The notes beneath the pieces are model-generated. The model was not told where the DNA came from, did not search any database, and saw only the letters and a program-made list of their open reading frames with translations. A DNA stretch of 64,000 nt from Fimbriimonadaceae bacterium (lineage in GTDB: Bacteria > Armatimonadota > Fimbriimonadia > Fimbriimonadales > Fimbriimonadaceae): positions 1,792,218 through 1,856,217 of the forward strand of contig CP075365.1 of NCBI GenBank assembly GCA_019454125.1, read 5' to 3'. A program made the position numbers and the translations under genes. Position 1 is the first letter of the stretch. Each line of letters starts with the position of its first letter. Below are positions 1-64,000 of this stretch, in pieces.

Positions 1-183
1 AGCGAAAGCGTGCACGCTCACCGCGCTGGACTCCAGCCTCCCCTCGCGAGCCCATTCGTTCAGGGTCTGGATGTCCTTCAGAATGTGCTCGTACTCGTGC
101 GGCGACTCGACCAGCCCGTTGGCCAGCCCGTAAAACATAAAGGCGTCGTCAGAATCCGGCGAATGGCCGATGCGGATTTGCAT
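1..183 (-). CDS. mqnD: 1,4-dihydroxy-6-naphthoate synthase MqnD, N-terminal part (runs off the window)
   Basis: Only the first 61 codons are inside the window; the gene continues past base 1. The translation begins MQIRIGHSPDSDDAFMFYGL and goes on with a DIQTLNEWA stretch and SAVSVHAFA. This matches the N-terminus of the MqnA/MqnD (DUF178) periplasmic-binding-like fold, especially the SPDSDDAF loop and the 'D-TLN' segment of MqnD. MqnD acts late in the futalosine route to menaquinone, making 1,4-dihydroxy-6-naphthoate. The start is the ATG read from base 183; no strong ribosome binding site precedes it. No other mqn gene is in the window. MqnA is the main alternative for so short a fragment. 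Confidence 0.72.
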   Translation of the reverse strand, partial: MQIRIGHSPDSDDAFMFYGLANGLVESPHEYEHILKDIQTLNEWAREGRLESSAVSVHAFA

Positions 184-269
184 GTGCCAAGAAGGCTACC
201 GAAATCCCCCAAAATTGCACTGCGACCCTCACCACATGACCGGGTCTGGCGGAATGTCGATCGCCGGAT

Positions 270-1061
270 TCACCCGCAAGGAACTCGACGTCGGCAAGAT
301 TTGGACCCACTTGGAGGCACCGTTTCGCACAAGTGCAGCCGTTTGGCCAAGTTCGCCGTTTCGCCTGCGCTGCTCCAAACTTCTCGGCCACCTTCCGAGA
401 CGTAAGCGCCCGAGACGCGGCCGAACTCCATTCCCAGGCTTGATTTCGCCAGAGTCGCCGTGGCGGTGAGGATTTCCTCGGCCGCCTTCACCGCACGGTC
501 GACGGGATGATGACGATGGGGGCGGAAAACGGCGACGAACCCGTCGCCCGTCGTCCGTTCTAGTTCGCCGTCGTTCCGGCGGACCACCGAGTCGCTGGTG
601 GCGATGAACTGGGCGTAGAGGGCCTGGTAGCCCTCCGGGCCCAACCGACGGGTCAGGCCGGTCGAATCTTCGATGTCGCAAAAGAGGATGGCCGCCTCGG
701 TGAGGGCTCCTTCCGACTGTTTCCAGAGCGACGCGGTGGCACCCTTTCCCGCCCAGGTGAGACCGCAGCCCAGGGCACAGCCGAGCAGAGGAACGATGGG
801 ATCGATCACAAAGCCGGTCTGCCGCACGGCCAAGACCACCGCACCGAAGAAGGCGCCCGCCAGCGCCACAGGGAGCACTACGGTGCGCCACCCCAAGCCA
901 AGCATCCAATCCTCGGTATCGCCGTAAAGACGCTGGGCGGGACCGACCTCGGACACGAGCCAATAGCTCAGGGGCGCGATGAGGGCGGCCAGCACCAAGG
1001 GCAACGCCCTTCTGACCAGGACGGCACTGCGCTTGATCCATTTGGTCGCGGCAGACCGCAT
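270..1061 (-). CDS. membrane-anchored class III adenylate/guanylate cyclase domain protein
   Basis: About 263 residues. The N-terminal half is hydrophobic with about three membrane segments; a cytoplasmic class III cyclase domain follows. Visible catalytic features: FCDIEDST (first metal Asp), TTGDGFVAVF (second metal Asp) and ANLAKRL, which gives the N-x3-R transition-state pair. The base-recognising Lys normally just before the GDGF loop is Arg here (ELERTTGDGF), so the substrate is uncertain. The protein ends only about 20 residues after the N-x3-R motif, whereas the family usually continues further; the alternative reading frame stays open to about base 229, so a frameshift near base 300 is possible. 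ATG at 1061 is preferred; a GTG lies four codons upstream (1073). Confidence 0.75.
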   Translation of the reverse strand: MRSAATKWIKRSAVLVRRALPLVLAALIAPLSYWLVSEVGPAQRLYGDTEDWMLGLGWRTVVLPVALAGAFFGAVVLAVRQTGFVIDPIVPLLGCALGCGLTWAGKGATASLWKQSEGALTEAAILFCDIEDSTGLTRRLGPEGYQALYAQFIATSDSVVRRNDGELERTTGDGFVAVFRPHRHHPVDRAVKAAEEILTATATLAKSSLGMEFGRVSGAYVSEGGREVWSSAGETANLAKRLHLCETVPPSGSKSCRRRVPCG

Positions 1062-1120
1062 CACTGGCGACACTAGCAGATTTTTCGGGACACTGGCCCT
1101 ATTGCATCCGACGAGTCTCA

Positions 1121-1160
1121 GAAAAGAAAGCGCCCGCCTCCTAAAAGGGGGCGGGCTTCT
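1121..1160 (-). terminator. rho-independent terminator after the PEP-CTERM gene
   Basis: The arms GCCCGCC (1132-1138) and GGCGGGC (1150-1156) form a GC-rich stem. On the minus strand this is followed by a T-rich run (complement of 1121-1129). It lies about 20 bp beyond the stop of the minus-strand gene ending at 1179. Confidence 0.75.
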
Positions 1161-1178
1161 CTGTCGGGCCGAAGCGCC

Positions 1179-1736
1179 TTACTTGCGGCGGCGTCGGGCG
1201 GCGAAAGCCGCGATGCCGGCGCCGAGAGCGACCATGGTGGTCGGCTCCGGAACGACGCCGAGGTTGACCCGGCCGTTGCCGAGCGGGCGGATCACGTTGT
1301 CGTACTCGAACCTCTCGCCGTTAGCGAACGACGTGGTGATCGCGAAGTACTGTCGGTTGGCGTCCAGCACCAGGTTGCCCGGGGTGCCTTCACCCTCGCC
1401 GATCTTCGACGTGGTGAAGTCCAGCCAGTCGTCGTCGCCGCCCTTCCAGTTGACGAGCGCGTTAGCCGGGTTGAAGCTGTCTTGATAAATGAACGCGAAC
1501 GTGTCCTCGCCGCCGTTGCGAGCGCGAATCTCGAACGTGTAGGCGCCGGTGACGGTCACCCAGAACGGCTGGACGTCGTAGTAAACGTTGCTGCCAACGC
1601 CGGAAAGGAACGAACCGTCCTCACCGGCCCGGTTGTAGGTCGGGTCGTTGGCCGTGAGCGCGCCACTCCAGTTGGCCTGCTGAGCGAGCGAGAGAGCCGA
1701 GGCGGCGACGAGCGCCAGAACCATGATCTTCTTCAT
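1179..1736 (-). CDS. PEP-CTERM sorting-domain secreted protein
   Basis: A 185-residue exported protein. It has a signal peptide (MKKIMVLALVAASALSLAQQ) and a C-terminus with the sorting signature VPEP, then a hydrophobic helix (TTMVALGAGIAAFAA) and an Arg/Lys tail (RRRRK). PEP-CTERM tails are handled by the exosortase system, so the protein is expected outside the inner membrane or at the surface. The middle region, rich in Asn, Gly and aromatics, matches no enzyme I recognise and looks like a beta-sandwich. An AGGAG ribosome binding site lies just upstream of the ATG. The gene is monocistronic with its own terminator. No exosortase gene is in this window. Confidence 0.85.
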   Translation of the reverse strand: MKKIMVLALVAASALSLAQQANWSGALTANDPTYNRAGEDGSFLSGVGSNVYYDVQPFWVTVTGAYTFEIRARNGGEDTFAFIYQDSFNPANALVNWKGGDDDWLDFTTSKIGEGEGTPGNLVLDANRQYFAITTSFANGERFEYDNVIRPLGNGRVNLGVVPEPTTMVALGAGIAAFAARRRRK

Positions 1737-1812
1737 TTTCTTCTCCTAATGGACAGGGGTAACCGGGAATGATCCCGATAACGCTATCTTAACACGGCTC
1801 AGCCAGGGAAAA

Positions 1813-1827
1813 CTAGACTCTGTCTAG
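1813..1827. promoter_or_regulatory. perfect palindrome upstream of the PEP-CTERM gene (candidate operator)
   Basis: CTAGAC-TCT-GTCTAG is a perfect 6-bp inverted repeat about 80 bp upstream of the ATG of the minus-strand PEP-CTERM gene, in its presumed promoter region. No cognate regulator can be named. Confidence 0.35.
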
Positions 1828-1880
1828 CACAATCCTGGAACTCGTTATGTAATCCGGTTATTTTACTTGTCTTAAATCTG

Positions 1881-2903
1881 CTAGAGGCCTATTTCCGCCG
1901 AGACCGGTAGGTGGTCGCTCGCCAAGTCGCCCAGTTGTTCGTACGAGACCTTCTCGTCGGCGACCTTGACCGATCCCTTCTTCCCTTCCAGCGCGTCGCC
2001 GCCGCTATAGACCTGGGCTGGGGCCGCGCCATCCGCCAGGCTCGGGGAGACCAGAATCTGGTCGAACATGATCTGGCGGACCTTCACGTCGTCGGGATAC
2101 CGGTAGTCCTGGCCCCTCAAGCGGGCGTTGTCCGCCTTTGCGCCCGGGACGCGGGCCGCAACAGCACGACCTGTATAGAGCTCGTGGAGCCCGAACGTCA
2201 CCGCGTCGTTCTTCCACGCGTCGAGGTTCAAGTTGCGAAGGAACTTGGTGGGAGCGCCTGAGTCCCCAGCCTGGGCGAGCAGGTCGCCCGTCTCCAAGAT
2301 CTTTAGGCTCCGATCGTCCGGCGCGTCGTTAAAGTCGCCGAGCACGACCACGTCCTTCTCCGTATAGCGGGCCGCAATGAAAGAGGCGAGAAGGCCTGCG
2401 GCCGCCTCTCTGCGAGGGTCCGTCTGGCGTCGCCCGCCGCCCCGGCTTTTCATGTGCACCACATAGAACACCAGCCGCTTGCCGGTCGGAGCCTGGACGA
2501 CCGCCCGGAGCACGTCCCGACCGCCCGGGAACGCGTCTTCGAACAGGGGGCCCTTAAAGACCAGCTCGTAGTTCACGAGGACGAACGGCTTGCGGACGAC
2601 CAGGGCCAACTCCTGGTTCTCCTCCGGTAAGTCCGCAATGCTGATGTCCCAACCCTCGCCGAAAACCTGCTGGAGCGCCTTGCGGCTCTGAATCTCCTGC
2701 AACGCGATCACGTCCGCGTTCAGGTTTTGCACCACACTCTTAAGGCGGTTGATCCGACTCGGGCTCGCCCCTTCTGAGAACCACTCGATGTTGTACGTGG
2801 CGACCCGTGCAGTCGCCCGCGGGGTGGCCTGGGCACGGCTTTGGTCGTGGCAAGAAGTGGCGGCCAGCAGGGAGACGAGGGCGAGGGAGGCGGCGTAGCG
2901 CAT
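1881..2903 (-). CDS. endonuclease/exonuclease/phosphatase (EEP) family lipoprotein
   Basis: From the ATG at 2903 the protein has 340 residues. It opens with a short hydrophobic signal ending LLAATSC, a plausible lipobox, so it is probably a cell-envelope lipoprotein. EEP-fold motifs are clear: VATYNIEWFS, the metal-binding ALQEIQ, the GDFNDAPDD catalytic loop and a C-terminal SDHLPV. Members include DNase I-like nucleases and phosphodiesterases; the export signal suggests action on extracellular nucleic acid or phosphoesters, but the substrate is not predictable. A GTG start exists upstream (2981), but it would bury the signal peptide. The gene is head-to-head with the next gene, with start codons touching. 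Confidence 0.8.
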   Translation of the reverse strand: MRYAASLALVSLLAATSCHDQSRAQATPRATARVATYNIEWFSEGASPSRINRLKSVVQNLNADVIALQEIQSRKALQQVFGEGWDISIADLPEENQELALVVRKPFVLVNYELVFKGPLFEDAFPGGRDVLRAVVQAPTGKRLVFYVVHMKSRGGGRRQTDPRREAAAGLLASFIAARYTEKDVVVLGDFNDAPDDRSLKILETGDLLAQAGDSGAPTKFLRNLNLDAWKNDAVTFGLHELYTGRAVAARVPGAKADNARLRGQDYRYPDDVKVRQIMFDQILVSPSLADGAAPAQVYSGGDALEGKKGSVKVADEKVSYEQLGDLASDHLPVSAEIGL

Positions 2904-3753
2904 GGCACCGTCAAAGGTACCTGCGGGTACAAACGGGCTGTTGAGTAGCAAGCCGACCTTAAGCCCTTCCCGCATCAGCACCTATCTGGCCTGCCCCGTC
3001 AAATACCGCTGGACTTTCGTGGACAGGCGCGGCAAATGGTTGCTCCGGAGCCGCTCGTACTACTCTTTCGGGACGACCCTCCACAGCGTCCTGGAGCGGT
3101 TTCACGACTCCGATGACAGGGGCGTGACCACGACCCTCGAAGCCATCGCCGCCCTGGAGGAGAGCTGGATCGACGCGGGATACGAGAGCCAGGAGGAGAT
3201 GGCGCAGGCGATGGCGGAAGGAAAGGCCATCGTCGAGGCCTACACGGAAGCCATGGCGGCGGAGCCCGCGACGAGCAGGACGCGGTTCGTCGAAATGTCG
3301 TTGCGGGCCGACTTAGGCCCGTTCGAGCTCGTCGGGCGGATCGACCGGCTCGAGGAGCACGAGGACGGCCGGCTCGAGATCGTGGACTACAAGACCCTGC
3401 GGGAAACCGTGGCCGAAGACGAGGTGCGATTCGACCTCGCGATGGGCTGCTACCAACTCCTCGTCAGCCGCAACTTCCCCGACCGGCCCGTGAGCGCGAC
3501 CATCGTGGCTCTGCGTGGGCGTGCGAGGGCGACCGTCGCGTTCACCGCCGAGGAGCTTGCGGAGTTCGAATCTGCCCTTGTGGAGCTGGGGAAGGAGATC
3601 ATCGCTAGGGAGTACGAGATGGTCACGCCAAAGCCCAAGGAGCTGTGCCGCGGGTGTGACTTCCTCTCGCTGTGCAGGAAGCACGAGGACTTCATCCTGC
3701 CAAACGAACCGGGTTCCGGTAGCGATCCATCGATTCCCCTCGGTGAAACGTAA
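2902..3753 (+). CDS. PD-(D/E)XK nuclease family protein with Fe-S cysteines (RecB/AddB/Cas4-like)
   Basis: About 283 residues. The nuclease signature is GRIDRLEE followed by LEIVDYKTL, the conserved GxxD plus D-x-K core of RecB-type nucleases. One cysteine near the N-terminus (STYLACP) and three near the C-terminus (CRGCDFLSLC) match the four-cysteine 4Fe-4S staple of AddB and Cas4. No cas genes or helicase adjoin it, so it is a stand-alone RecB-like exonuclease, probably in DNA repair. The start is uncertain: ATG 2902 touches the divergent gene's start codon, while TTG 2941 sits closer to the conserved TLSPSRI segment. Confidence 0.8.
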   Translation: MAPSKVPAGTNGLLSSKPTLSPSRISTYLACPVKYRWTFVDRRGKWLLRSRSYYSFGTTLHSVLERFHDSDDRGVTTTLEAIAALEESWIDAGYESQEEMAQAMAEGKAIVEAYTEAMAAEPATSRTRFVEMSLRADLGPFELVGRIDRLEEHEDGRLEIVDYKTLRETVAEDEVRFDLAMGCYQLLVSRNFPDRPVSATIVALRGRARATVAFTAEELAEFESALVELGKEIIAREYEMVTPKPKELCRGCDFLSLCRKHEDFILPNEPGSGSDPSIPLGET

Positions 3754-3767
3754 TAATCCTGGAACCT

Positions 3768-5456
3768 GTGGCGAAGTGGACATTAGCCCGTAACGCTCTT
3801 TCTGTATTCGGCGCCGTCTTGGTGGTCTCGATCGCCGTGCTTGCCCTCACGCCCTTGGGCAGCCGGCTAAAGAGCTCGCCGCCCCGGCTCGATTTCGCCG
3901 TTCTCCCGCGCCCGGCGCCGCCGGAAGCCGATCCGGAACCGAGCTTTCGCGAACTTAACGTGGAAGCCGCGACGAGTCGAGTGATCGTGCTGATGTACCA
4001 CGACGTGGTCCCGCGCCGGAACCGCGACACGGTGTGGTTCGACGAGACCAGCGACGGCATGCGCGAGACCCTGCGGTTCATCCGCGACAACGGCGGCACC
4101 GTGATCTCGATGGACGATCTCTACGCGCACCTCACCCAAGGGACGCCCGTTCCGGAACGCTCGGTCGTCATCACGTTCGACGACAACTACCAGGGGGTGG
4201 CGGACAACGCCGTCCCCGTCCTGCAAGAGTTCGACGCGCCGTTCACGGTCTTCGTCCACACGGACTTCGTCGGCGATACCTCAAAGGGTCGGCCCAAAAT
4301 GACGTGGGAGACCCTCAAGACCCTGCGCGACCAGGCCAAGTGCACGGTCGGCGGGCACACCGCTTCGCACCCGGAGAACCTGGCCATGCTCTCGACCGAG
4401 CAGCAACGCCAGGAACTGGAGAAGTCGTACCAGGCGATCAAGGACAACCTGGGCGCCGGGCCGGACTCGATGGCTTGGGCCAACGGCGAGTTCGACCAGA
4501 CCAGCATGGACCTCGCCCGGGAAGCCGGCTATAAGATCTCGTTCGCCATGGTGAGCGGCATGGCCGAAGACTCGCCCTCGATCCTCGCCGTCCGGCGATA
4601 CCCGTTCAACAAGTTCAAGCAAGGCTGGGAGGCCCGAGAGCAGATGTACGAGAAAGGCATCTCTTTTGGCCGCTCGCCCCTCGTGGTCTCGCCCGTCCGG
4701 ACCGAGAAGTTCCGGATCGGTCGAGCGGACTACATCGCGGCCATCGGCGGCGAACCGACCACCGGCCTCGCGGACGGCCGGCAAGGCGTGAAGGAGTTCG
4801 TCGAGCAGTTGGGCGGTGTCGCCGGCATAAACGGCGGCTTCTTCGCACTGGCCGCCATCGCGAGCGACGACAACCAGATGATCGGGCCGTGTTTGGCCCC
4901 GAACCGCGGCTCGTTCACTCCCAGCGTCCGGGACGCGAGTCCGGACCGCTTGCGTGACCGCCCCCTCGTGCTCTGGAACGGCAAAGAGATAGCCTTCCTG
5001 CCCTACCTGCCGGAGGCGATGAACAACGAAGCGGTTTTGCGCGCCTTCATGCCGGACATGACGGACTGCTTCCTTGGCGGGGCTTGGATCGTCAAAGACG
5101 GGGTCGCGCAGTCCCGGAGCGAGATCTTCGCCCATGGCCCGAAGGACGCGGCCGATTACCGGCGCCGGGTTTGTTTCGGGGTCAATGGCGCAGGGGAGCC
5201 CGTGTGCCTGGCCGCGGACGATTCCGTCAGTTCGGCCGACCTGGCGCAAGCCGCCGTGAAGATTGATGTGAAGTGGGCCGTGCTCCTAGACTCCGGCTTC
5301 AGTACGTCGTTGGTCGTGGACGGAGAGATCCTGGCCTCTGGGCACTCGAACCGCCAGCACCCGTCGCGCCCCGTTCCCCACGCGATCGTCCTGAAGGGAG
5401 TCTTGGCCTCCGCCTCCACTCAGGAGACGGAAGCCGCGTCGACCCGGCGCGACTAG
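3768..5456 (+). CDS. polysaccharide deacetylase fused to a phosphodiester glycosidase (NAGPA-like) domain
   Basis: A 562-residue envelope protein with one N-terminal membrane segment (about residues 10-30). Residues about 70-290 form a NodB-type deacetylase: VLMYHDVV, the metal/catalytic ITFDD motif, and GGHTASH giving the H-x3-H pair. Residues about 310-545 resemble the NAGPA phosphodiester glycosidase fold: a GGEPTTGLADGR loop, the typical INGGFF motif, and late VLLDSGFS and ASGHSNRQHP segments. Together they suggest an enzyme that trims an envelope or matrix polysaccharide, removing N-acetyl groups and cleaving a 1-phospho-sugar linkage. The start is GTG. The 3' end overlaps the convergent M61 gene by four bases. 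Confidence 0.82.
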   Translation: MAKWTLARNALSVFGAVLVVSIAVLALTPLGSRLKSSPPRLDFAVLPRPAPPEADPEPSFRELNVEAATSRVIVLMYHDVVPRRNRDTVWFDETSDGMRETLRFIRDNGGTVISMDDLYAHLTQGTPVPERSVVITFDDNYQGVADNAVPVLQEFDAPFTVFVHTDFVGDTSKGRPKMTWETLKTLRDQAKCTVGGHTASHPENLAMLSTEQQRQELEKSYQAIKDNLGAGPDSMAWANGEFDQTSMDLAREAGYKISFAMVSGMAEDSPSILAVRRYPFNKFKQGWEAREQMYEKGISFGRSPLVVSPVRTEKFRIGRADYIAAIGGEPTTGLADGRQGVKEFVEQLGGVAGINGGFFALAAIASDDNQMIGPCLAPNRGSFTPSVRDASPDRLRDRPLVLWNGKEIAFLPYLPEAMNNEAVLRAFMPDMTDCFLGGAWIVKDGVAQSRSEIFAHGPKDAADYRRRVCFGVNGAGEPVCLAADDSVSSADLAQAAVKIDVKWAVLLDSGFSTSLVVDGEILASGHSNRQHPSRPVPHAIVLKGVLASASTQETEAASTRRD

Positions 5457-7222
5457 GCGCCGGCCGGCATCGTCTTTGCCGCGCCCTTGAACCAGGCGCG
5501 TCGCGTCGCGAGCTGCCGCTCGGTGGGGTTTTGCACCTCGATGACGCTGCGGACGGTGCGGGTCTCCTTGGTGACAGCGAGTTTCTGGTCCGAGACCGTG
5601 TCCCCCCGGCGAACCTTGACCGTCACCAGGTCTCCGACCTTCGCGCCGCCCAGGATGGCGTTCGTGGCCGTCCCACGCGCTCGGTTGCCCCGGGCTTCGG
5701 TGAAGTCTTGCGAACCGACGCCGACGAGGACGTCGCCGGCCTGGACGGTCGAGCCAGAGCTTTCGGTCACGGACTCGATGGGAATGCCCTTCGAGCTTTC
5801 ACTGGCAGGGCCGAAGACGGCCCCGAGGACCGGGAACTCGCGCTCCTCCGCATCAAGCTTGAGGCCGACCTTGGCCAGTTGCTCTTCGACGGGAAGTTCT
5901 CCCGGCTGCATCACCCACTTGTCGTAGATAGCGCCCATCTCGGCCCCGCCGATCCGCACAAGCTGCTTGCGGATCTCGTCTTCTTCGAAGCCCGGCTGGT
6001 CGTCCTTGCACATCTCCCACAGGGCGTAGACGACGTCGTCGAGCGAGGCGCGACCCTCCGTCCGGGAGCGAAGCTCCAGATCCAGGCACAGCCCAAGCAC
6101 CCAGCCCGTGTTGTAGTAGTTCACGCCAAAGCCTTGGCTGTTCCCGCGCCCCCCTGCCGCTTCGCCGACCCGATAGCTGGCGTCATAGGGGCTGACCTCC
6201 ATCCGCTGTCTGTTGGCGCGGGTGCGGTCCACGTTTCTTACCAGGGAACCGTACAGGAAGTCCTTGTCCAGGTGGCCGTAACGATAGGGCAAGAGCGAGG
6301 CATAGTAGTCGGTGACGCCCTCAAGCCACCAGAGCGCGCCCGTCTTCGGTAGGACCGTGTAGTCAAACGGGCCGAGCACCTTCGACCGGATACGCTTCAC
6401 GTTCCAAGCGTGGAAGTACTCGTGCACACAGACAGACTGGACGCCCGTGCCGAGGCCCGTGGCAAGCGTGATCGTGGTGCTGCTCAGGTGCTCAAGGCCG
6501 CCCCCGCCATCCGGGGCCTCGATCAGCCGGAAGTGCCAGACGTACTTCTTGAACGGCAGGCCGCCAAAAAACTCGCCTTGATAGTCCGAGATCTTTTGGC
6601 ACATTTCGACCACTGCGCCGCGGTCGACCTTCTCCGGGTCGCCGCCGAAGTAGACGATCGTGTGGGGCACACCGTGCGAGGTGTAGCTGTCCGTCGTGAG
6701 CCTGCCCACCGAGACGGGGGCGTCCGCCAGGACGTCGTAAGTCGGCGCGGCAAAGCGGTGCCGAGTGGGCTCTTCGAGGCCGCAAATGGCGTCCCACCCG
6801 TCCGGCACTTTGAATTCGACCGTGCAGGGCTCCTGGATCCGGCCGACCGCATAGCAATAGGTCGAGGGGCCGGTGAGGTGCGCGCGATCGTCCGTGAAGG
6901 TCTGGTCAAGCCGGTATCGGAAGGTCACCGAGTCGGCCGTCGCGTCCGTGACAGACCACGTGTTCGCGTTCGGTTTCTCCACGTCGAGATCTTTCCCGCC
7001 CGAGGTCGCGGTCATCTCCTTGACGCGGCCTGACGGGTTCGAAAGGACGTAGGAGCCCGGTGCCCAGTTCGGCATCTGGACGGCCGCGTTTCCGTCTTCG
7101 GCGGGAAAAGTCAAGCTGACGAAGACGGCTTTGGCTTCTTTGTCGACCGTGACGGTGTACGAAACGTCCGCGAAGGCGCAGGCGGCAAACAAGATCGGCA
7201 GAATGCCGAGCAGTCGCTTCAT
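5453..7222 (-). CDS. M61 family glycyl aminopeptidase with PDZ domain, secreted
   Basis: 589 residues from the ATG at 7222, starting with a signal peptide (MKRLLGILPILFAACAFA). The region VCVHEYFHAWNVKRI carries HExxH; a downstream WWLEGVTDYYASL supplies the third zinc ligand Glu, as in M61 peptidases. A C-terminal PDZ domain is marked by the IPIESVTESSG and GDVLVGVG segments. M61 enzymes are envelope or periplasmic peptidases that release N-terminal Gly or Ala. The ORF extends upstream past 7222, but the signal peptide fixes the start. It is divergent from fpg. Confidence 0.85.
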   Translation of the reverse strand: MKRLLGILPILFAACAFADVSYTVTVDKEAKAVFVSLTFPAEDGNAAVQMPNWAPGSYVLSNPSGRVKEMTATSGGKDLDVEKPNANTWSVTDATADSVTFRYRLDQTFTDDRAHLTGPSTYCYAVGRIQEPCTVEFKVPDGWDAICGLEEPTRHRFAAPTYDVLADAPVSVGRLTTDSYTSHGVPHTIVYFGGDPEKVDRGAVVEMCQKISDYQGEFFGGLPFKKYVWHFRLIEAPDGGGGLEHLSSTTITLATGLGTGVQSVCVHEYFHAWNVKRIRSKVLGPFDYTVLPKTGALWWLEGVTDYYASLLPYRYGHLDKDFLYGSLVRNVDRTRANRQRMEVSPYDASYRVGEAAGGRGNSQGFGVNYYNTGWVLGLCLDLELRSRTEGRASLDDVVYALWEMCKDDQPGFEEDEIRKQLVRIGGAEMGAIYDKWVMQPGELPVEEQLAKVGLKLDAEEREFPVLGAVFGPASESSKGIPIESVTESSGSTVQAGDVLVGVGSQDFTEARGNRARGTATNAILGGAKVGDLVTVKVRRGDTVSDQKLAVTKETRTVRSVIEVQNPTERQLATRRAWFKGAAKTMPAGA

Positions 7223-7363
7223 GTGGCTCGTTATACGCTTTTTGCGGCACCAGTGGTGCCGCCTCCCCCCTTCAAGCGAGTTTGGGGGGCGGCAGACCTC
7301 CCGGCTTGCCCCGTTTCGAGGGCCCGAGCGGCCAGAGGGAGGCTGATGCGCCAAAATGAGCCG

Positions 7364-8182
7364 GTGCCAGAGCTGCCCGACATCCAAGTCTATGCCGAAA
7401 AGATTGCAGAACGGTTCGGCGGCGAGGTGCTGGAATCCGCCGAAGTCCACGGCAAGTACACCTTAAAGACCCAAGATCCGCCGCTGTCCAGCCTCTTCGG
7501 AACCCGGCTCGAATCCACCGAGAGGCTAGGCAAGCAGGTCGCACTATGGTTCGAAGGTGAGCGGTGGGCGCTCATCCACCTCATGCTCTCCGGGCGCTTC
7601 CGGGCTCTTGAGCCCGGAAAGTCGCCGCCCGGCGCGATTACGATGGCGACCTTCCGGTTTGAGACGGGCACGCTTGTCCTCACTGAGGCGAGCCGGATGA
7701 AGCGGGCTTCCCTGCACCTGGGCATGGGCCGCCCTTCCCTCGAGGCCCACCGGCCCTCAGGGCTAGACCCCCTGGCGGCGACCGCCGCAGACTTCAGGAA
7801 GATCCTCACCGGCCGCGCCGCGAACATCAAGGGCCTGCTCACAAACCAGAAAGTCTTTGCCGGGGTCGGCGGGGCTTATTCCGACGAGATCCTTTTTGCC
7901 GCCCGCGTCTCCCCGTTCGCCAGCGCGAAGGACCTCTCCGAAGATCGGATCGACGCGCTCCACGCCGCGACCCGGGAAGTCTTGACCGAAGCGCTCGGGC
8001 GACTGCGGACGCGCTTCAAAGACAGCTTCCCCGGGGCGGGCGACGTCACCGCCTTCCGTGAGGAGCACAAGGTCCACGGCCGCGCCGGCGAGCCGTGCGC
8101 GGTCTGCGGGAACCCCGTCCAAGCCGTTGAAAAGGGGCCGCACCGCGAGACGAACTACTGCCCCGTTTGCCAGCCTGGTTAG
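7364..8182 (+). CDS. mutM: formamidopyrimidine-DNA glycosylase family protein (Fpg/MutM)
   Basis: 272 residues of the Fpg/Nei base-excision family. The start is GTG at 7364, because only this places the catalytic proline at position 2 (Met-PELPD after Met removal). Also visible: the conserved Lys in LGKQVALWF, LMLSGRF, NIKGLLTNQKVFAGVGG-type helix-2-turn-helix residues, and a C-terminal zinc finger (CAVC, later CPVC). It removes oxidised purines such as 8-oxoguanine and nicks at the abasic site. A Nei-like specificity cannot be excluded. The long N-terminal extension of the open frame would destroy the Pro-2 requirement. The stop overlaps the convergent dtd gene by four bases. Confidence 0.85.
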   Translation: MPELPDIQVYAEKIAERFGGEVLESAEVHGKYTLKTQDPPLSSLFGTRLESTERLGKQVALWFEGERWALIHLMLSGRFRALEPGKSPPGAITMATFRFETGTLVLTEASRMKRASLHLGMGRPSLEAHRPSGLDPLAATAADFRKILTGRAANIKGLLTNQKVFAGVGGAYSDEILFAARVSPFASAKDLSEDRIDALHAATREVLTEALGRLRTRFKDSFPGAGDVTAFREEHKVHGRAGEPCAVCGNPVQAVEKGPHRETNYCPVCQPG

Positions 8183-8616
8183 CTCTCGGCGACCAGCGTC
8201 ACCGGCCCGTCGTTGGCGATCTCGACCAGCATGTCCGCGCCGAAGACGCCGGTCTCGACATGGGAGCCGAGCGCGCGGAGGGCGGCGACGAAGTGGTTGA
8301 AGAGCCGCTCGCCGATCTCATAGGAAGCTGCGGACGTGAACGAGGGTCTGCGCTGGCTCGGGTCACCGAGCACCGTGAAGTTGGAGACGGCAAGCACCTG
8401 CGGACTTTCGCGGTCCTTGAGGGCCACGTTCATCTTCCCCTCTGAGTCAGGGAAGATCCGCATCCCCCAGACCCGGTCGGCCATCTTCTCGGCGTTCGCC
8501 TCAGAGTCGCCCACGCCGGCCGCGACCAGGACGCAAAGCCCCGCCTCGCAACGACCCACGACTTCCCCGTCGACGGTCACTCGGGCGGAAACGACCCGTT
8601 GCACCACGGCCCTCAT
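8179..8616 (-). CDS. dtd: D-aminoacyl-tRNA deacylase
   Basis: 145 residues, full length for DTD. It begins MRAVVQRVVSARVTVDGEVV, has the active-site segment RRPSFTSAA (the SQxxP/PSF region) and ends GVFGADMLVEIANDGPVTL, the GxxP-type signature of the family. It hydrolyses D-amino acids mischarged onto tRNA and also clears glycine from tRNA-Ala. The ATG overlaps the rel stop codon (ATGA), so the two genes are probably translationally coupled, as in many bacteria where rel and dtd are neighbours. Confidence 0.93.
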   Translation of the reverse strand: MRAVVQRVVSARVTVDGEVVGRCEAGLCVLVAAGVGDSEANAEKMADRVWGMRIFPDSEGKMNVALKDRESPQVLAVSNFTVLGDPSQRRPSFTSAASYEIGERLFNHFVAALRALGSHVETGVFGADMLVEIANDGPVTLVAES

Positions 8617-10826
8617 CGCGTCGCGCTGCCACCAAAGACGCGGAGGATCGAGAGCACGTCGGAGAGCATCCCGATGCGGTTCATCACCGATTGTAGGTGC
8701 CCAATATCCGTCACCTCGATCGTCGCGTCGATCTCTGCGGTGTGGTTCGGCATGGTGCGGATCTTCGCTCCGCTCACGTTCGTCTTCGTCTCGCCGAAAA
8801 TGGTGGAGACGTCCATCAGCAGCCCTTGCCGGTTCACGGTGATGATGCGAAGCTCCACCGAATGAGTGGACTTGTCCGCGGGCCACTCGATGGGGAGCAC
8901 GCGCTCCGCGTCGGTCTCGGCGAGGCGCATGGCGTTCGGGCACACGCGCCGGTGGATCAGGATTCCGCGGCCGCGCGTCACATAGCCGATCACGTCCTCG
9001 TTCGGCACCGGCAGGCAGCACTTGGCCCGGCGGAAGAGCACGTTGTCGATCCCGCCCGTGACGAGCGTCGGCTCCTTGGAGGTCGCCTTGCCGACGGTCA
9101 GGCCCTCGGGCTCTTGCTCGCGCGCGGTCTTTCGGATCTTGTCGACCACGTGCTGGACGCTGAGCAGCCCCTCGCCAACACGGGCGAAGACGTCTTCCCC
9201 CGTCGTGCAGTGCTTGAACTCGGGGGCCAGTTCGTTCATTCGCTCTTCGCCGACGAACTGGCGAGGGTCGAGCCCGGCCGATTTTAGGCCGCGCTCCAGC
9301 GCCTCTTTGCCTTGTGCCACGCTGTCCGCGCGGTTCCGCTTGCGGAAGTAGGTGCGGAGCTTCGAGCGGGCGTGTTGACTCTTGATGTGCTCGAGCCAGT
9401 CCAAGCTCGGCTGCGCGTTCGACCGCGTGATGAGCTCCACGACGTCGCCGTTCTTGAGCGTCGTGCTCAGCGGCACCATCGAGCCGTTCACCTTCGCGCC
9501 GACCAGGGTCACGCCAAGGTTCGTGTGGATGCGGAAGGCGAAGTCGATCGGCGTCGAGTCCTTCGGCAGGTCGAGCACGTCGCCCTTCGGGGTGAAGACG
9601 AAGACCTGCTCGCTAAAGAGGTCGGTCGAGACCGCCCGCAGGAAATCTGAGGAGGTGCGCGAATCGCTCGACCAGTCGAACAGCTGCCGGCGCAGGTCGC
9701 TCAGCTGCGAGCCGTCGTTCTTGTCCTTCCCTTCCTTATAGGTCCAGTGGGCGGCGACCCCGAATTCCGCCACCTCGTGCATGTGCTCCGTGCGGATTTG
9801 GATCTCGATAGGGTCGTTGCGCGGGCCGATCACCTTCGTGTGGAGCGACTGGTAGCCGTTCGGCTTTGGCATCGCGATGTAGTCGTAGAAGAGGCCCGGA
9901 ATCGGCAGAAAGAGCTCGTGCACGAGGCCAAGGGCGAGATAGCACTCGTAAGACTCCCGCAGAATGATGCGCATCGCCTGCAGGTCATAGATCTCTTCAA
10001 ACGGGACGCCGCCCTTCACGATCTTATTGAAGATGCTGTAGAGGTGCTTCGAGCGGCTGTTGATCATCGCATGGCCGAGACCCCTTTCCGCGAGGCGGCC
10101 ACGGATCATCTCGGTCGCTTCCGTCAGTTCCACGTCCCGTTGCTCGCGGCTCTTGGCGACCTTGTCGGCGATCTCGCTGAACTCTTTCGGGTGAAGCGTG
10201 CGGAAGGCAAGGTCTTCCAGCTGCCACTTCACCTGCCAGATGCCCAGGCGGGCGGCGAGCGGCGCATAGATGTCGAGCGTCTCGTTGGCGATGCGGATCT
10301 GCTTGTCCGGCGGCATCGCGTCCAGGGTGCGCATGTTGTGGAGGCGGTCGGCGAGTTTGATCACCATCACGCGCACGTCCTGCGCCATGGCCAGGAGCAT
10401 CTTGCGGAGGCTCTCGGCCGCCCTTGCGCTCTCGGCGGCGGCCCGCTTGCGCGGCGTCTCTTCGACCACCGGGCTAAGCTTCAGCTTGGTCACGCCTTCG
10501 ACAAGTTGGGCGACTTCCTCGCCGAACTTGCTGGAGACGCTTTCGAGCGAGAGCTGCGTGTCCTCGACCACGTCGTGCAACAGCGCGGCGATGATGGAGG
10601 CGTCGTCCATGTGCAGGTCCAGCACGATCTGGGCGACGGCGACGGGATGGGTGATGTAAGGCTCTCCCGTGACGCGCTGCTGGCCTGCGTGGGCAAGGGA
10701 CGCCGCCTCAAAGGCTTCGAAGATCGGCCCGAGGTCGCCCTCTGGGCGAGAGGCAGCGTAAGATTCGGCCAGGGGAAGGAAGGTCGCTGGCCAAGGGTCG
10801 CCTGCCAACCGAGACGAAGCCGCCAT
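8613..10826 (-). CDS. rel: bifunctional (p)ppGpp synthetase/hydrolase Rel
   Basis: About 737 residues. N-terminal HD hydrolase domain (AALLHDVVED), then the synthetase domain (LADRLHNMRTL upstream, YDLQAMRIIL and PKPNGYQSLHT inside), a TGS domain (VFVFTPKGDVLDLP), a conserved Cys/His region (KCCLPVPNEDVIGYVTRGRG) and a C-terminal ACT domain (ELRIITVNRQGLLMDVS). This is the full Rel/SpoT architecture that makes and degrades (p)ppGpp in the stringent response. The start is uncertain: ATG 10826 lies immediately after a terminator-like hairpin, and no ribosome binding site is visible. It forms an operon with dtd. Confidence 0.92.
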   Translation of the reverse strand: MAASSRLAGDPWPATFLPLAESYAASRPEGDLGPIFEAFEAASLAHAGQQRVTGEPYITHPVAVAQIVLDLHMDDASIIAALLHDVVEDTQLSLESVSSKFGEEVAQLVEGVTKLKLSPVVEETPRKRAAAESARAAESLRKMLLAMAQDVRVMVIKLADRLHNMRTLDAMPPDKQIRIANETLDIYAPLAARLGIWQVKWQLEDLAFRTLHPKEFSEIADKVAKSREQRDVELTEATEMIRGRLAERGLGHAMINSRSKHLYSIFNKIVKGGVPFEEIYDLQAMRIILRESYECYLALGLVHELFLPIPGLFYDYIAMPKPNGYQSLHTKVIGPRNDPIEIQIRTEHMHEVAEFGVAAHWTYKEGKDKNDGSQLSDLRRQLFDWSSDSRTSSDFLRAVSTDLFSEQVFVFTPKGDVLDLPKDSTPIDFAFRIHTNLGVTLVGAKVNGSMVPLSTTLKNGDVVELITRSNAQPSLDWLEHIKSQHARSKLRTYFRKRNRADSVAQGKEALERGLKSAGLDPRQFVGEERMNELAPEFKHCTTGEDVFARVGEGLLSVQHVVDKIRKTAREQEPEGLTVGKATSKEPTLVTGGIDNVLFRRAKCCLPVPNEDVIGYVTRGRGILIHRRVCPNAMRLAETDAERVLPIEWPADKSTHSVELRIITVNRQGLLMDVSTIFGETKTNVSGAKIRTMPNHTAEIDATIEVTDIGHLQSVMNRIGMLSDVLSILRVFGGSATR

Positions 10827-10831
10827 ACACA

Positions 10832-10866
10832 AAAGGCCCGAGCAACGCGCACCGCTCGGGCCCTTC
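10832..10866 (-). terminator. rho-independent terminator of the secreted-protein gene, abutting the rel start
   Basis: The arms GGCCCGAG and CTCGGGCC enclose a loop. Read on the minus strand, the stem is followed by TTTTGTG. It lies downstream of the minus-strand gene ending at 10904, and its T tail runs to within a few bases of the rel ATG at 10826. Confidence 0.75.
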
Positions 10867-10903
10867 GATTATAGCCGCCTCCGGACTTCCGGAGCGGAGC
10901 CTT

Positions 10904-12208
10904 TTACGGCCGGGACGTGATCCAGTTGAAGAGATCGAGCCGACACGCCCAAATCTGCTTCTGGACCGGGGCGACCTGCCGGTAGCTGACCCGGGCGCGG
11001 ACGGTCCCCGTGCCCGACTCGACGTAGTCGGCGGCCACACCAGGGACGTTAAGGAGCATGCGGCTGTCCGCCGTCGTAGCCCCGCGGGAGTCCACCGCGA
11101 TCCATTGGCCGGTGCGGAAGTTGAAGGCCTCCGTGACCTGGCCCAGGCCAGCTGTGTCGACGCCGCTCGAAAGGTCGAACTGGATCCCCGTGAGGTTCGT
11201 GGCGCCCGAGAAGCCATCAATGATGATCTGGATCGGAGCCTCGACCTGGTTCTGGACCAGGAACTTCTGGACGCGGTAGTAGTTCAGGTCCACGTTGTGG
11301 AGACTGCCGACGTTGCCGCCCACGGCCTTGCCTCGGACGACCTGTACCCCGATCGGCTTCAAAGTCTCCTGCGTCCCGGACTGGGCGACCGTCGCCTTGA
11401 AGAGGAAATTCGACTCGTTCGGAGTGCCGCCAAAGAAGTCGGTCTCCGTCTCGTCGAAGATCATGTTCGGCTCAAGGTCGTACCAAAACTGGTCGTCGCT
11501 CGAACCGGTCGTGGGGTTGCCCCCTCCGCTAAAGAGGGGCGACATCACGCCCACAAGGAAGGCGCCCTGGCCCGTGATATTGAACTCGCGCCAAGTCTGC
11601 GAGGTGAAGGCGTTCGTTCCAGGGACGGTGATCTTGTTCGGGCTGCTCGACCAGTCAAAATCCAGGGTGTACCCACCCTCCCCGAAGAACTGGCTCGTAT
11701 TCACGATGAGGCCGTAGTCGTTCACGAACCGGCGGTCGAAAGCGCTGTTGCCCGCTCCCCGGCCGGTCGTGTAGGTTTCCCAGCAGCTCATATGCAGGAG
11801 CACAAGGCCGGAGCTTCGCCGTGCATAGACGCCGACCCGCATCTGCGACCAGGGTTTGCCGCTGCCAGCCCCGGTCGGGCGCAGATCGTCCAGCGCGCTG
11901 CACATGTCCGGGTCGTAAAAGTAGTAGTCGGGTCGGTCGTTCTCATAGACGGTTGTCTCTGCTTGCGGAGTGACGTCCACCGGCTTGTTGTCGAGCGGGC
12001 GCCAGCCCCACTTGACGTTGTAAGCGTCGACCTTGCGAATTGTCAGAGGGATCTCCGTCCCAGTCAGGTCGACGTAGCTGCCGTCCGGCTGTTGCGCATA
12101 GCCAAAGGCGACGCGTGCGGTGGTCCGGACCTCTTGGGCCACGCCCGCCATGGCGAGAAGCGAGAAAGTGAGGAGCGCCACAAGGCGCGACCAATATCGA
12201 TGATTCAT
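10904..12208 (-). CDS. secreted protein with window-shared C-terminal domain (copy D)
   Basis: 434 residues with a signal peptide (RLVALLTFSLLAMAGVAQ) and a beta-rich middle region without recognisable catalytic motifs. The last about 149 residues (bases 10904-11355) belong to a domain found in three other secreted proteins of this window. Shared landmarks: RGKAVGGN near its start, the KFLVQN segment, EAFNFRTGQW, TVRARVSYRQ, and a terminal LDLFNWITSRP. The front half resembles none of the others. It has its own promoter region (12209-12375) and a terminator, so it is monocistronic. Function unknown; surface or matrix protein by inference. Confidence 0.7.
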   Translation of the reverse strand: MNHRYWSRLVALLTFSLLAMAGVAQEVRTTARVAFGYAQQPDGSYVDLTGTEIPLTIRKVDAYNVKWGWRPLDNKPVDVTPQAETTVYENDRPDYYFYDPDMCSALDDLRPTGAGSGKPWSQMRVGVYARRSSGLVLLHMSCWETYTTGRGAGNSAFDRRFVNDYGLIVNTSQFFGEGGYTLDFDWSSSPNKITVPGTNAFTSQTWREFNITGQGAFLVGVMSPLFSGGGNPTTGSSDDQFWYDLEPNMIFDETETDFFGGTPNESNFLFKATVAQSGTQETLKPIGVQVVRGKAVGGNVGSLHNVDLNYYRVQKFLVQNQVEAPIQIIIDGFSGATNLTGIQFDLSSGVDTAGLGQVTEAFNFRTGQWIAVDSRGATTADSRMLLNVPGVAADYVESGTGTVRARVSYRQVAPVQKQIWACRLDLFNWITSRP

Positions 12209-12375
12209 GTCGGCCAGAACCTATTGTACGACCAAGGTGGTCCGACCGGATACCAGTTTTCCACCAAGGCCGTCGCGGTTCTTATGACTCACCCTCGGCG
12301 GAACCTGTTCCCTCCGCGTCACGCAACAACCGTGTCTTTATCAGCATCTTTCTGTCACGGGGCAGGGTTTTAGGT

Positions 12376-13149
12376 TCAAAGGTCAAAGGTGGCGATCAAA
12401 GGCGTGTGGTCGCTTGGCCGGTCCATGGCCCGTGGCGCTTTGTCGACGACGCACTCCACGCACCTTTCCGCCAGGGGCGGGGTCGCATAGATGTGGTCGA
12501 TCCGCCAGCCGTAGTTGCGTTCGAGGCTTCGCGGGATCAGATAGTCCCAGAACGTATAGTGGCCGGGGCCCTGTGTGTGCTTTCGGAAGCAATCGGTCCA
12601 GCCCCATTCGACTGCGCGGGCCAAGGCCGCCTTCTCTTCGGGCTGGAAGCCGACGTCTTTGCGGCGCTTTTCGGGGTGGTAGACGTCGTCATCGGTGGGA
12701 GCGACGTTGATGTCGCCGAGCCAGACCACCCTCTCCTCGGGCTGGAAACGCTGCTCGATGTAGCGGCGGAAACGGTCGAACCAGGCGAGTTTATACGCGT
12801 ATGGCTCGCTGCCGACCCGAGTGCCGTTCGGCACGTAGGTGCAAACCACCGAAAAGTCGCCGAACCGTGCGCGGAGGAGCCGTGCGTCGTCCGGCCACTC
12901 GGGGTCTTCGAACCCCTGGACGGACTCCAGGGCGGGCGTGAGGCTCAAGATGGCCACGCCGCTGCGCTGGGGCTGGCCGTGGAAGACGGAGTGGTAGCCA
13001 AGGAACTCGAGGTCCATCAGCGGAAACTTGTCGTCGCTGACTTTTGTCTCCTGCAGGGCTACGACGTCCGGGCGCTCGATCTCCAGCCAGGCCGTGAGGA
13101 TCGGCAACCGGGCGCGAATCGAGTTCACATTAAAGGTGGCGATCCTCAT
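12376..13149 (-). CDS. xthA: exodeoxyribonuclease III (AP endonuclease)
   Basis: 257 residues, the usual length. ExoIII/EEP signatures: MRIATFNVNSIRARL, VVALQETKV (metal Glu), WLGDINVAPTDDDV (catalytic Asp-Asn), YGWRIDHIYAT and the terminal SDHTPLIATF (Asp-His pair). No signal peptide, so it is the cytoplasmic repair enzyme that cuts 5' to abasic sites and removes 3' blocks. It works in the same base-excision pathway as the fpg product encoded earlier in the window. Confidence 0.93.
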   Translation of the reverse strand: MRIATFNVNSIRARLPILTAWLEIERPDVVALQETKVSDDKFPLMDLEFLGYHSVFHGQPQRSGVAILSLTPALESVQGFEDPEWPDDARLLRARFGDFSVVCTYVPNGTRVGSEPYAYKLAWFDRFRRYIEQRFQPEERVVWLGDINVAPTDDDVYHPEKRRKDVGFQPEEKAALARAVEWGWTDCFRKHTQGPGHYTFWDYLIPRSLERNYGWRIDHIYATPPLAERCVECVVDKAPRAMDRPSDHTPLIATFDL

Positions 13150-13217
13150 CGTGGCGGCGAGGTTACCGTCTTGCTCCGGGCCCTACCTCGAAAGGCACGG
13201 ACAGGGTGCGGACAGCC

Positions 13218-13598
13218 TTAGCCTTCCGCGACGGCCCGATAGGCCTCGGGATCGAGCAGTCCCTCGACGGACGCGGGGTCAGTAAGCTTCACCTTGACGA
13301 TCCAGCCCGCTCCATAAGGGTCGGAGTTCACCAACTCCGACTGTGCCCCGAGGGTCTCGTTCACGGCTACGACCTCTCCAGAGACCGGCGCATAGAGGTC
13401 GGAGACCGTCTTCACGCTCTCTACCGAACCGAACGTCTCGTCCGCGCTGACCGCGCGACCGGGGGTCGGCAAGTCGACGAAGACGATGTCGCCCAGTTCC
13501 GATTGGGCGTGGTCGGTGATGCCGATCGTGGCCGTATCGCCTTCAATTCGGACCCATTCGTGGGACTTCGTATAGCGGAGGTCGTCTGGTACGTTCAC
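13218..13598 (-). CDS. gcvH: glycine cleavage system H protein
   Basis: 126 residues with the H-protein fold: [20 protein letters not shown] at the N-terminus, GDIVFVDLP, and the lipoylation hairpin [20 protein letters not shown] in which the Lys of ESVKT carries lipoate. The lipoyl arm shuttles the aminomethyl group between the P, T and L proteins of glycine cleavage. GTG start. gcvPB and a probable octanoyltransferase lie about 3-5 kb away in the same orientation, but gcvT and gcvPA are not in the window. Confidence 0.95.
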
Positions 13599-13687
13599 AG
13601 GGACTCAAGGTTACCCCTTGCGGGCACCACAGACCACCCTGGGAACTCGCTCGGGAGATCTGCCGTTCAATACCGTGAGGCAATTAC

Positions 13688-14248
13688 ATGAGTTCAAAGC
13701 TGATCCTTGGCGCCGTCGCAATCGCCGCCCTCGCCCTTCCCGCGTTCGCCCTTTTTTCCCGGGAAGTGACGTCGGGACCGGAAATCGGAGAGACCGTCAC
13801 CCCGTTCCACCCGCAGCATGTGACGGGCCCTGACGGAGGCACGGACAACTGCCCGCCCTGCACTTATGGCAACTTGCCCGCAGTCCAGGTCTGGCTCAAC
13901 GGGGACAGCGACGACAACGTGGCCGCCATCGCGGGCTTGCTCAATGGGGCCGTGAAGTCTCCGGACTCCAAGCTGAAGGTGTTCGTGATCTTCCTGAACG
14001 AGCCCGGCCAGGAGGCTGAGATGGCCACGTCCATCCAAAAACTCGCTGACAAGACGGGTTACAAGGACATCGATATGGCCTATGTCCCCAAGGACAGCGA
14101 GTACGTCAAGGACTACAAGATCGACCTCAAGGCCAAGAACACGGTCTTCGTCTACAAGAACCGCAAGGTCACGGCGAAGTGGGTCGATATGAACGCTTCG
14201 CAGAAGGCCGAGAAGCTCACGGCCGCGATCAAGGCCGTCAACAACTAA
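13688..14248 (+). CDS. exported thioredoxin-fold protein with CPPC motif
   Basis: 186 residues with an N-terminal signal or anchor (LILGAVAIAALALPAFA). The sequence PFHPQHVTGPDGG is followed by NCPPC, then alternating beta and alpha elements (AVQVWLNGDSDD, KVFVIFLNEPG, NTVFVYKNRKV) compatible with a thioredoxin/peroxiredoxin-like fold. CPPC is a redox-active or metal-binding pair. It looks like an envelope thiol protein of the AhpC/Redoxin group; the partner is unknown. A GAGG ribosome binding site precedes the ATG by 8 bases, and a terminator follows. Confidence 0.65.
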   Translation: MSSKLILGAVAIAALALPAFALFSREVTSGPEIGETVTPFHPQHVTGPDGGTDNCPPCTYGNLPAVQVWLNGDSDDNVAAIAGLLNGAVKSPDSKLKVFVIFLNEPGQEAEMATSIQKLADKTGYKDIDMAYVPKDSEYVKDYKIDLKAKNTVFVYKNRKVTAKWVDMNASQKAEKLTAAIKAVNN

Positions 14249-14253
14249 GCCGC

Positions 14254-14296
14254 TTCAAGAAGCCCCTTCGCAGGAATGCCGAGGGGCTTTCTCGTG
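14254..14296 (+). terminator. rho-independent terminator after the CPPC thioredoxin-like gene
   Basis: AGCCCCTTCG and CGAGGGGCT pair around a short loop and are followed by TTTCTCG. It starts within 10 bases of the stop codon at 14248. Confidence 0.75.
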
Positions 14297-14302
14297 CCTC
14301 GC

Positions 14303-15100
14303 TCACTCGTGCTGGGCGTGGACGCCAAGGATCTGGAACAGCGCGCGCAGGTCGTCGGCGACCGCATCGGGCACCCGCGAGCCGGGCGGCGCCTCCTCCG
14401 GCTTACCCGTCCTGCTGCTTGGCGCAACGTCAGAGTTGCGACGGATCCAAAACGTCTTCCAACCGCAATCCATCGCCGGCACCATGTCGTGCGCATAGCT
14501 GTTGCCCACGAAGAGCATCTCGTGCGGCTCGACGCCTGCCATCTCCTCGGCGCGTCGCATGACCGCGATGTCCGGCTTCCCTTTCCCGAACTCGCCTTCG
14601 ATAAGGATGTGCGAGAAGTAGTCGTTGATCCCCAAAGTCGCGATCTGCTGCCGCTGAATGTCCGCGGGGCCGTTCGTGATCATGCCGAGCGGATAGGCCC
14701 GCTGGAGCACGGTCAGCACCTCGATGGATTCAGGAAAGAGCCGCAGGCGCGCGTTGCGTTCCCGGCCATAGCTGTCGCTCAGGCGCCAGGCGAGCTCGGG
14801 GTCATCGATCCCAAGGCTCAGAAGGACTTCGTTCATGAGCTGCGTCCGGGTCACGCCCCCTTGGCTCAGATAGATCTCGTACCAGTGCGAGGTCTTCAAC
14901 TCGGAGGCGAAGCGGCGGAACTCTTCCGACCACGTCTTGAGGAGCGTCTCCTTGGTCACGTTGGGAACGGGGACTTCGTCGAGGGCCGCCCTGAGGCCGC
15001 CTTTGGCCGCGTCCCAATAGGCGCATAGCGTGTCGTCAAGGTCAAAGAAGACGGCGCGGACCTTCGAGAAATCGGCCCCTTCTTTGACCTGTGTTTCCAT
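14303..15100 (-). CDS. HAD superfamily hydrolase (YjjG-like phosphatase)
   Basis: 265 residues. HAD motif I is AVFFDLDDTLCAYWD with both catalytic Asp, motif II is MITNGP, the motif III Lys is in the GKGKPD segment, and motif IV is LFVGNSYAHDM. An alpha-helical cap lies between motifs I and II (subfamily IA). Such enzymes dephosphorylate small metabolites, often nucleotides, but the substrate cannot be read from sequence. The start is three bases after the stop of the upstream lipoprotein gene, so the two are co-transcribed. The C-terminal 20 residues are weakly conserved. Confidence 0.8.
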   Translation of the reverse strand: METQVKEGADFSKVRAVFFDLDDTLCAYWDAAKGGLRAALDEVPVPNVTKETLLKTWSEEFRRFASELKTSHWYEIYLSQGGVTRTQLMNEVLLSLGIDDPELAWRLSDSYGRERNARLRLFPESIEVLTVLQRAYPLGMITNGPADIQRQQIATLGINDYFSHILIEGEFGKGKPDIAVMRRAEEMAGVEPHEMLFVGNSYAHDMVPAMDCGWKTFWIRRNSDVAPSSRTGKPEEAPPGSRVPDAVADDLRALFQILGVHAQHE

Positions 15101-15103
15101 GGG

Positions 15104-16228
15104 TTACTTCCGGACCAGGGTGGATTTGATCGTCTGCGTAAGGCTCATCCCCATAAGCCCTTGGACGTCGATCTGCCCCTGGTAGTCGATCTTTGATGGG
15201 ATGCCGGACTTTGCATCGACAGTGGCGTTGCCGGTCGTGTCGATCACAAACGTGGTGCGCATCTCTCGCGCCTCGCTGATGGTCTTGCCCTCCTTGTCCT
15301 TCATGGCGGGCATCTTCATGATCATGACCGGCCTTCCAGAAAGCTTGAACGTGATGTTCGCCGTTCCCTTCGCCGAGTCATAGGAGTTCAGCGTGAACTT
15401 GATGGGAACGTCACCCTTCTCAAACGTCGCGCCCTGCATCGGCATCATCGCCTGGAGCATTTTCGGAAAGTTCATCACGCCGGACCAGGTGTCGCCCGCC
15501 TTAACCGCGGATTCTGGGTAAGTGAGCCCGAAAAACCCGGTGTTCGAGGAGAGCCCCGCTGCGACGATGTCGGACATCGAGCCCTTCGTCACTTCCTGGT
15601 TTAGGGCATTGCCGCGGGCGTCGTATGTGGAGACTACCGACGCACCCTCCATCTTCTTTGTGGCCTGGTCGACCTGGGCCTGCATTGCGGCGTCGCCCGC
15701 GTCCGACTTCACCTTCGCGATCATCATTTCGACCTTGGTTTTGCCGTCCTTGACTTCCAGCACCTTGAGCTTCAAGTCGGTCTCGCTCTTGCTGGTGGTC
15801 GGTTTCGGCATGTTCTTCTCGTCGCCCTTAAACTTCTGGGTCGACTCGCTGTTCGAGCGGAAACTGATCTCCTTGCCAGATTCCATGACAAGTTTCAACG
15901 TGACTCCTCCGGTGGAGACTGGAGTCGAGGGCGCCACGGGCGCATCCGTGACCTTCGACACCGTGTCCGGCCGGGCAACCTGGTTCGAAGTCGGGGTGCT
16001 CGGATCGGTCGGGGGGGGCGTGGTCGTCGTCGTGCCGGTGGCAGTGGGTTCGCTCGTCGCAGCGACCAATCCGTCAGAGGGACCGCTCTCGCGCACGACG
16101 TCCGTCTTCTCCTTCTTCGCATCGGGATCGAACGAGACGTTCATTTTTTCGCGCGGCTGGCAACCGGCGAGGAAGAGCGCCAGGGCGCAGAAAGTCGGGA
16201 CGGCTAGCGCCCATCGGGAGTTCTTCAC
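15104..16228 (-). CDS. lipoprotein, DUF6263-like
   Basis: 374 residues. A signal peptide ends with the lipobox FLAGC, so the mature protein is lipid-anchored. A Thr/Pro/Ser-rich linker (about residues 45-105) is followed by a beta-rich domain with repeated KLVMESGKEISF-type strands and charged loops; the pattern resembles DUF6263 proteins of unknown function. No enzymatic motif is visible. It sits between the lipM-like gene and the HAD gene on the same strand and is probably in one transcript with the HAD gene. Confidence 0.65.
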   Translation of the reverse strand: MKNSRWALAVPTFCALALFLAGCQPREKMNVSFDPDAKKEKTDVVRESGPSDGLVAATSEPTATGTTTTTPPPTDPSTPTSNQVARPDTVSKVTDAPVAPSTPVSTGGVTLKLVMESGKEISFRSNSESTQKFKGDEKNMPKPTTSKSETDLKLKVLEVKDGKTKVEMMIAKVKSDAGDAAMQAQVDQATKKMEGASVVSTYDARGNALNQEVTKGSMSDIVAAGLSSNTGFFGLTYPESAVKAGDTWSGVMNFPKMLQAMMPMQGATFEKGDVPIKFTLNSYDSAKGTANITFKLSGRPVMIMKMPAMKDKEGKTISEAREMRTTFVIDTTGNATVDAKSGIPSKIDYQGQIDVQGLMGMSLTQTIKSTLVRK

Positions 16229-16257
16229 GGTTCCTTATTGTACGTTTCTTTCGAACA

Positions 16258-16929
16258 TCACGATGCGAACTGGGCCAACACGCGCTCCATAGCCCCAGCG
16301 AGGGCCTCGGGCGAGAGTCTGACCCAGTAGGCGGGCGCGCCGTTTCGAATGACGCTTGCAGGTTCGCAGAGGGGCGGCCCGGCGGGGATAGACGCTTGCG
16401 CGAGCACACTTCCCCGATAGATCCGCAGCGCGCACCCGCAGACCTTTTGTCCGGACGCATCCACCAGGTCGGTCGCGGCGACGTGGGCAAAGCAGTCGGC
16501 CCCGGGGCCATAGGGCGTGCGGCTCCCGTTCTGGGCCGCGCCGACCCCGCTCAGCCTCAGCGCTTCGCCGAGCAACGGCACGATCCGCTGGTAGACCTTG
16601 CGAACGCTGCGGCCTTCCCCCTCTGCGAGCCCCAGGCTCGCCAAGGGCATCGCCAGCCCGAGAGTCACATCGTGCCCGTGAAGGACAGCACGACCACCCG
16701 TCGGGCGCTTCACCCAGCGAGTCGCGCCAGGGTCCACCAGGGCCCGCTCCGGGCTTTGCCCGGTTCCCAGGCTGACCCAGACGCCGTCCCATCGGTAGAC
16801 GCGAAAGCGCAAGCCGCTCCCCAGCAGGGCCGCGTCGCGCAGCATGTTCTCGATGCCGCCGATCGGCCCCTCGAGCGAGCCGAACCGATAAGGCCCCGGG
16901 TTAGAGCACGCGCTGATAAAGGTCGACAC
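16258..16929 (-). CDS. lipoate/octanoyl transferase family protein (LipM-like)
   Basis: 223 residues of the biotin/lipoate ligase fold (BPL_LplA_LipB). Conserved parts: RRPTGGR-type loop (KRPTGGRAVLHGHDVTL), ENMLRDAALL near the N-terminus, and the segment around ADCFAHVAATD followed by GQKVCGCALRI. The Cys of DCF aligns by eye with the catalytic Cys of the octanoyltransferase LipM, and the Lys of GQKV with the conserved Lys. It would attach octanoyl or lipoyl groups to carrier domains such as GcvH. GTG start at 16929 overlaps the preceding gene by 29 bases. Together with gcvPB upstream this makes a glycine-cleavage/lipoylation operon. Confidence 0.78.
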   Translation of the reverse strand: MSTFISACSNPGPYRFGSLEGPIGGIENMLRDAALLGSGLRFRVYRWDGVWVSLGTGQSPERALVDPGATRWVKRPTGGRAVLHGHDVTLGLAMPLASLGLAEGEGRSVRKVYQRIVPLLGEALRLSGVGAAQNGSRTPYGPGADCFAHVAATDLVDASGQKVCGCALRIYRGSVLAQASIPAGPPLCEPASVIRNGAPAYWVRLSPEALAGAMERVLAQFAS

Positions 16930-17473
16930 GGTAAAGCGATTTCGCGGGGAGGCTTTGCTCGTAGGACTGGCGCGACCCCCAGAAGCAGATGCCGACGATC
17001 TCTTCCGCGACGTCGTCGTGCTGCAGCACCATGCTGCCCTTGTAGCCCTTGATCATCGCGAGTTCGTCGAAGATCGAACTGAGCTCGCCGACCAGTTCGT
17101 CCTCCATCCCCGGGTCGGAGATGCGGATGCTTGTGGAAAGGAACGTTCCGGCCCTCATCTGCTCGAGCGTGCCGCCCTTCTTTTCCAAGACTACGAGCCG
17201 AAGGATGTCCGGAGAGCCCACAAGCAGCCGCTCGAAGGCTTCATAGACGTCGCTGCTGACGAGCGTCTCGAAGGCTTGGAGGGCGTCCGCTTCCGACCGA
17301 TAGTGGCCGAGCGTGCAGAACGCGAAGGGATCGTCAAACCGTTCCCAGAGGCTCATCGAGATGAACCCCGGGACGATTTGAAGGTGTTCCAAGACCTGTT
17401 CGCGCAGGTCCCTTAAAGCGTCGGGGTCGATTTGACCGAACCGAGCCCGAGTGAAGACGACGACCTCGCGCAT
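16901..17473 (-). CDS. duplicated antibiotic-biosynthesis-monooxygenase-like (dimeric alpha-beta barrel) protein
   Basis: 190 residues that appear to be two similar halves of about 95 residues. The first has MREVVVFTRARFG, VPGFISMSLWERFDDP and a CTLGHYRSEADALQAFE stretch; the second has FLSTSIRI, IKGYKGSMVLQHDD and ICFWGSRQSYEQ. This is the pattern of ABM/dimeric alpha-beta barrel proteins. No cofactor-binding or catalytic residue can be assigned. It lies between gcvPB (10-base gap) and the lipM-like gene (overlap), so a link to glycine cleavage or lipoylation is possible but unproven. ATG at 17473 is preferred over the upstream extension. Confidence 0.55.
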   Translation of the reverse strand: MREVVVFTRARFGQIDPDALRDLREQVLEHLQIVPGFISMSLWERFDDPFAFCTLGHYRSEADALQAFETLVSSDVYEAFERLLVGSPDILRLVVLEKKGGTLEQMRAGTFLSTSIRISDPGMEDELVGELSSIFDELAMIKGYKGSMVLQHDDVAEEIVGICFWGSRQSYEQSLPAKSLYRVDLYQRVL

Positions 17474-17483
17474 AGGCCCCGCT

Positions 17484-18974
17484 TTATACCGTGACCGGGT
17501 CTCTCCCTGGCGACCACTTGACATCGAGCCTCTTCACGGCGCTCGCTTCATCGAGCCGCCCGACGATTTGGCTCGTGGGTGCGGAGTGGAGGAGGTTCGG
17601 ATCGGCCTTGGCTTCCTCGCAGATGCTCACGAGCGCGTCGCAGAAGGCGTCCAGCGTCTCCTTCGCCTCCGTCTCGGTCGGCTCGATCATCATGGCTTCC
17701 GGCACGATTAGCGGGAAGTAGTTCGTCGGCGGGTGGAAGCCGTAGTCGATCAACCGCTTGCTGATGTCCAGGGCGCGCACCCCGCCCTTCTTATAGGGCG
17801 TGGCCGTGAGGACGCATTCGTGCATGCAAGGGCGGTCGTAAGCGGCCGGAAGCACATCCTTCAGACGCGCTTTGACGTAGTTTGCGTTCAGCACGGCAAA
17901 GCGGCTGATCTGGGGCAGGCCCTCCTTGCCATAGGCCAGCAGGTAGGTCAGCGCGCGTACCGCCATAAGGAACTGGCCGTAGTAGCCGCTCACCCGGCCG
18001 ATGCTCAGCGGCCGCTGGCGGTCGAAGTACGGCTTCCCGTCTTCGCCGCGTTGCAGGACGGGGGCAGGAAGGAACGGTTCCAAGTGGCTCTTGATTCCGA
18101 TCGCTCCGCAGCCGGGGCCGCCCCCGCCGTGCGGTGTGCTGAACGTCTTGTGCAGGTTCAGGTGCATGCAGTCGAAGCCGTGGTCGCCGGGCCGGGTCGT
18201 GCCGACCATCGCGTTCATGTTCGCGCCGTCGCAGAAGACTTGGCCGCCCGCGGCGTGGACGATCTCGCAAACCCGCTGGATATGCAGTTCGAAGAGCCCG
18301 AGCGTCGAAGGGTTGGTTACCATGAAGGCGGCGACTGTGTCGTCAAGCGCCTTTTCTAGTGCGGCGAGGTCCGTGTTCCCCTCCGCGTCCGTGGGGATGG
18401 TCTTGACGTCATAGCCGCAGCGTGCCGCGCTGGCCGGGTTCGTCCCGTGGGCCGAGTCCGGCACGAGCACCACTTTGCGCTGGTCGCCCTGGCCTCGGCT
18501 CTCGTGGTAAGCCTTGATGAGCATCAAGCAGGTCAACTCGCCGTGAGCCCCCGCGACCGGCTGCATGGTGATCGCGTCGAAGCCCGTGATCTCCTTCAAG
18601 AAGTCGTAGACCGAGGCGAGAACTTCGAGCGCCCCGTCGACAGTGGGCTCGGGCTGCAACGGGTGGAGCATGGCGAAGCCGCTAAGCCAACCGGTGCGCT
18701 CGTTGATCTTCGGGTTGTACTTCATCGTGCACGAGCCGAGCGGATAGAACCCCGTCTCGATCCCGTAGTTGATCTGGCTGAGGTTCGTAAAGTGCCGCAG
18801 CAGGTCGAGCTCGGCGATCTCGGGCCAAGGAACCTCCGCGCGGACGTTGCCGAGGACCGCCTCGAGGTCGACCTCTGGTGTGTCCGCCTTCGGCAAGTTG
18901 CAACCGATCCGGCCCGACCGGCTCCTTTCAAAGATCAACTTGGGTTGGGGGACGCTCTTCGCCACCGTGTCCAT
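17484..18974 (-). CDS. gcvPB: glycine dehydrogenase (decarboxylating) subunit 2
   Basis: 496 residues, the length of the split P-protein's C-terminal subunit. Recognisable: FYPLGSCTMKYNPKINE, MQPVAGAHGELTCL, VPDSAHGTNPASAARCGY and the PLP-lysine site HLNLHKTFSTPHGGGGPG. With GcvPA it decarboxylates glycine and transfers the aminomethyl group to lipoylated GcvH. gcvPA is not adjacent in this window. It is the first gene of a three-gene operon with the ABM-like and lipM-like genes. I saw no glycine-riboswitch-like structure in the upstream gap 18975-19131. Confidence 0.95.
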   Translation of the reverse strand: MDTVAKSVPQPKLIFERSRSGRIGCNLPKADTPEVDLEAVLGNVRAEVPWPEIAELDLLRHFTNLSQINYGIETGFYPLGSCTMKYNPKINERTGWLSGFAMLHPLQPEPTVDGALEVLASVYDFLKEITGFDAITMQPVAGAHGELTCLMLIKAYHESRGQGDQRKVVLVPDSAHGTNPASAARCGYDVKTIPTDAEGNTDLAALEKALDDTVAAFMVTNPSTLGLFELHIQRVCEIVHAAGGQVFCDGANMNAMVGTTRPGDHGFDCMHLNLHKTFSTPHGGGGPGCGAIGIKSHLEPFLPAPVLQRGEDGKPYFDRQRPLSIGRVSGYYGQFLMAVRALTYLLAYGKEGLPQISRFAVLNANYVKARLKDVLPAAYDRPCMHECVLTATPYKKGGVRALDISKRLIDYGFHPPTNYFPLIVPEAMMIEPTETEAKETLDAFCDALVSICEEAKADPNLLHSAPTSQIVGRLDEASAVKRLDVKWSPGRDPVTV

Positions 18975-19131
18975 CTGCTAACCAGTCTACCGATGAGCGA
19001 GACCAGAGATCGGCACGGTGACTAGGCGAAGGCCCATCCAAGAGGCGGCGGGCGTGGGACCCTTCGTTTCCCTTCCGCGCCCTCCAGTCTCCAGACTGAA
19101 AAAAGTCGGGCCGCTTCTTCGTCTGTAAGCT

Positions 19132-20412
19132 TTGAAGGAGGGGCTTCCGCCCGGTAACATTACGCCCTTGTTCCCTTTGCTGGTCAGTCTCGCGCAAGAC
19201 GCGTTGGCACTGGACGAGGTCTTCGCCAGTCCCGCGTTGAAGAACGCCGCCCTCGGCGTTTGCGTGCTCGACCGCAATGGCAACACGGTCTACAACCGGA
19301 ACGCGGACATGCTCCTGGTGCCGGCCTCGAACCAGAAAGTCTTCACCGTGCTCTTCGCGCTCTCGCGCCTGTCGCTCGACGAACAACCATTGACCCGCTT
19401 CTGGAAAGAGGAAGGCTCGATCTTTGTGGACGCTCCGGGCGATCCGGACCTGAGCCGCAGGCAGTTGCTTGAGGCAAAGAAATCGCTGGGGGTCACGCCC
19501 GGCACACCGATAAAAGTGCGCGAGGCTTACCATCCCGGCTTCGGCCCGGACTGGGAACTGGACGACATCCCCTGGTACTACGCGGCGCCGACTTACGCCT
19601 TCGCGTTCGACAAGGGCGTCTTCGACCTCACTTGGGACGGGAAGAAAATGATCCAACCTCCCGAGCAGCGCCTGACCTTCTCCTGGGTGGGGGGCGACGG
19701 CCGGTTCGACATCATCTATGACCCGCAGGCGAAAACGGCCTCGCTCAAGGGCTCTCCGCCACGCCGCCGGGCCGGGTTCGGAAAGTACGCGATGGCGGAA
19801 CCGGACGCGAGTGCCGCCCGCCTGCTCGGAGGAGAGCTCGTCCGCACGAACGAGGAGCCCCCGCTTCGACCGCCCGACTTCTCCGTGCTCGGAAAGACCT
19901 TCGAAGAGCGCGCGCAGTTCTGCCTGGAGCGCAGCGACAATTTCGTCGCCGAACACCTGCTGATGCGGGCGGCGCTGGCCGAGGGGCCGATGCCGGAGGA
20001 CTGCTATCCCACCGCGGCGGCAAGGTTGCACACCTTCCTCGTCAGCGAGGTCGGCCTCGACCCTAGCGAAGTCCGCCCCATGGACGGCAGCGGGCTCAGC
20101 CGCCACAACTACGCCACCGCCCGGGCACTGTGCCGGGCTTACCTCTGGGCGAACGACGGGCCAAACGCCGCCACCTGGCGTAAACTCCTGGCCGCGCCGG
20201 GGGAAGGAACCCTCCGGTCAAGATTGCTGGATTGCCAGTTTTTCGGGAAAACCGGCACGCTTGATGCGGTATCAACGTTGACCGGACTGCTGATAACGAA
20301 AGACGGCCGCGAACTTGCGGTCGCCATCCTTATGAACGGTCCGTCCGCAAAAGGCGCCACGTTGCACGCGATCCAAGACCGCTTCGTGAAGCGCCTTGAG
20401 CAAGGCCGTTAA
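19132..20412 (+). CDS. dacB: D-alanyl-D-alanine carboxypeptidase/endopeptidase, PBP4 (S13) family
   Basis: Up to 426 residues. All three penicillin-binding motifs are visible: SxxK in VPASNQKVFTV, the S-x-N box in GSGLSRHN, and KTG in FFGKTGTLDAV. The S13/PBP4 type is supported by the MDGSGLSRHNYATARALC segment. It trims or cross-cuts peptidoglycan stem peptides outside the membrane. The N-terminus (LFPLLVSLAQDALA) is a weak, short signal peptide. The start is unsure: TTG 19132 is the first possible, TTG 19168 would open directly on the hydrophobic segment. It overlaps or nearly touches the next gene. Confidence 0.85.
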   Translation: MKEGLPPGNITPLFPLLVSLAQDALALDEVFASPALKNAALGVCVLDRNGNTVYNRNADMLLVPASNQKVFTVLFALSRLSLDEQPLTRFWKEEGSIFVDAPGDPDLSRRQLLEAKKSLGVTPGTPIKVREAYHPGFGPDWELDDIPWYYAAPTYAFAFDKGVFDLTWDGKKMIQPPEQRLTFSWVGGDGRFDIIYDPQAKTASLKGSPPRRRAGFGKYAMAEPDASAARLLGGELVRTNEEPPLRPPDFSVLGKTFEERAQFCLERSDNFVAEHLLMRAALAEGPMPEDCYPTAAARLHTFLVSEVGLDPSEVRPMDGSGLSRHNYATARALCRAYLWANDGPNAATWRKLLAAPGEGTLRSRLLDCQFFGKTGTLDAVSTLTGLLITKDGRELAVAILMNGPSAKGATLHAIQDRFVKRLEQGR

Positions 20413-20431
20413 ACAGATGGAAGGAGCAACC

Positions 20432-20752
20432 TTGACGATCCCCGCATGGCGACGACTCTTGCCGACCCGGGCGATCGGTCTTCTCATGGCGATTGGTTTC
20501 GTCGACCTGCTTGTGACGGCCGTCCTGCACTCTGCGGGTCTCATCGTGGAGCTCAACCCGGTGATGCGGCCTTTCATCGAGCAGAGCGAGCTCCTTTTTG
20601 CCTTCGTGAAGGGGACGACACTGGTCGCCGCCTGGGGCGCCTTGGTCGCCTATTCCAAGATCAACCTCGACTTCGTCCGGAAGGCTTCCCTGGTCGGCAG
20701 CGCCGCCTATTGCACGCTCTGGGTCTCCTGGTTCCTTTTCGGAAGCCCCTAG
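20432..20752 (+). CDS. small membrane protein, DUF5658-like
   Basis: 106 residues with three hydrophobic helices. GFVDLLVTAVLHSAGLIVELNPVM resembles the 'D-x-ET...E-NP-M' core of DUF5658 membrane proteins. Start: TTG at 20432, chosen because AAGGAG at 20421-20426 is correctly spaced five bases before it; longer starts (TTG 20396, ATG 20417) lack a site. It follows dacB closely, probably in one operon. Function unknown. Confidence 0.65.
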   Translation: MTIPAWRRLLPTRAIGLLMAIGFVDLLVTAVLHSAGLIVELNPVMRPFIEQSELLFAFVKGTTLVAAWGALVAYSKINLDFVRKASLVGSAAYCTLWVSWFLFGSP

Positions 20753-20799
20753 CCCTAGCCCCCCTGCGGGGCTGAGTCGGTGCCACAATGGCACGGCGC

Positions 20800-20890
20800 G
20801 GAGTGGTGTCCGAGTGGTCGAAGGAGCGCGACTGGAAATCGCGTATAGGGCAAAACCCTATCGTGGGTTCGAATCCCACCCACTCCGCCA
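20800..20890 (+). tRNA. tRNA-Ser(GGA)
   Basis: Acceptor stem GGAGTGG pairs with CCACTCC, discriminator G, and the CCA end is encoded. The anticodon arm is CGCGA-CTGGAAA-TCGCG with anticodon GGA (reads UCC/UCU, serine). A long variable arm (TAGGG...CCCTA) typical of class II tRNA-Ser and a TGGGTTCGAATCCCA T-arm are present. A short inverted repeat (GTGCCA-CAA-TGGCAC) ends six bases upstream. Confidence 0.97.
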
Positions 20891-20897
20891 GAGTCTT

Positions 20898-21245
20898 GTG
20901 AGCTTCTTGCCAACCACCGAAGAAGAACTCGCCCGGGACCGCGTCTTTGCCGCCGTCGTCGAAGCGGTCGTCGCCGCCCGCCAGATCCCTGTCTCGACCT
21001 CGCCCGAGTCCCCTTACGTGGCCACAGCCGGAGGCTTCACCTATGCCTTTGAGGGCGAGGAGGACCTGTTGCACCTTGAAGTGCGCCGCCTAGATGGCGG
21101 CGCAATCCGTCTCGAAGACGCCCGGAAGGTGGCCTCCTTCGCCCTTCCGGACGTGCCTGTGGGGCTGGTCTGGGTCAAGCCTGCGGAGCACTCGGTCCAC
21201 TTCTATCTGGGACACGACGTCCTCGTAAAGGACCGAGGCCAGTGA
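20898..21245 (+). CDS. hypothetical protein
   Basis: 115 residues from the GTG at 20898, which lies just after tRNA-Ser; the longer open frame runs through the tRNA and is not credible. The sequence is acidic and compact (VSFLPTTEEELARDRVFAAVV at the N-terminus, EDARKVASFALPDVPVGLVWVKPAEHSVHFYLGH at the C-terminal half), without signal peptide or membrane segment. I do not recognise a family. It ends 26 bases before the carB-like gene and could be co-transcribed with it. Confidence 0.55.
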   Translation: MSFLPTTEEELARDRVFAAVVEAVVAARQIPVSTSPESPYVATAGGFTYAFEGEEDLLHLEVRRLDGGAIRLEDARKVASFALPDVPVGLVWVKPAEHSVHFYLGHDVLVKDRGQ

Positions 21246-21271
21246 CTCGGCGTGTCAGAATGCCCCGCTAG

Positions 21272-22912
21272 ATGGCGAAGGGCACGGTTGTCGTTCTCGG
21301 CTCAGGTCCGATCCGGATCGGACAAGGCATCGAGTTCGATTATTCCTGCGTCCACTGCGTTTGGGCCCTGAGAGAAGCCGGCTATCGGGCCGTGATCGTC
21401 AACAACAACCCGGAGACGGTCAGCACTGATTTCGACACCGCCGACGCGCTCTACTTCGAGCCCGTCACGCTCGCCGATGTCCGGAGGGTGGTCGAACACG
21501 AGAAAGCGGACGGGGTTATCGTGCAATTCGGCGGCCAGACCGCGATCAACCTGGCCGGCCACCTCGAGGAAGCCGGCATCCCTGTCATCGGCACCGCCCC
21601 TAAATCTATCGCGGCGGCCGAAGACCGTAGCCAGTTCGACACGCTCTTGTCCGGGCTAGGCGTCTCACGGCCGCCAGGCAGGGCCGTCCGGTCCCTGGCC
21701 GATGCCCGCGTGGTCGCGGAGGAGATCGGCTATCCCGTCCTCGTCCGGCCCAGCTTCGTCTTGGGCGGACGCGCGATGGACATCGTCTACGACGCGGACT
21801 ACTTAGACGCCTTCTACTCCCACGCGGAAGAGGCGAACCCCGGCCAGCCCGTGCTCGTCGACAAGTACTTCCTCGGCGTGGAGGCTGAGCTGGACGTCGT
21901 GAGCGACGGGATCGACACCTTCATCCCAGGCGTCATGGAGCACATCGACCGGGCCGGGGTCCATAGCGGCGATTCCATGACCGTGATCCCCCCTGTCGGG
22001 CTTAGCGCCGAGGTCGTGGGGCAGATGGTCGAGGTTTCTTCCCGGATAGCCCGGGCCCTGGAGGTCCGCGGCTTGATGAACGCCCAGTTCGTGGTCTCTG
22101 GCGGGGTGGCCCACGTCATCGAGGTGAACCCGCGCGCCAGCCGCACGGTGCCCTACGTGAGCAAGGTCACCGGCATCCCGATGGTGAGCCTGGCGACCCG
22201 GGTCACGATGGGGGAGAGCCTTGCCTCAATGGGCTACCGGAGCGGGCTTTGGAGCCCCGCGCCAGAAGGGGAGCGGCCGGAGGGATCGCGGGTCGCGGGC
22301 CGCTTCATCACCGATTTCAACCAGCCCCTCCCCGAGCCGAGGCTTTACGCCGTGAAGGCGCCCGTCTTCAGCTTCCAGAAACTGGCGCGGGTCGATCCTG
22401 CCCTGGGCCCGGAGATGAAGTCGACAGGGGAGGTCCTCGGTATCGACCGCACCTATGAGGCCGCCCTTTACAAGGCCCTTGTCGCCAGCGGCGTCCAGTT
22501 CCGGCCCCACGGGCAGGTGATTTTGACCGTGGCAGGGGAAGACAAGGAGGCGGCCGTCACGATCGCCCAGAAGTTGGCCGCGCGGGGCTATAACATCGCG
22601 GCCACGCCCGGGACACACGCCGCCATCGTTCAGAGCGGCACTGCTTGCGAGCGGATCAACAAGATCCAGGAAGGCGAGCCGAACATACTCGACCGCGTCC
22701 TTGGCGGCGAGGTGAGCCTGATGGTGAACACGCCCGGGCCAGCCCAAACCGCGACCGAGCAGGCGTCACGGATCCGCCGAGCCTGCATCGAGACAGGGGT
22801 CGCGTGCGTGACCAGCATCGACACGGCCCTTGCCCTGGCGGACTCTTTGGCCGTCTTCGAAGACCCGGAGCGGGCGGATTGCCGAACGGTGGGCGAATAC
22901 CTCACCGGCTAG
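21272..22912 (+). CDS. carB: carbamoyl-phosphate synthase large chain, C-terminal half as a separate gene
   Basis: 546 residues corresponding only to the second synthetase half of the usual about 1,070-residue CarB. It begins at the internal repeat boundary (VVVLGSGPIRIGQGIEFDYS), has the ATP-grasp segments VIVQFGGQTAINLA, GYPVLVRPSFVLGGRAM and VIEVNPRASRTVPYVSK, and ends with the MGS-like allosteric domain (YNIAATPGTHAAI, VSLMVNTPG). This half phosphorylates carbamate to carbamoyl phosphate. The N-terminal half is not next to it, so CarB is apparently encoded in two pieces, as known in some archaea and Aquifex. Needed for arginine and pyrimidine synthesis. Confidence 0.9.
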   Translation: MAKGTVVVLGSGPIRIGQGIEFDYSCVHCVWALREAGYRAVIVNNNPETVSTDFDTADALYFEPVTLADVRRVVEHEKADGVIVQFGGQTAINLAGHLEEAGIPVIGTAPKSIAAAEDRSQFDTLLSGLGVSRPPGRAVRSLADARVVAEEIGYPVLVRPSFVLGGRAMDIVYDADYLDAFYSHAEEANPGQPVLVDKYFLGVEAELDVVSDGIDTFIPGVMEHIDRAGVHSGDSMTVIPPVGLSAEVVGQMVEVSSRIARALEVRGLMNAQFVVSGGVAHVIEVNPRASRTVPYVSKVTGIPMVSLATRVTMGESLASMGYRSGLWSPAPEGERPEGSRVAGRFITDFNQPLPEPRLYAVKAPVFSFQKLARVDPALGPEMKSTGEVLGIDRTYEAALYKALVASGVQFRPHGQVILTVAGEDKEAAVTIAQKLAARGYNIAATPGTHAAIVQSGTACERINKIQEGEPNILDRVLGGEVSLMVNTPGPAQTATEQASRIRRACIETGVACVTSIDTALALADSLAVFEDPERADCRTVGEYLTG

Positions 22913-22941
22913 ATTTGGCCAAGGCTGGTATCTTGCAAAGA

Positions 22942-23442
22942 ATGGCAGAGGAGCGCCCCGGAGATTCCGACGACTTGGAGCGCCCACCGTCGTTCTTCCC
23001 CTACGACGAGTCTGACCCTGGGCCCGACCACCCCGCCGATTACGGCGAGCCCGTGGAAGTCCAGGTCAATGGCGTTTATGCAGCCCAAGCGGGCGAGCAA
23101 GTCCAGCAGTTCGTCCTCCTGAACGACGAGGAGCGGCGTCTGCCGATCGTGATCGGCATCTACGAGGCGACCGCGATCACCTTGGCCCTTGAGGGCCAGC
23201 AGCCCGACCGCCCGATGACGCACGACCTCATCCGGAACATGTTGGATAGGCTGGAGGCCACCCTAGACCGCATTGTCATCGACGACCTCTGGGGCAGCAC
23301 CTACTACGCGAAGATCTACTTGCGGCAGGGCGACAAAGAGCTAGAGATCGATAGCCGGCCGTCCGACGCGATCGCTTTGGCGATCCGCTTCGAGGCGCCG
23401 ATCTTCGTCGCTGAAGGCATCCTGGATCAAGGGTCGAACTAG
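22942..23442 (+). CDS. bifunctional nuclease (BFN/DUF151) domain protein
   Basis: 166 residues from ATG 22942. After an acidic N-terminal stretch, the DUF151/BFN core is clear: VEVQVNGVYA, RLPIVIGIYEATAITLALEGQQPDRPMTHDL (only partly quoted in families), VIDDLWGSTYYAKIYL and IDSRPSDAIALAIR. BFN proteins have been reported with DNase and RNase activity in plants and are widespread in bacteria, where their role is poorly defined. It follows carB by 29 bases, probably in one operon; a hairpin after it may end the transcript. Confidence 0.8.
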   Translation: MAEERPGDSDDLERPPSFFPYDESDPGPDHPADYGEPVEVQVNGVYAAQAGEQVQQFVLLNDEERRLPIVIGIYEATAITLALEGQQPDRPMTHDLIRNMLDRLEATLDRIVIDDLWGSTYYAKIYLRQGDKELEIDSRPSDAIALAIRFEAPIFVAEGILDQGSN

Positions 23443-23465
23443 CGCGCCGGGCGGCAGTCAGGAGG

Positions 23466-23498
23466 CTGGTGCCGGTTTCCCGACACCAGCGCTTCCCG
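23466..23498. terminator. hairpin between convergent genes (weak bidirectional terminator)
   Basis: The arms CTGGTGCCGG (23466-23475) and CCGACACCAG (23480-23489) pair with one mismatch around TTTC. The hairpin lies in the 57-base gap between two convergent genes. T-rich tails are short on both sides, so strength is uncertain. Confidence 0.5.
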
Positions 23499-23499
23499 T

Positions 23500-24747
23500 T
23501 TAGTTACCGACGGTCCAGTTGACCAGGTCGGTGTCGTGGCACCAGTTGACGACCGCAGCCGGGCCGGTCTGGCGGACCGTGTAGCGCATGCGGATGGCGC
23601 TGCCCGCCCCGACGTAGCGGCCGAGGGCGCCCGTGCCCGTCAACTCGCGAGTGGCGTAGGCCGTGTTGATCGCGTCGCTTCGGGTGTCCGTCGCGTCCCA
23701 GGTGTTCGTCGTGAAGTTGAACATCTCAAGGGTCTGGCGGAAGGAGCCCGTATGGACCATGCGGCTCTTGACAGCCGTTTTGAGCGAGCTGGGGTTGGCG
23801 GTCGGCGAGACGCCGTTGACCTCGACGTTCACCGGCGGGACCACGAGGTTCGGGACGATGAACTTGCAGACGCGCAGGGCGTTGTTGTCCTCGGTGAGAA
23901 GGCTCTGGAGGTTGCCCGAGTCCAATCGGCCGAGGCGGACCTGGAAGCTGCTCGGGCTGACGACGACCTCGGTGGTCTCGCCGATCGGCGTGCCGACCGG
24001 GCCGAGGCCCGCGACGAACGTGCCGTCCAGGACCTGGTCGTAGTTGACGAGAAGGCTCACGAAGCCAGCGCCCCGGTCAACGTCGTTGTCCGCGAAGAGG
24101 TCGTAGTGGTCCGCGTCCGGATCCTCGTCGTTCCAGGTGTAGATGGCGAAGCGGCCATCGATGCCGCCCTGACCGGTGACGGTTTGGGCCAGCGCCCCGT
24201 TGACATAGTATTTGAACGTGCCGGTGAGCGCCGTGTAGGTGATCACGATTCGGTTCCAGACGTTCGGGGAGATCTCGCCGGCATACTGTCCGCTGATGCC
24301 GATGCGGCCGATCGGGTTGCCGTTGCCGTCGTCGTCCCAGCGGATGAAGGTGTCGCCGTCGTTGCCGTTGTCGGCCGTCGTGTTAAAGAGCGAGGCGAAG
24401 CCGCCGATCGCCGCGTTCGTAAACTTGACGTCGACGACGAGCGAGTACTCGTTCAAGTAGAAACCGCCCCCGTTTCCGTTCATCCCATGGTTGACGCGGA
24501 AGAACGAGTCGACCGGAAACTGGGCGACCATCTTGTTCCGAGTGCCGACCGTGTCCATCACGAAGTTGGTCGGGCCGAAGAGCTGGGTCGGACGCCCGCC
24601 GGTGCGGTGCTCAAGCGGCAGGACGTAGGGGGCGTTGTTGTCCAAGTAGGCGTCCAGGTTGCCACTGAACTTGTATCCGCTGACCGGAGTCTGAGCGGAA
24701 GCGACGGCCATAATCGCCGCCAGGGCGAGAATCAAAGAGTTTCGCAT
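23500..24747 (-). CDS. secreted LamG/concanavalin-like protein with window-shared C-terminal domain (copy A)
   Basis: 415 residues from ATG 24747 (GAGG ribosome binding site upstream), signal peptide LILALAAIMAVASAQ. Residues about 25-250 look like a LamG/concanavalin sandwich (LVVDVKFTNAAIGGFASLFN, DGDTFIRWDDDGNG, NRIVITYTALTGTFKYYVNG). The last about 149 residues (bases 23500-23949) are the shared domain: VRLGRLDSGN, VCKFIVPNLVVPP, LEMFNFTTNTWDATDTR, RYVGAGSAIRMRYTVRQTGP, then a W...D...NW ending. This tail is closest to copy B near the end of the window. Probably a cell-surface or extracellular-matrix protein; no catalytic residues seen. Confidence 0.75.
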   Translation of the reverse strand: MRNSLILALAAIMAVASAQTPVSGYKFSGNLDAYLDNNAPYVLPLEHRTGGRPTQLFGPTNFVMDTVGTRNKMVAQFPVDSFFRVNHGMNGNGGGFYLNEYSLVVDVKFTNAAIGGFASLFNTTADNGNDGDTFIRWDDDGNGNPIGRIGISGQYAGEISPNVWNRIVITYTALTGTFKYYVNGALAQTVTGQGGIDGRFAIYTWNDEDPDADHYDLFADNDVDRGAGFVSLLVNYDQVLDGTFVAGLGPVGTPIGETTEVVVSPSSFQVRLGRLDSGNLQSLLTEDNNALRVCKFIVPNLVVPPVNVEVNGVSPTANPSSLKTAVKSRMVHTGSFRQTLEMFNFTTNTWDATDTRSDAINTAYATRELTGTGALGRYVGAGSAIRMRYTVRQTGPAAVVNWCHDTDLVNWTVGN

Positions 24748-24848
24748 TACTACCTCGTCGGGGCCGCGCGAAGCAGCCCTCAAAACTCAAGCTACTTCGC
24801 AGAAGTTAAGCCTGGGTTAATAGCAGGACGCAGTAGTATTGCGGGCTC

Positions 24849-25493
24849 CTAAAGGATGACTTCTCCCTTGCGCGCGCGCTTCAACTCTTGCATGAGTTCC
24901 CATTGGACTTGGGTCATGGTGACGTCGCTCCGCGTCCGCTCGATCACCGCCCGGAGCGCGTCGCAGGTGCGTCTCAGACCGCCTGTGAGCGCGTCGGGAT
25001 AGTCAAACGTGACGAGATCGTCGAAGATGCCTTCCATCGTGCCCAGCACCCGGCCCGCGGCGGCGAGGTTCCCTTTCCGCAGGTCGTCCAGCACGTAGCG
25101 GCGGCACTCTGACGCGGCTTCGCCCATCCCGTTCAAATAGGTGCTCGCGCCGACCCCCAGGCTCTCAGGGTTTGGCACTGCCTCGCCGCGCACGATCGCC
25201 AGCACGGCGGCAGCTTCGACCAGTTCCTTCTCGGCGTCTTGCAGATAGCCCGCGTAAAAGAGGGCGGGGTGCTCGCCCAGCGAGCGCCTCGCCTGTGAGC
25301 ACACGCCCTTCGCATCCTCCAAAAGCACGACAGCCTCGTCAAACTGGCGGCGGTGGATGTGGCGGATGCACTTCGCGCTCGCCTGGATTATCGAGCGACA
25401 GAGCCGCAGGCCCGCCTCACGAGCGTGGTGCATCGATTCCAGCGATTGCCGCAGCTCGCCGACGACCTCTTCCCATCCTTGCGGTTCTGTCAT
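24849..25493 (-). CDS. translin family protein
   Basis: 214 residues, almost entirely helical, with no signal peptide. The pattern R-LCRSIIQASAKCIRHIHRRQ (helix 1-2), EHPALFYAGYLQDAEKELVEAAAVLA, SLGVGASTYLNGMGEAASECRR and LVTFDYPDALTGGLRR matches the translin/TRAX fold, a nucleic-acid-binding helical bundle best known from eukaryotes and archaea. The Glu residues in the YLQDAEKE-type helix are in the region where TRAX-like RNases keep acidic residues. The start ATG overlaps the radC stop (ATGA), so it is the last gene of rluD-radC-translin. A role in RNA or DNA processing is inference. Confidence 0.75.
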   Translation of the reverse strand: MTEPQGWEEVVGELRQSLESMHHAREAGLRLCRSIIQASAKCIRHIHRRQFDEAVVLLEDAKGVCSQARRSLGEHPALFYAGYLQDAEKELVEAAAVLAIVRGEAVPNPESLGVGASTYLNGMGEAASECRRYVLDDLRKGNLAAAGRVLGTMEGIFDDLVTFDYPDALTGGLRRTCDALRAVIERTRSDVTMTQVQWELMQELKRARKGEVIL

Positions 25494-26149
25494 ATCTGGC
25501 CCGTTTCTTGGAGACTGGTGTAACGGCCATTGTGACCGACTATGAGGTGGTCCAGCAGGGGGATGTCCAGCAACCGTCCCGCCTCCGCAAGATGCTTGGT
25601 CACGCGGATGTCTTCCGGCGAGGGGGTCGGGTCCCCGCTCGGATGGTTGTGGGCCACGATGATGCTCGCCGCGTTCTGGCGCACGGCCTCGCGGAACACT
25701 TCCCTTGCCCCCACCACGCTCGCGTTCAGGGTTCCGATGTGCACCACCTTTCGGGCCAGCACGGCCGCCTTTGAGTCTAAGAAGGCCGCGCAGAAGTGCT
25801 CCTGCTGCTGGTCGGCAAGGTCCTTGAAGACCTCGTAGGCGTCTGCCGGCGACGCCACCGTCTGTCCGCGCAGGCCCTGGCTCGCAAGGCCCGCGCGCCG
25901 CCCGATCTCGATCGCGGCCAGGACGCGCGTCGCCTCGTAAGACTCCATGCCCGTGACGTTCTTAAGCTCCGCCGGCGTGAGGTCCTTGAACTGCGTGATC
26001 TGGTAGTCGCGGAACGCCTGTCGCACGAGAGGCTCGTTCGCGCCGACGTCGCGCTCCTCACGGGTGAGGGCAAGGGTCAGCAGGTCGAAGTTCGAAAGAC
26101 TCCCCAAGCCCACCGTCAACGACCGGTGCCAAGCCGAATTCTCCGTCAT
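25490..26149 (-). CDS. radC: DNA repair protein RadC (JAMM/MPN domain)
   Basis: 219 residues. N-terminal helix-hairpin-helix region (FKDLTPAELKNVTGMESYEATRVLAAIEIG) and a C-terminal MPN domain with the JAMM-type metal motif IIVAHNHPSGDPTPSPED and the ending LLDHLIVGHNGRYTSL. RadC family proteins have a putative metal-dependent hydrolase domain; the cellular role is disputed. The ATG overlaps the rluD stop, and the stop overlaps the translin start, so translation of the three genes is probably coupled. Confidence 0.93.
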   Translation of the reverse strand: MTENSAWHRSLTVGLGSLSNFDLLTLALTREERDVGANEPLVRQAFRDYQITQFKDLTPAELKNVTGMESYEATRVLAAIEIGRRAGLASQGLRGQTVASPADAYEVFKDLADQQQEHFCAAFLDSKAAVLARKVVHIGTLNASVVGAREVFREAVRQNAASIIVAHNHPSGDPTPSPEDIRVTKHLAEAGRLLDIPLLDHLIVGHNGRYTSLQETGQI

Positions 26150-27054
26150 TCCACCGCCTCGAGCCGAGCCCGGTCCACCAGCTCATGGCCGTAAAAATCG
26201 TGTGGCGGGGGGTCGAACACGGTGGTGCGGACTTTCGAAACGGGGTGGTCGAACGAAAGCAGGGCCGCATGGAGCTGGAGCGGGTGCTCGCGCAGACTCT
26301 TCGGAGAATAGAGCGGGTCGCCCAGCACCGGCAGGTTGCATGCGGCCAGGTGCACCCGGATCTGGTGGGTGCGGCCGGTCTGGAGCGTCACGGCAAGGAG
26401 CGTGCCGGCCTCCAGCCGGTTCAAGACGTGGACGAGCGTCCGCGCCCCCTTCCCTTCCGGCACGACCGCCATGCGCGTCGGGTGCGACCGGTCTCGGCCG
26501 ATGGGGGCATCGACCACAAAACGTTCTGAGGCTGGCTCGCCTGCGACAATGGCGACATAGCGTCTCAGGGCCGTCTTTGCCTGGATTTGTTTTGCCAGGG
26601 CCACATGGACGGCATCGGTCTTCGCCACCAAGAGCAACCCGGTCGTGTCCTTGTCCAATCGGTGGACGATTCCGGGCCGGAACTCGCCCGCCACACTGCT
26701 CAAACCGTGCGACCGCGCCAGCAAGGCGTTCACCAGGCTCGGTGAGGACGTGCTGGGGGCGGGGTGGGTCGCCATGCCCCTCGGCTTGCTCACCACGAGC
26801 AGGTGCTCGTCCTCATAGGGGACGTCGAGCAGAACAGCATAGGGAGTGAGGTCGTGGGCAGGAGTCTCCGGGACTTCCTCCAAACCCACGACCATGCCGG
26901 GCCGTAGGTCGAAGCCGGTCTTCGTCACGACCTCGCCGTCGACTTGCACAAGGCCGTGTGTGACCAGCTTCGCCAGCTTAGAACGGCTGTGCTCCGCAAA
27001 GCGGTCGCTCAAGAATCGGTCGAGCCGTCCGCGCTCGCTTACGGTGAAGGTCAT
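26146..27054 (-). CDS. rluD: RluA/RluD family 23S rRNA pseudouridine synthase
   Basis: 302 residues. S4 RNA-binding domain at residues about 8-60 (GRLDRFLSDRFAEHSRSKLAKLV broken by family positions) and the pseudouridine synthase domain with the catalytic Asp in VHRLDKDTTGLLLVAKT; later TLQTGRTHQIRVHLA and a terminal region with PLYSPKSL. It isomerises uridines in 23S rRNA (RluD sites) or related RNAs. First gene of the overlapping rluD-radC-translin unit; divergent from leuS with a 44-base gap that must hold both promoters. Confidence 0.88.
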   Translation of the reverse strand: MTFTVSERGRLDRFLSDRFAEHSRSKLAKLVTHGLVQVDGEVVTKTGFDLRPGMVVGLEEVPETPAHDLTPYAVLLDVPYEDEHLLVVSKPRGMATHPAPSTSSPSLVNALLARSHGLSSVAGEFRPGIVHRLDKDTTGLLLVAKTDAVHVALAKQIQAKTALRRYVAIVAGEPASERFVVDAPIGRDRSHPTRMAVVPEGKGARTLVHVLNRLEAGTLLAVTLQTGRTHQIRVHLAACNLPVLGDPLYSPKSLREHPLQLHAALLSFDHPVSKVRTTVFDPPPHDFYGHELVDRARLEAVE

Positions 27055-27098
27055 GTCCTAGATTTACCCTTTGTCGGTCAAAACGTCAAAATGGGCTC

Positions 27099-30086
27099 GT
27101 GACCGACCGATACGAGCCGCAGTCCTTCGAAGCTAAATGGCGGGAAAGGTGGGCCCAAGCCGACCTCTTCCGCACGCGGGAAGCACCAGACCGACCGAAG
27201 TTCTACGGCTTGGACTTCTTCCCTTATCCCAGTGGGGCCGGTCTCAGCGTTGGCCACTGCCGTAACTATATCCCCACGGACGTCCTCTGCCGGATGCGGT
27301 ACATGCAAGGTCACAACGTTTTGCATCCCATGGGGTTCGACGCCTTTGGCCTCCCGGCCGAGAACGAGGCGATCAAGAACAAGACCCACCCTGCGCCAAT
27401 GATCGACCGGTACGCGGCCCGCTACCAGGAACAGATGACCTTGGTCGGCATCAGCTACGACTGGTCTCGCTCGTTCAAGTCCTGTGAGCCGAGCTACTAC
27501 CGCTGGACGCAGTGGATCTTCGAACTGCTCTACAAAAAGGGGCTCGCCTACCGGCGCAATGCCGAGGTCAACTGGTGCCCGAAGGACAAGACGGCTCTGG
27601 CGAACGAAGAGGTGGTGGGTGGCCTTTGCGACCGCTGTGGCACCCCGGTCGTGAGACGTGCGATCCCCCAGTGGTTCTTCAAGATCACCGACTACGCGCA
27701 GCGCCTCATCGACGACCTGGACACCATCGACTGGCCAGAAGGCATCAAGCAGATGCAGCGCAACTGGATCGGACGCAGCGAGGGAGTTGAGTTCGAGATG
27801 GAGGTTCGGATAGCCCGTCCCTCGGTTTATGGTGATGCTCCTGCCCCGAAAACTGAGGGAGCGGCCGGGGAGGGAGATCCGGAGTCTCCACCCCCAACCC
27901 CCTCCTCATTTTCACCCGCACAATCATCGGGCAAAAACGAGGAGGGGGCTCCGGAGAACCTCGCATTGCGCGAACGCGCACTCTCCATCCGCGTCTTCAC
28001 GACCCGGATCGACACGATCTTCGGCGTCACGTTCTGCGTCGTCGCGCCGGAGCACCCGCTTGTCAAGCAAGTGCTTCGAGACGCGGACGAAGGACGGCGG
28101 GAGGAGGTCGAGGCTTACGTCGCCACGGCCCAGCGCCTCACAGAAACGGATCGGCAGGCCGAGGGCCGCGAGAAGACCGGCGTCTTTTTGGGCGCCTACG
28201 CGCTCAATCCCCTGAGCGGGGAGCAGGTGCCCATCTACGTCGCCGACTACGTTCTGATGGGCTACGGCACCGGCGCGATCATGGCCGTTCCCGGCCACGA
28301 CCAGCGCGATTTTGACTTCGCGAAGAAGTACGGGATCGCGATCCGGCCCGTGATCTCTCCGGAAGCCCCTCCCTCGGTTTTCGGAGATGTCCGTGCCCAG
28401 GAAACTGAGGGAGGGGTTGGGGAGGGAGACTCCGGATCTCCACCCCCATCGGGCAAAGACAAGGAGGGGGCCTTTGAATCCAAAGACGGCTTCCTCATCA
28501 ATTCCGGCCTGTACAGCGGGTTGAGCGTCGCCGAAGCCCAAGAGAAGCTGGGCGAATGGTTCGAGCACAACCAAATCGGCGAGCGCAGGGTCAACTATAA
28601 GCTGCGCGACTGGCTAATCAGCCGCCAGCGATTCTGGGGCTGCCCGATCCCGGTCTGCTACTCCCCGGACGGCGACATGATGCTGATCCCGGAGGACCAA
28701 CTGCCGGTGGAACTGCCGCACGTCGAGAGCTACGAACCCGGCGACGACGGATCCTCCCCGCTCGCCGGCATCCCCGAATTCCTCAACTGCACGACGCCCG
28801 AGGGAACGCTCGGTCGACGCGAGACGGACACGATGGGCGGCTTCGCCTGCTCCTCGTGGTACTTCCTGCGCTTTGCCGACCCATTCAACGAAGCCGAGCC
28901 CTGGGACAGGGCGAAGGCCGACTACTGGATGCCGGTGGACTGCTATGTCGGCGGGGCCGAGCACGCGGTGATGCACTTGCTGTACGCCCGGTTTTGGACG
29001 AAAGTGCTCTACGACGCAGGGCTGGTCAGCGTCACGGAGCCCTTCTCCCGGCTCAAGAACCAGGGCCAGGTCCTTGGAAACACCCCCTACCGCGCTCCTC
29101 GCGAGGGCGAGACTTTGGGTGTCGGCGAGGACGGCATCTTGGTCTCTTACGCTGAGGCGTCCGCAATGCCCGACGAGGAGGTCACCTGGAAGTGGGTCCG
29201 CATGAGCAAGTCGAAGGGCAACGTCGTCACGCCGGAAGAGGCGGTCGAGGCGTTCGGCGCCGACGCCCTGCGCTTGTTCGAGCTCTTCGTCGCGCCGTTT
29301 GAAGCGGACGTCCAGTGGACGAACGAGGGAATGAACGGCACCTCGCGCTTCCTGACGCGCGTCTTCCGCCTCGTCGCAGAGATTCGGGACGACTTCGTGC
29401 CGGACTGGAGGATGAGGCTCGGCGAAGCCCCCCCCTCGGTTTTGGGGGATGATCGTGCCCCCGAAACTGAGGGGGGGGTTGGGGGGGGAGACTCCGGGCT
29501 CGCCCGCGACATCCGCCGCGCCACGCACAAGGCGATCGCCAAGGCGACCAAGGACATCGAGGCCTTCGCCTTCAACACCTACGTCTCCGGCTTGATGGAG
29601 TTTGTAAACACGCTTTATGACCTTCGCAAGCGGATGGCCGCCCCCTCTGCCCCAGAGGGCCGAGGGGGTTCCGGATCTCCACCCCCAACCCCCTCCTCAT
29701 TTTCACCCGCACAATCATCGGGCAAAACCGAGGAGGGGGCTCCGGAGGCCTTTAGCGAGGCGGTCGAGACTCTCGTCCTGCTCCTTTCCCCGGGTGCCCC
29801 GCACAGCGCGGACGAGCTGTGGGAGTCGCTGGGCAAGGAGGGCTTCACCTACCAGCAAGACTGGCCGACCGCCGACCCAGCGCTCGCCAAGGACGACGAA
29901 GTGACCATCGCCGTCCAAGTGAACGGCAAACTTCGCGACACGATCCTCATGCCGGCGGAGGCGACCAAGGACGAACTGGAGGCCGCCGCGCTCGCCTCGG
30001 CCAAGGTACAAACCTTTACGGATGGAAAGACGGTCAAAAAGGTGGTCGTCGTGCCCGGAAAGTTGGTGAACATCGTTGTCGGCTAA
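27099..30086 (+). CDS. leuS: leucyl-tRNA synthetase carrying four in-frame repeat insertions
   Basis: 995 residues; bacterial LeuRS is usually about 820-870. Class I core: FFPYPSGAGLSVGHCRNY (HIGH region, first His replaced by Ser), editing domain CP1 (VFTTRIDTIFGVTF, GTGAIMAVPGHDQRDFDFA), RMSKSKGN (KMSKS) and a C-terminal domain ending KKVVVVPGKLVNIVVG. The excess length comes from four low-complexity Pro/Ser/Gly/Glu blocks at residues about 239-287, 422-459, 776-800 and 847-883, each encoded by a palindromic element; removing them restores normal length. They fall at domain edges and surface loops, sparing motifs. It charges tRNA-Leu. GTG start. Confidence 0.95.
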   Translation: MTDRYEPQSFEAKWRERWAQADLFRTREAPDRPKFYGLDFFPYPSGAGLSVGHCRNYIPTDVLCRMRYMQGHNVLHPMGFDAFGLPAENEAIKNKTHPAPMIDRYAARYQEQMTLVGISYDWSRSFKSCEPSYYRWTQWIFELLYKKGLAYRRNAEVNWCPKDKTALANEEVVGGLCDRCGTPVVRRAIPQWFFKITDYAQRLIDDLDTIDWPEGIKQMQRNWIGRSEGVEFEMEVRIARPSVYGDAPAPKTEGAAGEGDPESPPPTPSSFSPAQSSGKNEEGAPENLALRERALSIRVFTTRIDTIFGVTFCVVAPEHPLVKQVLRDADEGRREEVEAYVATAQRLTETDRQAEGREKTGVFLGAYALNPLSGEQVPIYVADYVLMGYGTGAIMAVPGHDQRDFDFAKKYGIAIRPVISPEAPPSVFGDVRAQETEGGVGEGDSGSPPPSGKDKEGAFESKDGFLINSGLYSGLSVAEAQEKLGEWFEHNQIGERRVNYKLRDWLISRQRFWGCPIPVCYSPDGDMMLIPEDQLPVELPHVESYEPGDDGSSPLAGIPEFLNCTTPEGTLGRRETDTMGGFACSSWYFLRFADPFNEAEPWDRAKADYWMPVDCYVGGAEHAVMHLLYARFWTKVLYDAGLVSVTEPFSRLKNQGQVLGNTPYRAPREGETLGVGEDGILVSYAEASAMPDEEVTWKWVRMSKSKGNVVTPEEAVEAFGADALRLFELFVAPFEADVQWTNEGMNGTSRFLTRVFRLVAEIRDDFVPDWRMRLGEAPPSVLGDDRAPETEGGVGGGDSGLARDIRRATHKAIAKATKDIEAFAFNTYVSGLMEFVNTLYDLRKRMAAPSAPEGRGGSGSPPPTPSSFSPAQSSGKTEEGAPEAFSEAVETLVLLLSPGAPHSADELWESLGKEGFTYQQDWPTADPALAKDDEVTIAVQVNGKLRDTILMPAEATKDELEAAALASAKVQTFTDGKTVKKVVVVPGKLVNIVVG
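27812..27958 (+). repeat. in-frame palindromic element pair inside leuS (insertion 1)
   Basis: Two copies in opposite orientation. Copy A (from about 27816) has CCTCGGTTTATGG, TGCCCCGAAAACTGAGG, then a G-rich tract; copy B (from about 27878) has CCCCCAACCCCCTCCTC, CAATCATCGGGC and GAGGAGGGGGCTCCGG. The reverse complement of B matches A in order and spacing. The insert sits between LeuRS segments EFEMEV and SIRVFTTR, at the start of the editing domain. Confidence 0.85.
28364..28474 (+). repeat. in-frame palindromic element pair inside leuS (insertion 2)
   Basis: Copy A (CCCTCCCTCGGTTTTCGG, GAAACTGAGGGAGGGG) is followed by a shortened inverted copy B (CCACCCCCATCGGGCAAAG, AAGGAGGGGG) that lacks about 29 bases of its left arm. 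It lies in a loop of the LeuRS editing domain, after YGIAIRPVISPE and before the GFLINSGLYSGL segment. Confidence 0.85.
29426..29498 (+). repeat. in-frame palindromic element inside leuS (insertion 3)
   Basis: A single copy in orientation A: CCCCTCGGTTTTGGGGGATG, CGTGCCCCCGAAACTGAGGG and a tract of G's ending GAGACTCCGGG. It interrupts LeuRS after the catalytic core, before the helical anticodon-binding domain (LARDIRRATHKA). Confidence 0.85.
29638..29750 (+). repeat. in-frame palindromic element inside leuS (insertion 4)
   Basis: A copy in orientation B (CCCCCAACCCCCTCCTC, CCGCACAATCATCGGGC, GAGGAGGGGGCTCCGG), preceded by a second small palindrome CCCCCTCTGCCCCAGAGGG. It interrupts the anticodon-binding domain between YDLRKRMA and FSEAVETLVLLL. 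Confidence 0.85.
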
Positions 30087-30714
30087 GGGCCTTGCGCTAG
30101 GCCTCATCATCATTGCGGCGGGTTGCGCGCCCGACCCGAACGCCCCGCCGATCATCCGTGACGACCGCGAGTACGTCGCCACGCTCGACAAGGTCCGCAC
30201 CCTGACCCAGAGCGCGTTCGCAAAGCGCGACCGGCATGAGGGACTGACGTCTTCGGAGGAACTCGACTTAAAGGAGGCCGCGCCCCTGATCGAAGGCATG
30301 GTCGCCTACAATCCTCAAAGCTACGGCCCCTACCTGCTCAAGGGGATCCTGCGCCGGACGCTCGGCGACGACGAAGGTGCGGAGCAGGCGTTGCAGCAAG
30401 CGCTCTTGTTCGTGCCGGACGAGCCTACGCCCGACGACGACCTCGCCATGGCCCAGATCCACTCCGAACTGGCGCGCATCTATTTCGACAAGCTGGACTT
30501 CGAGAACGCCGAGACGAACGCCATGACCGCGCTTGACCTGGCGCCCGAAGACCCGGAGTCCCTCGTCACCGCGGCTTCGGTAAAGATCCAGCTGAAGAAA
30601 GGCGGGGAGGCCAAGGCGTACCTCCAACGCGCCTTGAAGGTCGATCCGGACAACCCACGCGCCTCTGAATTGCTCCGCTTCATCCAGATGGGCAGCGACA
30701 AGAAGCCTAAGTGA
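30076..30714 (+). CDS. TPR-containing lipoprotein
   Basis: 212 residues. The signal peptide GLALGLIIIAAGC ends in a lipobox Cys, followed by two to three tetratricopeptide repeats (YGPYLLKGILRRTLGDDEGAEQALQQAL, HSELARIYFDKLDFENAETNAMTALDLAPED region, KAYLQRALKVDPDNP). TPR lipoproteins are usually scaffolds for envelope complexes. The TTG start overlaps the leuS 3' end by 11 bases, implying co-transcription; no good ribosome binding site is visible. The 3' end overlaps the convergent rsmG by 8 bases. Confidence 0.75.
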   Translation: MSAKGLALGLIIIAAGCAPDPNAPPIIRDDREYVATLDKVRTLTQSAFAKRDRHEGLTSSEELDLKEAAPLIEGMVAYNPQSYGPYLLKGILRRTLGDDEGAEQALQQALLFVPDEPTPDDDLAMAQIHSELARIYFDKLDFENAETNAMTALDLAPEDPESLVTAASVKIQLKKGGEAKAYLQRALKVDPDNPRASELLRFIQMGSDKKPK

Positions 30715-31384
30715 GCGGCGCCGCCTTGATCTCCGCCCAACGCCGCGGATAACGAGAGGGCGTCTTCGTGCGCTTCACGTAGACCGGGAAGAGGCGCACG
30801 ACTTCCGTGCCGGCAAGTGGCACCTCCTCGATGCGTTCTAGCTCCAGCCCGAGCGTCCCGACGTTCAGGGCTTCCACCTGTGCCCGCTCAGAGGGGGTGC
30901 GGAACGGCACGAGGCGCCCCCCGACCGCGACCCACGGCGCCGAGACCTCTAGCTGCACGGCAAGCGGGGCCAGCGCCCGGCCCGTGACAAGTTCGAACTC
31001 CTCGCGGCGAACCCATTCCTCGGCCCTGACTTGGACGATCTCCAGGTTCGGGAGCGGGAAGCGGCGCAGGAAGGACAACCCCTTGTTCGAGCCGTCCATT
31101 GCGGTCACATGGAGGTCCGGCCTGGCGCAGGCCAGGGGCCACGCCGGAAAGCCCGGCCCCGCGCCGACGTCCAACACAGTTGACCCTTCCGGGGCAAACC
31201 GCGCGACCAGGAGCGAATCGACAAAGTGCCGCACAGCGCAGTCCTCATATGGCACCCGTGTCAAGTTCATCACCCGGTTCGCTTCGTAGAGCCCTTCGCA
31301 GAACTGCTCAAAGTCGGCGATCTGCCCTGTGGCCAGGAGCATGCCTTCCTGGGCACAAAATCGCAGGAGTGCGCTCAAGTCCAT
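30707..31384 (-). CDS. rsmG: 16S rRNA (guanine-N7) methyltransferase RsmG
   Basis: 225 residues. RsmG/GidB hallmarks: VMNLTRV, RHFVDSLLVARF, the SAM motif VLDVGAGPGFPAWPLA, and SNKGLSFLRR. It methylates G527 of 16S rRNA at N7. It lacks the usual mnmG/parA neighbours. Convergent with the TPR lipoprotein gene. Confidence 0.93.
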   Translation of the reverse strand: MDLSALLRFCAQEGMLLATGQIADFEQFCEGLYEANRVMNLTRVPYEDCAVRHFVDSLLVARFAPEGSTVLDVGAGPGFPAWPLACARPDLHVTAMDGSNKGLSFLRRFPLPNLEIVQVRAEEWVRREEFELVTGRALAPLAVQLEVSAPWVAVGGRLVPFRTPSERAQVEALNVGTLGLELERIEEVPLAGTEVVRLFPVYVKRTKTPSRYPRRWAEIKAAPLT

Positions 31385-31405
31385 GCCAGGATCAACCTAG
31401 AGACG

Positions 31406-31675
31406 ATGCCGGCGTTCTTGCTAAACCCGTACCTTGCATTCGGAACCGCCATCCTCGGCCTGCTCATCGCGGCGACGAGCTTGCTTTCCGTCAATAGAGA
31501 CCTCCCGATCGCCATTTTCATCGGTGCGGCGGTGTACCTGATCGGCGGGTTGTGGCTCACGCTGGTAGTCCGGGGCAAGGATGTTAAGGTCTGGCAACTT
31601 CGGCTGCGCTTCGTGCGGCTTGGGTTCGTCGCCGTCTTTCTCCTGACGCTCTTCCAGATCTCTCGCCCGAGCTAG
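31406..31675 (+). CDS. small integral membrane protein
   Basis: 89 residues from ATG 31406 with three predicted membrane helices (FGTAILGLLIAATSLL, IAIFIGAAVYLIGGLWLTLVV, LGFVAVFLLTLFQI). No family recognised. A start only about 20 bases from the divergent rsmG start and a 4-base overlap with the convergent TPR gene leave no room for a longer product. Confidence 0.6.
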   Translation: MPAFLLNPYLAFGTAILGLLIAATSLLSVNRDLPIAIFIGAAVYLIGGLWLTLVVRGKDVKVWQLRLRFVRLGFVAVFLLTLFQISRPS

Positions 31676-32520
31676 GCGAGGCTGAAGCGCTGGAGCGCCT
31701 TGCGGGCGATCTCCCGGTCGAAGGGGGCCGCGTTCTCCACTGCCTTGGCCTCCCGTTCCGCCTCGGAGGCGAAGCCCGACTGGCGCAAGAACCGCTCGAG
31801 GACGATGCGATACGCCGCAAAATCCGGCTCGATGTCACAACTCAGGCGGATCGCGCGGATCGCTTCCGCGCTCCTCCCTGCGCCCCAGAGCGCTTGCCCG
31901 GCCAAGAAGAAGAGGTTCGCCTCGCCCGGCGAAAGCTCGATCGCTGCGTGCAACGACTCCACGCTCTCTCCGAAGCGCCTCATTTCGAGCAACAGCTCGC
32001 CTAGCCAATAGTGGTAGAAGGCCTGGTCCGGGGCGCACGCCACCGCGACCCTCGCCGCCGTTAGCGCGTCGGTTCTGAACCCATAGTGCCGCAGAGCCTC
32101 CGCCAGTTTGTGGTGCGGGAAGGGGTTTTCCGGCTCGAGCTCCACCGCTTGGCGGAGGGCCTCCAGGGCGTCCTTCGCCTTGCCCCCAAAACGCTGGTAG
32201 AGCGAGGCGATCGCCACCATCAGTTCCCCGCTTTTCTGGATCCGCTTCGCCTTCTGATACTGGCGGAAGGCTTGCGGGATCAGGTCCGCCTCGGAATACG
32301 CGTTGCCAAGCTGCATGAGCGCCCACGGGTTCTTCTCGCTGCTCTGCTCCACCGCGTTGCGGAAGTGCGCGATCGCGGCTTCGTAGTCGCCTGCAAGGAT
32401 CGCCTGTTCGCCCAAGCGGGAGCTCTCCGCCGCGTCCGCGCCGGTCTTCCTGCCTTCCGCCGCGACTTGCGGCTCCTGAGGTTCGAATAGGTCGTGGATC
32501 ACGGCGAAGGACGCTTGCAT
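31672..32520 (-). CDS. TPR-repeat protein
   Basis: 282 residues, no signal peptide. At least five tetratricopeptide units can be read, for example GDYEAAIAHFRNAV, PQAFRQYQKAKRI, KDALEALRQAVELEPENPF, FGESVESLHAAIELSPGE and RSAEAIRAIRLSCDIEPDF. It is likely a cytoplasmic interaction scaffold; the partner is unknown. ATG start. Downstream of the secreted 602-residue gene's promoter side, but transcribed separately. Confidence 0.75.
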   Translation of the reverse strand: MQASFAVIHDLFEPQEPQVAAEGRKTGADAAESSRLGEQAILAGDYEAAIAHFRNAVEQSSEKNPWALMQLGNAYSEADLIPQAFRQYQKAKRIQKSGELMVAIASLYQRFGGKAKDALEALRQAVELEPENPFPHHKLAEALRHYGFRTDALTAARVAVACAPDQAFYHYWLGELLLEMRRFGESVESLHAAIELSPGEANLFFLAGQALWGAGRSAEAIRAIRLSCDIEPDFAAYRIVLERFLRQSGFASEAEREAKAVENAAPFDREIARKALQRFSLA

Positions 32521-32570
32521 CGGGCTCTCAGAAATACTGGACGCGCGCGAGGCCCATGCATTTCGAGGGC

Positions 32571-34376
32571 CTACTCAATGCCGACTTGTTGCAGGGTGAG
32601 CGTGCCCGGATAGTTCGCTCCGCTCAGGGGGATCGTCTTTAGGACGACGTCCTTCGTCGCCCCGGGCGAGAGGCGGACGTGCCCGACGACCGCCTTTTGC
32701 TTAGGCTGCATCGTGCCGCACTTGACGAGCGTGTCGTTCATCACGAAGATCCCGGCCGAATAGCCCGCGCTGGCCTCGTAGCCGACCTCGACCTCTACCG
32801 GCTCCGGCGTGGGGTTGCTCAGCCGCCCTGTGATCGTATAGACCACGCCGAAGTTGCCTTCCAGCTTCCCTTCCAGGTTCATGCTGGCTATGGGCGTCTC
32901 GCCGATCCGCAAGTATCCGACCGGGCCGCCGACTTCGTAGCTGAAGTTCACGTCTCGAAAGGGCCTGGGATAGACATGGCGCTGGACCCCTTCCAGCGGC
33001 AGGTTATATCGGTCCAACCAACGCGGCCGGACGTACCGCCACGCCCCGATGGAGCGGTGCGCCGCCCACCACGGATCCCACTGCTGCTCCAGCCAGTTCG
33101 CGTCGCCGACCACGACGACCCGCTCCGGGCCGCCATCGAGGAGCGTGAGCGAGGCGAGGCCGCTCATCGTGTCCCCAGGGGCCACGCGCCGGACGGTCAT
33201 CGGGACGATGGCGCCCGGTGGCACATTGACGACTTCCCCAGCCTGGCGCAAGAGCTTTGTAAGGAACTGCTCCGCAGCCGAGTACCCTGCCCGCGTCGGG
33301 TCGCTCTCGGGGTTGCTGTCGCCCAGCGTCACGACCACCCGAGCCGTCCGGTCGCTCGGGTTCGCGAGCAGGTATCGGAAGGTGAGCTCGCGAGTCGCCA
33401 CGTTCTTGTGGTGGTAAAGCAGTCGGATCGACCGATCCGGCACGAGCTGCCCCCAATAGAGGTCGCTCGGCAACGGCACGTTCTCGGGGTCGTTGCTGTA
33501 CCAAAGCTCGGCCTCGCGCTCCGGGGTCGCGCCGACGTTGGCCACGCGCACCGAGACGGGGCCGATGAAAGGCGCGTAGCCTTGCCCGGTCGCCTGGACC
33601 GACGCCGTCACCGTGCGGCTCTCGCCCAGCGCGAGTCCCCCGGGTGCGCCCGGGTTGACCTCGATCGTGGTCGCTCCGGGGACGTTGGGCTGGTTCTGCA
33701 GCGCGTTGCGGACCGCGTCCGCGACCTCTTCGCTCGTCGCAAACCTCCCGAAGACCTCGGCCATATAGCCCCCCTGCGGGTTGAGTGCGGGGGCGAGGAC
33801 GGCGATGGCGACCTCCGCCTGGATGGTCGGGCCCTTGATGCGCAAGACCGTCCGGCCGATCGCCAGCGGCGAGACGATCAGTTCTCCCGTGCCTCGCTCA
33901 ATGCGCACAACGCCGGTCGGCGAACTTTCCAGTACGGCCTTGCGCGCCTCGTGTCCGACCACCCGGAGCCGCACCGGGGCGCCCATCGTCATCGTCAGCG
34001 ACTCTTGCCCGACCTGCAGGGCGGGCAGCCCGACCGCGAGGTTCAGGCGGCGGGCGAGGGTCGCGGCGAGGTCTTGCGGAGTCGTCTTGAAGGCTGCCGC
34101 CTCCTGGGGGCTGACGTTCACCACGGTCTGGTTACCGAGAAAGACCTTCCAGTTCGGACCGGCCGCCTTTGCCCCGAACTCGGTACCAGCCTGCCATCCG
34201 CCCACGACTTCGGCCGCATGCTGCGCGCGCCGCGGAGGGTTCCAACCGCCGAAGCTGGTGGCGAAGGTGTGCACGAGCTGCTCGTTGACGATGAGCTGGG
34301 CGCCGTTAGCGCGCGCGTCCGCGGCAAAACTCGACGCACAGCCAAGGCAAAACAGAAAGCCAAAAAAGTGCCGCAT
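32571..34376 (-). CDS. large secreted beta-rich protein with copper-amine-oxidase-N-like start
   Basis: 601 residues, signal peptide FFGFLFCLGCASSFAADA. The first about 130 residues (QLIVNEQLVHTFAT, VFLGNQTVVNVSPQEAA) recall the short repeat domain found in copper-amine-oxidase N-like and secretin-plug regions; the rest looks like immunoglobulin-type beta domains (APVRLRVVGHEA, VLRIKGPTIQAEVAIAVLAP, SRTVTASVQATGQG). No active site is visible. It resembles exported proteins with Ig-like folds that bind the envelope. ATG 34376; the two upstream codons could also start (TTG). Confidence 0.55.
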   Translation of the reverse strand: MRHFFGFLFCLGCASSFAADARANGAQLIVNEQLVHTFATSFGGWNPPRRAQHAAEVVGGWQAGTEFGAKAAGPNWKVFLGNQTVVNVSPQEAAAFKTTPQDLAATLARRLNLAVGLPALQVGQESLTMTMGAPVRLRVVGHEARKAVLESSPTGVVRIERGTGELIVSPLAIGRTVLRIKGPTIQAEVAIAVLAPALNPQGGYMAEVFGRFATSEEVADAVRNALQNQPNVPGATTIEVNPGAPGGLALGESRTVTASVQATGQGYAPFIGPVSVRVANVGATPEREAELWYSNDPENVPLPSDLYWGQLVPDRSIRLLYHHKNVATRELTFRYLLANPSDRTARVVVTLGDSNPESDPTRAGYSAAEQFLTKLLRQAGEVVNVPPGAIVPMTVRRVAPGDTMSGLASLTLLDGGPERVVVVGDANWLEQQWDPWWAAHRSIGAWRYVRPRWLDRYNLPLEGVQRHVYPRPFRDVNFSYEVGGPVGYLRIGETPIASMNLEGKLEGNFGVVYTITGRLSNPTPEPVEVEVGYEASAGYSAGIFVMNDTLVKCGTMQPKQKAVVGHVRLSPGATKDVVLKTIPLSGANYPGTLTLQQVGIE

Positions 34377-34504
34377 CAAACCGTCACCAAGCTACCCGAA
34401 GTCCCGAAACCTCCCAGGGGACGCACGATTTCCCTGGTAACCGGCCCGTTCTCAAACGGGTATTACAGGAGCGCGGAGCTCTGGCCCGCAGGAACAGGAA
34501 ACAC

Positions 34505-34894
34505 ATGGACGAATTCATCACAGCCGTTGGAAAAACGTTTGTCTGGCACGAGGTGTACACCCCGAACGTCGAAGCCACGACCCAGTTTTATAGCGCCCTC
34601 TTTGGCTGGGAGCCGACCCAGATGGACATGCCTGACGGCGCCTACACGATGATGAAGTCGCACGGCCAGGGCGTCTGCGGCGTCTTCGACACGGCGAACA
34701 CCCAAGGTGCCTCGCCCCACTGGGCCGTTTATATGGCGGTCGACAACCACGATGCCAAGGTCGCCGAGTGCGAGGAACTCGGCGGCAAGATGGTCCACGG
34801 CCCCATCGACGTACCGACGGTCGGGCGGATGAGCCTCGTTTCAGATCCCCACGGGGCGATGTTCTGGATCTTCCAGCCCGAGCCCCAATCGTAG
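34505..34894 (+). CDS. VOC (glyoxalase/bleomycin-resistance) family protein
   Basis: 129 residues with the paired beta-alpha-beta-beta-beta modules of the VOC fold: WHEVYTPNVEATTQFYSALFGW, HWAVYMAVDNHDAKVAECEELGGK and the ending LVSDPHGAMFWIFQP. Small single-domain members commonly bind a metal and a small molecule; the metal ligands here could be His (WHEVY), His (PHWAVY) and a Glu near the end. The substrate cannot be told. Confidence 0.82.
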   Translation: MDEFITAVGKTFVWHEVYTPNVEATTQFYSALFGWEPTQMDMPDGAYTMMKSHGQGVCGVFDTANTQGASPHWAVYMAVDNHDAKVAECEELGGKMVHGPIDVPTVGRMSLVSDPHGAMFWIFQPEPQS

Positions 34895-34898
34895 GACG

Positions 34899-35519
34899 CT
34901 AATCGCTCGTGAGCGGCGGGTTGCGCATAAGTGAGATGAGCACCAGGAGCGCGACCCCCGTTGCGAACAGATACCCCTCGCTTCCCTCCGGAATCTCCAC
35001 ATTAAACTCAGGGTAGTGGCGCGCCGCCGCCGGCGAAGGTTCGGGAGGAAGAACCCGCTTGCGGGGAGCACTTGCGAACCGATTGTCCCGGGCGACAGGA
35101 AGGGGACGCGCGTTCTGGCCCATGGCGGACGAGACCATAGGGCCCGAACTCGGGCCGGCGATCCGTTCTTCTAGGCCCGGCAGGGCCCGGGGGAGCAGCG
35201 CCCCGTCGCCCTTTGTCACAAAGATCACGGGACTGCCGGGATAGGCCCGCCCGACCCGACGGAGCATCTTCTCGACTTGCGGCGTCCTAAGGGGCGCCTC
35301 GACCTGCATCACCACGACCCGCGGGGAGAGCAGTTCCAGCCAGCTCGCACGGCTGACCCGGGGAACCCAAGGCAGCACACCGGAAGCGGCGTCCACACGC
35401 ACTTCCGGGGGCAGGTTGGGCGGGGGGACCCTGCCGTCCTGCGGAGTCTCCGCCCGGGCTGCCCCTGTCGCAAGGGACAGCCCTGCCATAAGGATCGCCA
35501 TTGACCCTGCTTTTTGCAC
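34899..35519 (-). CDS. exported protein with C-terminal membrane anchor, function unknown
   Basis: 206 residues. A signal peptide (AILMAGLSLATGAARA) is followed by a Pro-rich stretch, then a region LSPRVVVMQVEAPLRTPQVEKML...PGSPVIFVTKGDGALLP, a proline/arginine-rich linker and one C-terminal membrane helix (YLFATGVALLVLISLM). No known domain recognised. Ends five bases past the convergent VOC gene; the region upstream carries the groES operator. Confidence 0.5.
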   Translation of the reverse strand: MQKAGSMAILMAGLSLATGAARAETPQDGRVPPPNLPPEVRVDAASGVLPWVPRVSRASWLELLSPRVVVMQVEAPLRTPQVEKMLRRVGRAYPGSPVIFVTKGDGALLPRALPGLEERIAGPSSGPMVSSAMGQNARPLPVARDNRFASAPRKRVLPPEPSPAAARHYPEFNVEIPEGSEGYLFATGVALLVLISLMRNPPLTSD

Positions 35520-35652
35520 GCTAACCTCTCAAGCGGTGGCGGTTGATGGTCCGCCGTCCATCCCTTTATAGACGAGGTTTCGTGGGGACGGGCAAACATT
35601 CCGAGATTTTCTGAAAAGTTTGCGGAGGCGGTGCGTCTCCAGACCTGGGCGG

Positions 35653-35679
35653 TTGGCACTCTCGCGGATATACTGCCAA
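35653..35679 (+). promoter_or_regulatory. CIRCE-like HrcA operator upstream of groES
   Basis: TTGGCACTC, nine bases, then TACTGCCAA: the layout of CIRCE (TTAGCACTC-N9-GAGTGCTAA) with a mismatched inner part of the right arm. A third element GAGTGCCAA (35703-35711) is the exact complement of the left arm and overlaps the ribosome binding site region just before the groES ATG. HrcA repression of groESL is the expected regulation; no hrcA is in the window. Confidence 0.7.
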
Positions 35680-35717
35680 TCGCATTATCACTCTCACTCA
35701 AGGAGTGCCAAACCACT

Positions 35718-36035
35718 ATGAAGCTTCAACCTCTGCACGACCGCATCGTCGTCGAAGCCGCGCCGAAGGAGGAGACCACCGCGGGCGGCATCATCCTTCC
35801 TGACACGGCCAAAGAAAAGCCGCTGAGGGGCACCGTCATCGCGGTCGGCCCCGGCAAGCGGATGGACTCCGGCACGCTCGCCCCGATGGACGTCAGCGCC
35901 GGCGACACGGTCCTTTATGGCAAGTACTCGGGCACCGAGGTCACCGTCGAAGGCAAGGATTACATCATCCTACGCGCCGACGACGTCCTGGCCGTCTTGA
36001 CCGGGGTGAAGGAAACGGTGGGGGCGTCGAGCTAA
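35718..36035 (+). CDS. groES: co-chaperonin GroES
   Basis: 105 residues: [19 protein letters not shown], the mobile-loop [45 protein letters not shown] and [11 protein letters not shown]. It forms the seven-membered lid on the GroEL ring. ATG 35718, with the GGAG of AAGGAGTGCC as ribosome binding site. Three bases separate it from groEL. Confidence 0.97.
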
Positions 36036-36038
36036 GCC

Positions 36039-37634
36039 ATGGCTGCCAAGGACCTTAAGTTCAGCCAGGAGGCCCGCGCCCGTCTCGAGGCCGGTGTCGA
36101 TAAGCTCGCCAACGCGCTGAAGGTGACTCTCGGCCCCCGCGGCCGCTACGTCGTGCTGGACAAGAAGTTCGGCTCGCCGCAGATCATCAACGACGGAGTC
36201 ACCATCGCGAAAGAGATCGAGGTCGAAGACCGCTTTGAGAACATGGGCGCGCAGCTGATCCGCGAAGTCAGCAGCAAGACCAACGACACCGCGGGCGACG
36301 GCACCACCACCGCCACCGTCCTCGCCCAGGCCATCTTCAAGGAAGGCGCGCGGAACGTGGCCGCCGGGTCGAACCCGATGCAGATCAACAAGGGCATCCA
36401 GACCGCCGCCGCCGCCATCGTCGAAGAGCTCACCAAGATGAGCAAGCCGGTCGAGGGCCAGAAGGGGATGGAGGAGGTCGCCACCATCTCCGCCAAGGAC
36501 AAAGGCATCGGCTCCCTTGTGGCGGAGATCATCAACAAGGTGGGCAAAGACGGCGTCACGACCGTCGAGGAAGGCAGGACCGCCGAGACCACCTTTGAGA
36601 TCGTCGACGGTCTGCAGTTCGACAAGGGCTACATGTCGCCCTATTTCGTCACCGACGCCACCCGCATGGAGGCCGTCTTCGAGAACCCGATGATCCTTCT
36701 CCATGAGAAGAAGATCAGCTCCGTGCAGGACATCGTCCCGCTACTAGAGAAGGTGCTTCGGATGGGCCGCCCGCTCGTGATCGTCGCCGAGGACATCGAG
36801 AACGAGTGCCTTGCCACCCTCGTGCTCAACCGTCTGCGCGCGAACCTGCCTGTCGCCGCCGTCAAGGCGCCCGGCTTCGGCGACCGCCGCAAGGCGATGC
36901 TGGAAGACATGGCCATCCTCACCGGGGGCCAGTTCATCAGCGACGACCTCGGCATCAAGCTCGAGAACGTCACGCCCGACATGCTCGGTCAAGCCGCCAA
37001 GGTCGTCATCACAAAAGACCACACCACCATCGTCGACGGCAAGGGCGAGAAGGGCGCCATCGAGGGCCGCTTGAGCCAGATCAAGCGCCAAATCGAGACG
37101 ACCGACAGCAACTACGACAAGGAGAAGCTGCAGGAGCGCCAGGCCAAGCTCAGCGGCGGCGTCGCCGTCATCAAGGTCGGCGCGGCCACCGAGACCGCCC
37201 TCAAGGAGCAGAAAGCCCGGATCGAGGACGCCCTCTCGGCCACCCGAGCGGCGCTGGAAGAAGGCATCGTCCCCGGTGGCGGCACCGCGCTCATCACGGC
37301 GGGCAAGGTCCTCGATGGCATGAGGTTGGAAGGCGACGAGCAGATCGGCCTCAACATCCTGCGCCGGGCGATCGAAGCGCCCCTTCGCACGATTGCGGAG
37401 AACGCGGGCGCCGAGGGCAGCGTGATCGTGGAGAAGGTCAAGACCGAGGGCAAGGGCTTCAACGCGGCCACGCTCGTCTATGAAGACCTGCTCGCGGCCG
37501 GTGTCGTCGACCCCACCAAGGTCGTCCGCACTTGCCTGCAGAACGCCTCCTCCATCGCCGGGCTCCTCCTGACGACCGAAGCGGCCATCGCCGAGGTTCC
37601 GAGGCAGGAAGACGAAGGCCACCACCACCACTAA
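36039..37634 (+). CDS. groEL: chaperonin GroEL with histidine tail
   Basis: 531 residues with the complete GroEL architecture: [23 protein letters not shown], the ATP-binding [12 protein letters not shown], and VVPGGGTAL (here [10 protein letters not shown]). Only the tail differs: instead of a Gly-Gly-Met repeat it ends [11 protein letters not shown], four consecutive histidines. Folding chamber with GroES. Second gene of the CIRCE-controlled operon. Confidence 0.97.
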
Positions 37635-37645
37635 TTTGCATGCCG

Positions 37646-37712
37646 AACCCTCGCCCCTCCGGGGGAGAGGGTCGGTGAGCGAGCGAACCGGGGTGAGGGT
37701 GCCCGGATACCC
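37646..37712. repeat. intergenic palindromic repeat (CCCTC-rich type)
   Basis: The gap after groEL holds CCCTCGCCCCTCCGGGGGAGAGGG and then GTCGGTGAGCGAGCG, AACCGGGGTGAGGGTG: a common genomic palindromic-repeat style in which C-rich and G-rich arms pair. It may also act as the groESL terminator. Similar elements occur near 39.3 and 42.0 kb. Confidence 0.6.
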
Positions 37713-37797
37713 GGCTGGACAGGGTGTAGCTGGGAACTTAGTCAGGCTCCATGCCTAGACCCTCAGAAAATTAAGGCATGGAGCTCGGAAGGCGGTG

Positions 37798-38040
37798 CTA
37801 GCCGCCGGTCGTCCCTGCGGGCGGGTCAGGGGTCTTGTCCTCGATAACCACGTCCGGAGTCTTGTCCTCGACATGAACGTTCACATCGGGCGGCTGGGCG
37901 GGAGGGTTCACCTCGACCTTGGCGGGCGGATTGATGACCGTGTCGGGGTCACTGTCCTCTACGAAGCACCCTGTGGCAAGCAATCCGATGCCGGCCATAG
38001 CGATGCAGCGAACGACGTTCTCATGCAAGGTGAAAGGCAT
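37798..38040 (-). CDS. small lipoprotein
   Basis: 80 residues. A signal region (CIAMAGIGLLATGC) ends in a lipobox Cys; the rest is a Pro/Asp/Val-rich low-complexity tail (INPPAKVEVNPPAQPPDVNV, then repeated EDKTPDVV and EDKTPDPP). Such short lipoproteins are typically membrane spacers. No family recognised. Confidence 0.6.
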   Translation of the reverse strand: MPFTLHENVVRCIAMAGIGLLATGCFVEDSDPDTVINPPAKVEVNPPAQPPDVNVHVEDKTPDVVIEDKTPDPPAGTTGG

Positions 38041-38452
38041 GATGCGAACAACGGAGCGACTGATAAGGGTTCGGTAAAGAAGCTAACCGTTTGGCTAAGA
38101 AAGCGGTGAAGGCCCCGGGCCTCGCACCGGGGTGCCCCCGGACCTCAGTCAGGCGTTGTGCTCCTGAACGGAGCCGTGCAACTCGAAAACTTCGGTTGCG
38201 GGAGACCGGTTGCCATGTACTGGAGTCAGGGTTTCGTGGGCGATATCGTCGCACGAATGGCACGCAGGCCACCGGAATTCGGGATTCACAGGACATCATC
38301 CCGACCATGCGCCGAGGTATGTTACGGGGGAATTTGCGTTCCGTCGGTTTCCAGTAACGGGCCCGAAGATGGAAGGGGTCGTCGCTTTGGTCTTCAGCGA
38401 CCAATTCATCCAGGAACTCTAGCCGGGACTGATTAGGCCGCAAGGGCTCATA
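38041..38452. other. intergenic region with no supportable gene
   Basis: About 410 bases. Open frames exist on both strands (for example 38158-38436 plus and part of a long minus frame), but none has a recognisable family, a ribosome binding site or a coherent composition. Base composition falls towards the following gene. The AAGGGCTCATA just before 38453 could serve as that gene's ribosome binding site. Confidence 0.6.
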
Positions 38453-39217
38453 ATGAAACACTCTTCGACTCTTTGCTTCCGTGCAACGATAAGTTTCCTG
38501 GCTCTTGGCCTTGCTACTGTGGGGTCTGCAGACACATACGCTTATGCATTTGCTAGCGTCGAACTGTACGATGTTGGCTTTACGAAGGTTGCATGGCAAT
38601 ATGTGCAATACCAGCCTGATCACGCATACGCGTACGTCTCTAGAAACTTGTCGTTTGGACAAGCACTCGCAACGACTAACATCTGCCATCCTTCCGCTTC
38701 GTCCGACGCCTACGTAGCGAGTTCTATCAACCGGCCAGACCCGATCGTAAACAGTCAAGCCAAATCGTGGGTCGAGACTTATGACCGTGTCCACGTGACT
38801 TCTCAGTCCCGGCCCCATGGGAGCCCGGTGCGCCTGAGGATCGGATTCGTACCGTCTGTGGGCTGGCGGTGTTCTTTGCCGGATTGGCGTGCCGACGCCA
38901 CGGCCTCTGGAACGTTAAGCGCAGCCGGGCAGCAGTCAGGATTTACCTGGTCGCTCAAGACTGGCCCGGTCGATTATCTTCCTGCTATCGTCATCGACAC
39001 GACTATCGGTGCTTCTTTTATATTAAGCTCGAAGCACCAAGTTGCCGCATATGCTCAGGTTAACAGCTGGTACGACCCGCTAGACAGCATTTCCACGGTC
39101 AAGTGTCAGTCGACAATCTATATCGAGGGGCCGACTTCTGTAAAGTGCCAAAGTGCGCACGACGGGTCTGTGTACCCTTCAAGGCCTTACACCCTGGCTA
39201 ACGGGGATTGGCAATAG
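38453..39217 (+). CDS. secreted protein of atypical composition, function unknown
   Basis: 254 residues. Signal peptide TISFLALGLATVGSADT; the mature part is rich in Tyr, Ser and Ala (YAYAFASVELYDVGF, HAYAYVSRNLSF, HQVAAYAQVNSWYD) with four Cys that could form disulphides. No domain recognised. It is visibly more AT-rich than its neighbours and lies between repeats, with a gene-poor stretch upstream, suggesting recent transfer. It may be secreted or surface-attached. Confidence 0.55.
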   Translation: MKHSSTLCFRATISFLALGLATVGSADTYAYAFASVELYDVGFTKVAWQYVQYQPDHAYAYVSRNLSFGQALATTNICHPSASSDAYVASSINRPDPIVNSQAKSWVETYDRVHVTSQSRPHGSPVRLRIGFVPSVGWRCSLPDWRADATASGTLSAAGQQSGFTWSLKTGPVDYLPAIVIDTTIGASFILSSKHQVAAYAQVNSWYDPLDSISTVKCQSTIYIEGPTSVKCQSAHDGSVYPSRPYTLANGDWQ

Positions 39218-39287
39218 AACGTGGACAATACCGCCTAAATCCTTAGATTTGGCGGTGGCACGTGGCCGGAGCGATGTCTTCGGCACC

Positions 39288-39320
39288 CAAGCCCCTCCTT
39301 CCGCGAGGGAGAGGGGGGAA
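39288..39320. repeat. short palindromic repeat (CCCCTCC...GGAGAGGGG type)
   Basis: GCCCCTCCTTCCGCGAGGG followed by AGAGGGGGG pairs as a hairpin; close relative of the element at 42001-42031. Lies in the gap between the convergent genes ending at 39217 and 39371. Confidence 0.6.
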
Positions 39321-39370
39321 CGCCTTGCCAAGCTCCGCTGTTGGCGATCGACAATTCCGGCGGTTTGAGC

Positions 39371-40636
39371 TTACGGCTTCTTCTTGATCAAGAACCCCGA
39401 ACGATCGTCGACTTGTCCGAATACGATCGGTTGACCCCGCTCGTTCAAGACCGTCAAGGTCGTGCCGTTCTCCTCGACTCTGTACGTCCTCTTAACGTTC
39501 TCCGCCTTCCGGTTGCCTTGGTTGATGTCGCTGAGCGTATCGACCAGGTAGTACTGGACCGCGCCGCTACGGTCCTTGAACGGGGTGATCCCTGTCACAA
39601 AGGCGGTGTGCCCTTCGATGGGGACCTTGATCGGGTTCAGAGCGGTGCCTTTCCACTGGAAGATCGCGTAGTTCATCGTCAAGTCCGCCCCGTCCTTGAG
39701 GTCGTCGAGGACGTTGCGGGCGAACTGCTCGTATCGGATATCGAGCCCGAGCCTCTTCCGATCGCTGTAGGCCTTGGCCCCCGCAAGAGCGTCGCTAAAG
39801 ATCGTGCCAGAGACGTTTAACGCGTTGGCACCGGTCTTGTAGTCTGTCTTAAGGGCGTCGGTAATTGTTTGGACGTCGTCTTCCAGCGTGATCTTGCCCA
39901 ACTTGACCAGGTACTTAAGCGACCGGGCCGAAGAAGCGGGGGTGCACATCCACGGGGCCTCATCGACCTTTTCGACCTCGGTCTCCTTGATGCCGATCGC
40001 GACCCGCTCGCCGGGCTTCTCGCCCGCGTCGCCCAACGTGTACCCGTGAAGATCGAGCGGGAACGGCCTGGGCACGGGCCCACGCCCGGAAGCGAAGACC
40101 GCCAGGTCATGGGCGGCGGTCGTGTTCACCCAAGGTCGAGGGAACTGCTCGTTGAGTCCTCCACCTGCGAGGTGCGTGACCTGGGTCACGGGCGAGAACG
40201 TCCGACTCCCGGACGGGGCGTCAAAAAGGGGCTCGCTCCCGAACGAGGCCACGGTCCAGCAGGCTCCTAGGAACTCGATCGACGCGCACGGGAGCGGCGC
40301 CTCGAGCGTCCAGGCCTCCCGTCCGACGAGGTCGGCCCCGTCGCGCAGGACGACCGTGAGGTTCTTGACCACCCACTGCGCGGGGCCGAACACCGAGTTT
40401 GAGGCCAGGACGTTGAGGTAGCCGACGTACTGGTCGGTCTCCGGGTCATACGCCATTCGGTCGAAATCCTGCCGCTCGAGTCGGAAGACGTACTGCCCCG
40501 TGTCCGAGCTCGCGTGGTAGACCGTGAGGTTCTCACGGAGCCAGCTGACCTGCTGGACCTCCAGATCGAACGGAAGGACGAGACTCGGGAGTGCGAGCGC
40601 CAAGAAGGCTGTTGCCGGACGCAAGGGACGTGTCAT
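39371..40636 (-). CDS. secreted C39-like (papain-fold) cysteine peptidase candidate
   Basis: 421 residues from ATG 40636, with an N-terminal signal (AFLALALPSLVLPFD). The C-terminal half has APWMCTPASSARSLKYLV, a likely catalytic Cys at the start of a helix, later GHTAFVTGITPF with the catalytic His, and YYLVDTLSD with the third residue, the order seen in C39-like peptidases. The N-terminal half is beta-rich and unrecognised. It would act outside the membrane, possibly in processing or surface turnover. Divergent from the next gene. Confidence 0.6.
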   Translation of the reverse strand: MTRPLRPATAFLALALPSLVLPFDLEVQQVSWLRENLTVYHASSDTGQYVFRLERQDFDRMAYDPETDQYVGYLNVLASNSVFGPAQWVVKNLTVVLRDGADLVGREAWTLEAPLPCASIEFLGACWTVASFGSEPLFDAPSGSRTFSPVTQVTHLAGGGLNEQFPRPWVNTTAAHDLAVFASGRGPVPRPFPLDLHGYTLGDAGEKPGERVAIGIKETEVEKVDEAPWMCTPASSARSLKYLVKLGKITLEDDVQTITDALKTDYKTGANALNVSGTIFSDALAGAKAYSDRKRLGLDIRYEQFARNVLDDLKDGADLTMNYAIFQWKGTALNPIKVPIEGHTAFVTGITPFKDRSGAVQYYLVDTLSDINQGNRKAENVKRTYRVEENGTTLTVLNERGQPIVFGQVDDRSGFLIKKKP

Positions 40637-40826
40637 GAGAGTTCCTCGGAAGGATTCCGTACCCGTCACTATACGCAATCTTTACTGAGGACGGCCTAAA
40701 ATTCTATGGCAGTCGCCTCCCAACCCCCAGATGGGGCCGAAGGGCGCCAGAAGAATGAAAGTCGCCGCCCGCGCGCGGAAAGCTTGTTTTATCGTGTACG
40801 CACTTCTTCAAAATGCGGGTGGCCCC

Positions 40827-41963
40827 ATGAAAACTCGCGCTTTCAAACTCGCTTCTTTCTCCCTCGTCGTCACGGCCCTGGCCGCTTCCCCGGTCGTCGC
40901 CCAGGTCGGTGGCGGTCTGCCGGGATTCGTGCAACTGCAACCTTCCACCCCTGGGACGGCACAAGTCGGCAACGCAAACCTCGACGGTCGTCTCATTGCC
41001 AGCAGGGTCGGCCTCGGCGTCTCGCCCAACTATCCGCTTTCCTTCCCGAACACCCTTGGTAACAAGGTCGTCCTCTATGGGCAGTCCGGCAGCGTTTACG
41101 GACTGGGCATCGCCGACAATCAGATGCGGATCTTCTCGGATTTCTCGACCTCCTCGATCGGCTTCGGCACCGGGAACGCGCTGAGCTTTAACGAGACGAT
41201 GCGGTTGACGGGCACGGGCCGTCTCGGCATTGGGACGTCCTCGCCGCAAGGATTGCTGGACGTTTCCGGATCGGCCCTGTTCCAAAGCTCCGTCCTGGCT
41301 CAATCCGCCAACAAGTCTGTCCGCACCCACTTCTCCGGCCTCAACGGCGTCATCGAACTTGACGGGACAAATTCCTCGAGAGGGATCTACCTCGGCCCGA
41401 TCAATGAGAGCGGCAACGAGGTCCTAGGGATCACAACGTTGAACAACGCCGGTAACACATTCACCGGCGGCTTCCTGCGCACGAGTGACACGACCTCCCG
41501 GATGGTCGCCACCGTCAAGAACTTCATAGAGGTCAACCCCGACGACCCATCGACCGACATCGTCTACGCTTGCATCGAAGGGCCGGAGGCGGCGATGTAC
41601 GTGCGCGGTACGGGCCAGCTCGTGAACGGCCGGGCCATCATCGAGCTCCCCCAACACTTCCGGGTGCTGGCCGACGGCGACAGCATCACGGTGATCCTCA
41701 CGCCAGGCTCCTTGAGCTCCAAAGGCCTCGCCTATGAGCGCAAAGGCCTCGGCGGGATCACAGTCGGCGAGATTGGCGGGGGGCGGGGCAACTACCGCTT
41801 CGATTGGGAGGTCAAGGCCACCCGCGCTCGTTTCCGCGACTACAAAGTGCTCCGCTCTTGGGAGGACAGGCTGCCCGCCGACGCCTTGCCTGCCAAGGCC
41901 TGGGCCGACCGCATGACCGGCTTCCAGCGCGACCAAGCCGCGCAGCACCGATCCCGCCCCTGA
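40827..41963 (+). CDS. secreted tail-fibre/adhesin-like protein
   Basis: 378 residues, signal peptide ASFSLVVTALAASPVVAQ. The middle has repeats like the 'GTG-LGIGTSSP' head-domain repeats of phage-like fibres (MRLTGTGRLGIGTSSPQGLL, SSRGIYLGPINESGNEVLG). The last about 140 residues carry VYACIEGPEAAMYVRGTGQ, IIELPQHFRVLADGDSITV and WEVKATRARF, a conserved ending of secreted fibre-like proteins in several phyla. Probably a surface fibre; no catalytic site. ATG 40827 fixed by the signal peptide. Confidence 0.65.
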   Translation: MKTRAFKLASFSLVVTALAASPVVAQVGGGLPGFVQLQPSTPGTAQVGNANLDGRLIASRVGLGVSPNYPLSFPNTLGNKVVLYGQSGSVYGLGIADNQMRIFSDFSTSSIGFGTGNALSFNETMRLTGTGRLGIGTSSPQGLLDVSGSALFQSSVLAQSANKSVRTHFSGLNGVIELDGTNSSRGIYLGPINESGNEVLGITTLNNAGNTFTGGFLRTSDTTSRMVATVKNFIEVNPDDPSTDIVYACIEGPEAAMYVRGTGQLVNGRAIIELPQHFRVLADGDSITVILTPGSLSSKGLAYERKGLGGITVGEIGGGRGNYRFDWEVKATRARFRDYKVLRSWEDRLPADALPAKAWADRMTGFQRDQAAQHRSRP

Positions 41964-42036
41964 CCCCCTCCCCGGCCTCAGGGATCGGTGTGCCGCAGAG
42001 CCCCCTCTCCCTCCGCGAAGGAGAGGGGGGCCGGAA
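41962..42036. repeat. composite palindromic repeat after the fibre gene
   Basis: Starts with GACCCCCTCCCCGGCCTCAG and continues with CCCCCTCTCCCTCCGCG paired to AAGGAGAGGGGGG (42001-42031), a near-perfect hairpin. It fills the gap between two convergent genes and can also terminate both. Confidence 0.65.
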
Positions 42037-42037
42037 C

Positions 42038-42361
42038 CTAAGAAAGGGCTCGGTACAGGAGGAGGGCAAGGGCGAGCGCGAAGAGGGTTCCGAAGGTCGG
42101 AACCGTGTAACGGGTAAGGCGCTCGGGGATGAACGCGTCGAAGACGTATCCCTTTTCGGCTCCGTGCTCCTTCGCCAGGGTCGTCAAGGGGCACTTCATG
42201 CCGTTGCCGACGAAGACGACGCACTCGACGACCACCAAGCCCAAAGCGATGTACGTGCCGGTGCCAATGCGGGCGACGATCCCGCAGTAGAGGATGTAGA
42301 CGACCGACCCCGCCATCACCAGATAGATCAGCGTATGCACCAGCCGGATCGCTGAGAGCAT
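42038..42361 (-). CDS. small membrane protein
   Basis: 107 residues with three membrane helices (IRLVHTLIYLVMAGSVVYILYCG region, TYIALGLVVVECVVFVG, GTLFALALALLLY). A conserved-looking loop MKCPLTTLAKEHGAEKGYVFDAF resembles the CPLT segment of DUF2784-like membrane proteins. Function unknown. Confidence 0.55.
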   Translation of the reverse strand: MLSAIRLVHTLIYLVMAGSVVYILYCGIVARIGTGTYIALGLVVVECVVFVGNGMKCPLTTLAKEHGAEKGYVFDAFIPERLTRYTVPTFGTLFALALALLLYRALS

Positions 42362-42522
42362 AGGCAGATTATGTCCGTCGTGCGGCCGAGGGCGCGGTCC
42401 GATCCAGAGGGAGCGCGGGGGGAACGTTACGCCGGGCGTTGGTGCCCGGAGGGTCGATCCTGTGGTTGCCGGTTAGAATACAGGACGCGAGACGGGCACC
42501 GGCTTCGTCGTCGGGCGATCCT

Positions 42523-45408
42523 ATGGCGGCAGACTCCAATACGTACAGCTTCCTGTTCACGGACATCGAGGGCTCGACGCGCCTTTGGCAGGAGAGGCCC
42601 GACGCCATGCGGGTGGCGTTGGCGAGGCACGACGCCCTGTTGCGCGCCTGCATAGAGGGGCACGGAGGCGCCGTTTTCAAGACCGTGGGCGACGCCTTCT
42701 ACTCCGTGTTCACCGACCCTCGCGGCGCCTTGGAGGCTGCCTCCGCCGCCCAGCGGGGGCTCATCGAGGTCACGATCGACGAAGGCGGGGTCGCCTCCCC
42801 CTTGCGCGTCCGCATGGCCCTGCACACGGGGGTGGTCGAGGAGCGCGACGGCGACTACTTCGGCCAGCCCCTCAACCGGGTCGCCCGCCTCCTTGCGACC
42901 GCCTCCGGTGGCCAGACTCTGCTCTCGGTGGCGACTTACGAGCTCATCCGCGACCGGCTCCCACCCGGCACGACCGTCAAGAGCCTCGGCGAGCACCGCC
43001 TCAAGGACCTCGGGCGCCCGGAGACGGTGTTCCAAGCCTGCTTCCCAGACCTGCCCTCCGACTTCCCCCCGATCCGCTCGCTCGACAACCCTGAGCTCCG
43101 GCACAACCTGCCCCTCCAGGTTACGAGCTTCATCGGAAGGGACAGCGAGCTCGCGGCCGTCCACAGCCTCTTGCAGGCGAAGCGCCTCGTGACCCTGACC
43201 GGCTCGGGCGGCACGGGCAAGACGCGGCTCGCCTTGCAGGCTGCGGCTGACGCGATCGACCGCTTCGAGGATGGCGTCTGGCTCGTCGAGTTGGCGGCGC
43301 TGGCCGACCCAGGGCTGGTGCCGCAGGCCACGGCGCAGGCCCTCGACCTTGCCGAGGAGGCCGGCAGGCCGGTCCTGCGGACGCTCGTCGAGTTCCTTGG
43401 AGCCAAGCAGCTCCTCCTCGTCCTCGACAACTGCGAGCACTTGCTGGACGCCGCCGCGCGCCTTGCCGACGCCGTGCTCCGCGAGTGCCCCGGGGTCAAG
43501 GTGCTGACGACGAGTCGCGAGCCCCTCGGCATCTCCGGCGAGACGACCTTCCGGGTGCCCTCGCTCTCGCTGCCGAACCCGGCGCAAGACCGGTCCCCCG
43601 AGGCCCTCGCCCTCTTCGAGGCCGTCCGCCTCTTCGTCGATCGAGCCGTCTCGGTCCACGCCGGGTTCCAGGTCACGAACGACAACGCACCGGCGGTCGC
43701 CTCGATCTGTCACCGCCTCGACGGCATCCCGCTCGCCATTGAGCTCGCCGCCGCGCGGGTGCGAAGCCTGACCGCCGAAGAGATCTCGGAGAGGCTCGAC
43801 TCCCGCTTCCGGCTCCTCACGGGCGGGTCCCGGACCGCCCTGCCCAGGCAGCAGACCCTGCGCTCCCTCATCGACTGGAGCTACGACCTGCTGAGCCCGC
43901 AGGAGCGGCTCCTGCTGGCCCGGCTGTCCGTCTTCGCCGGAGGGTGGACGCTGGAGGCGACCGAGCGCGTCGTTTCCGGCAAGGAGATTGAGGACTGGGA
44001 GACCCTGGACCTGCTGACCAGCCTGGTCGACAAGAGCCTGGTCGTCCCCGAACCGTTGGGCGACGCCATGCGCTACCGGCTGCTCGAGTCGGTGCGCCAG
44101 TACGCGAGGGAGAAACTGGACGGAGGGGGCGAAGGGGCGGCCGTCCGTTCCCGGCACCGAGACTTCTTCCTGGCCCTGGCCGAAGAAGCGGAGCCCCAGC
44201 TCAAAGGAGCGGGCCAAGCGGAGTGGTTGAACCGGCTGGAACAAGAGCACGACAACCTGCGCGCCGCCCTCGAGTGGAGCACGGGGGAGGCGGACCCGGC
44301 GCAGGCCCTCCGGCTGTGCGGGGCCTTGTGGAGGTTCTGGATGGCCAGGGGCCACTTCACCGAGGGCAGGAACTGGTGCCGCCAAGCCCTGGCCCTTGCG
44401 AGCGGGGAGGGGCCCGATCCGGCCCGGGCGGAGGCCCTCAACGGGGCGGGCGTCCTCGATTTCATGCAGGGCGAGTTCTCGGCCGCGCGCGCGAGCTTCG
44501 AGGACAGCCTGGCCGAGTACAGGGCGCTCGCCGACCGGCAGGGCCTCGCCAGCCTTCTCAACAACCTCGGGAACGTGGCCAAGGTCCTGGGCGACTTCCC
44601 CTCCGCGCGCGGCTCCTACGAGGAGAGCCTCGCCATCCGCCGCGACATTGGGGACAAGTATGGGACAGCCGCTTCGCTCGACAACCTCGGCAACGTGGTC
44701 CACAACCTGGGCGACTACGAGACCGCACAGGCCCACTATGAGGAGAGCCTGGCCATCCGACAGGAGATCGGAGACCGGTCCGGGGAGGCGAACGCCCTCA
44801 ACAACCTCGGGATCGCCGCCAGCGCAAACGGTGACAACCAGGCGGCCCGCGCCTACCTGGAAGCGTGCCTCCAGATCCGCACGGAGCTCGGAGACCGGGT
44901 CGGAGTCGCCACCGCGCTCCTAAACCTCGGGCTTGTCGCGCACGAGCAGGGCGACACGGACGCGGCCAGGGCCTTCTTTGAACGGAGCCTCGCCATTCAA
45001 AAGGAGACCGGCAGCCGCACGATCGAGTCCGACACCCACGCCCAGCTCGGCTACTTGGCGCTCTCGCTGGGGGACACGGCCGCCGCCAGCCGCCACCAGG
45101 CGGAGGGTCTCCGGGTGAGAAGGGACCTCGGCGACCGCCTCGGGATCGCCGGCTCGCTCGAGGCGTTCGCGATCCTGAGCGTCATTGGGGGCGAGGCGGA
45201 ACTCGCGGCCCGACTCTTGGGGGCGGCCGCCGCCCTGCGCGAAGCCCTCGGCGCCCCGCCCGAACCCTCGGAACAGCGGGACATCGACGAGAACACCGCC
45301 CGAGCGCGGGGATTGATCGGGGACGCGGAGTTCGAGCGGCTTGTGTCAGAAGGCCGCTCCCAGCCCCTGGAGCAGGCGGTCGAGCACTTGCTCCAGATGC
45401 ACGCTTAA
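42523..45408 (+). CDS. class III adenylate cyclase domain, NB-ARC-type ATPase and TPR fusion protein
   Basis: 961 residues from ATG 42523. Cyclase domain (about 1-180): SFLFTDIEGSTRLW with the metal Asp, KTVGDAFYSVF (Lys and second Asp), and GQPLNRVARLLA (N-x3-R). Then an NTPase: SFIGRDSEL, Walker A GSGGTGKTRLALQA, Walker B LLLVLDNCEHLL, helical arm to about residue 560. Residues about 590-900 carry TPR units such as NNLGNVAKVLGDFPSARGSYEESLAIRR and AAR-related copies. Architecture known in Chloroflexi and Actinobacteria as signalling/regulatory ATPases. The output is unknown. Its 3' end is duplicated within the adjacent repeat array. Confidence 0.85.
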   Translation: MAADSNTYSFLFTDIEGSTRLWQERPDAMRVALARHDALLRACIEGHGGAVFKTVGDAFYSVFTDPRGALEAASAAQRGLIEVTIDEGGVASPLRVRMALHTGVVEERDGDYFGQPLNRVARLLATASGGQTLLSVATYELIRDRLPPGTTVKSLGEHRLKDLGRPETVFQACFPDLPSDFPPIRSLDNPELRHNLPLQVTSFIGRDSELAAVHSLLQAKRLVTLTGSGGTGKTRLALQAAADAIDRFEDGVWLVELAALADPGLVPQATAQALDLAEEAGRPVLRTLVEFLGAKQLLLVLDNCEHLLDAAARLADAVLRECPGVKVLTTSREPLGISGETTFRVPSLSLPNPAQDRSPEALALFEAVRLFVDRAVSVHAGFQVTNDNAPAVASICHRLDGIPLAIELAAARVRSLTAEEISERLDSRFRLLTGGSRTALPRQQTLRSLIDWSYDLLSPQERLLLARLSVFAGGWTLEATERVVSGKEIEDWETLDLLTSLVDKSLVVPEPLGDAMRYRLLESVRQYAREKLDGGGEGAAVRSRHRDFFLALAEEAEPQLKGAGQAEWLNRLEQEHDNLRAALEWSTGEADPAQALRLCGALWRFWMARGHFTEGRNWCRQALALASGEGPDPARAEALNGAGVLDFMQGEFSAARASFEDSLAEYRALADRQGLASLLNNLGNVAKVLGDFPSARGSYEESLAIRRDIGDKYGTAASLDNLGNVVHNLGDYETAQAHYEESLAIRQEIGDRSGEANALNNLGIAASANGDNQAARAYLEACLQIRTELGDRVGVATALLNLGLVAHEQGDTDAARAFFERSLAIQKETGSRTIESDTHAQLGYLALSLGDTAAASRHQAEGLRVRRDLGDRLGIAGSLEAFAILSVIGGEAELAARLLGAAAALREALGAPPEPSEQRDIDENTARARGLIGDAEFERLVSEGRSQPLEQAVEHLLQMHA

Positions 45409-46055
45409 ACCCCCTCCCCACGCTTGGGGAGGGGGAAGGGGGGAGGGGCAAAAGAAGCACTTCCCTCCCCACGCTTGGGGAGGCTCCAGATGCACGCTTA
45501 AGCCCCCTCCCCACGCTTGGGGAGGGGGAAGGGGGAGGGGATGGACACACCGCCGCTCCCAGGCTTGGGGAGGCTCCAGATGCACCCTTAAAACCCCCTC
45601 CCCACGCTTGGGGAGGGGGCAGGGGGGAGGGGCAAAAGAAGCACTTCCCTCCCCACGCTTGGGGAGGGGGAAGGGGGGAGGGGATGGACGCCCCGCCGCT
45701 AAGGGCACTTCCCTCCCCAGCCCCTGGAGCAGGCGGTCGAGGGCTTGCTCCAGATGAACGCTTAAACCCCCTCCCCACGCTTGGGGAGGGGGAAGGGGGG
45801 AGGGGCAAAAGAAACACTTCCCTCCCCACGCTTGGGGAGGGGGCAGGGGGGAGGGGCAAAAGAAGCACTTCCCTCCCCACGCTTGGGGAGGGGGAAGGGG
45901 GGAGGGGCAAAAGAAGCACTTCCCTCCCCAGGCTTGGGGAGGGGGAAGGGGGGAGGGGCAAAAGAAGCACTTCCCTCCCCACGCTTGGGGAGGGGGCAGG
46001 GGGAGGGGCAAACGATGCGCCGCCGCTCCACACGCTTGGGGAGGGGCGGGGAGTG
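45409..46055. repeat. array of about a dozen palindromic CCCTCCCC-ACGCTT-GGGGAGGG elements
   Basis: The core CCCTCCCCACGCTTGGGG (a hairpin with arms CCCTCCCC/GGGGAGGG) recurs about twelve times, mostly 50-51 bases apart, with G-rich spacers and a recurring GGCAAAAGAAGCACTTCC. Some copies have AGGCTT in the loop. The last codons of the upstream cyclase-ATPase gene are repeated within the array: short pieces near 45482-45502 and 45571-45592, and a longer piece around 45717-45766 (CCCCTGGAGCAGGCGG..., ending CGCTTAA). It is not CRISPR: no unique spacers. No gene is supported here. Confidence 0.9.
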
Positions 46056-46064
46056 AGGATCCCC

Positions 46065-46826
46065 CTAACCGCTAGCCACTGACACCCTTCCCACGACCAG
46101 AACCCCGGTCTGCTGCCCCGTGGCCGCGCGTACGAAACGGGTCGCGACGACGTACACTCCCGGCTCGACCGGCAGCGTGTAAGAGAGCGCCCCGGGCTCG
46201 AACCGGTGGAAAGCGGCCGAGGCGAAGCGGCCGGTCGGCTTGCGCCGCACGTTCGGCAACCGCTCCAGAAGGATCTCGGTGACCGACCCCGGCAGGTTCG
46301 GCCCGCTCGCCTGCACCACCAACACCCCCTCCCCAGGCTTGGGGAGGGGGCAGGGGGGAGGGGTGGACGAGGAGCCGCTGCTCCCAGGCTTGGGGAGGGG
46401 GTAGGGGGGAGGGGTGGAGAGCGCCTCCGCGACCGACACCGTGAACGTCACCGGATCGCCGGTGAACTCCGAAGAAGGTGGCGCCACGGGCACCTCGGCC
46501 GTGGGGTCGACCTGCAGCACCTTGGTCCCCAAGGCGCAGAAAGCGTTGAAGCCGCTGGGCCGGTACTCGCCGCCGGTCAGCCGGTTCAGCCGCACCACCG
46601 TCGCCGCATAGTCGTCCCAAGCCCGGGCCCCGTCGTGGCCCAACTCCTGCCACACCGCCGATACCTGCCGCATCCGCTCCGCCGCCGCCCGCTGGGTCGG
46701 GGCCAGCACGCGCCGAAACCGAGGCGGACGCCGAAAGACGAGCCCGCCCGCGCCGTTGACGACGACGATGCCGCCAACTTGACCTGCCACGTCCGAGACC
46801 AGCGCGCCCGGTGCTCCCTTTGCCAT
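46065..46826 (-). CDS. conserved protein paralogous to the gene at 55117, with in-frame repeat insertion
   Basis: 253 residues beginning MAKGAPGALVSDVAGQVGGI, paralogous to the protein at 55117-55830 (both have ARAWDDYAATV / AAWNAFGKT, FNAFCALGTKVLQVDPT / ISAFVELAVKFLQIAPN, FTGDPVTFTV / FTGDTITVSA, and RLPN-RRKP / RLPS-RNRRP segments). Function unknown; the family resembles short DUF6266-like proteins. Between VSVAEAL and VLVVQASG it has about 35 extra residues (STPPPYPLPKPG repeats) coded by two copies of the array repeat from 45.4-46.1 kb. It defines the left end of the accessory island. Confidence 0.6.
   Translation of the reverse strand: MAKGAPGALVSDVAGQVGGIVVVNGAGGLVFRRPPRFRRVLAPTQRAAAERMRQVSAVWQELGHDGARAWDDYAATVVRLNRLTGGEYRPSGFNAFCALGTKVLQVDPTAEVPVAPPSSEFTGDPVTFTVSVAEALSTPPPYPLPKPGSSGSSSTPPPCPLPKPGEGVLVVQASGPNLPGSVTEILLERLPNVRRKPTGRFASAAFHRFEPGALSYTLPVEPGVYVVATRFVRAATGQQTGVLVVGRVSVASG
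46321..46420. repeat. two palindromic array repeats inserted in frame in the 46065 gene
   Basis: CCCCTCCCCAGGCTTGGGG and CTCCCAGGCTTGGGGAGGG, each with the G-rich tail (GGGGGCAGGGGGGAGGGG / GGGGGTAGGGGGGAGGGG), in the middle of a coding region. The paralog at 55117 lacks them. Confidence 0.85.
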
Positions 46827-46883
46827 AAGTCAATTGTCGGCCGCCTCTTCTGCCCTCAACACGCCGTCGAGAGGCCCACGAGA

Positions 46884-46941
46884 TGCCTACAAACCCGGTT
46901 TGTAGGCAGCATGTAGGCATGTTGTAGGCAGTTTGAAGGCA
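46884..46941 (+). promoter_or_regulatory. operator cluster: palindrome plus four 11-bp phased direct repeats
   Basis: A perfect inverted repeat TGCCTACAAAC-CCG-GTTTGTAGGCA (46884-46908) is followed by TGTAGGCA at 46901, 46912 and 46923 and by TGAAGGCA at 46934, spaced exactly 11 bases, one helical turn. It sits in the 290-base gap between the divergent genes 46826 (minus) and 47117 (plus). Such phased repeats suggest cooperative binding of one DNA-binding protein or iterons. Confidence 0.75.
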
Positions 46942-47116
46942 TGTGCCCCCCGCCCAAACCCACCGCCCGCCCGGCTTGACGAACGACTTTGGCCCCGGCC
47001 ATACTGCCAGTGAAGAAGGCGGGACACCCGCAGGGTCGAGACCGCCAGCCGACCGCAAGCCGACCGGTCCAGAGCCAGGCACCACGAGGGAAGCAAGCGA
47101 CAAGAGGCATCTGCCA

Positions 47117-47482
47117 TTGGACGACGAGGGCCGACGGGAAGGCTCGCGACTGGCGCTCCTCCCCTACACCACCCTCTCCCAGTCGAGGGCCAGGGAGGTC
47201 TATCGCTACCTGCGCGACGAGGTGCTCGCCAAAGACCGGGAGAAGGTGACCTACGGAGAGGCCGCCCAGGCCATCGGCTGCCACCCCCGAGTGCTTTCCC
47301 AACCCCTTGGCGTTATCCAGGAACAGTGCCGCGCCATGCACGCCCCGACCATCACCGTCCTGGTCGTGGACGCGGCGACCGGACTCCCAAACGCCGGCTG
47401 CGACGCCACCAACCCCGCCGACGTGGCCGAAAAGCTCGCGGCCGTGCAATCCACAACCTGGCCCCCCCGCCCCTGGTGGTGA
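47117..47482 (+). CDS. small protein with MGMT/ATL-like winged-helix pattern
   Basis: 121 residues from TTG 47117 (AAGAGG ribosome binding site nine bases before); the open frame extends upstream but with non-coding-looking composition. The core EVYRYLRDEV, VTYGEAAQAIGCHPRVLSQPLG, VIQEQCRAMHAP, VLVVDAATGLPN is reminiscent of the winged-helix segment of alkyltransferase-like proteins (the 'YGE-A-x-IG-HPRxV' pattern), but no Cys-active site PCHR is seen. Its promoter holds the phased repeats above. Function unknown; DNA-binding is inference. Confidence 0.45.
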   Translation: MDDEGRREGSRLALLPYTTLSQSRAREVYRYLRDEVLAKDREKVTYGEAAQAIGCHPRVLSQPLGVIQEQCRAMHAPTITVLVVDAATGLPNAGCDATNPADVAEKLAAVQSTTWPPRPWW

Positions 47483-47573
47483 CGGAGCCAGATAAAGGCA
47501 AAGGAACAGGCACCGGAGGATGGATAGCCCGCCCCCAAACGTTGGGGACGGGTAGTCTTTGAGGTCGTCCGGG

Positions 47574-47729
47574 TTAGTTGCCGGTGTAGCCGTTTCGCCG
47601 GGCGTTCGCCACGCAGTCAGCGCGGTTCCTGTACCCCTCGGTCGATGCGCCGACGATCTGGCCGTTAGGCGCGTAGCGCGTCCATCGCCATTCGTTCCGC
47701 GAGTCTTGGTAGATCTTCCATGTGTCCAT
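47574..47729 (-). CDS. DUF1508 (YegP-like) small protein
   Basis: 51 residues from ATG 47729: MDTWKIYQDSRNEWRWTRYA, NGQIVGASTEGYRNRADC, then ANARRNGYTGN. This is one unit of the DUF1508/YegP domain (W-IYKDs-GEWRWRL, NG-ii--SSEGY). A GGAGG lies upstream. Function unknown; YegP proteins are small and highly expressed in some bacteria. Confidence 0.75.
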   Translation of the reverse strand: MDTWKIYQDSRNEWRWTRYAPNGQIVGASTEGYRNRADCVANARRNGYTGN

Positions 47730-47914
47730 GGTGCTTGATGTTCCTCCTTCCCAAGTCGCTTTCGGTCGCCTGAACACGGCCCTGACTCGGGAAGGGGCCT
47801 GCAAGAAGGGCTGAACCGGGATTCCCCATGACTGAAATCCCGACACTCGTCCACCGTTCAGTGCTCACTGAACATTATGACGTCGGATGAGCTTGGATCG
47901 ATGCGCCTCTCTCG

Positions 47915-48523
47915 CTAAACTTTCTTTGTCGAGGGAAGAAGGCTGAGTTGCCCCAGCCGGATCCTGGCCGCTGCCCGGCTCACTTTGGCCAGGTCGGCGA
48001 AAGTGTGCAGTGCCACTTCGATCCCGAGCTGGCTCGCAAGGTGGCGGAACTCCCTTGTTGTCAGATCCGACGGCATCAAGAGATGAGCCGCGAATTTATT
48101 GGCCTGAGCCTCAACCTGGTCGTACTTGTCCACGACCCCGCGCCAGACAGCAGTGTGCTGATTTGCGGCTCCGGGGCAAAAGTCGAGCGCGAGCTGACCA
48201 TAGAAGGGTCCGTGGAGCAAGTGGTGGCCGTACTCGTGGGCAAGAGTAAACCGGCGGCGGCCCTCATGGTTTATCTGGTCGTTGATGTAAATGGTCTTCT
48301 CAGGGAATACGTAGGCCCCCAGAACGTCGTTACCAAAGCGGTCTGGTGGCGAGAAGGACACGACGGGTACGCCTTCGACAATCTCCACCATCTCGTCGAC
48401 GGGGATGGGGAAGCCACAGGGCGCACCCTGGCACCGGTGATAGCGAGCAAGCAAGTCGGCCACTCGGCGCTCCAGGCGCGCTTCAGGGAGGAACTCCACG
48501 CCTACCAAGAAATCAGGAGCCAT
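47915..48523 (-). CDS. ImmA/IrrE family metallo-endopeptidase
   Basis: 202 residues. The zinc motif is TLAHEYGHHLLHG, followed by QANKFAAHLLMPSDL, the typical ImmA/IrrE pair. Members cleave phage-like repressors or stress regulators. It overlaps the XRE regulator gene by 11 bases, a common repressor/anti-repressor arrangement in mobile elements and defence loci. ATG start. Confidence 0.9.
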   Translation of the reverse strand: MAPDFLVGVEFLPEARLERRVADLLARYHRCQGAPCGFPIPVDEMVEIVEGVPVVSFSPPDRFGNDVLGAYVFPEKTIYINDQINHEGRRRFTLAHEYGHHLLHGPFYGQLALDFCPGAANQHTAVWRGVVDKYDQVEAQANKFAAHLLMPSDLTTREFRHLASQLGIEVALHTFADLAKVSRAAARIRLGQLSLLPSTKKV

Positions 48524-48899
48524 CGTTGCTCCCTGCCCCCTCGTCCGCCTTCAGTTGACGCGCCGCTTCTGTGACTCGACGGACTTGCTCGGGTGTCATA
48601 TCTTGAACGGCACGAAACAACTGGAGCATTTCTGTTTGTTCTCCGACCTGATCCCGGGCGACATCTTGCCACCGTCCGGCCAAAGAAACGTACCGGTCAA
48701 GGGGCTGCTCAAGCAGTCGGCACATCTCCTGGAGCCGCTCTATCGTAGGGGGGGCGATCGTCCCGTTCTCGACGCCGCTTATGTAGGTTGGGCTAACCCC
48801 AACGGCAGTGGCGAACTTGCGTAGGGTCAAACCTCGTGCCACTCGGTCGGCTCGGAGGGCTTCCCCAAAAGAGGGCACGTCGGAGCAGTCATCACCCAT
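48513..48899 (-). CDS. XRE-family transcriptional regulator
   Basis: 128 residues. Helix-turn-helix in residues about 10-60: LRADRVARGLTLRKFATAVGV then SPTYISGVENGTIAPPTIERL. The C-terminal half is helical and acidic. Expected to repress its own gene and perhaps the divergent methylase operon; a 12-bp palindrome lies directly before its ATG. ImmA/IrrE encoded next to it is the likely proteolytic partner. Confidence 0.88.
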   Translation of the reverse strand: MGDDCSDVPSFGEALRADRVARGLTLRKFATAVGVSPTYISGVENGTIAPPTIERLQEMCRLLEQPLDRYVSLAGRWQDVARDQVGEQTEMLQLFRAVQDMTPEQVRRVTEAARQLKADEGAGSNDGS

Positions 48900-48903
48900 C
48901 GTT

Positions 48904-48920
48904 CACTCGCGAGTGTACAC
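48904..48920. promoter_or_regulatory. palindromic operator candidate in the XRE promoter
   Basis: CACTCGCGAGTG (perfect 12-bp palindrome) directly followed by GTGTACAC overlap, five bases before the XRE ATG. On the minus strand TACACT is a possible -10, about 12 bases from the ATG with no ribosome binding site, so the transcript may be nearly leaderless. The site would allow autoregulation. Confidence 0.5.
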
Positions 48921-49139
48921 TTCCGGCGGTACCCGAGCATCCTCGGTCGGCTGTCGTGAACGAAAGGCGGCTGAGCCATGCTTCGGGGATAATCGGCGAC
49001 AGAACACGGATGGACACTCGAGCTTCCGGTCAACCGAGGACTTATTGCCGGGTCCGCACCAAAGGCACGGCTAAGAATTCGACCACGGCCGGGCCGAAGT
49101 AAGCTAGTTTGCAGGCGATGCACCTTATGAGGAGAGTAC

Positions 49140-49802
49140 GTGAAGCTCATCAAGTCGAAAGATAGGGTCGCCGAGCACGGGGAGGTGTTCACTCCGGCGT
49201 GGTTGGTCGAGGCCATGCTTGACCTCGTCAAAGGCGAGACGGAGAGGATCGACTCTCGGTTTCTTGAGCCGGCTTGCGGCAGCGGGAACTTTCTTGTGCC
49301 GATCCTGAAGCGGAAGCTGGCGGCGGTGGAGGCGAAGTACGGCAAGTCGGACTTCGAACGGCGGCAGTTCGCGCTCTTTGCGCTCATGTGCATCTATGGC
49401 ATCGAGCTGTTGGAGGACAACATCGCCGAGTGCCGGGCAAACCTCTTGGAGGTCATCACTGAATACCTGAACCTCGAGGCGACCGACGACCTCTACTGGG
49501 CGGCTTCCTACGTCCTCTCGCTGAACATCGTGCACGGGGACGCCATGAAGATGACCACGCACCAGCGCAAGCCGATCTGCTTTGCGGAGTGGGGCTACCT
49601 CGGCAAGGGCAAGTTCCAGCGACGGGACTTCAGCTTGAAGACGCTCACCCAAGCGGCGGCCTATAGCCAAGCATCAACGGCCCAAGAGACAGGATCGCTG
49701 TGGGCAGACAAAGGGAAGGACGCGATTTTCACGCCCGAGCGCACCTTCCCGCCCATGACGATCGCCGAGATGGCGGCCCTGGCCCAAGCGGAGGCGGCGT
49801 GA
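49140..49802 (+). CDS. N6-adenine DNA methylase-like protein lacking the NPPY motif
   Basis: 220 residues from GTG 49140 with a GAGGAG ribosome binding site. Residues about 14-25 read EVFTPAWLVEAM, and motif I is RFLEPACGSGNFLV (residues about 40-52), then YGIELLEDNIAECRANLL and LNIVHGDAM. After that, where the catalytic (N/D)PPY motif should be, there is PICFAEWGY instead. So SAM binding is likely but catalysis by this subunit alone is doubtful. It overlaps the next gene (GTGA), whose product has NPPY. Confidence 0.8.
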   Translation: MKLIKSKDRVAEHGEVFTPAWLVEAMLDLVKGETERIDSRFLEPACGSGNFLVPILKRKLAAVEAKYGKSDFERRQFALFALMCIYGIELLEDNIAECRANLLEVITEYLNLEATDDLYWAASYVLSLNIVHGDAMKMTTHQRKPICFAEWGYLGKGKFQRRDFSLKTLTQAAAYSQASTAQETGSLWADKGKDAIFTPERTFPPMTIAEMAALAQAEAA

Positions 49803-51436
49803 GCCTGCAAGCGGGATTCAAGATCAAGGGCCGGAACCCGGACGTCCTCAGTTGCATCGCCAACCTCTCGAACGACGAGGTATTCACCCCTCCGGAGTTT
49901 GCCAATCGGATGCTCGACACGGTGGCGGAGGCGTGGGCAACAGACCACGGCGGGGCGGATATCTGGTCGGACAAGACGGTACGATTCCTTGACCCATGCA
50001 CGAAGTCGGGCGTCTTCCTGCGGGAGATCACACGGCGGCTCGTCGACGGCCTTGCCGAGGCGATACCCGATCTCCAGGAACGGGTCGACCATATCCTGTC
50101 CCAACAGGTGTTCGGGATCGCGATCACCCAACTGACGGCGATGCTCGCCCGACGGAGCGTGTACTGCTCAAAACATGCGACGGGCAAGCACTCCATCGCC
50201 AAGATATTCGACTGCGACGACGGGAACGTGTGGTTCAAGCGAGAGGAGCACTCTTGGCGGGGAGCGAAGTGCAAGTACTGTGGTGCCAGCCAGGAGACGC
50301 TCGACCGAGGCGAAGGACTAGAAAGCCATGCTTATGCGTTCATTCATACGGACGACATTAAGGCCCGCGTGGCCGAAATCTTTGGTAAAGACATGCAATT
50401 CGATGTGATTATAGGAAACCCGCCGTACCAATTGGACGACGGGGGTTTTGGCACGAGTGCGGCACCGATCTACCAACTTTTTGTCGAACAGGCGAAAAAA
50501 TTGGAGCCACGTTATCTAACAATGGTCATCCCGTCGCGGTGGTTCTCGGGTGGAAAGAGGTTGGAGGAATTTCGAGCTTCGATGTTAAGGGACGACCGCA
50601 TTCGCACTCTGAACGATTACCTGAGTGCTGCCGACGTATTTCCGGGTGTTGGACTGAAGGGTGGCGTCTGCTACTTTCTTTGGAACCGGGACTTTCGAGG
50701 CAAGTGTGAGATATCGACCCACTATAAGGACTGGCCTGTTTTGACTACAGCTAGACCACTCTTGGAGGAGGGCGCGGACGTATTTATCCGTTTCAACGAG
50801 GGCCTCTCTATCTTAAAAAAGGTCGTCCAGGTCGAAACGCAACAGAGCGAAACGTTGGCCCTGTCGGCGGCGAAGAGATTTGATAGCCTTGTTAGCTCCC
50901 GAAAACCTTTTGGTCTGGACACAACGTTTAGAGGACGCCGAATGGCGGACGATGGTGACATCTTAGTCCATCAGAACAGTGGAGTCGGGTTCATTGCCGG
51001 GGCGTCGATTCTGACGGGTCGGGAGCTACTTGATCACTGGAAGGTTTATATCGGCCGCGCTGCGCCGGGAACCGGAAATCGAGACACATATCCCCATCGC
51101 ATAATCAGCACACCATTTATCGGAGAGCCGGGCACGATCTGCTCCGAGACCTATCTTTGCGTTGGCCCACTGAGCTCGAAGACGGAAGCCGAAAGCGTTC
51201 TCTCGTACTTAGCTTGCCGACTAACGCGGTTCCTTATCTTAATGCGAAAGCCGTCAGCAGATACGCCGAGGCGTGTGTATAAATTTGTGCCATTACAGGA
51301 ATGGACGCACGAGTGGACGGACGAAGAACTTTACGCGAAATACCAAGTTACTTCGGAGGAAAAAGCCTTCATCGAGAAGATCGTCAGGCCAATGGATCTT
51401 GACTTGTTCAGAGAACTTGCAGACCACGGTGGCTAG
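49799..51436 (+). CDS. Eco57I-type DNA adenine methyltransferase
   Basis: 545 residues from GTG 49799. EVFTPPEFANRMLDTV at the N-terminus; motif I is RFLDPCTKSGVFLREI, degenerate versus DPACGSGxFL; the catalytic motif IV is DVIIGNPPYQL (residues about 201-211). A CKYC pair is near residue 160, and a long C-terminal target-recognition-like region (residues about 230-540) ends in EEKAFIEKIVRPMDLDLF. It probably forms one methyltransferase with the upstream gene. Composition drops in GC after about base 50,330 within the gene. Confidence 0.82.
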   Translation: MSLQAGFKIKGRNPDVLSCIANLSNDEVFTPPEFANRMLDTVAEAWATDHGGADIWSDKTVRFLDPCTKSGVFLREITRRLVDGLAEAIPDLQERVDHILSQQVFGIAITQLTAMLARRSVYCSKHATGKHSIAKIFDCDDGNVWFKREEHSWRGAKCKYCGASQETLDRGEGLESHAYAFIHTDDIKARVAEIFGKDMQFDVIIGNPPYQLDDGGFGTSAAPIYQLFVEQAKKLEPRYLTMVIPSRWFSGGKRLEEFRASMLRDDRIRTLNDYLSAADVFPGVGLKGGVCYFLWNRDFRGKCEISTHYKDWPVLTTARPLLEEGADVFIRFNEGLSILKKVVQVETQQSETLALSAAKRFDSLVSSRKPFGLDTTFRGRRMADDGDILVHQNSGVGFIAGASILTGRELLDHWKVYIGRAAPGTGNRDTYPHRIISTPFIGEPGTICSETYLCVGPLSSKTEAESVLSYLACRLTRFLILMRKPSADTPRRVYKFVPLQEWTHEWTDEELYAKYQVTSEEKAFIEKIVRPMDLDLFRELADHGG

Positions 51437-52393
51437 ATGAAGTCTCGGTCACGAACATTGCTTGATCGCTCGATCGCGGCCATGATCGCGGCCATTGATG
51501 CATACAATAAGCCTGATTCTAGGTATCGCGCTGAAAGCTTCACAATTTTAGCTGTCAACGCATGGGAGTTGTTATTGAAGGCGAAGTGGCTGCTTGACCA
51601 CAGTAACAGGAGATCAAGCCTATATGTTCGAACCAGTAGCCGGTCGAATTCGCCGTATAAGAGAACAAGATCGGGGAATCCGATGACTCTCGCAATCGAT
51701 CACCTTGCTAAGAAGCTAACTGAATCGGGCGCCATCACGGAGCCGTGCAGGAGAAACTTGGAGGCTCTGATCGAACTCCGCGATACATCTGTTCACTTCT
51801 ACCATCACAGCCCGAAGTTTGAGGAGCATTTGCTAGAGGTTGGCATGGGCAGCTTAAAGAACTTCGTATCCGCCGTCCAGGACTGGTTTGACGCCGATTT
51901 ATCACAGCACAATTTTTATTTAATGCCGCTGTCCTTCGTGTCCGCTCCGAAGTCGGTCCAAGCCATAACTCTGAGCCGCGAAGAGGATGGGTTTGTGCGA
52001 TACTTGAGATCCCTTATCGAACCAGGGGCTGATCCGGCCGCGCGATACGCCGTTGCGATAAACGTTGAGACGCGCTTCATTAGGTCTAAGACGGTTTCAG
52101 CCACTCCTGTACGATCAAGTAATGATCCTAGCGCTGTCCCCGTCGTATTGACAGAAGAACAGGTTCGAGAGCGCTACCCCTGGGACTACAGGGAACTTAC
52201 CGACAGGTGCAGCAAACGCTACGCTGGCTTCAAGGAGAATCAGCTGTATCACGAAAGACGAAAGCCATTAGAGGTCGAGCCAAGGTTAGTTAACGTACGC
52301 CGACTAGATCCCGGAAACCCGAAGTCTTCAAGCAAGAAGTTCTACTCCTCCGCTGTTCTTGAAGAGCTTGATAAGCTCTACACATTAAAGTAG
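51437..52393 (+). CDS. DUF3644-like protein with HEPN-type R-x4-H motif
   Basis: 318 residues, start ATG immediately after the methyltransferase stop. RYRAESFTILAVNAWELLLKAKWL is the DUF3644 signature, and IELRDTSVHFYHH (residues about 111-123) gives an R-x4-H motif like HEPN RNases. HEPN proteins are common toxins and effectors in defence systems. The C-terminal half (about 170-318) is unrecognised. More AT-rich than the flanks, supporting horizontal transfer. RNase activity is inference. Confidence 0.65.
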   Translation: MKSRSRTLLDRSIAAMIAAIDAYNKPDSRYRAESFTILAVNAWELLLKAKWLLDHSNRRSSLYVRTSSRSNSPYKRTRSGNPMTLAIDHLAKKLTESGAITEPCRRNLEALIELRDTSVHFYHHSPKFEEHLLEVGMGSLKNFVSAVQDWFDADLSQHNFYLMPLSFVSAPKSVQAITLSREEDGFVRYLRSLIEPGADPAARYAVAINVETRFIRSKTVSATPVRSSNDPSAVPVVLTEEQVRERYPWDYRELTDRCSKRYAGFKENQLYHERRKPLEVEPRLVNVRRLDPGNPKSSSKKFYSSAVLEELDKLYTLK

Positions 52394-52401
52394 CTCTCCC
52401 G

Positions 52402-54942
52402 ATGAAGAAGCAGACAATCGATCGGTTGCTAACTCCGAAGCCTGCGTCGATCCCTAGCATCTACGCCTACTCCATCGCTGACGAAGCCCATCAAGGTCTT
52501 CTGAAGGTCGGGCAAACGACCCGAGATGTCCGGCAGCGGGTCGCGGAGCAGCTGAAGACGGCCGCGATTCAAAACTACACTATTGAGCTGGACGAGTCGG
52601 CCGCGTGTGAGGACGGCTCTGTCCTTACCGACCACCAGGTGCGGGCTGCTCTTGTCCGCAAGGGCTTCGCCAACGAGCAGTTGGAATGGGTGCGGTGCTC
52701 TGTTGCCGATGTACGGACAGCCCTGACCGAACTTCGGACAGGCCAACGCTTCACGGGCACCCACCACCTGACGTTCCCGATGCGGCCAGAACAGGCCGAG
52801 GCGGTGGCGATAACGGCAGCCTACTACAGGTCACGGTGGCAAGAAGACGAGAAGGCGGTTCCCCGTTTCTTGTGGAATGCAAAGATGCGATTTGGCAAGA
52901 CCTTCGCCACGTACCAACTCGCCAAAAAGCTTGGGGCCAAGCGGGTGCTCGTGGTCACGTTCAAGCCGGCGGTAGAGGACGCCTGGCAGACGGACTTGGA
53001 ATCCCACGTCGATTTTGACGGGTGGCAATACCTCTCGCGAAACAGCGGTGGCGACCCGACCTCAGCGGACAAATCCCAGCCCCTCGTCTACTTCGGTTCG
53101 TTCCAAGACCTGCTCGGGACAGACGCCGTTGGCTACATCAAGCCGAAGAACGAGTGGCTCCATGCGGTGAACTGGGACTTGGTCGTCTTCGACGAGTACC
53201 ACTTCGGCGCCTGGCGAGATACGGCTAGGGAGCTCTTTGAAGGCGAGGACGAGGCGGTCGCCAAGAGGGAGGCCAAGCTCGAGTATGGCGCGGGGCTCGA
53301 GGACGTCAATGAAGAGTTCGTCGAGCTCTCTGAGGCGGAACCGGAGTTCTTGCCGATCACGACAAGGGCGTATCTTTACCTCTCCGGCACCCCGTTCCGT
53401 GCGCTTGCGACCGGCGAGTTTATTGAGGAGCAGATCTTCAACTGGACGTATACGGACGAGCAACGGGCAAAAGAGCGTTTCGCAGTCGAGAACCCCGGTG
53501 ACTGGAACCCCTATGGCGCACTGCCCCAAATGCGCCTCCTCACATACCAAATGCCGGAGGAGCTTCTCGCCGTCGCGAGCGCGGGTGAGTTCGACGAGTT
53601 CGACCTCAACGCCTTCTTTGAGGCTGAGGGGCGGGGGATCCTGGCCCAGTTTAAGCACAAGAGCGAAGTGCAGAAGTGGCTCGACATTATTCGGGGCGGA
53701 TATCTGCCTAAGGAAGTCGAGCACCTCAAGGCGGGCACTCGGCCGCCCTTTCCTTATTCAGACGTGCGCCTCCTGCCCTACCTTCAGCACTCGTTCTGGT
53801 TCTTGCCAAGCGTGGCGGCTTGCCACGCCATGGAGAACCTGCTGGGAGAAAAGCAGAACACGTTTTGGCACGACTACAAAGTCATCGTGGCGGCAGGGGC
53901 GGAGGCAGGAATCGGGCTGGCCGCGTTACCGCCAGTCCGTCGAGCGATCGGAAGCGGATTTGACACCAAGACGATCACCCTTTCTTGCGGCAAGTTGACG
54001 ACGGGGGTCACAGTTAAAGAGTGGTCGTCAATCCTGATGCTGAAGAACCTGAAGTCGCCGGAAACTTACTTCCAGTCCGCGTTCCGCGTCCAGTCGCCCT
54101 GGTCAATCAAGAATCCGAACGGGGACAACCCGAACGAAGAAGAGGTCTTGAAGCCGATCTGCTTCGTGTTCGACTTCGCCCCGACTCGCGCCCTTCGGCA
54201 GCTCTCTGACTATGCCATCGGGCTAAGTCCCAACGAGCCGAACCCCGAGAACGCAGTACGCGACTTGGTTTCCTTCCTCCCCGTGCTTGCTTATGACGGG
54301 GCGAACATGACTCAGATCGATGCCGGGGGCATTCTGGACATTGCGATGGCGGGTACCTCGGCGACGCTGCTGGCTCGCAAGTGGGAGAGCGCCCTTTTAG
54401 TGAATGTCAATAACGATACGCTCCGGAGGATCATGAATAGCCCAGAGGCGATGGCCGCCGTAGAACGGATCGAAGGATGGCGTGCGCTGGGGGACAACGT
54501 CATCGAGACGATCATCAACAAGAACGACAAAGTCAAAGAGTTGAAGAACAAGGGCAAAAATGGAGAGCTCACCGACGGCGACCAGCGACAGCTCTTGGAA
54601 GAAGAGAGGGAGCTCAAGTCGAAGAGAAAGCGAGTTCAAGAAAAGCTCATCAAGTTTGCCACTCGGATTCCCGCTTTCATGTACCTGACGGACTATCGAG
54701 AGAACACCCTGCAAGACGTCATATTGCGGATTGAGCCCGAGTTGTTCATAGCGGTCACCGGGTTGAGTATCCAGGACTTCCATCTCCTGGTGCAGCTTAA
54801 GGTGTTCAACACCGAGCAGATGAACCAAGCTGTGTTCGCTTTTCGACGGTATGAAGACTCTTCTTTGAGATACACAGGCCTCGAGAGCCACGAGGGTTTG
54901 AGCCAGTACGGTGGCTGGGACACGGTTATAGCCGTCGAGTGA
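52402..54942 (+). CDS. GIY-YIG (T5orf172-like) nuclease fused to SF2 helicase
   Basis: 846 residues. N-terminal about 15-75: SIYAYSIADEAHQGLLKVGQTTRDVRQRV fits the T5orf172/GIY-YIG nuclease domain. Helicase motifs follow: FLWNAKMRFGKTFATY (motif I, residues about 153-167), DLVVFDEYHFG (motif II, DExH, about 259), YLSGTPFR (about 326) and SAFRVQSPW (motif VI, about 560). A C-terminal helical region has a long charged coiled coil (KNDKVKELKNKGKNGEL, ELKSKRKRVQEKLIK). It would be the DNA-translocating/cutting subunit of the putative restriction system. ATG start, 8 bases after the DUF3644 gene. Confidence 0.8.
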   Translation: MKKQTIDRLLTPKPASIPSIYAYSIADEAHQGLLKVGQTTRDVRQRVAEQLKTAAIQNYTIELDESAACEDGSVLTDHQVRAALVRKGFANEQLEWVRCSVADVRTALTELRTGQRFTGTHHLTFPMRPEQAEAVAITAAYYRSRWQEDEKAVPRFLWNAKMRFGKTFATYQLAKKLGAKRVLVVTFKPAVEDAWQTDLESHVDFDGWQYLSRNSGGDPTSADKSQPLVYFGSFQDLLGTDAVGYIKPKNEWLHAVNWDLVVFDEYHFGAWRDTARELFEGEDEAVAKREAKLEYGAGLEDVNEEFVELSEAEPEFLPITTRAYLYLSGTPFRALATGEFIEEQIFNWTYTDEQRAKERFAVENPGDWNPYGALPQMRLLTYQMPEELLAVASAGEFDEFDLNAFFEAEGRGILAQFKHKSEVQKWLDIIRGGYLPKEVEHLKAGTRPPFPYSDVRLLPYLQHSFWFLPSVAACHAMENLLGEKQNTFWHDYKVIVAAGAEAGIGLAALPPVRRAIGSGFDTKTITLSCGKLTTGVTVKEWSSILMLKNLKSPETYFQSAFRVQSPWSIKNPNGDNPNEEEVLKPICFVFDFAPTRALRQLSDYAIGLSPNEPNPENAVRDLVSFLPVLAYDGANMTQIDAGGILDIAMAGTSATLLARKWESALLVNVNNDTLRRIMNSPEAMAAVERIEGWRALGDNVIETIINKNDKVKELKNKGKNGELTDGDQRQLLEEERELKSKRKRVQEKLIKFATRIPAFMYLTDYRENTLQDVILRIEPELFIAVTGLSIQDFHLLVQLKVFNTEQMNQAVFAFRRYEDSSLRYTGLESHEGLSQYGGWDTVIAVE

Positions 54943-55116
54943 CGCTTTACGGTGGCGGTTACGATCGCAACCCGCAATAGCTGACAAAGTCAAGAGGCCA
55001 AGCCCACGGTACCCAAAGGACCCGTGTCCAGACCGAAGTACGGAATGAGGCTCGTGAGGGCCTCTGGGTGGCTGTGTTCCGCTTTGCGGGGGTGGGCGCT
55101 GGGGGCGAAAGAGCAC

Positions 55117-55830
55117 ATGGCAAAGATCGCTTACAGCGCACTCGTCGAAGAAGTACGAGGCAAGATCGGCACAATCGTCTTTTCGGCCGCCGAGGTCGGG
55201 CCGACGGTGAGAATCAAGGCATCCGTGAAGAACCCGAAGACGAACGGACAGCGGGCGATCCGCAGTTATCTGTCCAAGGCCGCGAAGACCTTTGAGAACA
55301 TGACGAGCCAGCAGGCGGCCGCATGGAACGCCTTTGGCAAGACCCAGCAGCGGAGCAACCCGGTGACGGGCGAAAGCTACACGCTGAGCGGGATCAGCGC
55401 GTTTGTGGAGCTGGCGGTCAAGTTCTTGCAGATCGCGCCGAACGGGTCGCTTCCGCTGGCCCCTCCGACTACGGACTTCACGGGCGACACCATCACGGTC
55501 TCGGCCACGGCGGGGACGGGGCAGATCACCTTCACGGGCAGCGGGCCGAACTCGCTGGGCGTGACGACCGAGTTCCTCATCCAGCGGCTGCCCAGCCGCA
55601 ACCGGAGGCCGAACCCTGAAGGCTATGCTTCCGCGGGGTTCAAGGTGCTGGCCACCAACAACCTGGACTTCGTCGCGACGGTGCCGGCGGGCTTCTATGC
55701 CGTGGGCTACCGCTTCGTGCGCACGGGCACGGGCCAGGCGACCGATATCGTGACCCTCCCGCTGCAGACGGTCGCGCTCTCGGTCGAAGACTCGGGCCAG
55801 GTTCCGAGCACCAAGAAGAAGGCGGCCTAA
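55117..55830 (+). CDS. conserved protein paralogous to the gene at 46065 (right-hand copy)
   Basis: 237 residues from ATG 55117. MAKIAYSALVEEVRGKIGTI, a segment with PTVRIKASVKNPKTNGQRAIR, then QAAAWNAFGKTQQRSNPVTGESY, FVELAVKFLQIAPNGSLPLAPP and LIQRLPSRNRRPNPEG. The same order occurs in the 46065 gene, which has a repeat insertion here absent. Resembles DUF6266-like proteins by its start. Function unknown. The two copies lie in opposite orientation around the island, so recombination between them could invert it. Confidence 0.65.
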   Translation: MAKIAYSALVEEVRGKIGTIVFSAAEVGPTVRIKASVKNPKTNGQRAIRSYLSKAAKTFENMTSQQAAAWNAFGKTQQRSNPVTGESYTLSGISAFVELAVKFLQIAPNGSLPLAPPTTDFTGDTITVSATAGTGQITFTGSGPNSLGVTTEFLIQRLPSRNRRPNPEGYASAGFKVLATNNLDFVATVPAGFYAVGYRFVRTGTGQATDIVTLPLQTVALSVEDSGQVPSTKKKAA

Positions 55831-55851
55831 GAGGCGCGCGCTTCGGGACCC

Positions 55852-55886
55852 AGGGCCTGGTCGGCGACGGCCAGGCCCTTGACTTT
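55852..55886 (+). terminator. hairpin after the 55117 gene
   Basis: GGGCCTGG (55853-55860) and CCAGGCCC (55871-55878) form a perfect stem, followed by TTGACTTT. Short T tail; a plausible rho-independent terminator. Confidence 0.5.
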
Positions 55887-55931
55887 CGCGGGGGAAAGGG
55901 GCTGAGGACCTGCCCCTGGAGAGGCGGCCGC

Positions 55932-56465
55932 TCACCAGTTAGGGAGCTCGCAGCAGTGGGTGCGGACGTCTTCGGCGGCCGAGGGCGGAGGCATATCCGA
56001 GGGCGGGGCCACGGCGCGGACTAAGGCCACCTGTCCCGCGTGGTAGGCGTCGTGCAAGGTCACGGTCTGGACGATCCGCCATACCGGCCACCGCTGCCCG
56101 GAGAAGTGGGGCGCCTCGGCCCGCAACCCTTCCCCATCGAGGTGCGCCCACGAGTCCAACCAGTAGCGGTGCGCTTCGGCCAGGTAGGTCCGGGCAGTCT
56201 CCCAGGTCTTCTCGGCGGCCTCCAACTCGTCCGCGATGTCGCGCCAGCGCAGCTCGCCGCCCCGGAAGGCGATGCTGCCGAACGCCTTCTTGCCCCCCGC
56301 CACGTGGAGGACGATCCCGTGGACTGAGCCGTCTGTGTTCAGCCACTCCTCGGGCCGCAGCGGGGGGAGCCCCCAAGCCTGGGGTTGGGCCAGGCCCTCG
56401 CATGCGCGGGCCAGCTGCCCGAAGGCGTCCGCCGCCGCCTCTCGCAACACCTCGACCGTAGTCAC
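55932..56465 (-). CDS. DinB superfamily protein
   Basis: 177 residues, four-helix bundle pattern of DinB/YfiT-type metal-binding proteins: an N-terminal helix (FGQLARACEGLA), GIVLHVAGGKKAFG with the first His, and TLHDAYHAGQVALVR with the H-x3-H pair. DinB-like proteins bind a metal and often act as thiol transferases (for example bacillithiol-dependent), but the substrate is unknown. GTG start. Confidence 0.75.
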   Translation of the reverse strand: MTTVEVLREAAADAFGQLARACEGLAQPQAWGLPPLRPEEWLNTDGSVHGIVLHVAGGKKAFGSIAFRGGELRWRDIADELEAAEKTWETARTYLAEAHRYWLDSWAHLDGEGLRAEAPHFSGQRWPVWRIVQTVTLHDAYHAGQVALVRAVAPPSDMPPPSAAEDVRTHCCELPNW

Positions 56466-56660
56466 AGGCGCACCTTACCGCGCCGGCGCGACCGCGGCAT
56501 CGGCGCCGCACAAGGACTAGTCCCTTGAGAGGTCCGCACCAAGCGCTTCCGTTCAAGCGAAGAAATCGTTAGAGAGGGATTTTGAACTCCCTGCATTTTT
56601 ATGGGACTCTTCCGGGCAGATGAACTTTTCAGGCCCCTGGAGCGCACAATACAGCCTGCC

Positions 56661-58247
56661 ATGGCTCCAACCCGCCTTTTCTTGCTGTTGGCCACTCTAG
56701 CGGTGTCCGCAGGCTCCGCCCTAGCTCAGTACCAGTTTGACAAGATCCGACTGATCCGCCAGTTCACGCTCTCCGAGTTGCAAGCGGGTAGCGGCAACAC
56801 GTGCTGGGGCTATGTAAGCCCGAGCGGCCGTGAGTACGTGTTGATGGGCACGGACCGCAACACGACGATCGTGGAGGTCACGAACAACGAGAACCCGACG
56901 ATCGTCACCCGCGTGGCCCACTCCAGCGGCGGGATCTGGTCCGACATCAAGACTTACCGCAACGCGATGTACGTCGGCACCGAGAATTCGGGCAGCGGCA
57001 TCCAGGTCATCGACCTGAGCAACATTGACAACGGGGTCGCGACCCTGGTCCGCACCATCTCGAACCCGGGCCGCACGCACACGCTCCACGTCGACCAGAC
57101 GAGCGGCTTCCTTTACGCCTGTGGCGCGAACGAAGGCAGCGGGACCACCATGTGCTGGGACCTTACCAATCCGCTGAACCCCGTGCGCGTCGGGCAGAAC
57201 AGCCTCACCAACGTCTATCAGCACGAGACGCAGGTCCACACCTACACCAGCGGGCGATATGCAGGCAAGCAGATCTTCTTCGGCGGCGGCGAGGGCCGCG
57301 GCCTTGAGATCTGGGACGTGACGAACAAGAACGCCGTCACCCTGATTCGACGCGTCTCCTACCCCTTCGTCGGCTATTGCCACCAAGGCTGGTTGAGCCC
57401 GGACTTGAAGTACTTCTACGTCAACGACGAGTTCGACGAGTCTAACGGGTTGCCGACCGTGCGGACCCTTGTGTTCGACGTTAGCGTGCTTGAGACGGCC
57501 GACCTCGTCGCCACCTACTCCAACAACCGCCCGACGATCGACCACAACCTTTACAACAAGAACAACTTCATCTTCCACTCGAACTACACGAGCGGCTTTT
57601 GGATCTTCGACGCGAACGACAACCCCTTGAACCCGCGGCTCTGCGGCTTCTTCGATACCTATCCGAACGGCGATCCTAAGCAGTACGCGGGCAGCTGGGG
57701 CAACTATCCGTTCTTGCCGAGCGGCGTCTGCGCGATCAGCGACATGCAGCGCGGCCTCTTCATCGTGGACGTGACCGAGGCGACCCAGGTCAAGCGGGAC
57801 ACCACGGCGTTCCGCATCTTCCGGGGTCGGAACGTGGGCGGCGACCTCCCCGACTTGCTCGTCGAGGACGGCAATGTCCTCCGAATCGGCAAGGGCGTCG
57901 TCCCGAACCAATCCGAGCCTCCGATCAACGTGGAGTTCGATGCGGACGGCCGCTGGGAGGACATCAGCCGTCTCCGCGTCACCGTGCGGCACAGCGTCAG
58001 CACCTCCGGGCTGACCCAAGCCATCGAAGCGTTCGATTGGGTCGCTAATAGCTGGGTCACTCTGCAGACCGGCCCTGCGCCGACGACGCCGACGACGCTC
58101 ACCGCAATCGCTCCCAATCCGGACCGGTTCGTGCAGGCGGGCAACAAGACGGTCCGCACCCGCCTGACCGTAAAGCAGACCGGCCCGACCAGCGCGAGCG
58201 ACTGGACGAGCAGCATCGACCTGGCGAACGTCACGATCAATCCGTAA
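56661..58247 (+). CDS. choice-of-anchor B-like secreted protein with window-shared C-terminal domain (copy C)
   Basis: 528 residues from ATG 56661, signal peptide LFLLLATLAVSAGSALAQ. Residues about 30-385 look like the LVIVD/choice-of-anchor B beta-propeller: WSDIKTYRNAMYVGTENSG, GIQVIDLSNID, CHQGWLSPDLKYFYVNDE, and IDHNLYNKNNFIFHSNYTSG. The last about 147 residues (from 57805) form the shared domain: IFRGRNVGGDLPDL, KGVVPNQSEPPINVEF, IEAFDWVANSW, TVRTRLTVKQTGP. Likely surface-attached. Followed by a terminator. Confidence 0.75.
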   Translation: MAPTRLFLLLATLAVSAGSALAQYQFDKIRLIRQFTLSELQAGSGNTCWGYVSPSGREYVLMGTDRNTTIVEVTNNENPTIVTRVAHSSGGIWSDIKTYRNAMYVGTENSGSGIQVIDLSNIDNGVATLVRTISNPGRTHTLHVDQTSGFLYACGANEGSGTTMCWDLTNPLNPVRVGQNSLTNVYQHETQVHTYTSGRYAGKQIFFGGGEGRGLEIWDVTNKNAVTLIRRVSYPFVGYCHQGWLSPDLKYFYVNDEFDESNGLPTVRTLVFDVSVLETADLVATYSNNRPTIDHNLYNKNNFIFHSNYTSGFWIFDANDNPLNPRLCGFFDTYPNGDPKQYAGSWGNYPFLPSGVCAISDMQRGLFIVDVTEATQVKRDTTAFRIFRGRNVGGDLPDLLVEDGNVLRIGKGVVPNQSEPPINVEFDADGRWEDISRLRVTVRHSVSTSGLTQAIEAFDWVANSWVTLQTGPAPTTPTTLTAIAPNPDRFVQAGNKTVRTRLTVKQTGPTSASDWTSSIDLANVTINP

Positions 58248-58285
58248 GTGCACTGGGGGCCTTGGATTCGGCTACGGCCGATTCA

Positions 58286-58340
58286 GGGCCCTTTCTGCGC
58301 TCGGCCGTCCATTCGCACTGCCGCAAAGGGCCCCCTTTTC
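58286..58340 (+). terminator. rho-independent terminator candidate after copy C
   Basis: GGGCCCTTT (58286-58294) pairs with AAAGGGCCC (58325-58333); CCTTTTC follows. The loop is about 30 bases, so it is a long-looped terminator or overlaps a second hairpin. Confidence 0.5.
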
Positions 58341-58376
58341 ACACTATTCTTGCAAGGGATCTCGTTCCATGTAGGC

Positions 58377-58661
58377 ATGAACACAGGTTCTATGACTTCG
58401 AAACTGGAAGACTCTCCGCAGACGGAACCCCGCGCGGAGCATCGCGAGGGGCCCCTGGCCCGAACGATCGAAAAGCAGACGGCGAAGTTGCCGTCCGACA
58501 CGTTCCTTTGGGCCGCGCTCGGCGCCATGGGTGTTTCTCTCTTCCTCGAAATGAGCAAGAAAAAAGACACCGCGAACTTCATCGGCCAATGGGCGCCCAC
58601 GCTCCTGATCTTTGGCCTCTATAACAAGCTTGTCAAGCTCGCGGGCTCAGACGGACGCTGA
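58377..58661 (+). CDS. small membrane protein
   Basis: 94 residues from ATG 58377. An acidic N-terminal stretch (MNTGSMTSKLEDSPQTEPRA) leads to a helical region and two hydrophobic segments (FLWAALGAMGVSLFLEM, GQWAPTLLIFGLYNKLV) separated by KKKDTANFI. No family recognised. It follows the preceding terminator, so it has its own promoter. Confidence 0.5.
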   Translation: MNTGSMTSKLEDSPQTEPRAEHREGPLARTIEKQTAKLPSDTFLWAALGAMGVSLFLEMSKKKDTANFIGQWAPTLLIFGLYNKLVKLAGSDGR

Positions 58662-58706
58662 GCTGGCCCTACCGCTCAAGGGAGCCGTCAACCCGGCTCC
58701 CCCTTT

Positions 58707-59417
58707 CTATTGGATCGTGATTCCCGCCTTTCCTGGCGCGGGTATCGGCCCGGCACCGGTCCGCACCGACCAATGCGACCACTCAAGCCGAGCCTGGGCG
58801 GAGGTCGTGTTGTCACCGACGAAGAGCACGTTGGGGATGATGTAGGGGTTCGGGAAGCCCGCAAACGCGGTGTAGTCTCGACGCGGCCCTCCCAAGACGT
58901 AAGCTCCGTCGACAAAGAGCGTGTACGAGCCGCCGAAGAAGTGCAGCGTGCACCTTCGCAGGTTCGCCCGGCCCAGTCCGAACGCAGTTGTATTAAGCAG
59001 GGCCTCTTCCGCATGGACGAATAAGGGGGAGTCGTCTTGCGCCCACACGCGATCCGGCCAAAACGAGAGTTCCAGCCCTTTCTTGTCCTGGCCGATCACG
59101 ATGACCGCGAGACCGGCGCGGTCGTAGGAGACGTGCGTCTCGGAGACCAGCCGAACGTCGAAGGTGACGCTGTACCCCTTCGCCGCGTCCAATGGAGCGA
59201 GGCTGACGTTGATCCACCCGGCTTGGCCCACGAGAGCGGCCGTGGTGTCGAGAGTGGTCTTCTGGCTGCCGTTGGGCGGGGTCACGACGCCACCAGTCCC
59301 GGCGTAGCCCCAGACCCAGGGAGATTGGCTAGGCAGAACGTTCGACGCGCCGTCATAGAGCACGGTGGCGAAGGAGACGGCAGGAAGCACAAGCAAGGCA
59401 AAAGCAACGGGTCGCAC
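58707..59417 (-). CDS. choice-of-anchor/LamG-like secreted protein
   Basis: 236 residues, GTG start, signal peptide AFALLVLPAVSFA. Segments VLYDGASNVLPSQSPWVWGYAG, KGYSVTFDVRLVSETHVSYDRAGLAVIVIG and FFGGSYTLFVDGAYVLGGPR fit a concanavalin-like sandwich often called 'choice-of-anchor Y'. It ends PAPGKAGITIQ without a membrane segment or sorting tail. Function unknown; extracellular or periplasmic. Confidence 0.65.
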   Translation of the reverse strand: MRPVAFALLVLPAVSFATVLYDGASNVLPSQSPWVWGYAGTGGVVTPPNGSQKTTLDTTAALVGQAGWINVSLAPLDAAKGYSVTFDVRLVSETHVSYDRAGLAVIVIGQDKKGLELSFWPDRVWAQDDSPLFVHAEEALLNTTAFGLGRANLRRCTLHFFGGSYTLFVDGAYVLGGPRRDYTAFAGFPNPYIIPNVLFVGDNTTSAQARLEWSHWSVRTGAGPIPAPGKAGITIQ

Positions 59418-59523
59418 ACTCTAAGTGTTACACGCGAATTCGGGACCTGGCGCAAAACCGGTTCTTTGCCCGGGGCCCGTGGCGGCCTATATCGGGTGCT
59501 GCCCCCGTCCTGCATAGTTAGGA

Positions 59524-60201
59524 ATGGCTTCCCTCCTCGCCCCGATCGAAGTGGTGCTCCCGCCCCGAAGCGTCCTGCTCGAAGGGGAGGATATGGACGA
59601 GCGCACCAGGGCCGTCCTTTGGCTGTTGCTGGAGGCTGCTCCAGGCGCGGGCGTCCCTTTCTCCCCTGAACCGACCGCCTGCCCCAATTGCGCCGCGCCG
59701 TGCCTCAGTTCACGGAGCCCCTATTGCAGCGAGGGTTGCAAGGAAGAAGCGGCCTTCGTCCGGCAGTTGCGCTCCGCGATCGCAAGCGGCGCGGTGCGCG
59801 ACCCGGAACGCCAAGCGGCCCTCGGCCAAAAACTTTGGCACCTCCTCGGGGGCGGATACCCCCGCCGGCTCGCGATCGCCCCGCCCCGCGCCATCGCCCA
59901 GGCCATCAAGCGCGAGGACGGCAAGTGCCAGGTTTGCGGAGCCGCGGCGACGACGGTCGACCACACCGGCAGTGGGTGAAACCGCCCGATCAATCTGCGC
60001 GCCGTGTGCGCGCGGTGCACGGTGATCCGACCCTATGACGACGCAGATTTCCTGAGATCCGACCGGGTCGCGTCAAAGCTGGCCGATCTGGCGGCGCGCC
60101 TCTCGGCCGAAGGCTGCCTGCGAGCCTCGGACGACCCCGACGCTTGGGATTGGCGCGCTTTCCTGGCGCTGCGCCAGGCGCGGATAAGAGGTCTGGGCTA
60201 A
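59524..60201 (+). pseudogene. HNH-type zinc protein interrupted by an in-frame TGA
   Basis: One reading frame runs from ATG 59524 to 60201 except for TGA at 59977-59979. The N-terminal part has CPNCAAPC and YCSEGCKEEAAFV (zinc-finger Cys), then KCQVCGAAATTVDHTGSG; after the stop the same frame continues NRPINLRAVCARCTV. Together these form the HNH core (two CxxC pairs and VDH), so the stop falls inside the motif. Possible explanations are a nonsense mutation (for example from TGG), readthrough, or a sequencing error. It may be intact elsewhere. Confidence 0.7.
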
Positions 60202-60244
60202 CCCCTTTCGCCAAACTTTTGCTGGCACGCTCACCGCGAGCCCG

Positions 60245-60250
60245 TATAAT
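60245..60250 (+). promoter_or_regulatory. perfect -10 box (TATAAT) directly before leuA
   Basis: TATAAT ends 6 bases before the leuA ATG (60257), which places transcription initiation at or next to the start codon; no ribosome binding site fits in AGACGG. A -35 is poorly defined (TTGCTG or TGGCAC with 16-20-base spacing). Suggests a leaderless transcript. Confidence 0.65.
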
Positions 60251-60256
60251 AGACGG

Positions 60257-61405
60257 ATGGCTGACCAGGTGTACGTCTTCGACACCACCCTCCGCGACGG
60301 CGAGCAGAGCCCCGGGGTGAGGCTCGACATGGCGCAGAAGCTGGAGATCGGACGAGCGCTGGTGGAGCTCGGCGTGAACGTCATCGAGGCCGGGTTCCCG
60401 ATCAGTTCCCCTGGCGACTTCGAGAGCGTGAGCACGCTTTCCAGGGAACTCAAGGGCGTCACCGTATGCGGTCTGACCCGCGCCCGGGAGAAGGACATCG
60501 AAGTGGCGGCGGAGGCGCTCAAGCCGGCGGAGCGGCCGCGCATCCACACGGGCCTCGGGGTGAGCGACAACCACCTTGAGTTCAAACTCAAGATGTCGCG
60601 AGAGCAGGCGCTGGAAACGGGCGTCAAGGCCGTGAAGCTGGCCCGTAACTTCGTGGACGACGTCGAGTACTTCATGGAAGACTCTGGCCGGGCCGACCGC
60701 GAGTACGTGTACCGCGTCGTCGAAGCGGTGATCGCCGCGGGCGCGACCGTCGTGAACGTGCCGGACACCACCGGCTACACGACACCGGACGAATACCAAA
60801 ACCTTTTCGCGGGGATCATTGCGAACGTTCCGAACAGTGACAAAGCCGTCTTCAGCTGCCACTGCCATAACGATCTCGGCATGGCGACAGCGAACACCCT
60901 TGGCGGGGTCCTCGGGGGCGCCCGCCAGGTCGAAGTGACGGTGAACGGCATCGGCGAACGCGCGGGCAACACCTCGCTGGAAGAGGTCGTCATGGCCCTC
61001 CAGATCCGGAAGGACAAGTTTGGGCTGGAGACTTCGATCGACAGCAAGCAGTTGCTTAACATCTCTCGGTTGGTTTCTCGCCACACGGGCATGATCGTGC
61101 AACGCAACAAGGCCGTGGTCGGGGCGAACGCCTATGCCCACTCCAGCGGCATCCACCAAGACGGCGTCTTGAAGGAGCGCTCGACCTACGAGATCATCGC
61201 GCCTGAACTGGTCGGCGCGGAAAAAAGCGAGATCATTTTGACCGCGCGCTCGGGCCGGCACGGCCTTCGCCACCGTCTGGGCGAGCTCGGCTTCAACTTC
61301 CCGGAGGAGCGGTTTGAGTCGCTTTACGAGAAGTTTCTGGTCATGGCGGACACCAAGAGCGAGGTCGACGACGCCGACCTCCGCGAGCTCGTCGAAGCGC
61401 GCTAG
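60257..61405 (+). CDS. leuA: 2-isopropylmalate synthase family protein, short form
   Basis: 382 residues. HMGL-like catalytic barrel: YVFDTTLRDGEQSPGVRL (metal Asp and Arg), EAGFPISSPGDFESV, CHCHNDLGMATANTL (HxH), VNGIGERAGNTSLEEVVMAL and HSSGIHQDGVLK. The usual C-terminal LeuA_dimer regulatory domain (taking the enzyme to 500 or more residues) is absent; the protein ends soon after the barrel subdomain. Could be LeuA, or a related condensing enzyme such as homocitrate or citramalate synthase. Leucine feedback is predicted to be missing. Terminator follows. Confidence 0.82.
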   Translation: MADQVYVFDTTLRDGEQSPGVRLDMAQKLEIGRALVELGVNVIEAGFPISSPGDFESVSTLSRELKGVTVCGLTRAREKDIEVAAEALKPAERPRIHTGLGVSDNHLEFKLKMSREQALETGVKAVKLARNFVDDVEYFMEDSGRADREYVYRVVEAVIAAGATVVNVPDTTGYTTPDEYQNLFAGIIANVPNSDKAVFSCHCHNDLGMATANTLGGVLGGARQVEVTVNGIGERAGNTSLEEVVMALQIRKDKFGLETSIDSKQLLNISRLVSRHTGMIVQRNKAVVGANAYAHSSGIHQDGVLKERSTYEIIAPELVGAEKSEIILTARSGRHGLRHRLGELGFNFPEERFESLYEKFLVMADTKSEVDDADLRELVEAR

Positions 61406-61425
61406 CCCCCGTTCCTAAAAAAGAA

Positions 61426-61460
61426 ACCGGGCCGGTCGATTTCTCGACCGGCCCTTTTGC
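61426..61460. terminator. bidirectional rho-independent terminator between leuA and copy B
   Basis: GGGCCGGTCGA and TCGACCGGCCC are perfect arms around TTTC; TTTT follows on the plus strand, and on the minus strand the sequence AAAAAAGAAACC gives a T-rich tail. It serves both convergent genes. Confidence 0.9.
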
Positions 61461-61479
61461 TATGCGAGCGGAGCGTTCC

Positions 61480-63849
61480 TTATGGAGTGAACTGCCACTC
61501 GGCGTAGTCGGTTCGGTTGCACCACAGGTTGACGCTGGCCGGACCCGTTTGGCGGATCTGGTAGCGCGCTCGGACGGCGTTGCCCGCACCAATGTAGCGG
61601 CCGATGCTGCCGGTCGCGTTGAGGGTGACCTCCTGGAAGGTCGTGGTCCACGTGTCGTTTCGGAAGTCGGTCACGTCGAACGCGTTCGTCACGAAGTTGA
61701 ACATGTCGAGCCGCTGCGAGAACGAACCCGTATTAACCATGGCACCTCGGATCAGGAAGCTCAGCGCAGAGGCAGAGCTACCCGGAGCGGTCCCGTTGAT
61801 CTCGACCTGGACGGGCGGGACCACGAGGTTCGGGACGATGAACTTGCAGACCACGAGGTAGTTCGTGTCGCGAGCCCGGATGCTGTTCACGTTGCCGCTC
61901 TGCTGACGGCCAAGCCGGACCGTGATCGACGACGGCAATGCCCGGTCCTTAACGATCAGGCGAGCCGAGCGGGTCGCCGTGGCGCCGCCATCGCAGTTCG
62001 TGAAGACCACGTTGCTGTTGTAGATGCCATAGGCGAGGGTGTTCGCATTGGCCGTGGTCGCGACGTTCACGTTACGGGAGCTACCAGGGTACTGGATGCC
62101 TCCGTTCGGCGTTGCGCTGAGCCAAGTGGGGGTGCTGGCTTCCCACGCGAAGCCGACTTGGCCGCTCGCGTGGTTCACCGAATAGTTGGTAGAGTTGTTG
62201 AACTCGCCGCGGAACGCGGTGAAGGTCAGGCCCGTTCCCGGAGTGACGGACATCACGCCCGGGGCAACGCCCGCCGAGACGGTGGATCCGACCCGGGTCG
62301 CCCAGCTAGAAGAGCCGCCGACGTACTGGTGGTAGAACCAAAGTTTCTGGCTCGGGGCGCTATTGTTAAAATCGCCCCAGTCGAGGTCTCCGGCAAAGTA
62401 GTCGCCCCAACGTTGGACGCCGCTGGTGCCGTAGTTGGAGGTCGACTGGAAGTGCAGGGAGCTGGAGTTAGGAAAGCCACTCGGCTCATAGTTGACGTAG
62501 CGGGCTTGCTGCTGCAGCGAGGTGCCGCTGCGGGAGAAGGCCCACACGCAGGTGCCGTTGTAGTTGACAGCGGGGCTGGCGAACCAAGAGCTCGTGCCGC
62601 TGGCCCAGAAGTTCCAGGACCAGTTGACGCTTCCGGCCGGGTTGAGGTTCAGCAGGAATGCGCTGGCGTTGCCAGGCTCAGAAGGATTGTCCCGAGTGAG
62701 CGAGGTGAACAGCTGCCACGTGCTATTGGCACTTACGAGGGTCGCCGGCATCAGACGGCTGTCGATCGTGTCCAACAGGCTGGAGTTGGGCTGGCGCGCA
62801 TCCGGAGGAGCGGCGTAGGTGCCGACCGTGATGTCGCGCTTCGCGATCGTGTGGGCGCCGAGCGGGTCGGTGATGTCCCAAACGGTGACCTTGTCACCGC
62901 CTCCAGCGCGCGAGTTGACGAACTGCGCACCGCCGAAGTAGACGTTCAGGTGGCGGACCGCGCGCGGCCCGAAGCAGGTCGAGCCGTCCGGGTTGGTGAG
63001 GCCGGTGTCCTTGATGGTGAACGCCGTCTGAGCGTTGTAGATCTCGGTCGGGTTCCACGTGTAGAAGCACGCTGTCTGGAAGCCGCCGGAATACCGGAAC
63101 TGGTTGCCGGAGGCGTAGACGGTGCTGGAACCGTAGCCGAGGTCTGCATAGTCGCACCAGGCGAGCGTGGAACCGCTGCCCGTGTTCGAGTTGAACCGGT
63201 ACCACCACCAGTTGCCCTCAGGGTTGTTGTCGTCACTAACCTGGAGCACCAAGCGTGAATCCTGGGCCGCGTCGTTTCGGTAGTGCCACATGACCAGCCA
63301 GCGGCCGCGCCACGGATCGTAGGCGACCTTCGGGTCGAAGTAGAACCCGCCCGGATCACCGAGGAAGTCGCCGGCGTTGACGGCGTAGATCTGGTTGCCG
63401 CACTTGTCATAGATCGCCCAGCGCGCGTTGACGGCGACGACGACATGGCTCGGGCCGACCGACATCGCCGGGTCCGGAGGACTCAGGTTCGTCTGGCCAA
63501 TGCCATTGAAGTTGCCAAGCAGGGCTTCCGCTTGGATGTTGACTCCAGACTGGTCAGGCGGGTTGGTGAAGACGGCGGGGCCGGTGAGTTTCAGGCGCGG
63601 ACCCTTCCAGCCCGTCTCCTCGTTCGGCTCAAAGACCGGAGTCGGCGTGGTGGGGTGGAAATCAAAGGTCGAACCGAAGGTCGGTTTGACTCCCTTAAGG
63701 CCCTTGATCAGTTTTGGATCCCATTCGGTCCTTCCCGTTTGGATTGCAGGTTCTCCCGCTCTCGGGGGAGTTTGTGTGCTCGGCGTTTGTGCGAGCACTG
63801 CGTGCGCGGCAAGAATTGCCAGCGTCGCAGATAGCAGGCGAAGCTTCAT
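61480..63849 (-). CDS. large secreted protein with window-shared C-terminal domain (copy B)
   Basis: 789 residues, signal peptide ATLAILAAHAVLAQ. The N-terminal about 480 residues look like a beta-propeller of extracellular type (SPPDPAMSVGPSHVVVAVNARWAIYDK broken among blades, WDITDPLGAHTIAKRDI, WGDYFAGDLDWGDF), followed by an Ig-like segment (GVMSVTPGTGLTFTAFRGEF). The last about 149 residues (61480-61930) are the shared domain: VRLGRQQSGNVNS, VCKFIVPNLVVPP, LDMFNFVTNAFD, RYIGAGNAVRARYQIRQTGP. Twin of copy A's tail. AAGGA ribosome binding site; a 5'-UTR hairpin lies upstream. Confidence 0.78.
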   Translation of the reverse strand: MKLRLLSATLAILAAHAVLAQTPSTQTPPRAGEPAIQTGRTEWDPKLIKGLKGVKPTFGSTFDFHPTTPTPVFEPNEETGWKGPRLKLTGPAVFTNPPDQSGVNIQAEALLGNFNGIGQTNLSPPDPAMSVGPSHVVVAVNARWAIYDKCGNQIYAVNAGDFLGDPGGFYFDPKVAYDPWRGRWLVMWHYRNDAAQDSRLVLQVSDDNNPEGNWWWYRFNSNTGSGSTLAWCDYADLGYGSSTVYASGNQFRYSGGFQTACFYTWNPTEIYNAQTAFTIKDTGLTNPDGSTCFGPRAVRHLNVYFGGAQFVNSRAGGGDKVTVWDITDPLGAHTIAKRDITVGTYAAPPDARQPNSSLLDTIDSRLMPATLVSANSTWQLFTSLTRDNPSEPGNASAFLLNLNPAGSVNWSWNFWASGTSSWFASPAVNYNGTCVWAFSRSGTSLQQQARYVNYEPSGFPNSSSLHFQSTSNYGTSGVQRWGDYFAGDLDWGDFNNSAPSQKLWFYHQYVGGSSSWATRVGSTVSAGVAPGVMSVTPGTGLTFTAFRGEFNNSTNYSVNHASGQVGFAWEASTPTWLSATPNGGIQYPGSSRNVNVATTANANTLAYGIYNSNVVFTNCDGGATATRSARLIVKDRALPSSITVRLGRQQSGNVNSIRARDTNYLVVCKFIVPNLVVPPVQVEINGTAPGSSASALSFLIRGAMVNTGSFSQRLDMFNFVTNAFDVTDFRNDTWTTTFQEVTLNATGSIGRYIGAGNAVRARYQIRQTGPASVNLWCNRTDYAEWQFTP

Positions 63850-63864
63850 TTGAATTTTCCTTTC

Positions 63865-63884
63865 GTGGCCGCAAAATCGGCCAC
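63865..63884 (-). promoter_or_regulatory. hairpin in the 5' untranslated region of copy B
   Basis: GTGGCCG and CGGCCAC form a perfect 7-bp stem with a six-base loop, about 15 bases upstream of the ATG and just before the ribosome binding site. A TAGTAT-like -10 lies further upstream on the minus strand, so this would be transcribed. Could be a stability element or protein site. Confidence 0.4.
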
Positions 63885-63966
63885 TGTATATACTATGCTA
63901 TTTGCGCCTTAAGGCCCAGGACGGAACTTTCGGAAAGGCTCAGCCCTCGTGTTGCATAATCGGCTG

Positions 63967-64000
63967 GTGAATCCGCAAGAAGCGGCTGATAGCCTTGCTC
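63967..64000 (+). CDS. possible start of a plus-strand gene (runs off the window)
   Basis: GTG at 63967 opens a frame reading MNPQEAADSLA with no stop before the window ends. Only 11 codons are visible and no ribosome binding site is clear, so this is a weak call. It would be divergent from copy B. Confidence 0.25.
   Translation, partial: MNPQEAADSLA

Follow-up and report, generated by a model that had tools for sequence, protein, structure and literature searches.

Repeats able to form intrastrand triplexes have been known in bacteria for more than two decades, and to our knowledge there is little evidence so far for a role of the third strand in cells. The BoxC/PIT/TM repeats have been described as intrastrand triplexes of the class II purine motif, and Holder et al. 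saw no transposase in the neighbourhood of TM sites (PMC4666352). The published searches restricted the first loop to 1–6 nt in ITxF and to 0–10 nt in Hoyne's search, the latter as cited in PMC4666352. Palindromic DNA that is read as protein is known from the Rickettsia palindromic elements (RPEs), which lie in frame within proteins (PMC2229807, PMC3733652), and in-frame REPs have been described in other bacteria, including in uvrA and tRNA synthetase genes (PMC3733652). Our literature search found no report of such in-frame repeats for Armatimonadota.

The leuS gene of a Fimbriimonadaceae bacterium (Armatimonadota) lies in the window, that is, the whole 64,000-nt stretch of DNA that was analysed. 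It is the sole leuS among the matches listed for this genome, which include no second intact copy, and the FPYPSG and MSKSKGN motifs of the encoded LeuRS are undamaged. The ORF contains four low-complexity blocks, and the reading frame is preserved at all four sites. The original prediction described these blocks as six direct or inverted copies of one palindromic element; ORF and nucleotide comparison confirmed the four in-frame blocks and the relationship of the copies, while the count was revised to five complete units, one truncated copy on the right of site 2 and, probably, a further degenerate short hairpin on the left of site 4, as follows.

27099–30086, + strand: leuS, leucyl-tRNA synthetase, 995 aa, GTG start (TIGR00396, 944 bits).
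27812–27882, + strand: site 1, unit A (forward); covariance model R1, 63.9 bits; stem and triplex partly decayed.
27880–27950, − strand: site 1, unit B (reverse); R1, 84.3 bits; exact triplex match.
28364–28434, + strand: site 2, unit A (forward); R1, 80.5 bits; exact triplex match CCCCTCCCT/AGGGAGGGG/GGGGAGGGA.
28436–28472, − strand: site 2, truncated reverse unit; D4 repeat family, 92% over 28447–28471, and reading of the sequence.
29426–29496, + strand: site 3, single forward unit; R1, 91.3 bits; exact triplex match.
29641–29670, + strand: site 4, probable degenerate short hairpin unit (CCCCCTCTGCCCCAGAGGGCCGAGGGGG), from reading of the sequence.
29671–29741, − strand: site 4, unit B (reverse); R1, 82.4 bits; exact triplex match.

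The blocks are direct or reverse-complement copies of one hairpin unit. Nucleotide self-comparison gave identities of 80% and 68% between direct copies, 75–81% between inverted copies and 99% between the stretches 27885–27956 and 29676–29747. The five complete units score 63.9 to 91.3 bits with a covariance model made from 23 units. The two units of site 1 lie tail-to-tail and have TCCGG in common, and the truncated unit of site 2 is missing one arm and part of the loop.

Each unit is ~71–74 nt long, starts with AGCCCC, ends with GGAGA and has two stems, outer and inner, with a conserved GATG..GTGC loop. Covariation is evident in the hairpin, with 9 of 25 stem pairs changed on both sides, and the fold of the A strand has z-scores of −4.3 to −6.7. 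The palindromic description missed the putative third strand: 3′ of the stem, TT leads into a purine tail whose sequence mirrors the purine arm and which covaries with both arms of the hairpin. The first loop is structured and 33–36 nt long in this genome, and the second loop is TT. Arm and tail match in each of the stem classes CCCCTCCC, CCCCCTCC, CCCCCCCC and CCCCTTCC, and the tail base opposite A is either A or T. A triplex finder returned exact matches in leuS and none in shuffles. No known RNA family was found for the element in Rfam, where only tRNA exceeded the gathering score in the window.

The correspondence of the three strands was then counted over 69 distinct units. The mirrored tail class equalled the arm class in 63 of them, compared with a mean of 30 and a maximum of 44 in 20,000 shuffles and with 11 in an unmirrored control, and 527 of 552 triads were valid under the rule C-G.G, T-A.A or T-A.T; these counts are not independent, as the copies descend from each other, and inner-loop conversion between fixed ends could multiply a small number of concerted changes. 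In minimum spanning trees built from the inner loop, which control relatedness only partly, 17–22 of 25–30 stem-class changes were concordant on all three strands at both ends. Even with shared descent and conversion allowed for, every one of the four stem classes must have come into being with its three strands matched. Watson–Crick pairing of the tail with the 5′ arm was considered and rejected, as it conflicts with the interchange of A and T in the tail. Because either base occurs opposite A, the tail has no single fixed Watson–Crick partner, and the interchange agrees with the A(T).AT triads known for the purine motif (PMC4666352). G.T wobbles are near-invariant on the A strand, which also folds better (−25 versus −19.8 kcal/mol in the one unit tested both ways); these results suggest that the A strand is the folding strand. 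By its covariation signature, the element may be a class II purine-motif intrastrand triplex of the BoxC/PIT/TM type.

The confinement to leuS that had been proposed does not hold. Searches of the genome, a single contig of 2.65 Mb whose copies were sampled by sequence searches, revealed 24 strong units, 19 of them outside leuS, and at an E-value of 0.001 units were present in 37 of 151 genomes, the other 114 being without a unit at this threshold. Outside leuS, the best full copy in the genome reaches an E-value of 1e-42, which together with the z-scores of the unit fold excludes chance similarity. Eleven of the 24 strong units lie within coding frames, namely those of leuS (five), ispG (two), cysS, metS, ahcY and uvrA. 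In-frame units were also found in argS, nadA, nagA, ispG and the genes for an S9 peptidase and a family 2 glycosyltransferase in G001, in nrdJ and a GH38 enzyme gene in G016, in lysS in G085, and in GH2 and amidohydrolase genes in G078. The genomes G085 (L281–L290) and G078 (L291–L300) carry shorter-loop forms of the unit (56–66 nt) in high copy, some with GCGAAGC-like mini-hairpin caps.

Several units are nearly identical. The site 3 unit of leuS and the uvrA unit 1.7 Mb away differ at one aligned position, as do the reverse units of sites 1 and 4, and one leuS unit differs from one ispG unit at two; the copying of the element is therefore, judged by sequence, recent. Units are also clustered, with 12 gaps shorter than 6 kb where 1.2 are expected, and at L118 5883–6258 (G000:C1:1166882–1167257) three units form a tandem array with a 153-bp period. 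TCCGG forms the junction of paired units and is frequent at both borders of single ones. In ispG, a tail-to-tail pair occupies the place at which G001 has a single unit, and the difference is exactly 72 nt, in frame and with no target duplication seen; gain here and loss in G001 both fit. The leuS genes of the two genomes (75% protein identity) are too diverged to place the insert borders, and ispG alone could be used to look for a target duplication.

The statement that the window holds no copy beyond leuS stands for the long-loop form. The window does, however, hold a related array with the architecture of the leuS element and a sequence of a different family.

45410–46045, + strand: intergenic array of short class II triplex motifs (CCCCCTCCCCACGCTTGGGGAGGGGGAAGGGGGGAGGGG); five triplex-finder matches, zero in window shuffles.

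Similar-looking unannotated proteins that start with MAK..GALVSDVAGQVGGIVV or the like are encoded at 46065–46826 (− strand) of the window, at L125 7499–8197 (− strand) and at L111 1180–2010 (+ strand); each includes a triplex-type repeat in frame, and none has a Pfam or NCBIfam match.

Alignment placed the blocks at segment boundaries of LeuRS, as had been predicted of domain edges or loops. In the numbering of the Thermus thermophilus enzyme (1h3n), two of them map to the intervals 233–240 and 366–371, one just past residue 706 and one to the interval 762–768. All relatives aligned (23 in one alignment and 20 in another, from the same genus to other phyla) are without the four blocks, and an old family feature of LeuRS is thereby ruled out. 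Only one same-genus genome, G001, came up in the searches; its LeuRS has 890 residues and is 75% identical outside the blocks. Unrelated inserts occur at site 2 in G005 and at site 1 in G017: the former (L170) is an independent BoxC-type inverted pair, in frame, that encodes SPPWGRAGEG..SLTLPQGGG, and the latter (L169) is apparently another repeat peptide, QSAISDQPAESKIQNPKSEIEP. An AlphaFold model of LeuRS (pTM 0.81) has pLDDT values under 50 only at residues 242–292, 429–456, 780–797 and 855–874, which are the four blocks, although low values are partly expected there because no homologue aligns in the blocks. LeuRS is predicted to keep its fold, with four floppy segments of about 25–50 residues.

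All 17 host ORFs that were checked keep the frame and have no stops. Of 12 reverse copies, 11 are read in frame 2 (SPPPTPxSxS..EGGAP), although stops are nearly absent from all three frames; of 10 forward copies, 8 are read in frame 1, with units taken as independent in both statistics. Within each orientation, the chosen frames are those whose peptides are least cationic and most prone to disorder, with a Pro/Ser/Gly-rich bias. The analogy to RPEs that had been drawn therefore applies to behaviour, in that inserts lie in frame in conserved enzymes, prefer one frame and encode peptides predicted to be disordered. tRNA synthetases account for 5 of the 16 kinds of host gene (leuS, cysS, metS, argS and lysS).

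We consider it quite probable that the leuS blocks are copies of a short, non-autonomous, dispersed repeat of the triplex class, formed of a hairpin and a putative third strand, which is tolerated in frame. In such an element, the tail would fold back into the major groove of the hairpin by reverse-Hoogsteen pairing on one strand, and this putative single-stranded triplex would be what the copying machinery recognises. New copies would often settle beside old ones, so that tail-to-tail pairs and local clusters result. Insertions into genes would survive only at loops or domain edges, with the frame kept, and only if the frame in which they are read yields hydrophilic, disordered peptide rich in Pro, Ser, Gly and Glu; in leuS, insertion would have been tolerated at four sites.

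An improbable alternative is that the units are ordinary REP/BIME elements, moved by the REP-associated tyrosine transposases (RAYTs) of the genome, with the mirror tail incidental. The genome does encode two RAYTs (NF047646), and the units look like BIMEs in their inverted pairs and in having hairpin wobbles on one strand. However, no unit lies near either RAYT gene, the element has no GTAG or CGTC tag, and a REP/BIME reading leaves the three-strand covariation unexplained. The first RAYT gene has a palindrome of its own on its flanks, GCCTCGGCACG..CGTGCCGAGGC, which occurs at 25 places in the genome, and the second is adjoined by another (GGAGTGCGGAGGC); with different palindromes adjoining both genes, the RAYTs were rejected as the source of the element. 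At L125 6784–7446 (− strand), the C-terminal coding part of a RAYT gene includes a copy of its flanking palindrome. Y1 genes are commoner in family genomes with the element (27 of 33 versus 25 of 52; odds ratio 4.9, p 0.003, relatedness ignored), so that an HUH enzyme acting in trans is still to be considered. An HUH/Y1-type transposase in trans is the most plausible candidate for the mobiliser, and even this candidate is rather doubtful.

Two further alternatives concern the fate of the inserts in the protein. That selection in tRNA synthetases keeps them for their use as flexible linkers or regulatory segments is very unlikely. The share of tRNA synthetases among host-gene kinds, noted post hoc, is above that in the genome, and the inverted pair of G005 arose independently at the same LeuRS site, yet the bias is explained equally well if large essential multidomain proteins tolerate inserts, and unrelated enzymes are also among the hosts. 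Not even the same-genus G001 has the blocks, decay is under way in unit A of site 1, disorder is predicted for the segments, and we see no sign of an adaptive role of the leuS inserts. Translational bypass of the hairpin, like that of mitochondrial byps, would leave the blocks absent from the protein, and the presence of GC-rich hairpins within conserved genes speaks for it; we give it hardly any credence, since neither the uninterrupted frames of all 17 host ORFs nor the choice of frame by peptide composition would be needed if ribosomes skipped the insert.

A third strand that covaries with both arms makes the in-cell role of DNA triplexes testable and provides a natural test of it. It is possible, if somewhat short of probable, that a DNA triplex is here under natural selection in living bacteria, its three-stranded fold being what is recognised in a mobile repeat family that shows three-way covariation in at least four stem classes and has spread through the coding sequences of essential enzymes. 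The element also adds a lineage besides Rickettsia whose proteins, several tRNA synthetases among them, have repeatedly gained new segments from palindromic DNA, and its filled and unfilled sites, together with a clear frame preference, give a handle on how proteins absorb mobile DNA.

Among described systems, the third-strand covariation groups the element with the BoxC/PIT/TM repeats, and not with RPEs or with REPs linked to RAYTs. As in BoxC/PIT/TM_ECO, a pyrimidine arm, a purine arm and a mirror-image purine tail lie on one strand (Y-R-R), the triads are G-rich, A or T stands opposite A, inverted pairs occur and no mobilising enzyme is known. Unlike those repeats, it has another arm sequence, a second loop of TT, almost half of its units within genes and a structured first loop of 33–36 nt, so that the published searches, with limits of 6 or 10 nt, would not reach it. 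The TM_ECO/BoxC consensus CCCTCNCCC..GGGNGAGGG..GGGNGAGGG had no match in this genome and some in 14 of the 61 genomes searched.

The element shares with RPEs its palindromic form, its place in frame within conserved protein genes and the lack of a known mobility enzyme. It differs from them in its phylum, in its unit length (71–74 nt versus 105–146 bp), in lacking the CGTC end tag (it starts with AGCCCC and ends with GGAGA), a distinction drawn from published descriptions of RPEs, and in its mirror tail, no third strand having been reported for RPEs. With REP/BIME and intragenic GTAG/CGTC repeats it has in common short hairpins, dimers and in-frame copies in uvrA and tRNA synthetase genes; unlike them, it has no tag, no adjacent RAYT gene, a longer unit and the mirror tail. 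In-frame repeats are thus already known outside Rickettsia, whereas the element itself, its long structured loop and its three-strand covariation are new as far as our search reaches.
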